The notes beneath the pieces are model-generated. The model ran no database searches. It had not been told where the DNA came from and saw only the letters and a list, made by a program, of their open reading frames with translations. A stretch of DNA of 37,048 bases from NCBI RefSeq assembly GCF_900167125.1, contig NZ_FUYC01000021.1:1-37048 (forward strand), read 5' to 3'. The stretch comes from Paucidesulfovibrio gracilis DSM 16080 (GTDB lineage Bacteria > Desulfobacterota > Desulfovibrionia > Desulfovibrionales > Desulfovibrionaceae). Positions 1 through 37,048 of this stretch are shown piece after piece (within the stretch, counting starts at the first letter, position 1; each line of letters opens with the position of its first letter). Made by a program: the position numbers and the translations under genes.

Positions 1-25
1 CTTAGAGAGTGTAGTCACGAGATTG
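1..25. repeat. IS terminal inverted repeat, left
   Basis: This matches the reverse complement of 837-861 at 24 of 25 bases; the single mismatch is at the seventh position. It lies just outside the transposase stop codon. Confidence 0.9.
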
Positions 26-476
26 AAGCCCACAAAAAGATGCACCTGATATGAACTGCGGCGAGAAACGATGCTGTATTCTTGGCGTAGCGAGTTGCAA
101 CGCCGCGCCATTGCTTCAGATAAAGGAAAGCATTTTCAACCAAATGTCTTATTTTGTAAGCCTCGGCATCGTAATGCCGAGGCTTTTTACGATGCCTTCG
201 AGGAGGTATCACGGGCTCCATGCCCTGTAGCATGGACTGTGTGACGATCTTATCGGAGTCATAGCCGCGATCAGCAAGCAGCTTTTGCGCGGAGAATCCC
301 TCAATCAAAGCGATTGCCTGAGAACAATCTGCTGCTGTACCTTTTGTAGCAATGATCCTGAGCGGCATACCATGCGCATCCACGGCCAAATGCAGTTTTG
401 TGTTGAGCCCCCTTTTGTGCGGCTCATATCTTGGTTTCCACCTCTCGCTCCTGCGGCATGTGGGTGAACTTTGCAA
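15..476 (-). CDS. IS5-family transposase, OrfB (C-terminal catalytic half)
   Basis: This frame holds the C-terminal DDE core: LHLAVDAHGMPLRIIATKGT, the second Asp in LLADRGYDSD, and the catalytic Glu in RHLVENAFLYLKQWRGVATR, followed by the conserved YAKNTASFLAAVHIRC end. It overlaps OrfA between 305 and 476, and the protein match passes from one frame to the other near 408-416. The first residues of the open frame are probably not used independently; the product is likely the OrfAB fusion. All three acidic residues are present, so the element may still be mobile. Confidence 0.88.
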   Translation of the reverse strand: MQSSPTCRRSERWKPRYEPHKRGLNTKLHLAVDAHGMPLRIIATKGTAADCSQAIALIEGFSAQKLLADRGYDSDKIVTQSMLQGMEPVIPPRRHRKKPRHYDAEAYKIRHLVENAFLYLKQWRGVATRYAKNTASFLAAVHIRCIFLWASIS

Positions 477-781
477 TGACTTGCATCAATCATTAGCCAT
501 TCATAATCGGGTTCATCTATCAGAATTTCTAACAATTTCTCCCAGACACCTTTGTCTCGCCAACGAATGAATCTCCGATGAGTATTGCTCCACCCACCAA
601 AGTCAGGAGGCAGGTCTCGCCAAGGTGCACCCGTCCGCATTACCCAAAATACGGCGTTGATAAACTGGCGGTTGTCGCGGGCAAGTCCGCCCCAACTCCC
701 CTTGCGCCCAGGGAGATGTGGTTCAAGTTTTTTCCAAACCTTGTTGGAGATGTCGTGGCGTCTATGCGCTGGTTTCGGCAT
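305..781 (-). CDS. IS5-family transposase, OrfA (N-terminal half)
   Basis: This 158-residue frame carries the N-terminal part of an IS5 transposase: the DUF4096-like insertion-element region with FWVMRTGAPWRDLPPDFG, and the first catalytic Asp in MIDASHCKVHPHAAGARGG. The start at 781 is chosen because GAGG sits five bases upstream of the ATG. The frame runs out soon after the Asp region, and the catalytic core continues in the -1 frame (OrfB). The run AAAAGGGGG on the minus strand (408-416) lies where the protein match switches frame and would serve as a slippery site. A full-length OrfAB made by -1 frameshifting is the usual mechanism in this group; I infer it here. Confidence 0.88.
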   Translation of the reverse strand: MPKPAHRRHDISNKVWKKLEPHLPGRKGSWGGLARDNRQFINAVFWVMRTGAPWRDLPPDFGGWSNTHRRFIRWRDKGVWEKLLEILIDEPDYEWLMIDASHCKVHPHAAGARGGNQDMSRTKGGSTQNCIWPWMRMVCRSGSLLQKVQQQIVLRQSL

Positions 782-836
782 TGCATCCTCGCTTGTGTTT
801 TGACAAGCAAAGTATGCCACAAAATCAAACTCTAGA

Positions 837-861
837 CAATCTCGTGACTACACTGTCTAAG
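837..861. repeat. IS terminal inverted repeat, right
   Basis: Partner of the repeat at 1-25. It lies upstream of the transposase start at 781 and marks the junction with the interrupted kinase gene. Confidence 0.9.
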
Positions 862-1093
862 CACGCTGCTGGATACGTTTGTTCCCGGCGAGGTGGCGTA
901 TGAACGAAACTATGAAGGCGCCGGGTTGGGGCTGGCCATTGTGGTCCGACTGGTGCGGTTGCTGGACGGCGCGCTGTGCATTTCCAGCGAGGTGAATAAC
1001 GGGACGGATATTTATTGCGCCTTGGAATTGGGCGTAGCGGAAGTGCAAAACCAAGAAGTGAAAAATACCGTAACAAACAGTGAAGAGAATTGA
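862..1093 (+). pseudogene. Sensor histidine kinase, 3' fragment cut by the IS
   Basis: Reading in frame from the IS junction gives STLLDTFVPGEVAYERNYEG, then GAGLGLAIVVRLVRLLDG. These are the F-box and G2-box of a HATPase_c domain, followed by the final beta strand and a short polar tail. The N-box, G1 box, histidine and sensor domains would lie left of the IS, outside the window. The insertion falls between the G1 and G2 ATP-binding boxes, so the kinase is almost certainly inactive. The stop at 1091-1093 lies 18 bases before the response regulator start, so the two genes were an operon encoding a kinase/receiver pair. Confidence 0.85.
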
Positions 1094-1111
1094 CTCACGG
1101 GAGGACGCGCA

Positions 1112-1504
1112 ATGAGCGATATGACATACCGCATTCTATTGGCGGAAGACGATGATGTGAACAGCCTGACCATACGGCGACTGCTGGAACATCATGGGCA
1201 TAGCGTGGACGCGGTGACCAATGGATATGACGCATTGGAAAAGATGCGGCAGAACGAATACGATGTGGTGCTTATGGACATCCGCATGCCGCAACTGGAC
1301 GGTTTGGAAGCCATGCGTCGAATCCGTTCGGACGAGGAGTTCCAGGCCCAGGCCGACATACCCATTGTGGCGCTCACTGCACATGCCATGATGGGAGACA
1401 GGGAAACCTTTCTTGCCGAAGGCATGAGCGGGTATCTTTCCAAGCCCGTGGAACTGGCGGATTTGTTGCAGGTTATGCAGGAGGTGGTGAAGAAATCCAG
1501 GTAG
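1112..1504 (+). CDS. Single-domain response regulator (CheY-like receiver)
   Basis: The 130-residue protein is a stand-alone REC domain without an output domain. The acidic pocket is AEDDD at residues 11-15, the phosphoacceptor is Asp56 in VLMDIRMPQLDG, Thr89 is in VALTAHA, and the conserved Lys111 is in YLSKPVE. The IPIVALTAHAMMGDRE segment is of the type usually fused to hybrid histidine kinases and closely resembles the receiver ending at 18641. A GGGAGG ribosome site precedes the ATG. It follows the truncated kinase directly, so its cognate phosphodonor has probably been lost through the IS insertion. It may be orphaned or cross-phosphorylated by another kinase. Confidence 0.92.
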   Translation: MSDMTYRILLAEDDDVNSLTIRRLLEHHGHSVDAVTNGYDALEKMRQNEYDVVLMDIRMPQLDGLEAMRRIRSDEEFQAQADIPIVALTAHAMMGDRETFLAEGMSGYLSKPVELADLLQVMQEVVKKSR

Positions 1505-1630
1505 CCGGGGCGAGCGACTTCCCGGAACAAAATCATCGGTCCAACCCCTGGAAAACGCGTTCCATCCGGGCGTCACGCCGATGGTGTGCGATGCGGTGCT
1601 CATCAGGATCACGCCTATGATCACCGTGGA

Positions 1631-3388
1631 TCAATCAAACTCCTCAACTCTGTTCCTTCCATTGTTTTTGGCTTTGTACAGGGCTTTGTCCGCTGTGCGA
1701 AGCAAGTCGGACAAACGCGTTGCTTCCCGGCCCGCCTCGGCAACGCCGAGACTGATGGTGAAACGGACCGTCCGGCCGCCGGGGGTTTGCACGTCAGTGT
1801 CTGCTATAGCGGTGCGGATGCGTTCCGCCACCAACGTTCCCTTTGTCCGTGTTGTTTCAGGAAGAGCCACGGCAAATTCCTCCCCGCCGATACGGCCCAA
1901 TACGTCCACTTCGCGCAATTGCTTTCGGGTGATTTCGCCGATGGCGCGGAGAACGGTATCGCCCACATCGTGGCCGTGCTCATCATTGACGGCTTTGAAA
2001 TGGTCGGCATCGAACATGATCATGGTGAGCGGCGTGTGATAGCGTTTATGGCGTTCAAACTCCCGCTCTGCCAGCTGCATGAATCGGGCGCGGTTGAGGA
2101 GCCCCGTCAGGGCGTCCGTGGTGGCCAGGCGCCGCAGTTCGTGTTCCGCCTCGCGCGAGCGGGTCACGTCCCGGTTGATGCCCACCATGCGCCGGGAGTT
2201 GCCGTGCCGCTCACGATGCAGACGGGCTGCGGCCTGGATGTGGCGGATGGAACCGTCGCGCAGGACGATGCGGAATTCATGGTGCCACTCTTTGTCCTCG
2301 GATAAGGCCTCCCAAAGGGACGACTCGGTAAAGGCTATGTCGTCCGGGTGTACGCGCTGACGCCAGGCGTCGTATAGCCCGCTGAACTCCGTGGGCGCAA
2401 TGTCGTAAAGGGTATACATGCGGTTGTTCCAGTTCAGTTCGCTGCTTTGCAGATCCCATTCCCAGATGCCCATGCCCCCGGCTTCGGATGCCAGGGCGAT
2501 GCGTTCCGTAAAGGCATGCTGTTGTTCTTCGGCCTGTTTGCGTTCCGTGATGTCCTGCACGGTTCCGAACAGGCCGCGCGCGCGGCCGCGTTCATCGTGC
2601 TCCACCCGGGCAATGCCCAGAACGTGCTTGATCGCCCCCGAAGCCAGGACAATGCGGTGTTCGATTTCATACTCCCCGCCTTCGCGCATGGTCTGGCGGA
2701 TGGTCTGCCGGACACGGTCGCGGTCCAGGGGATGTTGCAGGGTGAAGTATTCGTCATAACTGGGCGGCCCAAGGGAGCGGTCGCGTTCGTAAATGCGGTA
2801 GACCTCGTCGGACCAGAAGATATGCCCGGTGTCCTCGTACCAGGACCAACTGCCGGTCCGAGCAAGGCGTTGGGCCATTTCCAGCCGTGCACGGGACCGT
2901 CGCAATTCCTGCTGCATGTTCTGCTGGGCGGAAATATCGAGCAAATATCCGACAATCCAAACCGGTCGATCTGCCTCGTCGCGCAGAATGGTGATGTGGC
3001 ATTGCACCCAGATAATAGAGCGGTCTTTGGTTTCCAGGCGAAAGGCAGGCAGGGTGCCGCTTCGTTGCGTGCCGGAAAGAAGGGCGGAAATCCGTGTTGT
3101 TACAGCGGGCTGATCCGCCGGGTGGATCATGTCCTGAAAGGTTGTGCCTTTTTGGACCAGTTCGTTGGGATCATACCCGGTCAGCTCCAAAAGGTTCGGT
3201 GAGGTGTATGTGAACGTCCAATGTGAATCAGCCTTGAGCTTGAACAGCACCAGCGGACCGGAAAGAAAGACGCCGCTTTCCCGGTCCGTTTGCACACAGG
3301 CGGTTTCCATATCCGCAAGGCGTCGCCGCAATCGGGCGTTTTCCTCGCGCAAGGCGCTAATCTCTTGATTTGTTTTTGTATCAGCCAC
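1631..3388 (-). CDS. Diguanylate cyclase with three PAS domains
   Basis: This is a soluble c-di-GMP synthase of 585 residues. It has a short coiled coil (about 8-30), three PAS/PAC units (about 40-155, 175-290 and 300-415, each ending in a DIT/DVT-type motif), and a GGDEF domain (about 425-583). The signature is GGEEF at 501-505, and an RxxD product-inhibition site lies five residues before it (REVD, 492-495), so both activity and feedback control are expected. The GTG at 3388 is chosen because AGGA lies eight bases upstream and upstream codons do not look coding. No transmembrane segment is visible, so it should sense a cytoplasmic signal. It lies tail-to-tail with the response regulator, with 126 bases between them. 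Confidence 0.92.
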   Translation of the reverse strand: MADTKTNQEISALREENARLRRRLADMETACVQTDRESGVFLSGPLVLFKLKADSHWTFTYTSPNLLELTGYDPNELVQKGTTFQDMIHPADQPAVTTRISALLSGTQRSGTLPAFRLETKDRSIIWVQCHITILRDEADRPVWIVGYLLDISAQQNMQQELRRSRARLEMAQRLARTGSWSWYEDTGHIFWSDEVYRIYERDRSLGPPSYDEYFTLQHPLDRDRVRQTIRQTMREGGEYEIEHRIVLASGAIKHVLGIARVEHDERGRARGLFGTVQDITERKQAEEQQHAFTERIALASEAGGMGIWEWDLQSSELNWNNRMYTLYDIAPTEFSGLYDAWRQRVHPDDIAFTESSLWEALSEDKEWHHEFRIVLRDGSIRHIQAAARLHRERHGNSRRMVGINRDVTRSREAEHELRRLATTDALTGLLNRARFMQLAEREFERHKRYHTPLTMIMFDADHFKAVNDEHGHDVGDTVLRAIGEITRKQLREVDVLGRIGGEEFAVALPETTRTKGTLVAERIRTAIADTDVQTPGGRTVRFTISLGVAEAGREATRLSDLLRTADKALYKAKNNGRNRVEEFD

Positions 3389-3569
3389 GGCAAATATCCT
3401 GGTGATGGCGCATGAACCACAATGGTATAGTACAATACCTTTTTTTATCCATGCTGTAACCCCGAAGCAAAGGGCTATGGCGATTTCTGGTCGGTGGGAG
3501 GCGGAGATGGATCGCACGGTTGGAGCAGGAGAGGACGGGGAGAACCATAGGGAGAAAAGCGGCGAAGAG

Positions 3570-3603
3570 AAAAAAAGGGATTCCGCAAGACGCGGAACCC
3601 CTT
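3570..3603 (-). terminator. Rho-independent terminator of the YeeE/YedE operon
   Basis: A 12-bp stem with one mismatch and a five-base loop (built on TTCCGC/GCGGAA) is followed on the minus strand by seven T residues. It sits about 25 bases after the stop codon at 3629. Confidence 0.88.
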
Positions 3604-3628
3604 GATCGTCAGGTGATGCAGAGCCGTT

Positions 3629-4153
3629 TTAGAGACTCTTTTTTTCAAAGAAGCGGAACAGGAAAAGAAACGCGATGACCAGCAGCCCGGCCATGACCCA
3701 GTGGTTCAGGCCGAAAAGCTGGGGCAGCGTGACCTTGCCGAAGTTGCCCCAGGCAAGCACCGTGGATTGCATGGTTGGATAGACCTCGGCGTAAAGCGCG
3801 GCACCGAGCCAGCCGCCCACAATGCCCCAGATGGCATCGTATCGGCCTTCGCCCACAGCGCCCCAGGACGTTCCAGGGCAGTAGCCGAGCAAGCCCCAGC
3901 CCAGGCCGAAGAGCAGGCCGCCCCCGATTTGTCCGCCCAGGGAAAGGCCTTTGATGCTCAGTTCCACCATGCCCATGTCGCGTAGCAGGTAAATGCCGAT
4001 CATGGCGGTAAGGATGGCGGAGAGCATGAATTTGACAATGGTCATGTCTTTGAGCCGAAGCGCGCCCACCTGTTTGTCGTAGCGCAGTACGCGGGCCTTT
4101 TGCAGCAGCACGCCGAAGAGCATGCCGGTGGCGAGTCCGTAAATGAGCTGCAT
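3629..4153 (-). CDS. YeeE/YedE-family sulfur transport protein (second half)
   Basis: This is a 174-residue inner-membrane protein with about five hydrophobic segments. It carries the YeeE/YedE (Sulf_transp) motif GYCPGTSWGAVGEG, with the conserved cysteine at residue 92. Family members such as E. coli YeeE/TsuA carry thiosulfate through a cysteine relay; here each of two half-size proteins carries one such motif. The start at 4153 is chosen because of the AAGGGGAG site seven bases upstream; longer forms would overlap the upstream gene. Only four bases separate it from the preceding gene, so the two are translationally linked and probably form one transporter. Substrate (thiosulfate or a related sulfur compound) is inferred from family membership. 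Confidence 0.88.
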   Translation of the reverse strand: MQLIYGLATGMLFGVLLQKARVLRYDKQVGALRLKDMTIVKFMLSAILTAMIGIYLLRDMGMVELSIKGLSLGGQIGGGLLFGLGWGLLGYCPGTSWGAVGEGRYDAIWGIVGGWLGAALYAEVYPTMQSTVLAWGNFGKVTLPQLFGLNHWVMAGLLVIAFLFLFRFFEKKSL

Positions 4154-4157
4154 GGGC

Positions 4158-4682
4158 TTATCTCCCCTTGTAGAGCAGTCGGGCCATGACCAGCCCGCCA
4201 ACAAAGAACATGAACAGAGCCAGGTAACCGCTCACGGCCATTTGCGCCAGGCCGGAAAGCCCGTGGCCGCTGGGGCAGCCGCCTGCAAGCCGGGCGCCGA
4301 ACAGGGCGATGAATCCGCCCACAAAGGCAGCAAGGCCGCGCTTGAGGGCGCTGGCACCGAAGCGGTTTTTCCAGGACTCGGGAACCGGGGTCCAGCGGAA
4401 GCTGTGCGAAGCATTGGAAGAGAGGAACGAGCCGAGGAAAATACCGAGCACGAACATCCACTGCCAATCAATTCCACTGTTTTTGTTGAAGTATTTCATG
4501 AAATAGTCAAGCCCGGCAACACGATCCGGTGCAATGGTCTGTTCGATAAGCCCGGCGGTCCGCACAAAGGACGTGGATGCGCCGAAATACTTGCCCGCGA
4601 TCCAGACCGAAAGCACAAGCAGCAGCCCGGTGAGGGCTCCCGCAAGATAGGGGTTCCAGGCACCTTTGGTTTTTCGGGTCAT
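4158..4682 (-). CDS. YeeE/YedE-family sulfur transport protein (first half)
   Basis: This 174-residue membrane protein has an N-terminal transmembrane helix (about 11-30), a loop, and three or four further helices. The family motif GGCPSGHGLSG is present, with its cysteine at residue 136. A GGAGGA site lies seven bases before the ATG. It is the promoter-proximal gene of a two-gene operon with the protein ending at 3629. The equal length and paired cysteine motifs suggest a heterodimer equivalent to one full-length YeeE. No TusA or rhodanese gene is adjacent, unlike many yeeE loci. Confidence 0.88.
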   Translation of the reverse strand: MTRKTKGAWNPYLAGALTGLLLVLSVWIAGKYFGASTSFVRTAGLIEQTIAPDRVAGLDYFMKYFNKNSGIDWQWMFVLGIFLGSFLSSNASHSFRWTPVPESWKNRFGASALKRGLAAFVGGFIALFGARLAGGCPSGHGLSGLAQMAVSGYLALFMFFVGGLVMARLLYKGR

Positions 4683-4785
4683 GGTGGAGTCCTCCTATGG
4701 TGTTGATGTTCCGAGGTTGCCCCGGAGCGGGGGAACATATATATCCCCCTATTCACTTGCTGAAACGCGAAATAAGTACCGTCAG

Positions 4786-4802
4786 GACCGATTGGATCGG
4801 TC
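4786..4802. promoter_or_regulatory. Inverted repeat in divergent promoter region
   Basis: GACCGAT and ATCGGTC form a perfect 7-bp inverted repeat around TGG. It lies in the 183-bp region between the divergent YeeE/YedE operon and the MATE exporter gene. Its position fits an operator, but no regulator can be assigned. A second interrupted G5/C5 repeat lies nearby around 4734-4750. Confidence 0.4.
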
Positions 4803-4865
4803 ATAGCATAAAGAAAAGCCGCGTGCATTGTTTCAAATCAAGGCGCGGGGATAGAGGGTAGGGAC

Positions 4866-6398
4866 ATGTTCGAAACGGCACAACAGAGAATGCGGCATTC
4901 CTGGACCGGTCCCGGTGGATACGGCCAGGTGCTGGCCGTGGGAATCCCGCTGGTCATGAGCATGATTTCCCATACGGTGATGCAGTTCACGGATCGCATC
5001 TTCTTGTCCAACTACTCCCTGGAAACCATTGCCGCGGCCCTGCCAGCGGGCATTGCCAGTTTTTTGTTCATTTCGTTTTTCATGGGCGTGGGCGAGTATG
5101 TCAGCGTGTTCGTGGCCCAGTACACCGGTGCTGGCCGGCATGAGCGCGTGGGCGCGGCGCTCTGGCAGGGCATCTGGTTCTGTTTGCCTGCCTGGGTGGT
5201 GCTGGCTTCCCTGGGGCTTGCCGGGGGGATTATTTTCGGCTGGTCCGGCCATGCACCCGCGATTGTGGAGCTTGAAATTTCGTATTTTCGGATCCTGAGC
5301 CTGGGGGCAGGGTTTGCGGTGCTGGGGTCGGTGCTGGCGTGCTTTTATTCCGGCCGCGGCATGACCAAGGCCGTGATGCTGGTGAACATGGCAGGAATGC
5401 TGGTAAACGTGCCGCTGGATTATATGCTGATATACGGTGTCGGCCCGTTCCCGGAGCTAGGCATCAAGGGCGCGGGGCTGGCCACGGTGTGCGGCACGGC
5501 TATCCCCTCGGTGCTGTTCTGCCTGTTGATTTTTCGGAAGGAAAATGAACGGCTTTACAAGATACGCTCTGCCTGGCGGCCGGATCGGGAGATTCTGCGC
5601 CGGTTGATGCGCTTTGGCCTGCCCGGAGGGGTGCAGTTCTTCCTGGATATGTTCGCCATCTCGTTTTTCGTCTTTGTGGTCGGCCGACTGGGAACCGCGG
5701 AACTGGCGGCCACGAACATCATTATGTCACTGGACACGGTGGCATTTTTGCCCTGCGTAGGGCTGCACATCGCCACAAGCATCCTGGTGGGACAGTCCGT
5801 GGGCGCGGGGCTGCCGGAACAGGGCGCACGCGCCACCCGCAATGCCGCCCGCCTCGGCATGCTCTATATGGGCAGTCTTGGGGTGCTCTGGGTGGCCGCG
5901 CCCGAGCCTGTGCTGCATCTTTTCCAGCCCATGGACATGACCGAGGCGCAATTCTTGCCTGTGGAGCGCATGGGCGTGGTCATGCTGCGCTTTGTGGCGG
6001 CGTACAGCCTGTTGGACGCTTTGGTGCTCGTGTATTCCGGGGCGCTCAAGGGAGCCGGGGACACCCGCTTCGTGATGTGGACCATTGCCCTTTCCTCCCT
6101 GCTGGTCATGGTGCTGCCGCTGTATGTGAGCGTGGAGGTGCTCGGGATGGGCTATCAGGCTCCCTGGACGATTTTCTTCGTCTATGCCGCGGTCTTGGCC
6201 CTGGTGTTCGGCATCCGGTTCCGGCGTGGCCGGTGGAGGGACATGCGCGTGATTGAGGAAGACCGTACCGATGCCGGCACGGAAGGGGTTCCTGGTGCGG
6301 AAGGAGCTGCCGGCTTGGGAGCCGGAGCCATGCCCGGACCTGGAGCCGGAAAGCTGGCCCCCACGGTGACGGCAGAGGAGCATGATTCCAGGCGATGA
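4866..6398 (+). CDS. MATE-family multidrug efflux transporter
   Basis: This 510-residue protein has about 12 hydrophobic segments arranged as two similar halves, as in NorM/DinF MATE exporters that expel drugs or other organic cations using sodium or proton gradients. Typical features include the N-terminal PLVMSMISHTVMQFTDRIFL helix, the QYTGAGRHERVG loop, the repeated GQSVGAGLPEQG loop in the second half, and YSGALKGAGDTRF near the end. The last 50 or so residues are an extra cytoplasmic tail rich in Gly, Ala and Pro, longer than usual and of unknown use. AGGG precedes the ATG. The gene is divergent from the sulfur transport operon and monocistronic. Substrate cannot be predicted. Confidence 0.92.
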   Translation: MFETAQQRMRHSWTGPGGYGQVLAVGIPLVMSMISHTVMQFTDRIFLSNYSLETIAAALPAGIASFLFISFFMGVGEYVSVFVAQYTGAGRHERVGAALWQGIWFCLPAWVVLASLGLAGGIIFGWSGHAPAIVELEISYFRILSLGAGFAVLGSVLACFYSGRGMTKAVMLVNMAGMLVNVPLDYMLIYGVGPFPELGIKGAGLATVCGTAIPSVLFCLLIFRKENERLYKIRSAWRPDREILRRLMRFGLPGGVQFFLDMFAISFFVFVVGRLGTAELAATNIIMSLDTVAFLPCVGLHIATSILVGQSVGAGLPEQGARATRNAARLGMLYMGSLGVLWVAAPEPVLHLFQPMDMTEAQFLPVERMGVVMLRFVAAYSLLDALVLVYSGALKGAGDTRFVMWTIALSSLLVMVLPLYVSVEVLGMGYQAPWTIFFVYAAVLALVFGIRFRRGRWRDMRVIEEDRTDAGTEGVPGAEGAAGLGAGAMPGPGAGKLAPTVTAEEHDSRR

Positions 6399-6826
6399 CC
6401 CGATCAACAGCAAAAGGTCACAAGTCCGGGCAACGTTTTTGTTGCACCCAAAGAGAGAAAAATGCCGCAAAAGTGGACCTCAGATTGGCTGAGGAGAATA
6501 GATTGTGTTCTTTTGTGGATCAGAGGTGGATCAGCGAATGTGAGCAGTCATAATCAAGACAAGATAAAAATTTTTTTCACGTGAAAAAAAGCTGATATCG
6601 TTCTTGAGCGCAAAGTGATCAATAAAACGCAGCGCCGGAAAATTCATTGCTGATCAAGAGCATATTTTGGGGAAACAGGCGCATGGTCGCGCTGTGCTCG
6701 GTCCCGCTCATAGAGCGCTCTGCCGGGATGAGTGTGCAAGCGAAGTTGCGGACGGCAGGGGAAAGCAGCGCAATAGCTGTTCGGGTAGACGCTGGGTGAA
6801 TGAATAAATATAGTGTGTCCAGGATA
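6399..6826. other. 428-bp intergenic region without a recognised gene
   Basis: This lies between the converging MATE and glycosyltransferase genes. A bulged stem-loop at about 6428-6449 (GGGCAAC/GTTGC-CCC around a T5 run) could end the MATE transcript, but it lacks a clear U tract after the stem. A perfect 20-bp palindrome lies at 6571-6590. The stretch 6690-6790 is GC-rich with several short complementary runs and might be a small RNA or decayed sequence. I could not assign it. Confidence 0.5.
6571..6590. promoter_or_regulatory. Perfect 20-bp palindrome with CACGTG core
   Basis: Seven T residues, CACGTG and seven A residues form a completely self-complementary site in an AT-rich patch of otherwise GC-rich DNA. 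With no loop it is poorly suited to be an RNA hairpin. It is better read as a dimeric protein binding site or a chance AT palindrome. Confidence 0.4.
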
Positions 6827-7582
6827 TTAAAGCTTCACATGGTCGCTGCTTTGAGCGCGTAATTCCTCCAGCAGCGTCTTGTAGTCCGCACCCAGCCGGG
6901 AACCCAGATAGGCTTGTTCGGCTCGGGCCGAGGCATCCAAAAAGCCGGGAATCGAGCGGGCCGTGCTATGGTAGGTATGCCGCAGCGCAAGCTGGTGGTC
7001 CACCACCACGCCATACCCGGCCTGGTGCTGCCGCAGGCTCGTGTATATATCCACGCCATACCCTTGACGGTTTCCACGAAGATCAATCCCTCCCAATTCC
7101 TGCAACGTTGCCAGGTTCCAAAGTGGGGCAATGCCGTCCACAAACGGGGTGCGCCGAATCTGCGCGTCAGGATTGCGCACCATCTGGGCGTGGTAGGGAT
7201 TGCGCAGAGCCGAGGGCGAGTATACGCCCACCGTACCGATCCGGGATTCGATCCATTGCAGCCGGGCCGCGGCTTTTGGCAGATGCGGTCCAGGGGTGGA
7301 GAAGGACACGTCGTTGTTCAGGAACCAGAGGTGGGTGTAGTCCGGCTCGTTGCGGATGAAATGGTCCACGGTCCAGTCCAGGGCGCCTGCCCAAAACAGA
7401 TTCTCCGGCAAGCGGGTCCATGCCTCGGCGTAGGTCTCGGGCGCGGCGTTGTCTAGTACTCGTACAGCCTGTTGCAGTCGCGGCTCCAGCCCCTCCAGCA
7501 ATTGGCTATGCACGCGGGCCGTCAGTCCGGGGTCGCCATAGTGCAGGATCACGGCGCAGATATGAGGCGGTCGATTGGTCAT
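6827..7582 (-). CDS. Glycosyltransferase family 2-like protein
   Basis: This 251-residue cytoplasmic protein has the GT-A fold outline of rhamnosyl/galactofuranosyl-type GT2 enzymes: an early beta strand HICAVILHYGDP, the VLDNAAPET strand-turn, and LWFLNNDVSF, where NND (residues 89-91) stands in for the DXD metal-sugar-nucleotide site. The segment with FVDGIAPLWNLATLQELGG is the acceptor-side region of this family. The ATG at 7582 is chosen because GGAG lies eight bases upstream; the open frame continues further but without protein character. Its acceptor is unknown. It is divergent from the glycosyltransferase/permease pair at 7828-10724, which suggests a shared surface-glycan context. Confidence 0.8.
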   Translation of the reverse strand: MTNRPPHICAVILHYGDPGLTARVHSQLLEGLEPRLQQAVRVLDNAAPETYAEAWTRLPENLFWAGALDWTVDHFIRNEPDYTHLWFLNNDVSFSTPGPHLPKAAARLQWIESRIGTVGVYSPSALRNPYHAQMVRNPDAQIRRTPFVDGIAPLWNLATLQELGGIDLRGNRQGYGVDIYTSLRQHQAGYGVVVDHQLALRHTYHSTARSIPGFLDASARAEQAYLGSRLGADYKTLLEELRAQSSDHVKL

Positions 7583-7827
7583 GCGTCTTGCTCCAGAAGA
7601 AGGGACCGCAATATAGGTTGCGGTTGTTGCAGTCCAAGGCGGGAAACATGCGTTTGCGCCGCTTTTATGAGCCATTTTGAAGAATTTGAACCGACAAATT
7701 GAGAAGGCATGCGTTCCTCTCTGGTCTTTTGTCCGACAGGTTGGTATTGTTTGTGGCCTGGGCTGCTCGGGATGTCAACGCGGCCCGGTCAATCCCATAG
7801 GGTCGGCCGAAAGGTTGGGGGAAAGAC

Positions 7828-9510
7828 GTGCGAACATTTCCATGGGCTGAAGTGCCTCACCAGCTCCGTTTGGGATTGCTGGCGGGCGGAACGGGCCGGT
7901 CCCATCTGGCGGGGCTTGCGCGCGGCTCTTTGGCCGCGTCCCGCGTGCACGCCGGTTCTCCGGAACGCTCCGGCTTCCTGGCCCGTCTGGGGTTCGACCT
8001 GCTCCTCGCGGCCTGGGAAGAGGATGCCCTGAACGGCGCCCTGGCCCACCCCCTGCTGACCCTGGGCGACAGCGCCCTCCCCCCCACAGTGCGAAATGCA
8101 TTGCGTTGGCTTGTGGAGCATTGGCGGCCCGAGGCGCGTACCGAACGGCTGGCAAACCGCGGCGATCTCCAGGGGCTGCGCCAGTTGTTGGAGCAGCGGA
8201 CGCAGGCTCAGGATCCCCACCTGTTGCGGGCCGTTGTGGAAGTCCTTCTGCTTGAGGGTGAACCCGCTGACATTCTGTCCTTTATTTCTCAATTCGCCCA
8301 AAACCCGGACTGGCTGCCCGAACCAACCTTGCGGACCATGCTCAGCGCGGATTTGTACGCCGTGGTGGAGCCAGGCATGCACGTGGATCGGTTGAGCGCT
8401 TTGGCCGAAGAGCTTCCCCTTGCGGGAATGCGGGAGCGGCTGGCGCACGCCCTGTATCGTTCGGGTGACCCGGAGCGGGCGCTCTCCCTCTGGCGCGGCG
8501 TCCTGGAAGCCCGGCCCTGGAACGTGAATCTGGCGTTGCGCTCCCGGGACGTACTGCTTGGCCGGGACCAGGAGTTCGCTCCTCTTGCGGGCGGCTGTTC
8601 CATTTTGTTGTATTCATGGAACAAGCAGGATGATCTGCACCGCGCTCTGACGGCTTTGGAGGCGGCGGCCACGTCCGATTTTTTGCGGGAAACCCGTGTG
8701 GTGGTTCTGGATAACGGCAGTACCGATCAGACCCCGGAAACCCTTCGCAACTGGTGCGGGCGCTGGGGCCGGGACCGGTTCGAGCATGTGCGCCTGGACG
8801 TGAACGTGGGCGCCCCCGCAGCCAGGAATTGGCTTTTGGCCCGGGAGGATGTGCGCTCCCGGCGTTGGACCGTTTTTTTGGATGACGATGCCCTGGTTCC
8901 TTCGGGCTGGTTTGAGCGGCTCGGTGCAGCGGCCCGCCGGTATCCCGATGCGCAGGCCTGGGGATGCACGGTGGTGGACGCGGGACGGCCCTGGGTGCTG
9001 CAAAGCGCGGACCTGCATCTCCGGGTTGCCCACACCCCGGAACCGGGGACCGAACCCCGCGGGCAAACGCCCGCCCTCCCGGTCACGGATTTGCAGCATC
9101 AGGGATTTGATCTGGGCCGGTTCGACAGCTTGCGCTGCTGCGCCTCGGTCACGGGCTGCTGCCATCTTTTCCGCACCCGGTCCCTGGTAGAACGGGGCGG
9201 GTTCGATATTCGCTATTCCCCATCCCAATTCGACGACCTGGATTGCGATCTGCGCGCCGTGGCCCAGGGCGGGTATACGGTTTGCCAGGGCTGGCTGCGA
9301 GTGGAGCACCTCAAGCGTTCCGGCGTGGCCGCGCGCCGGGCCAAAGGGGCGGCCGGCAATGGGGAAGGGAATCTGGTCAAGCTGCGCTCGCGATTTTCCG
9401 ACCGGGACGTGCAACGTATGGCAACGGAATTGGCACAGCGGCAGGAGGACGAGTTACAACGCGCTCATGCGGATCTTACCGATGCCTGGGAGAGCGGCGC
9501 ATGTCCGTAA
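7828..9510 (+). CDS. Glycosyltransferase family 2 with helical/TPR-like N-terminal region
   Basis: The 560-residue protein has an N-terminal half (about 1-250) made of Leu/Ala-rich helical repeats, including a TPR-like unit ALYRSGDPERALSLWRGVLE. The GT2 domain follows (about 258-520). Its markers are ILLYSWNKQDDLHRAL, VVVLDNGSTDQTPETL, and the DXD-type metal site in VFLDDDALVPSGW (Asp352-354). WSRF-like residues at the end are absent. Translation starts at GTG 7828 behind a GGGGA site. It overlaps the next gene, a permease, by 10 bases, so the two are translationally coupled. Acceptor could be a glycan or a protein such as flagellin; the sequence does not decide. Confidence 0.82.
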   Translation: MRTFPWAEVPHQLRLGLLAGGTGRSHLAGLARGSLAASRVHAGSPERSGFLARLGFDLLLAAWEEDALNGALAHPLLTLGDSALPPTVRNALRWLVEHWRPEARTERLANRGDLQGLRQLLEQRTQAQDPHLLRAVVEVLLLEGEPADILSFISQFAQNPDWLPEPTLRTMLSADLYAVVEPGMHVDRLSALAEELPLAGMRERLAHALYRSGDPERALSLWRGVLEARPWNVNLALRSRDVLLGRDQEFAPLAGGCSILLYSWNKQDDLHRALTALEAAATSDFLRETRVVVLDNGSTDQTPETLRNWCGRWGRDRFEHVRLDVNVGAPAARNWLLAREDVRSRRWTVFLDDDALVPSGWFERLGAAARRYPDAQAWGCTVVDAGRPWVLQSADLHLRVAHTPEPGTEPRGQTPALPVTDLQHQGFDLGRFDSLRCCASVTGCCHLFRTRSLVERGGFDIRYSPSQFDDLDCDLRAVAQGGYTVCQGWLRVEHLKRSGVAARRAKGAAGNGEGNLVKLRSRFSDRDVQRMATELAQRQEDELQRAHADLTDAWESGACP

Positions 9511-10724
9511 TGGTCAACCTGCACATTGCCTATGCCTCGCTCATGGCCCGCAAGCTGCGCACGGTGCTGGCCATGCTGGGCGTGTTTCTCGGGGCGCTGG
9601 CCTTCACCGGCGTGCAAACCGTGAGCGACATCATGGTCCGCAATGCGGAGATGCAGGCCGAGGCCATGGGACCGAACCTCATGTCCGTTGTTTCCGGGCG
9701 GGTGCGTTTTCGGCGGAGCGGCTCCGTGGGGGTTAAGGATTTCAATACAAATTTCAAAGTATCCGATGCCCTGGCTTTGATCCAGTCCCTGCCGCAGGTG
9801 CGGGCCGGAGCGCCGTATATCTCCACGGCCATGCCCGTGCGCAGCGCCCAGGGCGTTACGGACGCTCGAGTCATGGCCACCTGGCCCGATTATCAGACCG
9901 TGCGCAGTTTTTATCCCCAGTTCGGCCGGTTCTTCACCATGGAGGAGGAGCGTAGCCGGGCTAAGGTGGTGGTGCTGGGCCGGGAGATCGCCAACCGGCT
10001 GTTCGGCTCGCCCCAGGCCGCCCTGGGCCGGAAGGTGCGCATTTACCGCGCCTCGTTCCGGGTTGTTGGGGTCATGGAGGGCAAGGGGCAGGATCTTTCC
10101 GGCGAGAACCAGGATGAGCAGGTCTTTTTGCCGCTTTCCACCTACATGCGCCGGGCCGCCAACGTGGACTGGCTTACCGGGGTGAATCTCAGTCTTGTGG
10201 ATGGGGCGGATTTTGCGGCAGCCCGAAAGAGCATCGTAAACCTAATGCGCCTGCGGCACGACATCCGGCCGGGCCAGGAAGACGACTTCGATGTGCTGGA
10301 GGCGCGGGAGGTCATCCAGCTGCAACGCCAGGCACTGGACCTGATGCAGACCCTGGGTGTGATTTCCTCGACGATTTCCTTTGCCGTGGGGGGCATGGGC
10401 ATTTTGTCCATCATGATCCTCATGGTTCGGGCCAGACGGGTGGAAATCGGGGTGCGCCGGGCCGTGGGCGGGCGCCGGTCCGACATCGTCCGTCAGTTTA
10501 TGTTCGAGGCCGGGCTGCTCTCCGCATCCGGTGGGGCCGGTGGGGTGCTGGTCTGCCTGGTGCTGGTGCTGCTGTTCACCTCGCTGACCCCGTTCCCGTT
10601 GGTGCTCAATCCGTACATGTTCGGCTTTACGCTTGTGGGGTCGGGGTTGCTGGGGTTATTCGCCGGATCGTACCCGGCTTGGCTTGCTTCGCGCATAGGG
10701 ATTCTGGACGTGCTCAAGACCTGA
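9501..10724 (+). CDS. MacB/FtsX-type ABC transporter permease
   Basis: This is a 407-residue inner-membrane protein. The first transmembrane helix is at about 20-42, followed by a large periplasmic MacB_PCD domain (about 43-280) and an FtsX domain with three helices (about 290-320, 335-365 and 375-400). The motif RRVEIGVRRAVGGRRSDI before the third helix is the coupling loop of MacB-type permeases. The start at 9501 is chosen because of GGGAG eight bases upstream and its 10-base overlap with the glycosyltransferase. MacB relatives work by mechanotransmission with an ATPase (LolD/MacB NBD) and often a membrane-fusion protein. Neither is encoded here, so the partner must lie elsewhere or the gene is orphaned. 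Confidence 0.9.
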   Translation: MSVMVNLHIAYASLMARKLRTVLAMLGVFLGALAFTGVQTVSDIMVRNAEMQAEAMGPNLMSVVSGRVRFRRSGSVGVKDFNTNFKVSDALALIQSLPQVRAGAPYISTAMPVRSAQGVTDARVMATWPDYQTVRSFYPQFGRFFTMEEERSRAKVVVLGREIANRLFGSPQAALGRKVRIYRASFRVVGVMEGKGQDLSGENQDEQVFLPLSTYMRRAANVDWLTGVNLSLVDGADFAAARKSIVNLMRLRHDIRPGQEDDFDVLEAREVIQLQRQALDLMQTLGVISSTISFAVGGMGILSIMILMVRARRVEIGVRRAVGGRRSDIVRQFMFEAGLLSASGGAGGVLVCLVLVLLFTSLTPFPLVLNPYMFGFTLVGSGLLGLFAGSYPAWLASRIGILDVLKT

Positions 10725-10798
10725 TCACGTGATGACATTTCATTCCGCGGACAGCGGAAGCGTTTAAGGAACCGAGGGGCGAGACAAACCAAGGTGTT

Positions 10799-10815
10799 GA
10801 CGCGCGCGGCGCGTC
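10799..10815. promoter_or_regulatory. Inverted repeat just upstream of the TetR-type gene
   Basis: GACGCGC and GCGCGTC form a perfect 7-bp inverted repeat around GCG. It lies immediately before the ribosome site of the TetR-family gene, the usual place for an autoregulatory operator. A weaker stem (TTCCGC/GCGGAA, 10743-10759) lies upstream and may end the permease transcript. Confidence 0.45.
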
Positions 10816-10830
10816 TTCAGGAGGATGGAT

Positions 10831-11400
10831 GTGAGAACCAAGATTATGGACGGAGCCCGTATGCTCTTTCGGGAGAAAGGGTACAGCAACGTGACCATGC
10901 GCGCCATTGGGCGCCGAGTGGGTTGTAGTGCGGCCGCCATTTATCGACACTTCCGCAACAAACGGGAAATAATGGACGCCCTGCGGCACGAGGGATTCGA
11001 ACGACTGGTCGAAATCGTGCAGTTTGAAATGGTCTCCACCGATCCGGTCCAGCGGCTGGTGGAGTTCGGCAGGGGCTACGTCCGCTTTGCCCTGGCGCAT
11101 CCGGACGCCTTTGCCCTGATGTATGATCTTGCCGGGCAGGGTCCGGAAGAATTGATGGATTATGAAAGCGAACCCATGGAAGGCTATGCATTCTTCACCA
11201 ATCTGGTGCAGGAGGCCGTGCAGAGCGGAAAATTGGGCGACGTGGATCAGGAAACCCTGCGATTCTCCCTTTGGTCCACCGTGCATGGGCTTTCCTGCCT
11301 GGTCAACAGTGGGCGGCTGAAGATCGTCCACGGCAGTGTGGACGAACTGGAGTTGTTGGACCGCATGCTCCGCTGGGTGGTACATTCGGATCGATCCTGA
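10831..11400 (+). CDS. TetR/AcrR-family transcriptional regulator
   Basis: This 189-residue one-component regulator has an N-terminal helix-turn-helix (TMRAIGRRVGCSAAAIYRHF, about 23-44) and a C-terminal ligand-binding domain. The latter resembles the WHG/TetR_C_33 type (VEFGRGYVRFALAHPDAFALMY). An ATG exists at 10825, but the AGGAGG site at 10819-10824 touches it. The GTG at 10831, six bases after the site, is the better start. An inverted repeat at 10799-10815 suggests autorepression. The gene follows the permease in the same direction after 106 bases, and precedes the DAC-domain gene. It may control the glycosyltransferase/permease pair, but this is inference. Confidence 0.9.
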   Translation: MRTKIMDGARMLFREKGYSNVTMRAIGRRVGCSAAAIYRHFRNKREIMDALRHEGFERLVEIVQFEMVSTDPVQRLVEFGRGYVRFALAHPDAFALMYDLAGQGPEELMDYESEPMEGYAFFTNLVQEAVQSGKLGDVDQETLRFSLWSTVHGLSCLVNSGRLKIVHGSVDELELLDRMLRWVVHSDRS

Positions 11401-11722
11401 ACCAGGATGGAGCGAGGGGGGCCTGCTTGCATGAAACGCGGGCACCCCTCAGTATCGCTGCTGCCGGACATCTGCGCTTTCCCGTCCCTGTTGGCCCACT
11501 GGAGTACGCTCAAGCACCTGCAACGGCCAACGCCGCTTCCCGCGTCCTACAGAAAATCCAGCGGTCCATGGCATGCTATGTACTACGCATGGTCAACAAA
11601 CAGGCGAGTCGGCGCGGAGGTCACGGCCTTGGCGGGTTTTCGTTGTTTGCTCATGGACACATCGGCCCGAATGGGTCACAATTGGACAAGGATTCCATCC
11701 AACGCGGGCGCGAGGGGGCGGC
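11401..11722. other. 322-bp intergenic region
   Basis: This lies between the TetR-type gene and the DAC-domain gene on the plus strand. Open frames cross it, but their composition (Trp/Arg/Pro-rich, no ribosome site) does not look coding. I see no strong terminator or repeat. It presumably holds the promoter of the following gene. Confidence 0.45.
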
Positions 11723-13150
11723 ATGCGACGAAATTCGTTTGAAAACATCTGCATCTTCCACATTCTCGACGGACTGCGGGACGGATTGTCCCATTTTTCC
11801 GAGGGAGCGCGTGCCGCGCTGGTGTACGCCACGTCCCCGACCGGGCCGCTGCGTATTTATGACCCGCAGGATCTGCTGCGCGGCCACGAGCCGCGGCTGC
11901 GGGATTTCTATCTGACCCCGGAAAACTGGGTTCGGGAAGTGCCGGAAGGACACGAAGTGCGGTTCCTGCCGCGGGACCATTTCGAAGGGCTGCAGATGGC
12001 GGGCGTCATCGCCTACGGAGGGCGCTCCAACGCGGTGCCGTATCAGGTCTGGTTTACGGAGGAGCACCCCACCATGTGCTGCACCGGACCCACGCGGCGC
12101 TGGTTGGAATATGCGGTCCGGCTGTTTTCCCAAAACTACGAAACCCAAAGCGTGCTGAACATCGACACGGCAGGGTACGTGCTCCAGCAATGCGCGGTCC
12201 ACGCCATTCGGGATTACATCGTGGATGAGCGGGCCGCCATGGGCAAGTGGGACACGCAGTTGCGAGTGTATCCCATTCTTGATGCCGTGATCGGCATCTC
12301 CCGTACGCAGGAAGAAGGGTTGCCCGCTTCGGGCGACATCGTGTTCGTGGAACCGAGCGAGGTGTTTCAGCTCAATTTTTTGGCGCTGTTTCCGGACCTG
12401 GACCGCCCGTTGCTGGAGAATTTCAAACGGGTGCGCAAGCTGCTGCAAAGCGTGGAAGGCTCGCGGCGCAAGCTGGTTTCCGATGGCCGCTCCATTGTGG
12501 GGATTTCCATCGGGGAAGTGCCGGATTCCAGCATCGTGGCCCGCTATCACGGTTCGCACGGTTTCCTGCTGCTCAACGGCCTGCCGGTGTGCAGCTTTTC
12601 GGGCGGCAGCTTCAGTTCCTCCAACCGGCGAGCCAACCTCGTGGAGCTGGAAGAACGGCTCTATGATTCCCATTTGAACTTATCCGAACAACATTCCTTG
12701 ATGAACATCGTCACGGCGTTGGTGGACAATTCCACGGAAAAGCGCCACGGCTGCACCCTGGTACTGGATCTTGCCGGGATTCCGGAGCGCATGTCCGGGC
12801 AGTATCTGGTGCATCCGCTGGATCTTCGTCAGTTGCGGTTTTTGGAGCTGGCCAAGGCGTTTTCCAAGGTGGACGGGGCGTTGCACATCGGCACGGACCT
12901 CAAGCTGCACGGGTTCGGCTGCCTGCTGGACGGGCACAATGTGCCGGGGGAGAACATGGCCCGCGGTGCACGATACAATTCGGCCCTGCGTTATACCGCG
13001 GAACACGAGCGGGCCATTGTGGTGGTGGTCTCTTCGGATCGGCCCGTGTCCATCATCCAAAACGGCGTGGAATTGACGGCGGCCTGTGCGCTGAAGACCT
13101 TGCGGGGCTGCCCGACGCCGCCTCTGCTGGAAGACTGGATCAACGGCTGA
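11723..13150 (+). CDS. Diadenylate-cyclase-like (DisA_N/DAC) protein with N-terminal sensor-like region
   Basis: This is a 475-residue soluble protein. The C-terminal 160 or so residues match the DAC fold that makes c-di-AMP from two ATP. They begin at LVDNSTEKRHGCTLVLDL, and the DGA motif is intact (VDGALHIG, Asp384-Gly385-Ala386). GARYNSALRY follows, then the terminal strands VVVVSSDRPVSIIQNG. The second catalytic motif, RHR in DisA/CdaA, reads Arg417-Tyr-Asn here. The upstream 300 residues are not a DisA DNA-binding or CdaA membrane domain. They resemble the sensor-like DACN-type modules described next to DAC domains in proteobacteria (recalled, not searched). The start is ATG 11723 behind GAGGGGG; the longer open frame upstream is not protein-like. 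Enzyme activity is uncertain. Confidence 0.8.
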   Translation: MRRNSFENICIFHILDGLRDGLSHFSEGARAALVYATSPTGPLRIYDPQDLLRGHEPRLRDFYLTPENWVREVPEGHEVRFLPRDHFEGLQMAGVIAYGGRSNAVPYQVWFTEEHPTMCCTGPTRRWLEYAVRLFSQNYETQSVLNIDTAGYVLQQCAVHAIRDYIVDERAAMGKWDTQLRVYPILDAVIGISRTQEEGLPASGDIVFVEPSEVFQLNFLALFPDLDRPLLENFKRVRKLLQSVEGSRRKLVSDGRSIVGISIGEVPDSSIVARYHGSHGFLLLNGLPVCSFSGGSFSSSNRRANLVELEERLYDSHLNLSEQHSLMNIVTALVDNSTEKRHGCTLVLDLAGIPERMSGQYLVHPLDLRQLRFLELAKAFSKVDGALHIGTDLKLHGFGCLLDGHNVPGENMARGARYNSALRYTAEHERAIVVVVSSDRPVSIIQNGVELTAACALKTLRGCPTPPLLEDWING

Positions 13151-13325
13151 CGTTTTTCAATTATCCCTCGAAAATTCCGTCAAAATTGTATCGAGCAATC
13201 CCTCATCCGTTCGTTGCGGAGCGGGGTGTTGCAGTTGTTTGTGGTTTGTTGCGGTCAAGACCCTTGATCAGTGCCGCGTTGTTCACCATATCGGGGTGCG
13301 GCCGGAGTTTTTCGCGGGGTGGCCG

Positions 13326-13541
13326 CTACCACGCCCCGGCAGGATCGCCAAAGGGATTCACGCGGGCCACATCGTCTTCTCCCTCGGGCATGGCTTCCGG
13401 TGACTCCTGGCGAACCCAGCCAAATTCGCTCATAAGCTCGTCCAGACTCTTTTCTTCGGTCAATTCGAAGACAGGCACGCCGCCGGAAGAAAAAACGTCC
13501 TGGATGTCCTGTGCGGAAGAATGAATGGGTATCTGGCGCAT
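13326..13541 (-). CDS. Small acidic hypothetical protein
   Basis: This 71-residue protein is preceded by a good ribosome site (AAGGAG, six bases before the ATG). It is acidic, with stretches such as LTEEKSLDELMSEFGWV and PEGEDDVARVNPFGDP, and has no signal peptide, membrane segment or cysteine. I do not recognise a family. It converges with the DAC-domain gene and lies downstream of the chemoreceptor in the same direction, separated from it by a terminator-like hairpin. It may be a small adaptor, but nothing in the sequence shows a role. Confidence 0.65.
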   Translation of the reverse strand: MRQIPIHSSAQDIQDVFSSGGVPVFELTEEKSLDELMSEFGWVRQESPEAMPEGEDDVARVNPFGDPAGAW

Positions 13542-13700
13542 GGCTCGACTCCTTTGGTCGGTCGTTGGTTTCGATGCTCTGACCGCATGTGGCGGAGAGG
13601 CAAAAAAGACCGCTTGAAGGAGAAAGCAAGAGCTGTGCCTATCTAGTCACGAAGCTAGGGAAAAGCAGAAAAGTTTCCAACAGGGTGGGCAAACGGATAA

Positions 13701-13728
13701 CGGCGGACCGGGGAGAACCGGTCCGCCG
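13701..13728 (-). terminator. Strong hairpin after the chemoreceptor gene
   Basis: A perfect 11-bp GC-rich stem (CGGCGGACCGG and its complement) encloses a six-base loop and begins seven bases after the chemoreceptor stop codon. On the minus strand it is followed by only a weak T-rich stretch, so termination efficiency is uncertain. Confidence 0.7.
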
Positions 13729-13735
13729 TGGTAGG

Positions 13736-15562
13736 TCAGTTTTGGTTCAGGCGTTCGATGAGGCTCAGGAGCTGCTGGGAGAGGCGGGCCAATTCGCTGG
13801 TGGCGCTGGCCGCGTCGCCCATGCCCTGGGAGGTTTCCCCGGCAATGCGGCGGATGTCCTCCACGGCCCGGTTGATTTCGTCGCTGGTGGCGGATTGTTC
13901 CTCAGCGGCTGTGGCAATGCTGCGGACTTGATCCGAGGTCTGTTCCGCAAGGCTGACGATGTCGCTCAGCGCCCGACCGGACTGTTCCGCGAGCTGGGCG
14001 GCTCGATTGGCGGTTTTGGTGGACTGGGCCACGCTTTCCAGGTTCACGTGCGCACTTTCCTGCATGCGGGTGATGGCCTGGCCCACTTCTTTGGTGGCGT
14101 CCATGGTCTTTTCCGCCAGTTTGCGGACTTCATCGGCCACCACCGCGAATCCCCGGCCCGCTTCCCCGGCCCGTGCCGCCTCAATGGCCGCGTTCAGGGC
14201 CAGCAGGTTGGTCTGATCCGCAATGTCGGTGATCACGTTCATGATTTTGCTGATGCCCTCGGCCCGTTCGCCCAGATCAAGCATGTCCGTGCGCAACCGG
14301 TTGGAGCTGTCCGCCACCTCGCGGATGGAGGACACGGCCTTGTCCACGATTTCGTTTCCTGCGTTGGCTTCGGCGCGGGTCTGTTCTGCCACCTCGGCCG
14401 TGGTGGCGGAGTTGCGGGCCACCTCGAGCACGGTGGTGGTCATTTCCTCCATGGCGGTGGCGGTTTCCGTGGTGCGCTGGTCCTGGACCTCGGCACCGCG
14501 GCTGACCTGCACCACCTGGGCGGAAAGCTCCTCGGACGCGGCAGAGACCTGATGGGCGATTTCCTCAGCGTTGGTGGAGATGTCCCGCATGGTTTCGAGC
14601 AATCGCTTGACCTTGCGCTCCTGTTCACGTGTTTCGGCCAGGGCGGCTTCCGCGGTTTGCGCGTGTTCCTCGGCCTCCAGGCCGGTGCGTTCGGTTTCGG
14701 CCATTTTTTCCTTGAGCCGGTGCACCATGTCGGCGATGGATTCCTTCATGCCCGCCAATTCTCCGGTGAACCTGCCGGTGGGCCGTGCTTCAAGATCACC
14801 GTCCGCCACGCGTCGGGCGTAGTCTTCGATGTTCATGATGGGACGGAGAATACGGCGCTGGGCCACGAACCAGGCGAGCAGGGTAACGATGGCCAGCACC
14901 ACGAGGCTGGTGATGCCGATGATGATCTGGGAGCGGAGCGCCGCGGCCCTGGCCGAGCGAAGCGGAGTAATGACCTCGAATGCGCCGTGAATCTGGCCCT
15001 CGCGCCACCCTTCCTTAATGCCGCCGGTGGCATCGCGGCGCCCTGCCGGGTCGCCGTGGCAGTACAGGCAATCTTTGGTCAGGCGGATGGGGCGGAAATA
15101 ACGGATACGATCCGACTCTTCCACGATGTATTCGGAAAGGTTCTGGTCCTTCATGGCCTTGAGAGCGGCCATTTCCACGGCATCCGGCGCATTGTCCGGG
15201 TTGCGGGGGGCCACCTTGGGGGTGCGGACCGTGAATTCCCCGGTGGATTCGCTGTCCTGGGCGGTACGCATGGCAACCACCACGGGAACGGCTTCAATGA
15301 CCTTGTGAGCGGGGAGTTCATCAAAGGGGCGGATAAGCCCGTTTTGGATTTTGGCGGCAAATCGGTTTCGCACGGCTTCTGCCATGCTCACCACGGTCCG
15401 GCTCCGCGCAAGAACGGTTTGCTTGGCACTTTCTTCGGAGTCGTACATATTCAAAGCCACCAGAACCACGGCGATCAGCAAGGGGCCGGTCAGAGCCAGG
15501 GAGAGAACGCGCCACCGCAATCCGGAGTTGAGTCGTAACAGCTTGGAACTTTGAGCATTCAT
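13736..15562 (-). CDS. Methyl-accepting chemotaxis protein with heme-binding (Tll0287/DUF3365-like) sensor
   Basis: This 608-residue transmembrane chemoreceptor has helix 1 at about 17-38, a periplasmic domain at about 40-210, helix 2 at about 212-234, a HAMP domain, and a long cytoplasmic signalling domain. The hairpin tip is [20 protein letters not shown]. The periplasmic part contains the c-type heme motif CLYCH (Cys165, Cys168, His169) in a DUF3365/Tll0287-like context. This recalls DcrA of Desulfovibrio, a heme c chemoreceptor proposed to sense oxygen or redox state. There is no C-terminal CheR-binding pentapeptide. The ATG lies ten bases after AGAGGT. It is divergent from the hybrid kinase at 15738. 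A redox/oxygen taxis role is inferred. Confidence 0.93.
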
Positions 15563-15641
15563 TGGTATGAAGACCTCTTGTAGAGAATGTGTGGGCCATT
15601 AAAGAACGGGAACAGGCAGGTGTCAACCACGAGTCTGTAAA

Positions 15642-15655
15642 CACTGTTTGCAGTG
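15642..15655. promoter_or_regulatory. Short inverted repeat in the chemoreceptor/kinase divergent region
   Basis: CACTG and CAGTG flank TTTG within the 175-bp region between two divergent signalling genes. It is short and could be chance, but its position would allow joint control of both genes. Confidence 0.25.
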
Positions 15656-15737
15656 AGAAAAAGAAAAGAATCGGACACGCGGCATGGACAGAAAAAGCGG
15701 ATATACGATACGAAGTGGCTCAGACTAAGGAGTCGTT

Positions 15738-18641
15738 GTGAAGAAGGGCAACCAGGATTCCCGGGAACAAAGCAACGAGCCAGCCGTGAACTGGCGGCAG
15801 GAGCTTGAAGGACTATTGTCCGACGTGGATCCGTCCACGGCCGGGGCGGTGCGTGATCTATTTGAGCGGCATGCGGAAAGCCGTGCTGAATCCTCGGGCA
15901 TTCCCTCCCTGGAGAGTGACGGCCGGGATATCTACAGCACCTTTTTCAGCCTGGCCGGTGACAGCATCCTGCTGCACACGCTGGAAGGCTGCATTATGGA
16001 CGCCAACAAGATGGCCTGCGCCCGGCTGGGATATTCCCGGGACCAACTGCGGGACCGTTCGTTCCACGACGTGCTCTCCAAGGGGGCGGGAACGCGGCTG
16101 GAAACAGCGCTTGCCCGCGTGGAGAGCCGGGGGCGCTATTCTTTTGAAACGACATTTCTTTCCAAATCCGGGGCGCAATTGCCCGTGGAGGTTTCGGCGC
16201 GCATCGTCAACCATGGCGACCAGGACATGGTGTTGAGCATTGCCCGGGACATTTCCGCGCGCAAGGTTGCAGAGGAAATCGTCCTGGAACAAAAGGTCTT
16301 TTTATCCCAGATTATTCGCAACCTGCCGGTGGGCCTGTTCGTAAAAAAGGTCCGCAACGAGATGCGTTACACCCTGTGGAACCGGATGATGGAAGAAATG
16401 ACCGGGATTCCGAGGGAACGGGCCATCGGAAAGTGCGACCGGGACATCTTCGGCACGGAACTCCAGCGCTGGCGCGGGGATTCCGACCACATCGTGGTGG
16501 ACAAACACGAAACCGTGGAATTGTGCATGCGCAATCTGGACGCCGAAGGGGAGGAGATCATCTACCAGGTGGTCAAGGTGCCGATCATGGATGCCGAGGG
16601 CAACACCGACTCCGTGCTGGGCATTGTGGAAGACATCACGGACCGGGTCCGGGCGGATGCGGAAATTCGTCGCGCCCATGACGACCTGGAGCGCCGCGTG
16701 GAGCAGCGCACCGCCGAACTGCTCGGCGTGAATGAACGGCTCGGCATTGCCGAGGAAAAATTTCGAAGCATCTTTGAAAACTCTATTCTCGGGATTTTTC
16801 GCACTGATTTGGAAGGGCGGTTGCTCGTATGCAACCCGGCCCTGGCGCAAATGTTCGGCTACGAAAACACCGTCGATATCATCCAGGCCAGCGAGGATAA
16901 TCCCGAAGCAATGCACCGGGATCGCATGGTCCGGCGGGACAAGCTGGAAGCGCTGCTGCGGGGCGAGCATCTGGAACCCTTTGAACACACCTACACCCGG
17001 AAGGACGGTTCTTCGTTTGTGGGCCGCACCCATGTGCGCCTGTTGCGGGACCGGCGGGACAACTTCCCCTACCTGGAAGGCTTTGTGGAGGATATTTCCG
17101 AAAGCCGCGAGGCCCAGGAGCGGCTGCAACGCAGCGAACGGGATTACCGCACGCTCTATGAACAAGCCTCGGAAGCCATTTTTCTGCTCAGCACGGACGG
17201 CCGCATCCTGGACGCCAATTCCATGGCCACGGAAATTCTCGGCTACAGCCTGGAAGAGTTCCTGGGCATGGCGCCGCAAGCCATGATCACCAGGGACCAC
17301 CAGCGGATTTGGGAACAGTTGCAGGATATCCATCAAGGCAACATGGTCCGGCTGGAAGTGAACATGCGCACCGGCGGGGGCCGGGAAATCACCGCGGACC
17401 TGAGCGCCCGCCTGCTGGAAGAGGGGCGAGTGCTGGTCATGCTGCGCGACAACACCGAGCGCACGGCCATGGAGGCGGCCCTGCGGACGGCCAAAGAGGA
17501 GGCGGAGCAGGCAAGCCAGGCCAAGAGTGAATTCCTGGCCAACATGAGCCATGAAATCCGCACCCCCCTGGGCGGGATCATCGGCATGACCGACATGGTC
17601 CTGGGTGGGGAGCTGAAGGCCCAGGAGGCCGAATACATCAAAGGCATCAAAGAGGCTTCCCGCTCCCTGTTGGAGATCATCAACGACATTCTGGATTTTT
17701 CCAAGATCGAGGCGCGGAAGATGGAGATCCTGGCGCAGCCGTTCCAACTTCGGGAGCGCCTTGAAATCGTGGCCGGCACCTTCCGTCTCAGCGCCATGGA
17801 AAAGGATCTTGACCTGCAGGTGCAATGCCCGTCCGAACTGGAAGAAACGTATGTGGGGGATGCCTGCCGCCTGGGACAGGTGCTTTCCAATTTGGTCAGC
17901 AATGCCGTGAAATTTACGGACGAAGGTACCGTTGTCATGGGCGTGGAACTGGTGGAACGCCGGGCGCATTCCTCGGTGCTGCACTTCAGTGTCACGGATA
18001 CGGGAATCGGTATTCCCGAAGCCGATCTGGACCGCCTTTTCGACGTCTTTTCCCAGTTGGAGCCGTCGTTGAACAAACGGCACCGCGGCACCGGTCTGGG
18101 CCTGGCCATTTCCAAGCGGCTTGTGGAGATGATGGGTGGGGAGATCCGGGTCACCAGCCGGGTTGGGCAAGGAAGCCGGTTTTCTTTTGACCTGGAGTTG
18201 CCCCATGCCGAGGGCGATGCCCGCGAGGACAGTCCGGGCGAGGACGCGGTCACGGAATCCTCGCGGCGGGTGCTGCTGGCAGAAGACAATGAACTCAACC
18301 AGGAATTTCTGACCTTCTTCCTGGAAGACGCGGGCCATACCGTACGGGTGGCGGGCAACGGCAAGGAAGTGCTTCAAGCCTTGAGCGAAGAGCGGTTCGA
18401 CATCGTGCTCATGGATATTCAGATGCCGGAGATGGACGGCATGGAGGCCACGGCCCGGATTCGGCGCGGGGAAAGCGCCGCGCCCAGCGACATTCCCATC
18501 GTGGCGCTGACGGCGTACGCCATGAAAGGAGACCGGGAGCGCATGCTGGAAGCAGGCATGAATGACTATCTGAGCAAACCCGTGGACATGGAGGCCTTGT
18601 ACCGCATCATCGAGGAGCTGGTGCCGGAACCCGAAGCATGA
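15738..18641 (+). CDS. Hybrid sensor histidine kinase with four PAS domains and a receiver
   Basis: This 967-residue protein has no membrane helix. It carries PAS units at about 50-165, 180-305, 335-460 and 460-585. The HisKA domain has the phospho-His in NMSHEIRTPLGG (His605), and the HATPase domain has an N-box (LSNLVSNAVKFTDEG), G1 (DTGIGIPE) and G2 (GTGLGLAISKRLVEMMGG). The C-terminal receiver has phosphoacceptor Asp893 in VLMDIQMPEMDG and YLSKPVD. Start is GTG 15738, five bases after AAGGAG. Without an Hpt domain or output domain, its phosphate must pass to a separate Hpt protein or regulator, neither of which is adjacent. It is divergent from the heme chemoreceptor and tail-to-tail with a diguanylate cyclase, so it is part of a sensory cluster. 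Confidence 0.93.
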   Translation: MKKGNQDSREQSNEPAVNWRQELEGLLSDVDPSTAGAVRDLFERHAESRAESSGIPSLESDGRDIYSTFFSLAGDSILLHTLEGCIMDANKMACARLGYSRDQLRDRSFHDVLSKGAGTRLETALARVESRGRYSFETTFLSKSGAQLPVEVSARIVNHGDQDMVLSIARDISARKVAEEIVLEQKVFLSQIIRNLPVGLFVKKVRNEMRYTLWNRMMEEMTGIPRERAIGKCDRDIFGTELQRWRGDSDHIVVDKHETVELCMRNLDAEGEEIIYQVVKVPIMDAEGNTDSVLGIVEDITDRVRADAEIRRAHDDLERRVEQRTAELLGVNERLGIAEEKFRSIFENSILGIFRTDLEGRLLVCNPALAQMFGYENTVDIIQASEDNPEAMHRDRMVRRDKLEALLRGEHLEPFEHTYTRKDGSSFVGRTHVRLLRDRRDNFPYLEGFVEDISESREAQERLQRSERDYRTLYEQASEAIFLLSTDGRILDANSMATEILGYSLEEFLGMAPQAMITRDHQRIWEQLQDIHQGNMVRLEVNMRTGGGREITADLSARLLEEGRVLVMLRDNTERTAMEAALRTAKEEAEQASQAKSEFLANMSHEIRTPLGGIIGMTDMVLGGELKAQEAEYIKGIKEASRSLLEIINDILDFSKIEARKMEILAQPFQLRERLEIVAGTFRLSAMEKDLDLQVQCPSELEETYVGDACRLGQVLSNLVSNAVKFTDEGTVVMGVELVERRAHSSVLHFSVTDTGIGIPEADLDRLFDVFSQLEPSLNKRHRGTGLGLAISKRLVEMMGGEIRVTSRVGQGSRFSFDLELPHAEGDAREDSPGEDAVTESSRRVLLAEDNELNQEFLTFFLEDAGHTVRVAGNGKEVLQALSEERFDIVLMDIQMPEMDGMEATARIRRGESAAPSDIPIVALTAYAMKGDRERMLEAGMNDYLSKPVDMEALYRIIEELVPEPEA

Positions 18642-18675
18642 CCGTGCGACCCGGCAACCGGGTATGGTTCCAGCG

Positions 18676-21600
18676 TCATCCTATTTCCGTGCGGTTGCGG
18701 CCGGAATTTTTGGCCTGATACAGCGCCTTGTCCGCTGCTTTGAGGATTTCGTCCACCGTGTCCCTTCCGGAGCGGTATTCCGCCACACCGATGCTGATGG
18801 TCACGCCGATGGTTCCGTCCGGAGCCGAAGCCTCGGGAACACGGGCCAGCGCCACGGCCTCGCGCAACCGTTCCGCCACTTCCTTGGCCTGTATGGCGGA
18901 GGTTTCCGGGAGAACGGCCGCAAATTCCTCTCCCCCCAGCCGGCCCAGAAGGTCCGCATCCCGCAACGCGTTGGAACCCGTGGAGGCCAGGCTCTGAAGC
19001 ACTTTGTCGCCCACGTCGTGGCCATAGGTGTCGTTCACGCGTTTGAAGTGATCCAGATCAAGCATGAGCAGACTGAAGTCACGGTCGTACCGCTTGGCGC
19101 GATCCAGTTCGGATTCGGCGCGCTGAAGCAGGGCGCGGCGGTTGGCCAGGCCCGTCAGCTCGTCCGTGGCCGCCAGGGAGCGGAGCCGCTCCTCATACTG
19201 CTTGCGTCGGGTTATGTCGCGGATTGTGACCACCGTGTACTGGCGTTCGTCCAGGATGAACGAGGAAACCGTGAAGTCACAGGGAAACGAGGAGCCGTCT
19301 TTTCTGGTCAGGGTGCGTTCCATCACAGCGCCGGAAGGGTTGGCGTCGGCATCGGTGAGCCGGGCTTCCTGCAATGGTTCGTCTTCAGGCCAGGAAAGCA
19401 GGACACGGAAATCCGTACCCAGGGCTTCGTCTTCTGACCAGCCGAGGATGCGCTCTGCTGAGGGATTCCAGAAGGTAACGCGGGAGGCGTCGTCCAGTAC
19501 AACGATGGCATCCAGCACAGCCTCACTGATGGCCCGCGTCTTGCGCTCCGAGGATTGCAACTCTTGCACGTGGCGTCGTCGGCGGGTCACGTCTTCCAGC
19601 AGAACCACCACATTGCGCACCTGACCCGCTTGATCCCGGATGCTGGCCACGGACGCCCGCTGCCAGACTTTGCGGCCGTCTTTGGACAGGGTGAGGATTT
19701 CATCGGTCCAGTTTTCGCCGCGGGAGACCGCGTCAAGCAGGCGATGGTGAAACGGGTCGTCGTGGTCGGGAGGTTGGAGCAATTCCAGGCCGTGACCGGA
19801 GATGTCCCGGGAGGAATATCCCGTCACTTCGGTGAATTTAGGATTCACATAGTCCACGCGCAGGTTCGGATCGGTAATAACCACGGAAACAGGCGTGTGT
19901 TCCACGGCCGTGGAAAGTTGTTCCAGATGCTGCCGTTCCAGACGGCGGTCCGTGACATCCTGGTACACACCGGAAATGCGGATCACGGAATCACCGGAAA
20001 AATGCGCCCGGAATACCGCTCGGACCCATACGCGACGGGAGTGGCCCGTGCGCAGGGAGAGATCGCATTCCGCGGGATTACCTTTACGCGCCTCGGTCAT
20101 GGCTTCATGAAAGTGCGGACGGAACAACGGCTCTACAAATTCGGCCATGGACTCCACCGTGGGGACGAAGCGCTGGTCCACGCCGTGCAGGGTGTGCATT
20201 TCCGGGGTCCAGGCCATGGAGTCTTCCCGCACGGAATAGGAAAAGCCGCCCATCCGGGAGATGGACAGGGCTTCCACGAGCATTTCCCGGCTGCGGGCCA
20301 GCTCCTGCAGAGCATCCATGCGGCGGGTGATGTCCCGTACCGCATTCACGGTCCACCAACTGCCGTGGAGTCGGAACGAGGAAACCGCCACTTCCGCGGG
20401 AAAGCGGGAGCCATCGCGCCGGGTAAGATAGACCGGCCGGGTGCCGTTATGGGTATTGTATGGACCGGCCTTGAGTGCCGGAACGTCAGCCACGTCGGAG
20501 GGCGGGTCGGGCTGAAGAAAGGCGGCGCTGTGGGCCTGCAACGCCTCCTCGGACGCGTACCCCAGGATGTTGCGCGCGGCCGTATTCCAAAACACGACCC
20601 GGCCCCGTTCGTCCACCATGACAAGCGCGTCATGCGAGGAATGACTGATAGCCTGGACCTTTTCCTTGTAGTCCTGAATGTGGCGTTCCAGAATACGCCG
20701 CCGCAAAGCGGACTTGGAAACATACCGGCACAATCCCGCGTGGAAGAGCAGCACGGCAAGGCCAAGCGCCAAAAATTGCGGAATCCAGGGGGGCGCGAGC
20801 GCGGCTTGCGGAACGTACGCCACAAGACGCCAACCCGGTTCAGCGATCATGTCCTCATTACCGAACGCCAGGCCAGGGTCGAGCCGCTGCATGCAGAATA
20901 AGCCGTTTTCGGTGCGTACCGTCATGCCGGAAGAGGTAAGGGGCACGTTTGCGGCTTCGGGGAAGCGGGCCGCAAATGTGAATTCCCTGCGCGATGCCAG
21001 GCTGTGGCCCCATTCAAGCCTGGAATGGGGACCAAGGATCCAATGGCCCTGAGCCGTGGTCAGGTAAAGCCGCACGGGACTGTCCCGGCGAATGGTCCGC
21101 AGGCGCTGAAGGAGCCTGGTGCCGTCGATGCTCAGGACCACGAGATGCCGTTGGCCCGAGGCGTAGACGATCGGAGCGGCCACGCGCAGGGTGGGGCGGA
21201 AGGGCCGCTCCACTTCTCCGTGCGGCGCATTCAAATCAAACTCGGAAACATATACTTGATGAGCATGCAGATTGCGTGACAGCTGGTAGTACGGCTGGTC
21301 AGACTGGTCCTGAAGCTGGCTGTTTGGGACACGAAGCAGCCGCTGGCCCACGCGCTCCAGGCGAAATTGCTCCTGCCCCTGGGCGGTGATGAAGCAAAGT
21401 TGGAAAAAATTTGGCTTGGTGCGCATGAACGCGGCCAGGCGAAATACACCCTGGGCGGAACCCGGGGCAGGGGACCGCATATCCGGCAGATCCTTTTCAA
21501 ACAAAAGAGCCAGGAAACGAACGTCGTGGATGGTGTCGGTGAGGGTTTCAAGAAGAATCTGGCGTTCCGTGGCGAGAAATGTTTCAGCTTCTGTCCGCAA

Positions 21601-21720
21601 CTCCCGTTCGCGTCGGTCCAGTTGAAAGGACAAAAACAGACCTCCCACCACCAGAAGCCCGAGCGTCAAGGGGACAAAGCGACGGAGAAAATCCAGAAGA
21701 GGGGAGTCGAACGTTCGCAT
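18676..21720 (-). CDS. Membrane-anchored PAS-GGDEF diguanylate cyclase
   Basis: This is a 1014-residue protein. Helix 1 is at about 16-33, a periplasmic sensor of about 270 residues with Cache-like outline lies at 35-308, and helix 2 is at 309-333. Four PAS-type units follow (about 345-465, 470-590, 600-715 and 720-845), then a GGDEF domain (about 850-1012). The signature is GGEEF at 929-933, and the RxxD inhibitory site (RDAD, 920-923) is intact, so active c-di-GMP synthesis with feedback is expected. The ATG at 21720 has a GAGG ten bases upstream, a weak match; a slightly different start is possible. It converges with the hybrid kinase with 34 bases between them, where a 6-bp stem (18649-18663) lies. 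Confidence 0.92.
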   Translation of the reverse strand: MRTFDSPLLDFLRRFVPLTLGLLVVGGLFLSFQLDRRERELRTEAETFLATERQILLETLTDTIHDVRFLALLFEKDLPDMRSPAPGSAQGVFRLAAFMRTKPNFFQLCFITAQGQEQFRLERVGQRLLRVPNSQLQDQSDQPYYQLSRNLHAHQVYVSEFDLNAPHGEVERPFRPTLRVAAPIVYASGQRHLVVLSIDGTRLLQRLRTIRRDSPVRLYLTTAQGHWILGPHSRLEWGHSLASRREFTFAARFPEAANVPLTSSGMTVRTENGLFCMQRLDPGLAFGNEDMIAEPGWRLVAYVPQAALAPPWIPQFLALGLAVLLFHAGLCRYVSKSALRRRILERHIQDYKEKVQAISHSSHDALVMVDERGRVVFWNTAARNILGYASEEALQAHSAAFLQPDPPSDVADVPALKAGPYNTHNGTRPVYLTRRDGSRFPAEVAVSSFRLHGSWWTVNAVRDITRRMDALQELARSREMLVEALSISRMGGFSYSVREDSMAWTPEMHTLHGVDQRFVPTVESMAEFVEPLFRPHFHEAMTEARKGNPAECDLSLRTGHSRRVWVRAVFRAHFSGDSVIRISGVYQDVTDRRLERQHLEQLSTAVEHTPVSVVITDPNLRVDYVNPKFTEVTGYSSRDISGHGLELLQPPDHDDPFHHRLLDAVSRGENWTDEILTLSKDGRKVWQRASVASIRDQAGQVRNVVVLLEDVTRRRRHVQELQSSERKTRAISEAVLDAIVVLDDASRVTFWNPSAERILGWSEDEALGTDFRVLLSWPEDEPLQEARLTDADANPSGAVMERTLTRKDGSSFPCDFTVSSFILDERQYTVVTIRDITRRKQYEERLRSLAATDELTGLANRRALLQRAESELDRAKRYDRDFSLLMLDLDHFKRVNDTYGHDVGDKVLQSLASTGSNALRDADLLGRLGGEEFAAVLPETSAIQAKEVAERLREAVALARVPEASAPDGTIGVTISIGVAEYRSGRDTVDEILKAADKALYQAKNSGRNRTEIG

Positions 21721-22005
21721 GAATGCACGGCCTCGTCATGGCGTTGGGCAACGGAATGCCGCCCGCCGCGCCGGAGGGGGCTGACGCCCGGCCGGGAACC
21801 CTCGTTTTCACGGCCGGGGCGGCAAGGACTGGCCGTTGCCGCCGGAAGAAGACGGGGCAGGGAGCAGGGTGATCCGCGTGGTGATCCGCTGTGCGGCCGA
21901 TGAGACCCCGGCTCCGGTAAGGTGTTGCAGGCGCAGACCGGCAGTATAAGGCGTTTGCGGGCCGCCACAGGCGAAGCGACCGGCTGCCGTGTGCGACCGG
22001 GAGTG

Positions 22006-22521
22006 CTAGGCCGCGGACTCGGACGGCGTGGGAGCCTGCTGACTCATCTTCTGCACGGCGGCCAGTTCCTCGGCGGAGAAAATCCGCGCAATATCCAGAA
22101 TGATGATGAATTCGTCGTCCTGGCGGCCCATGCCCTTGATGTATTCAGACTTGACGGCAGCCCCCATTTTGGGGGGAGCTTCGATGCTTTCCGGGTCCAT
22201 TTCAAAGACCTCGCGCACCGAGTCAACCAACGCGCCCAATACCGTGCGTTCCCCGTCGAACTCCACTTCCACGATAATAATGCACGTGTTGATGGTGTCC
22301 TCGATGTCCTTCATGTTCAGCTTGCGGCGCATGCCCACCACGGGCACCGCATGTCCACGCAGGTTGATGACGCCGCGCATGTAGTCGGGCGTGCGCGGAA
22401 TGCGCGTCACATGGGTAAGCTCAAGCACTTCCCGCACGGTGGAAATGTCCAACGCAAATACCTCTTTTCCAAGGGTAAAGGTGAGGTATTGGTTGGTTTC
22501 GGTGGTGACTTGCTCGGCCAT
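22006..22521 (-). CDS. cheW: Chemotaxis coupling protein CheW
   Basis: This 171-residue protein is a single CheW/SH3-like domain: YLTFTLGKEVFALDISTVRE, then MRGVINLRGHAVPVVGMRRKL, and GALVDSVREVFEMDPESIE. It bridges chemoreceptors and the kinase CheA, and could serve the heme chemoreceptor encoded 6 kb away. The C-terminal 30 residues (after IIILDIARIFSAEEL) are an Ala/Gln/Ser-rich tail. GGAGGA precedes the ATG. No cheA, cheR or cheB is present, so it is a dispersed or accessory copy. A direct repeat lies 36-58 bases upstream. Confidence 0.95.
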   Translation of the reverse strand: MAEQVTTETNQYLTFTLGKEVFALDISTVREVLELTHVTRIPRTPDYMRGVINLRGHAVPVVGMRRKLNMKDIEDTINTCIIIVEVEFDGERTVLGALVDSVREVFEMDPESIEAPPKMGAAVKSEYIKGMGRQDDEFIIILDIARIFSAEELAAVQKMSQQAPTPSESAA

Positions 22522-22556
22522 GTCTCCTCCGGGTTGTGTGGTCGAAGATTCAGCCT

Positions 22557-22579
22557 TGCCGCGGCCAGTGCCGCGGCCA
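22557..22579. repeat. Tandem 11-bp direct repeat upstream of cheW
   Basis: TGCCGCGGCCA occurs twice with one base between the copies. Each copy contains the palindrome GCCGCGGC. It lies between the terminator of the SPFH gene and the cheW start, so it could be a regulatory site. Confidence 0.45.
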
Positions 22580-22603
22580 TGCCATAAAAATATGGAAATT
22601 TGT

Positions 22604-22630
22604 CCCCTGGTCCGCCCGGCGGACCAGGGG
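22604..22630 (-). terminator. Terminator hairpin after the SPFH gene
   Basis: A perfect 13-bp inverted repeat (CCCCTGGTCCGCC and complement, one base between arms) begins nine bases after the stop codon at 22639. On the minus strand the stem is followed by an AT-rich segment rather than a continuous T run. Confidence 0.75.
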
Positions 22631-22638
22631 GGGCGATG

Positions 22639-23637
22639 CTATCCTTCGGACCCCTTGGATTGGGTCTTCTGTTGCGGCGCAGCCGCGCCGGTCGTCTCCA
22701 TCGTATCAGGGGTGCGGACTTTGTCCAGCACGGAAGTGGCCGTGGCCACCACGCCGGAAAGGTCGGCCAGATTGCTCGGGATGATCATGGTGTTGTTGGT
22801 CTTGGCCAGCTTGCCGAATTCGGCAAGGTAGTGCTCGGCCACGCGCAGGTTGGCCGCTTCCACTCCGCCGTGGGAGGAGAGGGTTTCCGCGACCTTGCGC
22901 AGGCCTTCGGCCGTTGCCGTGGCCACCAGTTCGATTTCCTGGGCGCGGCCTTCAGCCTCGTTGATGCGCTTCATCTTTTCACCTTCAGAGAACAGGATTT
23001 CCTGCTGTCGGTGACCTTCGGCGCGGTTGATCTGGGATTGGCGTTCACCTTCGGAGCGGGCGATTTCAGCGCGCTTTTCACGGTCGGCCTTCATGAGGGA
23101 TTCCATGGCGGCCATGACGGACTGCGGAGGAGTGATGTCCTTGATCTCGTAGCGCAGTACCTTGACACCCCAGTTTTGCGCGGCCTCGTCCACGGCGTAG
23201 ACGACTTCCTGGTTGATGGTTTCCCGCTCCTCAAAGGTTTTATCCAGTTCGATCTTACCGATGGAAGAACGCAGGGAGGTTTGGGCCAGCTGGCTGGCAG
23301 CGCGGTAATAGTCGGTGATGCCGTAGGCCGACATCTTGGAGTCCTGCACCTGCAGGTAGATGACCCCGTCGATTTCAACGGACACGTTGTCGCGGGTGAT
23401 GCAGATCTGGGAGGGGATATCCAGCACTTCTTCCTTGAGGGAGCGTTTATAGGCCACGCGGTCCAGGAAGGGGATAAGAATATGGAATCCAGCGGCCAGG
23501 GTGCGGGAATATTTGCCGAGCCGCTCGATGACGAATTCGGATTTTTGCGGAACCACCACCGCGGTTTTCAGGAACAGGATGATCACCAGGGCGGTGATGA
23601 GCACCAGGATGACCAGAGAACCGTCAATAAAGCCCAT
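22639..23637 (-). CDS. SPFH/Band 7 membrane protein (stomatin, QmcA-like)
   Basis: This 332-residue protein has one N-terminal membrane helix (about 8-25), followed by the SPFH domain starting at VVVPQKSEFVIERLGKYSRT. It continues through DIPSQICITRDNVSVEIDGV to a charged coiled coil rich in Glu/Arg/Ala (about 190-260). Family members oligomerise at membrane microdomains and often modulate FtsH or other membrane proteases. The last 25 residues are a Thr/Gln/Ser-rich tail. Its ATG lies two bases after the stop of the NfeD-like gene, and its AAGGAG site is inside that gene's end, so the two are co-translated. The SPFH-NfeD pairing is one of the most conserved contexts of this family (E. coli qmcA-ybbJ). 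Confidence 0.95.
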   Translation of the reverse strand: MGFIDGSLVILVLITALVIILFLKTAVVVPQKSEFVIERLGKYSRTLAAGFHILIPFLDRVAYKRSLKEEVLDIPSQICITRDNVSVEIDGVIYLQVQDSKMSAYGITDYYRAASQLAQTSLRSSIGKIELDKTFEERETINQEVVYAVDEAAQNWGVKVLRYEIKDITPPQSVMAAMESLMKADREKRAEIARSEGERQSQINRAEGHRQQEILFSEGEKMKRINEAEGRAQEIELVATATAEGLRKVAETLSSHGGVEAANLRVAEHYLAEFGKLAKTNNTMIIPSNLADLSGVVATATSVLDKVRTPDTMETTGAAAPQQKTQSKGSEG

Positions 23638-23639
23638 AA

Positions 23640-24116
23640 CTACTCTCCTTTGGGAACGGGTTTGACCTTGAAGGTGGTGCGGTCGTCCGGGAAGTCGCCG
23701 GAAATGACGGCGGCAGCGCCCTCGGGGATGGTGACATCGCTCACGGCCCGCCAGAATGTGCCGCGGTATTTGATCTCACCGGGACGGTCCGGGCGGATGG
23801 CCTTGGTGACCAGCACGCCGCGACCAATGTTGTCCGGCTCGTTCAAGCCGTCCGCATCGCCGGTTCCGCCGGTGGACCCGGTGAATATGCGCATGAAGAA
23901 CTTGCGCAGCAGCAACAGCGAAAGCACGGAGCCGGCGAGAAACACGCCGATCTGCCATGTTAGGGAGAGGTCGAAAAAGGCCGCGCTCAGGGAAACGACC
24001 CAGGCTCCCAAAGCGAAAAAAATCAGGATGAAGCCGGGAGCGGCCAGTTCCGCAAGGGCCAGAGCAAAGCCCACCGCGAACCAGATGACGTACGCTTCAG
24101 TAAGAAATTCAGGCAT
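23640..24116 (-). CDS. NfeD-family membrane protein
   Basis: This short NfeD (158 residues) has three or four transmembrane helices (about 8-70) and a C-terminal OB-fold domain (about 95-155). The OB domain starts near NIGRGVLVTKAIRPD and includes GEIKYRGTFWRAVSD. It lacks the N-terminal serine protease domain of long NfeD proteins, as does E. coli YbbJ. The start at 24116 is set by GGAGGT eight bases upstream; the open frame continues upstream without a start context. It is followed two bases later by the SPFH gene, its expected partner. A role in membrane-domain organisation or protein quality control is inferred from the family. Confidence 0.93.
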   Translation of the reverse strand: MPEFLTEAYVIWFAVGFALALAELAAPGFILIFFALGAWVVSLSAAFFDLSLTWQIGVFLAGSVLSLLLLRKFFMRIFTGSTGGTGDADGLNEPDNIGRGVLVTKAIRPDRPGEIKYRGTFWRAVSDVTIPEGAAAVISGDFPDDRTTFKVKPVPKGE

Positions 24117-24189
24117 AGAGCGAACCTCCAATAGGAAGCAACGTATCCGAAACCCGGACGGGTTGCAGCAAAAAAGAAGAAGCGAGTGA

Positions 24190-25260
24190 TCAGACCCAGC
24201 CAACGCGGCTGGAGGCGTTCTCCGTGTGGCGAGCCACAAGGTTTCTGCCGGAGCGCTTGGCCTGATACAGCGCCTTGTCCGCGGAACCAACCAACTGCGT
24301 AGAGTCCCATCCCTTGCGCAGACCGGCCACGCCGATGCTGATGGTGAAATGAATGATGTCGCCGACCAGTTTGCCACCCTTACGGAATTGGAACTCATAG
24401 TCTTCCACGTCCCGGCGGAGCTGTTCGGCCACTTCAGCGGCGCGCTCCTGGGGTTGCGGCAGGGTGAGAACCAGTTCCTCGCCACCGTAGCGAGCCGCGT
24501 AGCCGTCGTTCTGCACGGCGTGGCTTTTGACCATTTTGGCCAGGGCGCGCAACACATCGTCGCCCACCTGGTGGCCGTAGGTGTCATTGACGCGCTTGAA
24601 GTGGTCCACGTCGATCATGCAGAGAGAAAAGGGAATGCCCCGGCTGTGGCTGGTAACGACCATCTCGGAGAGGTAGTCGTCCAGGGAGCGGCGGTTGTAG
24701 AGTTCGGAAAGGAGGGCGTCGAAATGGGCGGTGCGCTCCAAGGCTCTGGCCTTGGCCTCCCAAAGACGAGCTTCCTCGCGAAATTCATTGACGAACTCAG
24801 AAAGCAATCCGCGCATTTGCTGAAGGATGTCCTTGCGGCTGGAAGCGGTCCGCACAGCATTGACCGTGGCGGAATTAAACTTGGTGAGGCTTTTTTCCTG
24901 ACGGTCCCGGGACGAACGCATTGTCTCAAAAAAAGTGCTCATTTCCTCCATCATGGCTTCAATGGAGCGTTTTTCGCGGGTCAATTCATCCTGGAGTTCC
25001 TGGGCGTGGGTGGTCTTTGTGAGAAAAGTTTCCAACTCTTCCAGAATGTGGGGAAACGAGGTGTCATGGGGATTGCCTTGGCGAATTTCCCGCAGCACAA
25101 CACCTTGGATGTGGGATTTATCCGAATCCGAGTAGATGGACAGCTGGGAGACCAGGTTGCGCACAAACAGGATCGCAGAAAGCAGATCCAGGTCGCGACC
25201 AAGTCCGGCCTGCTCCAGAAGGGATTTAAGTTTTTCAAGTTCCGAACCGTGGGGTTCCAT
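24190..25260 (-). CDS. GGDEF-domain protein with helical N-terminal region
   Basis: This 356-residue cytoplasmic protein has an N-terminal, largely helical and coiled-coil region (about 1-185), which contains a REKRSIEAMMEEMSTFFETM helix and lacks PAS signatures. The GGDEF domain follows (about 190-345). The active-site motif is GGEEL (259-263), with Leu instead of Phe at the fifth place. The positions where RxxD would stand read QNDG, so there is no inhibitory site. It could be an unregulated cyclase or have reduced activity. AGGA lies six bases before the ATG at 25260. It precedes the NfeD/SPFH pair by 73 bases on the same strand and may be co-transcribed with it. Confidence 0.9.
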   Translation of the reverse strand: MEPHGSELEKLKSLLEQAGLGRDLDLLSAILFVRNLVSQLSIYSDSDKSHIQGVVLREIRQGNPHDTSFPHILEELETFLTKTTHAQELQDELTREKRSIEAMMEEMSTFFETMRSSRDRQEKSLTKFNSATVNAVRTASSRKDILQQMRGLLSEFVNEFREEARLWEAKARALERTAHFDALLSELYNRRSLDDYLSEMVVTSHSRGIPFSLCMIDVDHFKRVNDTYGHQVGDDVLRALAKMVKSHAVQNDGYAARYGGEELVLTLPQPQERAAEVAEQLRRDVEDYEFQFRKGGKLVGDIIHFTISIGVAGLRKGWDSTQLVGSADKALYQAKRSGRNLVARHTENASSRVGWV

Positions 25261-26061
25261 AGTACTTCCTGGTTTGCGCAGTGCAGAAAACAGTGCCACA
25301 ATAATTATAATAAACCTGAAATAAAGGGAAGGGCTGACGAGCAATTCGATGAAGTCCCAACCGCTTCCCCTGCTGGACGAAGGCCGCGTATCGCCCCCCG
25401 GAGTGTATACTTCCCGGTGTGAAAAGTTATGGAAAAGCGGACCACTGAACCTACCGTCAGCACACGTTGCCGACGGACTGAGCGGCGTCTTCCGGGGAAT
25501 GATTTTTTTTGAGATATTTCATGTAGGACCGGGATGCAATGCCAAAGGGTGGCAAACCGTAAAAAACAAGAACCGAAGCGCATGCTTCCAGGCGATGCAG
25601 CCGGACCCTCTTGAACCGTGCCGAAGGAGCAGGGGATGCAAGCCGCATGGCCAGAACAAGAAATGCTTTTTGCACGGTCATACCCCGCAGGGGCAACCAC
25701 GTTGCATACCGGGCAAAACAAGAATCCAAGCGGGGGCGGAGTGAATGGAAGATCGTCACATCCCGTGCAAGGATAAGCGACTCGCACCGAGGATATCCAT
25801 CTGATACAATTGAGAAGGTCCGATGGGCGCGATTTCCGAGAGGGGCACGAGGGAATATCAAAAACCGGCACCCATCGGGACCAAACCCAAGATATAGGCT
25901 GAAGGGGAAATCTTCAAGAGAAAGTGAAAGAGATTTTCCGTTTTTTCAACGGATACCGAACAGTGTTAACAAAAAGTATGATAAATATGCACTTGAAAAC
26001 ATAATTAAAAATTGGAAAGAAATGCACGAAACGGAAACGAAAAATGCGTGAGGGTACTCAC
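25261..26061. other. 801-bp region without a recognised gene
   Basis: This lies between divergent genes. Open frames exist on both strands, but their composition is poor in protein character and they lack ribosome sites. A minus-strand 21-codon frame from ATG 25522 (MKYLKKNHSPEDAAQSVGNVC) reads plausibly but has no Shine-Dalgarno. From about 25900 the DNA becomes AT-rich, with a weak CCGTT/AACGG stem (25938-25952). It probably contains the promoter of the CPBP gene. Confidence 0.45.
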
Positions 26062-26673
26062 ATGCGGCGCTGGGCGGAACTGATATGTTTGTTCATTTTG
26101 CTGCCAACCGCCATGGCTCTGGAATGGTTGCCCGGGGCCAAACTGTTCTGGCTGCTGGGGGCGGCTCTGGGGTGCGGCATTTGGTTGGCCGTTTCCGCTC
26201 CCGGCGGAAAAAAATGGCGAATAACGCGTCCCGGCCCGCTTCCTGCCGGAATGCTCTGGCGCATTGGGGTTGCCGCAGTGGTTGTGACGGCATTGACCCT
26301 GGTTCTGCATCCAGAGCGGTTTTTGGAGTTGCCTCGCCGCCGGACAGGGCTGTGGCTGTTGATCATGGCGCTTTACCCCATGCTTTCGGCCTGGCCCCAG
26401 GAGATCATCTACCGGGGATTTTTCTTTCAACGATATGCCGCATTGTTTCACCGTCCATGGGCCATGATTCTGGCCAGCGGCGCTGTGTTCGCCTATGTGC
26501 ATGTGATCTATGCCAACACCTTGGCCCTGAGTCTCTCCCTGGTTGGCGGCGTGCTTTTGTCGCAGGCGTATGCACGGGATCAGTCGCTGTTTTGGGTTAC
26601 CGTGGAACATGCGGCTTACGGACTGTTGGTCTTTACGCTGGGACTTGGCCGGTATTTTTACCAGGGGGGGTAA
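26062..26673 (+). CDS. CPBP-family intramembrane protease-like protein
   Basis: This 203-residue protein has about six transmembrane helices. The CPBP (Abi/Rce1-type) motifs are present: PQEIIYRGFFFQR (Gln113-Glu114, Arg118), FAYVHVIYAN (His147) and EHAAYG (His183). The usual first Glu of the EExxxR motif is Gln here, a variant that occurs in the family; activity is plausible but not certain. Two ATGs are close together; the one at 26062 is preferred because GAGG lies about nine bases upstream, while ATG 26044 lacks a site. Relatives cleave prenylated or membrane peptides, or act in bacteriocin self-immunity. No bacteriocin gene is recognisable nearby. Confidence 0.85.
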   Translation: MRRWAELICLFILLPTAMALEWLPGAKLFWLLGAALGCGIWLAVSAPGGKKWRITRPGPLPAGMLWRIGVAAVVVTALTLVLHPERFLELPRRRTGLWLLIMALYPMLSAWPQEIIYRGFFFQRYAALFHRPWAMILASGAVFAYVHVIYANTLALSLSLVGGVLLSQAYARDQSLFWVTVEHAAYGLLVFTLGLGRYFYQGG

Positions 26674-27080
26674 CACCCGGCACAAGCCATACGGGGATGA
26701 TCCGTGGCATCCCCTGGAATGCAAAATATCGATGATCGACCACCCGTCCGGCAAGGGCCGAATCCAGGTCAGGAAGGCAGGATTTCTTCGTGGATTCCGT
26801 TGCGGAAGTGTGCTTCATTGCCAAAGGGAATGCACCTGGTCGCCGCACAAAAGTATTGCAAGCAATATTTCAAAAATACAAATCCTAACTAATTGAAATA
26901 GTATGGTTATTATGCAAAAAATACTATTTTTTGCAAGTGCTTTCCCGGCGGGAAATACTCAGGGCAAGGCAAAGAAAAGCAATACCGTGTGTTGAGGTGG
27001 ATTTGCATAATGATATTCTATAGTAGAAAAAGTCTATAAAAAATATAGAGAGTGTTCGCAAACAAGAGCGAGGAAAGAGT
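26674..27080. other. 407-bp intergenic region with two adjacent inverted repeats
   Basis: There is no protein-like reading frame. The last 200 bases are strongly AT-rich and probably hold the promoter of the DUF4139-like gene. Two perfect inverted repeats lie side by side at 26913-26935 and 26941-26955. Confidence 0.5.
26913..26935. promoter_or_regulatory. Perfect 10-bp inverted repeat
   Basis: TGCAAAAAAT and ATTTTTTGCA flank ACT. A second perfect repeat, TTTCCC-GGC-GGGAAA, follows five bases later at 26941-26955. The pair lies 125-170 bases upstream of the next start codon and could be an operator region; the first stem is too AT-rich for a good terminator. Confidence 0.45.
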
Positions 27081-28502
27081 ATGTACAAAAACATCGTGTT
27101 GGCGATTTGCTGCTGCGTGGCCATGTTGTCCGGAGGGCAGGCGGCGCCGGCGGCCCAGAGCGGGGACGTGGAGTCCACGTCCGTGACGGTCTACCCCACG
27201 GGACAGGCCTTGGTCACGGAGGTGCGGCATATGGATCTGCCGGAGTCCGGCGGGGTGGCCTATCCCGGTGCTGCTGCAACATTGGATCCCACTTCCGTGG
27301 GCCTGCGTTCCCTGGATGAACCGGATCGGGTTCTGGTGCGGTCCCTGCGTGTGCTGCCGTCGGCGGCCGATGCCGGAGGGGTGCTGCGCAGCTATGTAGG
27401 GCGCAAGGTCCGGGCGGTATTGCCGGATACGGAGCGGGCCGATCGCCGTCAGGCCCGGGACGCGGTGCTGCTTTCGGTCTCATCGGGTCGCGCGGTATTG
27501 GACCTGGGCGACCAGCTGTATGTTGGCCCGCTGGACGCGGTGTTGCTGCCCGTGGACGAAGCGCGGCCGCGATCCGAATCCGCGTTGCTGCTGGACGTTC
27601 GCAATGAGGGGGAACGCAACCAACGGGTGGAGGTGTCGTATCTTGCCGGGGGGCTGGACTGGAGCGGGGATTGCGCTTTGAGTCTGGATGCCGCCGGGGA
27701 GCAGGGGAGTCTTTCCTGCTGGGCCACGTTGAAGAACCACACAGGCAAGCATTTTCAGGATGCTGATCTGCGTCTTGTGGCCGGTGAGGTTCACCGCGCT
27801 CCGCAGCCCATGCCCATGCGTATGAAAATGCAGGCCGCCGTCGCCTTGGAGGAATCCATGGGCAATGGAGCTGCTCTCCGGCAGGCCGGTGACTATCATG
27901 TCTTTGAGGTGCCGTTCCAGGCGGATTTGGCAGAGGGCCAGACCACACGGTTGCTGCTCGGGTCCGCAGGGAGCGTGCAGGTAGGCCGGGAGCTGGTGGT
28001 CCGGGGCCATGCCCGGCACCGCATCGGCGAAGGCGGTCCGCAGACCCGGCCCGTGGAAAATGTGCTCGTGCTGCGCAATACCCCGGAAAATGGCCTCGGC
28101 TCGCCGTTGCCTGCGTCACTGGTGCGGGTTTATCGCGCCATGCAGGGAGGCGGGCGCATCCTGGAGGGGGAAACCCATATGGACGACCTGCCCGTTGGGG
28201 AAACGGTCCGGCTGGCGCTCGGCAATGCATTTGACCTGCGGGCCGAGCGCACCATGTTGGCCTACGAGCGGACGAGCAAGCACAGCGTGCGCGTGCAGTG
28301 GCGCATTGAGCTGCGCAATTCCGGAGCTAAAAAGCGAAGCGTAATGATACTTGAAAAACTTCAGGATGATTGGAAAATAAGAGATACAAACTTTGATTAT
28401 GTAAAAGAAAATGCTAACACGGTACGCTGGAATTTGACCGTGCCTCCGGGGTCCGAGCCGGTGAAGCTGCACTACACGGCGGACATCTCCTGGCCGTCCT
28501 GA
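27081..28502 (+). CDS. Secreted DUF4139-like protein
   Basis: This 473-residue protein has a signal peptide of about 22 residues (cleavage after SGGQAA or nearby), so it should be periplasmic. An N-terminal region with SVTVYPTGQALVTEVR (mucoidy-inhibitor/DUF4140-like outline) is followed by a beta-rich C-terminal domain. The latter includes LLLDVRNEGERNQRVEVSYL and the late segment VRWNLTVPPGSEPVKLHY, typical of DUF4139 proteins. Function is unknown. Codons for residues around 415-450 (28325-28425) are strikingly AT-rich compared with the rest, though the frame is intact. The gene is monocistronic, with a strong terminator 50 bases after the stop. The upstream region carries two inverted repeats. 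Confidence 0.82.
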   Translation: MYKNIVLAICCCVAMLSGGQAAPAAQSGDVESTSVTVYPTGQALVTEVRHMDLPESGGVAYPGAAATLDPTSVGLRSLDEPDRVLVRSLRVLPSAADAGGVLRSYVGRKVRAVLPDTERADRRQARDAVLLSVSSGRAVLDLGDQLYVGPLDAVLLPVDEARPRSESALLLDVRNEGERNQRVEVSYLAGGLDWSGDCALSLDAAGEQGSLSCWATLKNHTGKHFQDADLRLVAGEVHRAPQPMPMRMKMQAAVALEESMGNGAALRQAGDYHVFEVPFQADLAEGQTTRLLLGSAGSVQVGRELVVRGHARHRIGEGGPQTRPVENVLVLRNTPENGLGSPLPASLVRVYRAMQGGGRILEGETHMDDLPVGETVRLALGNAFDLRAERTMLAYERTSKHSVRVQWRIELRNSGAKKRSVMILEKLQDDWKIRDTNFDYVKENANTVRWNLTVPPGSEPVKLHYTADISWPS

Positions 28503-28553
28503 GTGGTGGGGACGCCGGCCAAATAGAACTGTTCGCGCTGCATAGCAAACGCG

Positions 28554-28596
28554 CGCCGCTCTGAAACAGGAGATGTTTTGGAGCGGCGTTTATTTT
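28554..28596 (+). terminator. Rho-independent terminator of the DUF4139-like gene
   Basis: CGCCGCTC pairs with GAGCGGCG (28554-28561 and 28581-28588). An inner AAAC/GTTT pairing lies between them, and the T-rich tail tttatttt follows. Confidence 0.88.
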
Positions 28597-28659
28597 GGGA
28601 GGCAGGATGCGTTGTGTGGGCTATGGACGGGCCTTGTCCAACGCATGGGGTTGGGGCGC

Positions 28660-29217
28660 TTAGGGCGTTTGGGGCGGTGCCGGGTGCGCAGGGGTGAAGG
28701 CGGCTCCCAAAAACGCGGCATACCCTTGCTCCAACGCCACTCCCGCGTGGGTGATGTCCTCGGCAAGCAGGTTTACGCGGTGTTCCCGGGAGTCAAGCCA
28801 GCCTTGGACCACGGCTCGGGCCGTGGGATAGTTGCGGGCGACGTTTTCCACCAGATGCGCGGCATTGCTGAGTCGAAAGCGTTCCTGGAATCCGTCGTGG
28901 CTGAGATGCCCCTGCCGAAGCATGAACGCGGCATGACGTTGGGCGAGGATGTCCAGGGCGTTGTGCCGCTGAAGCGGGGACAGATCCCGGCGAACGCGGG
29001 CCAGGTTGATTTCCTGCAAGAGTTGCTTTGCCGTGGGAACCGCAGCATCGCCGCCGTGCGGAAAATCACGCTTGGAGACATACGGAGCCGGGTTCAACCC
29101 GGTGTCCATGGCGCATCCCGTACACGTCGCAAGGCAGAGCAGAATGAGGAGAAACATCCGGATGCGCTGCATGCCGAGCAGACAAACAACGCATCCGGGT
29201 TTGAAAAAAAGCATCAT
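28660..29217 (-). CDS. CAP/SCP-domain lipoprotein-like protein
   Basis: This 185-residue exported protein carries a CAP (SCP/PR-1, YkwD-like) domain at about 60-175. Markers are LLQEINLARVRRDLSPLQ, GHLSHDGFQERF and HRVNLLAEDITHAGVALEQ. CAP domains are small extracytoplasmic modules of varied or unknown activity. The N-terminus has a hydrophobic stretch ending in ATCTGC, an imperfect lipobox (Cys32 or Cys35). The ATG at 29217 overlaps the stop of the upstream gene as ATGA and has GGAG close upstream. A start at Met16 would give a more normal lipoprotein signal but lacks a ribosome site. It is the last gene of the minus-strand cluster that begins at 32441. Confidence 0.85.
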   Translation of the reverse strand: MMLFFKPGCVVCLLGMQRIRMFLLILLCLATCTGCAMDTGLNPAPYVSKRDFPHGGDAAVPTAKQLLQEINLARVRRDLSPLQRHNALDILAQRHAAFMLRQGHLSHDGFQERFRLSNAAHLVENVARNYPTARAVVQGWLDSREHRVNLLAEDITHAGVALEQGYAAFLGAAFTPAHPAPPQTP

Positions 29218-30419
29218 GCAAGCTCCGCCCAGGCCGCGTAGAGCGGATCCGCATTTTGCAGCACGGGATAGTAACGGTCCCGTTCGTCAAAGGGCCGGGA
29301 CCAGCCGCGTTCCGAGAGGGTTTGCAGGTTGCGGAATGCCTCAGTACCGAGAATCAACTCGGACAAAAAGCCCAGCCGTTCAAATTCATGAAGCTGTATC
29401 CAAAGATTCGTGACCTTGGGCGCGTGCCAGCGATTGGATACGCTGAGGCAGAGCACGCCGCCGGGCCGAAGCACCCGGGCCGCCTCGCGCATGACTTCCG
29501 CCGGACGGACAAGGTATTCCACGGACAGGCAGCAGAGCACCGCGTCAAAGGAACCGTCCGCAAAGGGCAGGGTGGACTGCTCGTTCAAATCCTGCACAAT
29601 GCCGGAGGTGATGTCCGGGTTGGCGTCCATCTCCTCCTGGTTCATGCCCAGGCCGGTGCAGCTGTTGAGTTTCAGGTTTTCCGGCAAATGGGACTGCCAC
29701 CCGGCCATGAGGTCGAGCACGTCCATGCCCGGCCGCAAGAGTTGACCATGCAGCGTCTGCAGGCGTTGCCGGGCCATGGAATCAATGTGCGGGACGAGCC
29801 GGGCCATGCGATGAAATGCTTCGTCGGGATCCTCGTTCGGACGGGTCAGGGGTGTGCCGTCCCAAAAGTCCGTGGCAGCTCCTCCGGCACGGCGCGCTTG
29901 AAGCCCGGGACCGTCCAGTACCTGGTCCATCCATTCCTGGCAGGAACCGCCCATTTCCGCCACTTTATCCCGCACCTCGAGCACTTCGAGCCGCAGGGCG
30001 AAATCCCGGCAGGTCATGGGGTGGTTGCGGTCGGCCACAAAGGAATCATCTTTTGTTTCAAGGACACGGAAGGGGCGCAGATTGGAGGGGTGAACCCCGA
30101 GGACGTTGTCCAGCAGGCCTTGCGGATAAAAGCGACCTTCCCGAGGGCGCAGTCCCGGGAGTTGCTGCCGTTCGGGATGAAAATCACGAAGCCGGTGCTC
30201 TCGGATCAAGGACGGCTTGGGCGGCAGGACCGAGATCCGGCAACAAAACTCCTCGCCCGGGTGCAGGCCGTCGATTCCAGAATGCACTTCCCCGGGGAGC
30301 AGATCACGCCAGAGGTTGATTTTCTGGGCCACAAACCGATCTGTGTGCCGGGCCGCGTCGCTCTCCCAGGTCAACTCGAAGAGAACGCTGCCGAGCGTAT
30401 CATTGGTGAGCTGTGTCAT
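29214..30419 (-). CDS. SlyD-like FKBP domain fused to a SAM-dependent methyltransferase
   Basis: This 401-residue cytoplasmic protein has two parts. Residues 1-155 look like a SlyD/FKBP-type fold: GIDGLHPGEEFCCRISV, then FVADRNHPMTCRDFALRLEV (NHP at 132-134), matching the NHPLAGK segment of SlyD. Residues 225-400 are a class I methyltransferase of the DLMSSWVSHLP type. Motif I reads DLMAGWQSHLP (236-246) and is followed by VQDLNEQSTLPFADGSFDAV, then EAARVLRPGGVLCLSVSNRW. Cofactor is SAM; substrate is unknown. The start is ATG 30419, though its ribosome site is weak. It follows the RsbW-like gene after 91 bases and overlaps the CAP gene by four. Confidence 0.82.
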   Translation of the reverse strand: MTQLTNDTLGSVLFELTWESDAARHTDRFVAQKINLWRDLLPGEVHSGIDGLHPGEEFCCRISVLPPKPSLIREHRLRDFHPERQQLPGLRPREGRFYPQGLLDNVLGVHPSNLRPFRVLETKDDSFVADRNHPMTCRDFALRLEVLEVRDKVAEMGGSCQEWMDQVLDGPGLQARRAGGAATDFWDGTPLTRPNEDPDEAFHRMARLVPHIDSMARQRLQTLHGQLLRPGMDVLDLMAGWQSHLPENLKLNSCTGLGMNQEEMDANPDITSGIVQDLNEQSTLPFADGSFDAVLCCLSVEYLVRPAEVMREAARVLRPGGVLCLSVSNRWHAPKVTNLWIQLHEFERLGFLSELILGTEAFRNLQTLSERGWSRPFDERDRYYPVLQNADPLYAAWAELA

Positions 30420-30510
30420 ACAGTTGAGAATAGTTCTTCTCTCATAGAAAGCAAGAACGGAATCGAATTGGGCTGAATCAGGGAAAAGGCGGAAGATTCC
30501 AAGGAATGGA

Positions 30511-31038
30511 TCAGCTCCTGGATGCGGCGTCCGGTACGGGAGGCGTCGGCGTGAGGTCCAGCACCAGTTCAATGTGGTTTTGCCCGTTGCGGCGGCAGTA
30601 ACGAAAATCCCTGGCCACGCTGCGGACCATGCTCAGGCCCAAACCGCCCACAGGTGCGTCGCAAAGGGAGCAGTCCAGGCAGGACGCTGGTGCGGTGCGC
30701 GGGTCAAAGGGATTGCCGTCATCCGCGATGATCAGTCGCAGGGCGGCCGGTTCCACCTGAAGGGAAAGTCGGATCAGATGTTCCTCACCTTGGGGAAACG
30801 AATACTTAATGCAGTTGGTCACCAGTTCCTCGATGACCATATGGGCGGTGAAACGGGTTCGTTCCGGCAGGCCGCAGGACGCCATAAAGCCTTCGGCTTC
30901 GCGGGAAAGCGAAGCCAACTCATCCATGCGGTTGGGTACCGTGGTGTTCCAGGCCTGATGTTTCACAACGTCTGCTCCCAAGCGTGCCCGCTGGTCCAAA
31001 GAAGCATACCAGTGCCGCGCCGTGATTGCCAGCGTCAT
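30511..31038 (-). CDS. RsbW-like ATP-binding protein (HATPase_c_2) with cysteine cluster
   Basis: This 175-residue protein is a GHKL ATPase of the anti-sigma-factor kinase type. It has an N-box EELVTNCIKYS (Glu70/71, Asn75), G1 box DDGNPFDP (107-113) and G2 box GGLGLSMVRS (131-140). Such proteins phosphorylate a STAS antagonist or bind a sigma factor. Unusually, a CxxCxxC motif (Cys120, 123, 126) lies in the ATP lid just before the G2 box. The ATG at 31038 overlaps the preceding gene's stop as ATGA; a later start is possible, as the first 30 residues are not conserved in the family. No STAS, PP2C phosphatase or sigma factor is encoded nearby. Confidence 0.85.
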   Translation of the reverse strand: MTLAITARHWYASLDQRARLGADVVKHQAWNTTVPNRMDELASLSREAEGFMASCGLPERTRFTAHMVIEELVTNCIKYSFPQGEEHLIRLSLQVEPAALRLIIADDGNPFDPRTAPASCLDCSLCDAPVGGLGLSMVRSVARDFRYCRRNGQNHIELVLDLTPTPPVPDAASRS

Positions 31039-32441
31039 TCCGGAAGCGGTAAAGCGGTCATGCCGCTGACACCCTCAAGCAGGGAGCCGCCCTGGGAATC
31101 AAAGGCCGGATGTTCGAGGCCCGGTGTCAATGTGGTCACCACGGTCCGTCCCACCACGATGCGGCCCGGTGTGGGACCGTGTTCGTGTGTGCCGCGAATT
31201 CCCCACATGTTGTGAAAAATAACGGGTCGTCCGGAATGGACCCCGGCAAACAGCATGATGTGACCGGGCTTGTAGATCATGGTGAGCAGAGGGCGGCCTT
31301 GACGCAGCAACGCGGATTCCTTGGCCCCGGGCGAAAGAGAAGAAAGGTCCGTGAAGGAACCGGATCCGGCCTGGGCCTTGGAGTTGCGCGGCAGGTAGAT
31401 GCCAAAGGGGGCAAAGAGATCCAGCAGCGTGGAGGAGCAGTCCCGATTTTCAAATAATCCGCCCCATCCGTAGGCTTGGCCCATGAACTGGTTGCCCAGG
31501 GCAGCCACGTTCCAAGGGGTGAGCACGAGCGGGAATGGCGTGGCGTCGTCCTTGGAAAGCGTTGCCGGAAGCAGAACAGCCCGGCCGCTGGCTTGTTGGA
31601 CCGGCAGTAAGAGGCGCCATGCGGAATCCGGATCAGATGCATGGTCCGGATCGCGCAGCAGAACCATGCCCACGCGGGCGCGGGCAAGATACGGAACCGA
31701 AGCGGTAGCCGATTCCTTGGCCGGGGAAGCGGTACGGAAGATGGGCGCGTGGTCGCGGACCACGGCAAGAAGGTCGCCGCCTGCGTAGCGGTGAATCAAG
31801 TCGGCGTCCACAGGGGCCAGGTCCGAAGTGGGCATCCAGCCCTTTACTCTTCCGGTCTCGACCAGCGCCCAGCTGCGATCGGCGCTGAGGTGGGCCACAA
31901 ATAACGGGGTGCCGCACCAGACCGCACTGTTCTGGGCCATATCAAAGGGATACCCCTCGCCAGGGAGCGAAAAATCGCGAAACATGGGCTTGTGGGTCGG
32001 GAGGAGTCGCAGGGACGAGCTTGCAACGGTGATGGCGGGGAAGGAAGCGTTGGGAAAATGGGCGAGGTCGGCATTGTGTTGCAGAGCTTCGCCCCAGGAA
32101 CGGGGTCGAGGCAGGGTATTTTCGCCAAAAACCCGGGATTCCAGAGCGCGGCGCAGGTACGGCGCAAACAGGGATGCCTTGAAGCTGGGAGCGGTTCGCC
32201 GCCATGGGGAAAAAAAGGCCGTGCGGAAGGAACTGGCCAGGGCGTTGCGCTGTTGGCTGGAGAGCACGGGGGAATGCGCGGTTTGGGGGTCAAGATACGC
32301 CGTGAGATCCTGCGGGAGTTGCGCGAGGTCGCGAATCGGCTGCTGCCGGGGATGCAGGGCGCAGCCTGCAAGCAGACCTGCAACAAGCAGAACAAGTGTA
32401 CAAAGGCAAAGCCGCGTACAAGGGAGACGAGTATCTTTCAT
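31035..32441 (-). CDS. NlpC/P60 peptidoglycan hydrolase lipoprotein with SH3 domains
   Basis: This is a 468-residue outer-membrane or periplasmic lipoprotein. Its signal peptide ends in the lipobox LLAGC (Cys at about 26). An N-terminal NLPC_P60-associated region follows (LAQLPQDLTAYL onwards), then two SH3-like regions (about 150-300, including WALVETGRVKGWMP), and a C40 peptidase domain. The catalytic Cys335 lies in ENRDCSSTLLDLFAPFG and His394 in YKPGHIMLFAG. It should cleave peptide stems of peptidoglycan. The start at 32441 is chosen because the signal peptide begins there, although the ribosome site is weak. It is the first gene of the cluster and overlaps the RsbW-like gene by four bases. 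Confidence 0.9.
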   Translation of the reverse strand: MKDTRLPCTRLCLCTLVLLVAGLLAGCALHPRQQPIRDLAQLPQDLTAYLDPQTAHSPVLSSQQRNALASSFRTAFFSPWRRTAPSFKASLFAPYLRRALESRVFGENTLPRPRSWGEALQHNADLAHFPNASFPAITVASSSLRLLPTHKPMFRDFSLPGEGYPFDMAQNSAVWCGTPLFVAHLSADRSWALVETGRVKGWMPTSDLAPVDADLIHRYAGGDLLAVVRDHAPIFRTASPAKESATASVPYLARARVGMVLLRDPDHASDPDSAWRLLLPVQQASGRAVLLPATLSKDDATPFPLVLTPWNVAALGNQFMGQAYGWGGLFENRDCSSTLLDLFAPFGIYLPRNSKAQAGSGSFTDLSSLSPGAKESALLRQGRPLLTMIYKPGHIMLFAGVHSGRPVIFHNMWGIRGTHEHGPTPGRIVVGRTVVTTLTPGLEHPAFDSQGGSLLEGVSGMTALPLPE

Positions 32442-32714
32442 TGTTGAATGGTACTGTTGCAAGGGGAAAATAGCCAGTGGAATTCTGAAACACCTGGGAG
32501 AAATAGAGCGCTTTAAACACGTTGGCGGGTTGATGCCAGCCCGAGACCGTGCGTGGGGGGGTGAGAAAACAAAGGGTTGGTACATCGTGCCGATATGAAC
32601 CGAAACCGGAGGAAATCAAAACGATATCTTTCGCTTGTCATTCACAAGACCTGAAAAATGCAGTACAAGGAAACCAGTAATCCGGTTCGGACAACTGTAA
32701 CCAGGGGTAGGAGT

Positions 32715-32954
32715 ATGAGTTACAAGGAAAGTGATCTCCCGTTGACGTTAAAGCACGGGGAAATGCTGACCCTGGACGATGGGACCACCATCCGTTTTGA
32801 GAGTAACGGCGAAGCCAAGGATGTGATGATCAACGAGTCCTTTGCTCCGGCGGTGACGTTGTTCCCTTCCAATGATTTCTTCCATGATTATGCGGGAGGA
32901 ACCATCAAGATGACTGCGGCCTTTGAAGACGCCTTGGAAATCAGCAAGGCGTGA
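32715..32954 (+). CDS. Small hypothetical protein
   Basis: This 79-residue protein starts with MSYKESDLPLTLKHGEMLTL and looks like a compact beta-rich acidic domain; a DDGTTIRFESNGE segment lies in the middle. There is no signal peptide or membrane segment. The ATG at 32715 has GGGG seven bases upstream; an in-frame ATG at 32658 is less likely. It is divergent from the NlpC/P60 cluster and followed by a long hairpin that may end its transcript. I do not recognise a family. Confidence 0.7.
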   Translation: MSYKESDLPLTLKHGEMLTLDDGTTIRFESNGEAKDVMINESFAPAVTLFPSNDFFHDYAGGTIKMTAAFEDALEISKA

Positions 32955-33516
32955 CCCGCGCATCTGCCCACCTGGATCGCCATACAGGGGGCAGACGCTG
33001 TGTTGTGTCTTTCAGGCGGTATAAAAATAAAGCCGCCCAGCCTGCCGGAAGCGGAAGCCTCCGGCTGGAGATGCTTCCGCCGTGGACCGGTGTCGGGCTT
33101 TTCGAACCGGATATTGAGGCAACGCCCGGACCACGGCGGTTTTTGCTGGATAAATATCGTCACCAATCATCCGTCAGATATCTGAATAATGTCAGAGTAT
33201 GAATAGAATCGTCAGTTATCGACATTGCAAAGATGCAATGGCAAAAACGACGATTGCCCTGTGGGGATGCTTCTCCCCCCTTGTCCCCGGAACAACGAAA
33301 CGCTACACCTGAAAGGACGAAAGAGTAACCGCTAAAAACGTGACCGCAGGTTGTTCGAAAAAATCAGGAACGCAGGGCGTGAACAATTGCAACGCCGAAT
33401 GCGTCTGCTCTGCGGGAAAAGCGGTCCACTGCAAGTTGCCACCGGGCGGCCCGTTTTGCAAAACAGCTGTTTCGTCGCAATACACACCAACGCCGTCCGC
33501 GGCAGAGAGGGGGACC
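32955..33516. other. 562-bp intergenic region with competing hairpins
   Basis: No convincing gene is present. At 33044-33144 several stems overlap: GCCGGA/TCCGGC (33044-33065), CGGAAGC/GCTTCCG (33046-33079) and a long stem ending in T5 (33077-33144). A 7-bp stem CATTGCA/TGCAATG lies at 33223-33240. The rest shows nothing I can identify. Confidence 0.5.
33077..33144 (+). terminator. Terminator-like hairpin with long loop
   Basis: CCGCCGTGG-A-CCGG pairs with CCGG-A-CCACGGCGG (one A-A mismatch), followed by five T residues at 33140-33144. The loop is about 35 bases. It would end the transcript of the gene at 32715-32954. Confidence 0.6.
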
Positions 33517-34320
33517 ATGTACGCCTATCCACAACATGCCGAGACCACGCGAACCCGGTTTCCTCTCCTTGCAAGGCGTTGCGGCTGGCTGGCACTTTTG
33601 CTTGTGGTGCTTGCTGTTCCGGCCCGGGCCGAACCCCTCACGTTTCTGGCCAGAGCCGGCTATGCTCCGTACTCGTTCGACAACAACGGTCAGCCCCGCG
33701 GGATCGACTGCGAGGTGTTTTTGGAGCTGGCGCGGCGCATGGGTATGGACGTGAATATCCGGTTTTTGCCGCAGGCCAAGATTCCCGAAGTGCTGCAAAG
33801 GGGGGACGCGCATGGCGTTGTGGCGTTGCACAAACTGCCGGAAATGACGTCCACGCTCGTCTATGCCCTGCGTCAGCCTTTGCGGGTGAGCGAGTACGAT
33901 ATTTTCTACCATGGCGGAGCACCGCTCAAGTATATGGGCGTGGCATCCCTGAATGGAAAGCGGCTGGCCTTGCCGCAAGGTGTGCCGCTACCTGAGAGCC
34001 TGGAGCAAACAGCACCAGGGGCCGAGATCCTGCCCGTGACAGCGGAACCCGACGGCGTGCGGCTGCTGCTGCAACGCAAGGTGGACGCCTTTGTGGGCCA
34101 GACCCGGGCCACGTTCGACTTGCTTGGAGAAATGGGCATGACCAGCACGGTGCGGGCCGTGGGGACCACGTTTTCCACGGCTCCTGTCTATATGGCCGTG
34201 GCCTCGAACAGCGGTGTGGAGCGTCCGGAAGACCTGGCGCGCCTGTTGGAACTGATGCTCGGGGATATGCTCGTGGACGGAACCTACCGAAAGATTCAGT
34301 CCCGCTACATCGTCAACTAG
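33517..34320 (+). CDS. Periplasmic substrate-binding protein (SBP_bac_3-like)
   Basis: This 267-residue exported protein has a signal peptide (about 1-38, ending in AVPARA) and a type II periplasmic binding fold related to family 3 amino-acid receptors. Markers are LTFLARAGYAPYSFDNNGQP, GIDCEVFLELARRMGMDV and VRLLLQRKVDAFVGQTRATF. The start is ATG 33517, four bases after AGAGGGGG. It is a lone gene with no ABC permease or ATPase beside it. It may serve a distant transporter or act as a sensory binding protein. Ligand is unknown. Confidence 0.88.
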   Translation: MYAYPQHAETTRTRFPLLARRCGWLALLLVVLAVPARAEPLTFLARAGYAPYSFDNNGQPRGIDCEVFLELARRMGMDVNIRFLPQAKIPEVLQRGDAHGVVALHKLPEMTSTLVYALRQPLRVSEYDIFYHGGAPLKYMGVASLNGKRLALPQGVPLPESLEQTAPGAEILPVTAEPDGVRLLLQRKVDAFVGQTRATFDLLGEMGMTSTVRAVGTTFSTAPVYMAVASNSGVERPEDLARLLELMLGDMLVDGTYRKIQSRYIVN

Positions 34321-34674
34321 CACAAAATATGTTCACACCGTTGTAAATCGGTGCACCTGTGGCGGCGTTGCATGCAAAGCGCGATGCCGGGCTTTGGCCT
34401 GCGCGAGTGGCATCGAACCTGCCGCCAAGGCATTGACCGCGTGGTAAAATGCCCATAGAAGGTTGCAGTACATGTACGGAGTGAGAGCTGTATATGTATT
34501 GTGTTGAAAATGGTGAACAGTGCTGTTGCTTGACGGTGGGTCGCTCCATGCACCCCCGGGCGCTGCGTCGGGCTGGTTTGCCTATGCCCGGAACCTCACC
34601 ATGTTCAATAGCCTGTACTTCATTGTGTGGGAATTACTCAGTAGCGCGTGCAAGGGAATGCTTGAGGAGGCGGT
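34321..34674. other. 354-bp intergenic region
   Basis: I see no protein-like frame with a ribosome site. A 10-bp palindrome GTACATGTAC lies at 34468-34477. The region presumably holds the promoter of the secreted protein gene that follows. Confidence 0.45.
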
Positions 34675-35157
34675 ATGAACGCGATTTGTAGGATGCTCTG
34701 TGTTGTGTGGATGGTATGCGGGGTACTGACGCCGGTTTGCGCGTTGGCTGGCGGGGAGACCTCGATATCGTATCAAGTTACCTACGCCAATGGCGATTAT
34801 GCGATTCATGACGTGCAGTTGCACGTCCGCACCCCGAACGGGCATCGTGTGGGTACGCTGTATAACGACGATCGTCTGGAATCCTGGCAGGAGAACAACT
34901 CTTCCTGGACCAACCGTTCCGGCAGCTTTTCCGTGGACTTCACTGAAAAAGGACCGCATGTCATCGAACTGGCCGTGGAAGCCTGCGATGCCGGGTACGA
35001 TATTCGCGAACCCGCTGATTATACGGTCATGGTCATTCCGTCCGACGGCGAGGTGCAGTCCTTCAGCGGCAAGATTCCCACGCAGTGCAAGAGTGTGCGC
35101 GGCAACGGACAATTCTCCCGGTACAGCCACCCGGTGGGCGGCTTTGCCATCAAGTAG
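34675..35157 (+). CDS. Small secreted hypothetical protein
   Basis: This 160-residue protein has a clear signal peptide (about 1-26, MNAICRMLCVVWMVCGVLTP to ALAG). The mature part is beta-rich and resembles an Ig-like or binding module, with YANGDYAIHDVQLHVRTPNG, GSFSVDFTEKGPHVIELAVE and a cysteine pair that could form a disulfide. A GAGGAGG site precedes the ATG. A strong terminator lies about 80 bases after the stop, so it is monocistronic. I do not recognise a named family. Confidence 0.78.
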   Translation: MNAICRMLCVVWMVCGVLTPVCALAGGETSISYQVTYANGDYAIHDVQLHVRTPNGHRVGTLYNDDRLESWQENNSSWTNRSGSFSVDFTEKGPHVIELAVEACDAGYDIREPADYTVMVIPSDGEVQSFSGKIPTQCKSVRGNGQFSRYSHPVGGFAIK

Positions 35158-35234
35158 ACAGGATCATCTGTCAGATCGGTTCGATCCCTGGGGATCGCAA
35201 TCAAATGGATCGCAGCCGACATTCTGTTGACATA

Positions 35235-35266
35235 CCCCCTGGAAGCTCGTCTTCCGGGGGTTTTTT
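35235..35266 (+). terminator. Rho-independent terminator
   Basis: CCCCC-T-GGAAG pairs with CTTCC-GGGGG around the loop CTCGT, followed by six T residues. It ends the transcript of the secreted protein gene at 34675. Confidence 0.92.
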
Positions 35267-35633
35267 GTCAGGACAGCCACGTCCCGGCATCTTGGCATGC
35301 TGGAGCAAGGAAACATTTTTACGCATGAAATAAAGAACTATCCTGTGACATGGACGACATCGACAGGCTGCTCCAGAACGCCCACCGTGTAGCCCGGAAC
35401 GACTGTAGGATCACAACCCATGATCGAGGCTCCGCGCAGCAGGGAGATCAAAGCCTGGTTTGCCCAATGCGCATAAGAAGCCGGGTCGCCAAATTCATCC
35501 GGTCAATGGCAACTGGATTGACATCTTTAAATATAAATAAATATAGAGCTACCAAAAGAAGTTCTTGCGGCTGTTTTACCACCTTGTGTCAATGCTCCAA
35601 AATGTTTCATTGTAACTAAAAAAGGGAATTCCT
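35267..35633. other. 367-bp region, possibly with a gene remnant
   Basis: No complete gene is seen. On the minus strand, 35338-35502 is open for 54 codons and reads like the end of a protein, with WANQALISLLRGASIMG and VVPGYTVGVLEQPVDVV before a stop. It has no start. From about 35515 the DNA becomes strongly AT-rich up to the next gene. Confidence 0.35.
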
Positions 35634-35846
35634 ATGGCTCATGAAGTATACTTGAAAGTGCCTAAGTTGGATGTGCAGCGTGCAGATGTTGAATTTGAAG
35701 TTAGCGACGATGAAGGGAAGATTGGCACTTTGAGGGTGTCAAAGGGTAGCGTTGTTTGGGTTCCCAAAGGCAAACATTCAGGTGGTAGAATTCGTTGGCG
35801 AAATTTTGATGTACTTATGCAGAATAATTATGATGAGTTGGAATAA
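35634..35846 (+). CDS. Small hypothetical protein, AT-rich
   Basis: This 70-residue protein begins MAHEVYLKVPKLDVQRADVE and contains KIGTLRVSKGSVVWVPKGK. It resembles a widespread family of small uncharacterised bacterial proteins with a GTLxISKGSVVWxPK-type core (recalled, not searched). AAGGGA lies six bases before the ATG. Its codons are markedly more AT-rich than those left of 35.2 kb, suggesting acquisition together with the nearby Rhs-related DNA. A role is not known. Confidence 0.75.
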   Translation: MAHEVYLKVPKLDVQRADVEFEVSDDEGKIGTLRVSKGSVVWVPKGKHSGGRIRWRNFDVLMQNNYDELE

Positions 35847-36060
35847 GAATCCTTTTTACGACACTGTTAGGCCTACTTTGATAGGGCTATTTTTTTATAG
35901 TTTCGTTTTGCGCGAAGCAATGGGATCATCGAAGGATTTCATAGGAAAAGAAACTGATCCAGCGACGCGCTTAGGGCTTCAGGAATTTTTAAAACTACCG
36001 CCTACCTGTCAAAGTGCTGTGCGGGTAAGTGGACATGCACGGAACAGTTCGCTTTCGTGA
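35830..36060 (+). CDS. Doubtful small open frame
   Basis: Up to 76 codons overlap the end of the preceding gene (MMSWNKNPFYDTVRPTLIGL at the start). There is no ribosome site. The C-terminal third is low in protein character. It could be a remnant of a larger gene or non-coding. I recognise no family. Confidence 0.25.
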   Translation: MMSWNKNPFYDTVRPTLIGLFFYSFVLREAMGSSKDFIGKETDPATRLGLQEFLKLPPTCQSAVRVSGHARNSSLS

Positions 36061-36122
36061 CTGCCACCGCTTTTGGTGTAGCCTCCTATTTTAGTTGAAA
36101 TATTGAATGAAATGGAAAAATG

Positions 36123-36154
36123 AAGGCACCGGAACCACTGAATTCCGGAGCCTT
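36123..36154. terminator. Hairpin 1 of three: bidirectional terminator-like
   Basis: AAGGCACCGGAA pairs with TTCCGGAGCCTT (one A-A mismatch) around CCACTGAA. Short T runs follow on the plus strand, and a CATTTTT segment on the minus strand. Confidence 0.6.
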
Positions 36155-36177
36155 TCCGCGTCTATCGACATGTAAAC

Positions 36178-36235
36178 CGCCACGTAAAATCAACGGGCTA
36201 CAGATTTTACTGTAACCCGTTGATTTTACGTGGCG
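36178..36235. repeat. Hairpin 2 of three: 26-bp inverted repeat
   Basis: Two 26-base arms (36178-36203 and 36210-36235) match at 25 of 26 positions around the loop ATTTTA. There is no T tract on either side, so it is not a standard terminator. It could be a relic of a mobile element or attachment site. Confidence 0.75.
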
Positions 36236-36258
36236 TCCAGGTGTCAATTGATGCTGAG

Positions 36259-36290
36259 AAGCCCAGGAGATAGTAATCTCCTGGGCTTTT
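36259..36290. terminator. Hairpin 3 of three: terminator of the immunity-like gene
   Basis: AAGCCCAGGAGAT and its exact complement enclose AGTA (13-bp stem). Four T residues end it on the plus strand. It lies six bases after the stop of the minus-strand gene at 36296, so it can serve both converging transcripts. Confidence 0.8.
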
Positions 36291-36295
36291 GGGTC

Positions 36296-36673
36296 TTACT
36301 GTGAATGAGGCAACACACGCTCGGCGTGGATTATCTTGTTATCGGTGATCTCAATTACGTCGAAAAAATCGTTGCCATTAGTCACATATCCAATTTCACC
36401 TTCCACGGTGCGTCCTGACAGGAAACGGGCCTTGATCTCATAGTGAGAATCAGAAGTGACACCATAACGGGCAAGGACATATTTTTGTTCGGAGACGTCA
36501 GGAAAATTGAACAGTTGCCCGCATACGGAGACTTGAATAGAGGCTATCGTCTCGGAGCTTTCGTTACTCAAAAGGACGACGCCGACGTCCGGTGTAAATA
36601 ACCACGCATGAAGCATTCCGCCAAACCATAGGGCAACAAAAAAAGAGGCTGCCAGTACAATCTTTTTTTTCAT
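36296..36673 (-). CDS. Small membrane-anchored protein, candidate Rhs-associated immunity protein
   Basis: The 125-residue protein has one N-terminal hydrophobic helix (about 5-27) and a beta-rich extracytoplasmic part containing VVLLSNESSETIASIQVSVC and GYVTNGNDFFDVIEITDN. Its ATG at 36673 overlaps, as ATGA, the stop of the open frame that encodes the end of an Rhs toxin tip. That is the usual position and coupling for an immunity gene. Codons are AT-rich, as is typical for such cassettes. I do not recognise the family; the immunity role rests on context only. If the adjacent tip is broken, this would be an orphan immunity gene. Confidence 0.7.
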   Translation of the reverse strand: MKKKIVLAASFFVALWFGGMLHAWLFTPDVGVVLLSNESSETIASIQVSVCGQLFNFPDVSEQKYVLARYGVTSDSHYEIKARFLSGRTVEGEIGYVTNGNDFFDVIEITDNKIIHAERVLPHSQ

Positions 36674-36864
36674 TTTTGAAACCAGTATTTGTCAGTATTA
36701 TAAGGGTTAGCCTGAAATCCGCCTTTGGGCTGTTTTTGAAGTTTACTCCGATCGACAGGCCTTCTTTCACTGGCAGCGGATCGGCCTTCAGCATTATTGT
36801 GAATATCCATCATCGCCTCGCCCCATGGGTGGCCTTTCCAATGTTTGCAGGGACATCCCACCAA
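36670..36864 (-). pseudogene. Out-of-frame remnant of an Rhs C-terminal toxin tip
   Basis: In the frame -1 to the Rhs core, an open stretch reads KGHPWGEAMMDIHNNAEGR and continues through ERRPVDRSKLQ to PYNTDKYWFQK and a stop at 36670. MDIHNN-type motifs end helical toxin tips of Rhs proteins (a DUF6973-like family, recalled). The beginning of that tip (GDWWDVPANIG) is in the Rhs frame just upstream, so the central part appears to be missing. The ATGA overlap with the next gene indicates this frame was once the translated one. Confidence 0.6.
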
Positions 36865-37048
36865 TCTCCAGCCGCCAACCCCAGCGGGTCCACCCCGTTG
36901 ACCGGATCATCAAGGCAGTACCCATACCAATCCGGATCGCCGCCCTTGTCCCCGATGGGGTCGGGCGCGGTCCAGCGGCCGGTGAAGGTGTCGTAATCAC
37001 GCCAGCCGAAGCGGACAAAGCCCAGATCCCGGTCGTGCAGGCCGCCCG
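36810..37048 (-). CDS. Rhs repeat-associated core, C-terminal end (partial; continues beyond window)
   Basis: This is the 3' end of an Rhs gene whose body lies right of the window. In frame it reads LGFVRFGWRDYDTFTGRWTA, then PDPIGDKGGDPDWYGYCLDD, PVNGVDPLGL (ending at 36876), the hallmark of the Rhs core that precedes a variable toxin tip. Rhs proteins are large shells that encapsulate a C-terminal toxin, often delivered by type VI secretion. Here the tip is only 21 residues (AAGDWWDVPANIGKATHGAR plus Arg) and then a stop at 36810, too short for a toxin. The protein is probably disarmed by a deletion or frameshift. Confidence 0.85.
   Translation of the reverse strand, partial: GGLHDRDLGFVRFGWRDYDTFTGRWTAPDPIGDKGGDPDWYGYCLDDPVNGVDPLGLAAGDWWDVPANIGKATHGARR

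Follow-up and report, generated by a model that had tools for sequence, protein, structure and literature searches.

A DAC domain is usually read as a sign of c-di-AMP synthesis through its DGA and RHR motifs, and the passages of a review that treat these motifs ascribe importance to both in each of the three DAC classes named there (PMC7288161). The window analysed here, a stretch of 37,048 nucleotides of Paucidesulfovibrio gracilis DSM 16080, contains at positions 11723-13150 of the plus strand an open reading frame for a 475-aa protein whose C-terminal part resembles such a domain. The initial annotation, made from the letters alone, had assigned residues 384-386 to DGA and read 417-419 as Arg-Tyr-Asn, and both are present in the frame. 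The question is therefore whether a DAC-like protein with RYN in place of RHR is still a cyclase, has acquired another product, senses nucleotides or is dead. The features on which the answer depends are the following.

11723..13150 (stop included), plus strand: DACND-DACNH-DAC protein, 475 aa (open reading frame, start shared by homologues, Pfam)
11735..12238, plus strand: DACND domain, residues 5-172, probable sensor (Pfam PF21749, 222.4 bits)
12269..12571, plus strand: DACNH domain, residues 183-283 (Pfam PF21750, 91.2 bits)
12434..12439, plus strand: Arg238-Lys239 of DACNH, putative help in triphosphate binding (18/18 diverse DACNH-DAC sequences, 60/60 family sequences)
12728..13066, plus strand: DAC (DisA_N) domain, residues 336-448 (Pfam PF02457, 43.3 bits; structure matches)
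12872..12880, plus strand: DGA motif, residues 384-386 (60/60 aligned sequences)
12929..12934, plus strand: Asp403-Gly404, Pro-Leu in the genome's own CdaA as aligned by eye (60/60 family, 18/18 diverse)
12962..12991, plus strand: RGARYNSALR, residues 414-423, in place of the GTRHR region (sequence, alignments)
12971-12979, plus strand: RYN, residues 417-419 (sequence)
13031..13039, plus strand: Ser437-x-Asp439, the Ser and acidic residue of the CdaA VSEE region (60/60, 18/18)

The start at 11723 is supported by the many homologues that share it, and all three domains exceed the Pfam cut-off, which is 27 bits for each. Their order, DACND, DACNH and DAC, makes the protein a member of the DACND-DACNH-DAC architecture, and no difference was found between it and the proteins that Pfam lists under that architecture. 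The N-terminal module had been called sensor-like and uncharacterised; the former description stands, since Pfam labels both DACND and DACNH 'probable sensor' of unknown function, while the latter gives way to two named families (222 and 91 bits). Sensor domains of the DACND/DACNH type were reportedly defined by Galperin in 2023. The absence of CdaA and DisA accessory domains was borne out as well, in that neither the CdaA_N membrane domain of CdaA nor the accessory domains of DisA gave a Pfam match up to an E-value of 10. DisA carries a linker and helix-hairpin-helix domains after its DAC domain; the protein studied here ends 27 residues beyond its own.

The predicted structure of the C-terminal part is that of a DAC domain. 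In an AlphaFold2 model built on a nine-row alignment (mean pLDDT 69.3), residues 316-455 superimpose on solved CdaM and CdaA structures with Z-scores of up to 13.3 and on DisA with Z-scores of 10.2-10.9, although the model is weak at the motif itself (pLDDT 47 for residues 401-410 and 61 for residues 411-420). In a profile search against PDB sequences the DacA/CdaA matches fell short of significance (E-values from 0.47 upwards); the HMMER alignment with S. aureus DacA (E 0.47) places DGA on DGA and the family stretch RGAR[Y]N on LGTRHR. The outcomes that the initial annotation had named as refuting it, a lack of any significant DisA_N match or homologues whose 384-419 region falls outside the DAC active site, did not occur. 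For a model of DACND alone (pLDDT 50.5), comparison with GAF, PAS and roadblock-like folds gave Z-scores of 5.2-6.8, in the middling range of the tool.

Set against the known enzymes, the protein shares with CdaA/DacA, CdaM and DisA the DAC fold, DGA, the first Arg of RHR and the Ser of the VS stretch, and differs from all of them in having RYN for RHR and Ala for the preceding Thr. In B. subtilis CdaA the two motifs are D171GA and R203HR (PMC8573169), and in S. aureus DacA phosphate contact is reported for Thr207, the Thr before RHR, and ribose contact for D176/G177 (PMC6368335). Of the residues of the canonical site, the alignment shows Asp, the first Arg and Ser to be retained in the protein and Thr, His and the last Arg of GTRHR to be lost.

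Whether this departure is erratic or fixed was assessed on a family alignment of 60 near-full-length sequences, made up of the window protein and 59 relatives that share 41-81% identity with it (30 sequences in the 70% non-redundant subset). The motif R[YF]N is found in all 60, with Tyr at position 418 in 32 and Phe in 28, and residues D384, G385, A386, A416, R417, N419, S420, R423, S437 and D439 are invariant. Among nine pocket positions (384-386, 416-419, 437 and 439), chosen from the literature after the alignment had been seen, eight are invariant, as against 13 of the 104 other DAC positions. Nine weaker family matches outside the main alignment all present R[YF]N, eight with DGA and one with DGS. 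In the canonical domains sampled, the His of RHR is retained in 60 of 60 R-H domains, so that its loss in the R[YF]N proteins is a real change; the last position of RHR already varies there (R, H, A, M, L or Q), which makes the replacement of His by Tyr or Phe the larger departure. Outside the pocket, His55, Trp110 and His115 are invariant in the family and Cys119 (58/60), Cys290 (59/60) and Cys400 (57/60) nearly so, a pattern from which a metal or redox ligand may be envisaged as a possibility.

These data bear directly on the view that the RHR motif is degenerate, or the enzyme dead by drift. Comparison of the gene with its copy in another genome of the genus yielded dN of ~0.14 and dS of ~0.92 (dN/dS ~0.15), values that indicate purifying selection. 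Random decay of RHR was ruled out by the conservation of the replacement motif in the family (60/60), in its weaker members (9/9) and in a diverse alignment described below (18/18), and the motif is common to relatives in other phyla. A decaying, non-functional gene would account for nothing beyond the departure from RHR and for one weaker relative (G081, L198) whose gene is either interrupted, running over several frames, or poorly assembled, while the open frame, the low dN/dS and the 49 of 475 positions invariant across 60 sequences tell against it; we regard it as extremely improbable.

The same motif extends well beyond the family. A tblastn search that used no motif as seed identified seven plasmid relatives in four phyla, from Citrobacter, Gluconobacter, Phycisphaera and Dyadobacter together with three Priestia proteins, all of which present DACNH and R[YFL]N; a short Rhizobium match (H12) was left out of this set. 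Three further relatives (L152-L154), DACNH-DAC genes on virus-like IMG/VR contigs, one of which (L153) has TPR matches beyond its DAC part, were obtained in a scan seeded with the pattern RGAR[YF]NSA; their motif is present by construction and does not count as evidence, while their DACNH does. Pfam detected DACNH in all ten of these distant proteins. In a sample of 75 DAC-domain loci that includes repeats, scored by script (two further loci gave no match), 14 presented R[YFL]N (the ten distant proteins and four of the DACND type), 60 R-H and one RKE. Within the Pfam-scanned subset of this sample, DACNH was absent from nine R-H proteins and from the RKE protein, and among 395 genomes of the phylum DACNH was confined to 23, all of them bearing DACND. 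R[YFL]N is thus associated with DACNH in the sample. The RKE protein (L168, G137:C91:48771-49139), a 587-aa frame, combines a DAC domain that has RKE at the place of RHR with a phosphoribosyltransferase-like domain.

On a tree of 61 DAC domains, in which the canonical side is represented by CdaA and DacZ types and not by DisA, the 23 R[YFL]N rows fall on one side of a branch, across from the CdaA and DacZ types. Support for this branch is moderate (91/71; it occurs in 90% of bootstrap trees), and one R-H row (L179) adjoins the R[YFL]N rows on a very long branch; the tree program issues a warning about long branches meeting. An alignment of 18 diverse DACNH-DAC sequences, eight from the DACND family and the ten distant ones (three viral rows being motif-seeded), revealed as invariant S193, E198, R238 and K239 in DACNH and G343, D384, G385, D403, G404, R414, G415, R417, N419, R423, S437 and D439 in DAC. 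The N-terminal module appears to be the exchangeable part. Profiles of DACND and of DACNG, the module of one of the distant relatives, show no similarity (hhalign probability 0.1), which leaves a relationship between the two unsupported and suggests that different modules have been swapped on a shared DACNH-DAC core. The three-domain architecture is already catalogued in Pfam; in the accessible literature we did not find the link between DACNH and R[YFL]N described. The listings, abstract openings and passages available contained nothing on RYN-type DACs, the Pfam names DACND and DACNH led in that partial literature to one, unrelated, paper, and no biochemical assay or known product of a DACND-DACNH-DAC member was found in its accessible part.

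Among the distant relatives, the Citrobacter plasmid protein connects the family with phage defence. It is the third gene, annotated as a 581-aa 'hypothetical protein', of a DS-2-like operon that begins with a patatin phospholipase and a nucleotidyltransferase, and it scores 803.8 bits against NCBIfam DS2_3_antiphage (cut-off 630). Its Pfam domains are DACNG and DACNH, with the DAC domain below the cut-off, and its DAC motifs are DGT and GSRYNSGVRY; of 5426 E. coli genomes, 18 contain DNA 80-90% identical to its gene. In DS-2, defence is reported to be lost on mutation of either one of two DAC residues predicted to be catalytic, and 15 of 30 homologues of the DS-2 DAC to adjoin a CBASS (DefensePredictor, PMC13092281); the same paper cites Galperin 2023 (PMC10127676) for DACs near CBASS. 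The DS-2 DAC (NF053872; DACNG-DACNH-DAC) and the window protein have in common the DACNH core, DG[AT], RG[AS]RYNS and equivalents of R238-K239 and D439, a resemblance in sequence that makes the two akin. They differ in that the window protein has DACND where the DS-2 DAC has DACNG, and it reaches only 72.6 bits against NF053872 (residues 327-445), below the equivalog cut-off of 630. Unlike DS-2, moreover, the window locus has no phospholipase or CD-NTase alongside: the pair of genes ahead of the neighbouring TetR gene and the two large ones beyond the DAC gene encode, by Pfam, a glycosyltransferase, a MacB-type permease, an MCP and a hybrid kinase. Searches of PADLOC and PHROGs gave no match, nor did searches of named phages with the window protein or with the DS-2 protein, and SMODS has no match in the genome. 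Two other DACNH-DAC genes, on a Gluconobacter albidus plasmid (L112) and on Priestia megaterium pFDU301D (L114), lie near an annotated nucleotidyltransferase, the former also near a patatin-like phospholipase, in arrangements that differ from that of the Citrobacter plasmid.

The genome to which the window belongs (3.18 Mb, 53 contigs) encodes two DAC domains, that of the window protein and that of a canonical CdaA, whose motifs read DGA and GTRHRAA; this CdaA passes the NCBIfam CdaA cut-off, and a YbbR-type gene follows it. That gene, on contig C3, is the sole YbbR match of the genome; the window gene, unlike that of CdaA, has no adjoining CdaR/YbbR gene. The presence of the canonical CdaA implies that c-di-AMP is probably made in this organism independently of the window protein. 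DACND matches were obtained in 41 of the 99 genomes sampled from the family, in 24 of 395 genomes of the phylum and in none of 14 control genomes; the 24th DACND genome (G324), which accounts for the one lacking DACNH, has a DACND frame cut short. An additional DAC match with an E-value of 1e-31 or better is present in 23 of these 24 genomes. The exception (G255; one contig, 99% complete) has the DACND type as its only DAC match up to an E-value of 10, and no YbbR match was found in it. It does encode a PgpH-type 7TM-HD protein, which was rejected as support for cyclase activity because in a control such proteins occurred in three of eight genomes without a DAC match and nine of 16 with one, and the window's own genome has none.

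The gene neighborhood offers little constancy. The TetR-type gene that the initial annotation had pointed out precedes the DAC gene in the window, at a distance of 322 bp, and in the other genome of the genus; beyond the genus the association fails, with a TetR relative directly upstream in only these two of 29 loci. A TetR operon was accordingly ruled out. In four other loci a TetR relative lies ~5 kb upstream, and in one (L076) a TetR-like gene was seen by eye downstream. The nearest loci to the window belong to contigs of Desulfovibrio, Salidesulfovibrio and Pseudodesulfovibrio. Local synteny is seen among the eight closest loci (L004-L009, L011 and L012), seven of which have one cluster directly upstream and six a same-strand downstream gene for 340 aa, and this synteny is absent from the window. 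Across the phylum the 29 loci show no recurrent partner gene, as judged with a rough ORF caller for which several clusters are antisense frames. A promoter and terminator scan, to which no weight is given, found two promoter-like sites, as against 0.9 in shuffles, and two terminator-like sites, as against 2.6.

Taken together, the conservation of the site, the link with DACNH, the tree and the kinship with DS-2 favor an active sensor-cyclase with a rebuilt phosphate-binding motif. We therefore lean, with modest confidence, towards a soluble, stand-alone enzyme of an R[YFL]N branch of the DAC superfamily, presumed active from its sequence. DACND would read a signal and DACNH would pass it to the DAC domain; DACNH may also help to bind the triphosphate, because it accompanies R[YFL]N in the sample and carries the invariant Arg-Lys pair. 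The DAC domain would then condense nucleotides, with ATP as the likeliest substrate and c-di-AMP or a closely related molecule as the result, with catalysis through Asp384 of DGA, R417 (the first Arg of the old RHR) and the acidic D439, and with the stretch RG[AS]R[YF]NS..R serving for phosphate binding in place of GTRHR. Of the conceivable products c-di-AMP is the likeliest, since the fold and the Asp/Arg/Ser frame are kept, and another nucleotide is possible. Given the lack of a constant neighbour across the phylum, the protein more probably acts through a diffusible nucleotide than through a fixed partner protein, and its physiological role might lie in a stress or phage response.

The main rival to an active cyclase is a conserved pseudoenzyme, a nucleotide-gated switch whose DAC pocket binds ATP, ADP or a cyclic dinucleotide without cyclising it, which we consider less likely. 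Changing RHR to AAA is reported to cost M. tuberculosis DacA its ATP binding and/or activity (PMC3328451) and M. bovis CdaM its activity (PMC13022847), and here Thr, His and the last Arg of GTRHR are all replaced, the phosphate-contacting Thr by Ala; this counts against an active cyclase, as does the weaker family member with DGS. The canonical CdaA in the genome, and the other strong DAC in 23 of 24 DACND genomes, mean moreover that c-di-AMP synthesis need not rest on the window protein. On the other hand, the Asp and the first Arg, needless for a pure binder, are kept in 60 of 60 sequences, and these are the residues whose single Ala changes kill Leptospira CdaA (D172A and R203A, the latter the first Arg of GxRHRxA; S222A reduces activity; PMC12974146). 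The genome in which the DACND type is the only DAC match also counts for an active cyclase, and so does the kinship with DS-2: the DAC of the DS-2-like operon has the same RYN, and DS-2 needs predicted catalytic residues of its DAC, although a binding defect could produce the same loss of defence.

Somewhat less probable again is a cyclase altered in its substrate or in what it makes, which would handle another base or yield a hetero-dinucleotide or a linear molecule and whose changed motif would mark the shift. Such an enzyme would fit the uniformity of the substitution in DACNH proteins, where it comes with the further invariant D403-G404, R414 and N419, and the pairing of a DAC with a nucleotidyltransferase in DS-2; it would also explain why a genome with a canonical CdaA, in which a second c-di-AMP maker would be redundant, retains this one. 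RHR is, however, a phosphate-site motif in the papers cited above, and its change need not alter the choice of base. A broader and rather speculative proposal is that DACNH-DAC proteins form a second mechanistic class, in which Arg238-Lys239 of DACNH would complete the site in place of the RHR His and Arg, making cyclisation dependent on the sensor. The sensors (DACND, DACNG and others) would be freely swapped, and the class would provide a dedicated nucleotide signal apart from housekeeping c-di-AMP, used for phage defence in DS-2 and for other sensing in the Desulfobacterota.

The DACNH-marked branch, in which RHR has become R[YFL]N with the rest of the active site kept, spans several phyla, and the annotation 'diadenylate cyclase' that several R[YFL]N proteins already bear hinges on what they produce. 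The link between DACNH and R[YFL]N, together with the kinship to a defence component, makes the window gene worth an assay. Downstream of it, the minus strand encodes at 13736-15562 a chemoreceptor that combines HAMP and MCP domains with a Tll0287-like sensor part, in which a CxxCH is visible, followed on the same strand by a 71-aa open reading frame at 13326-13541.
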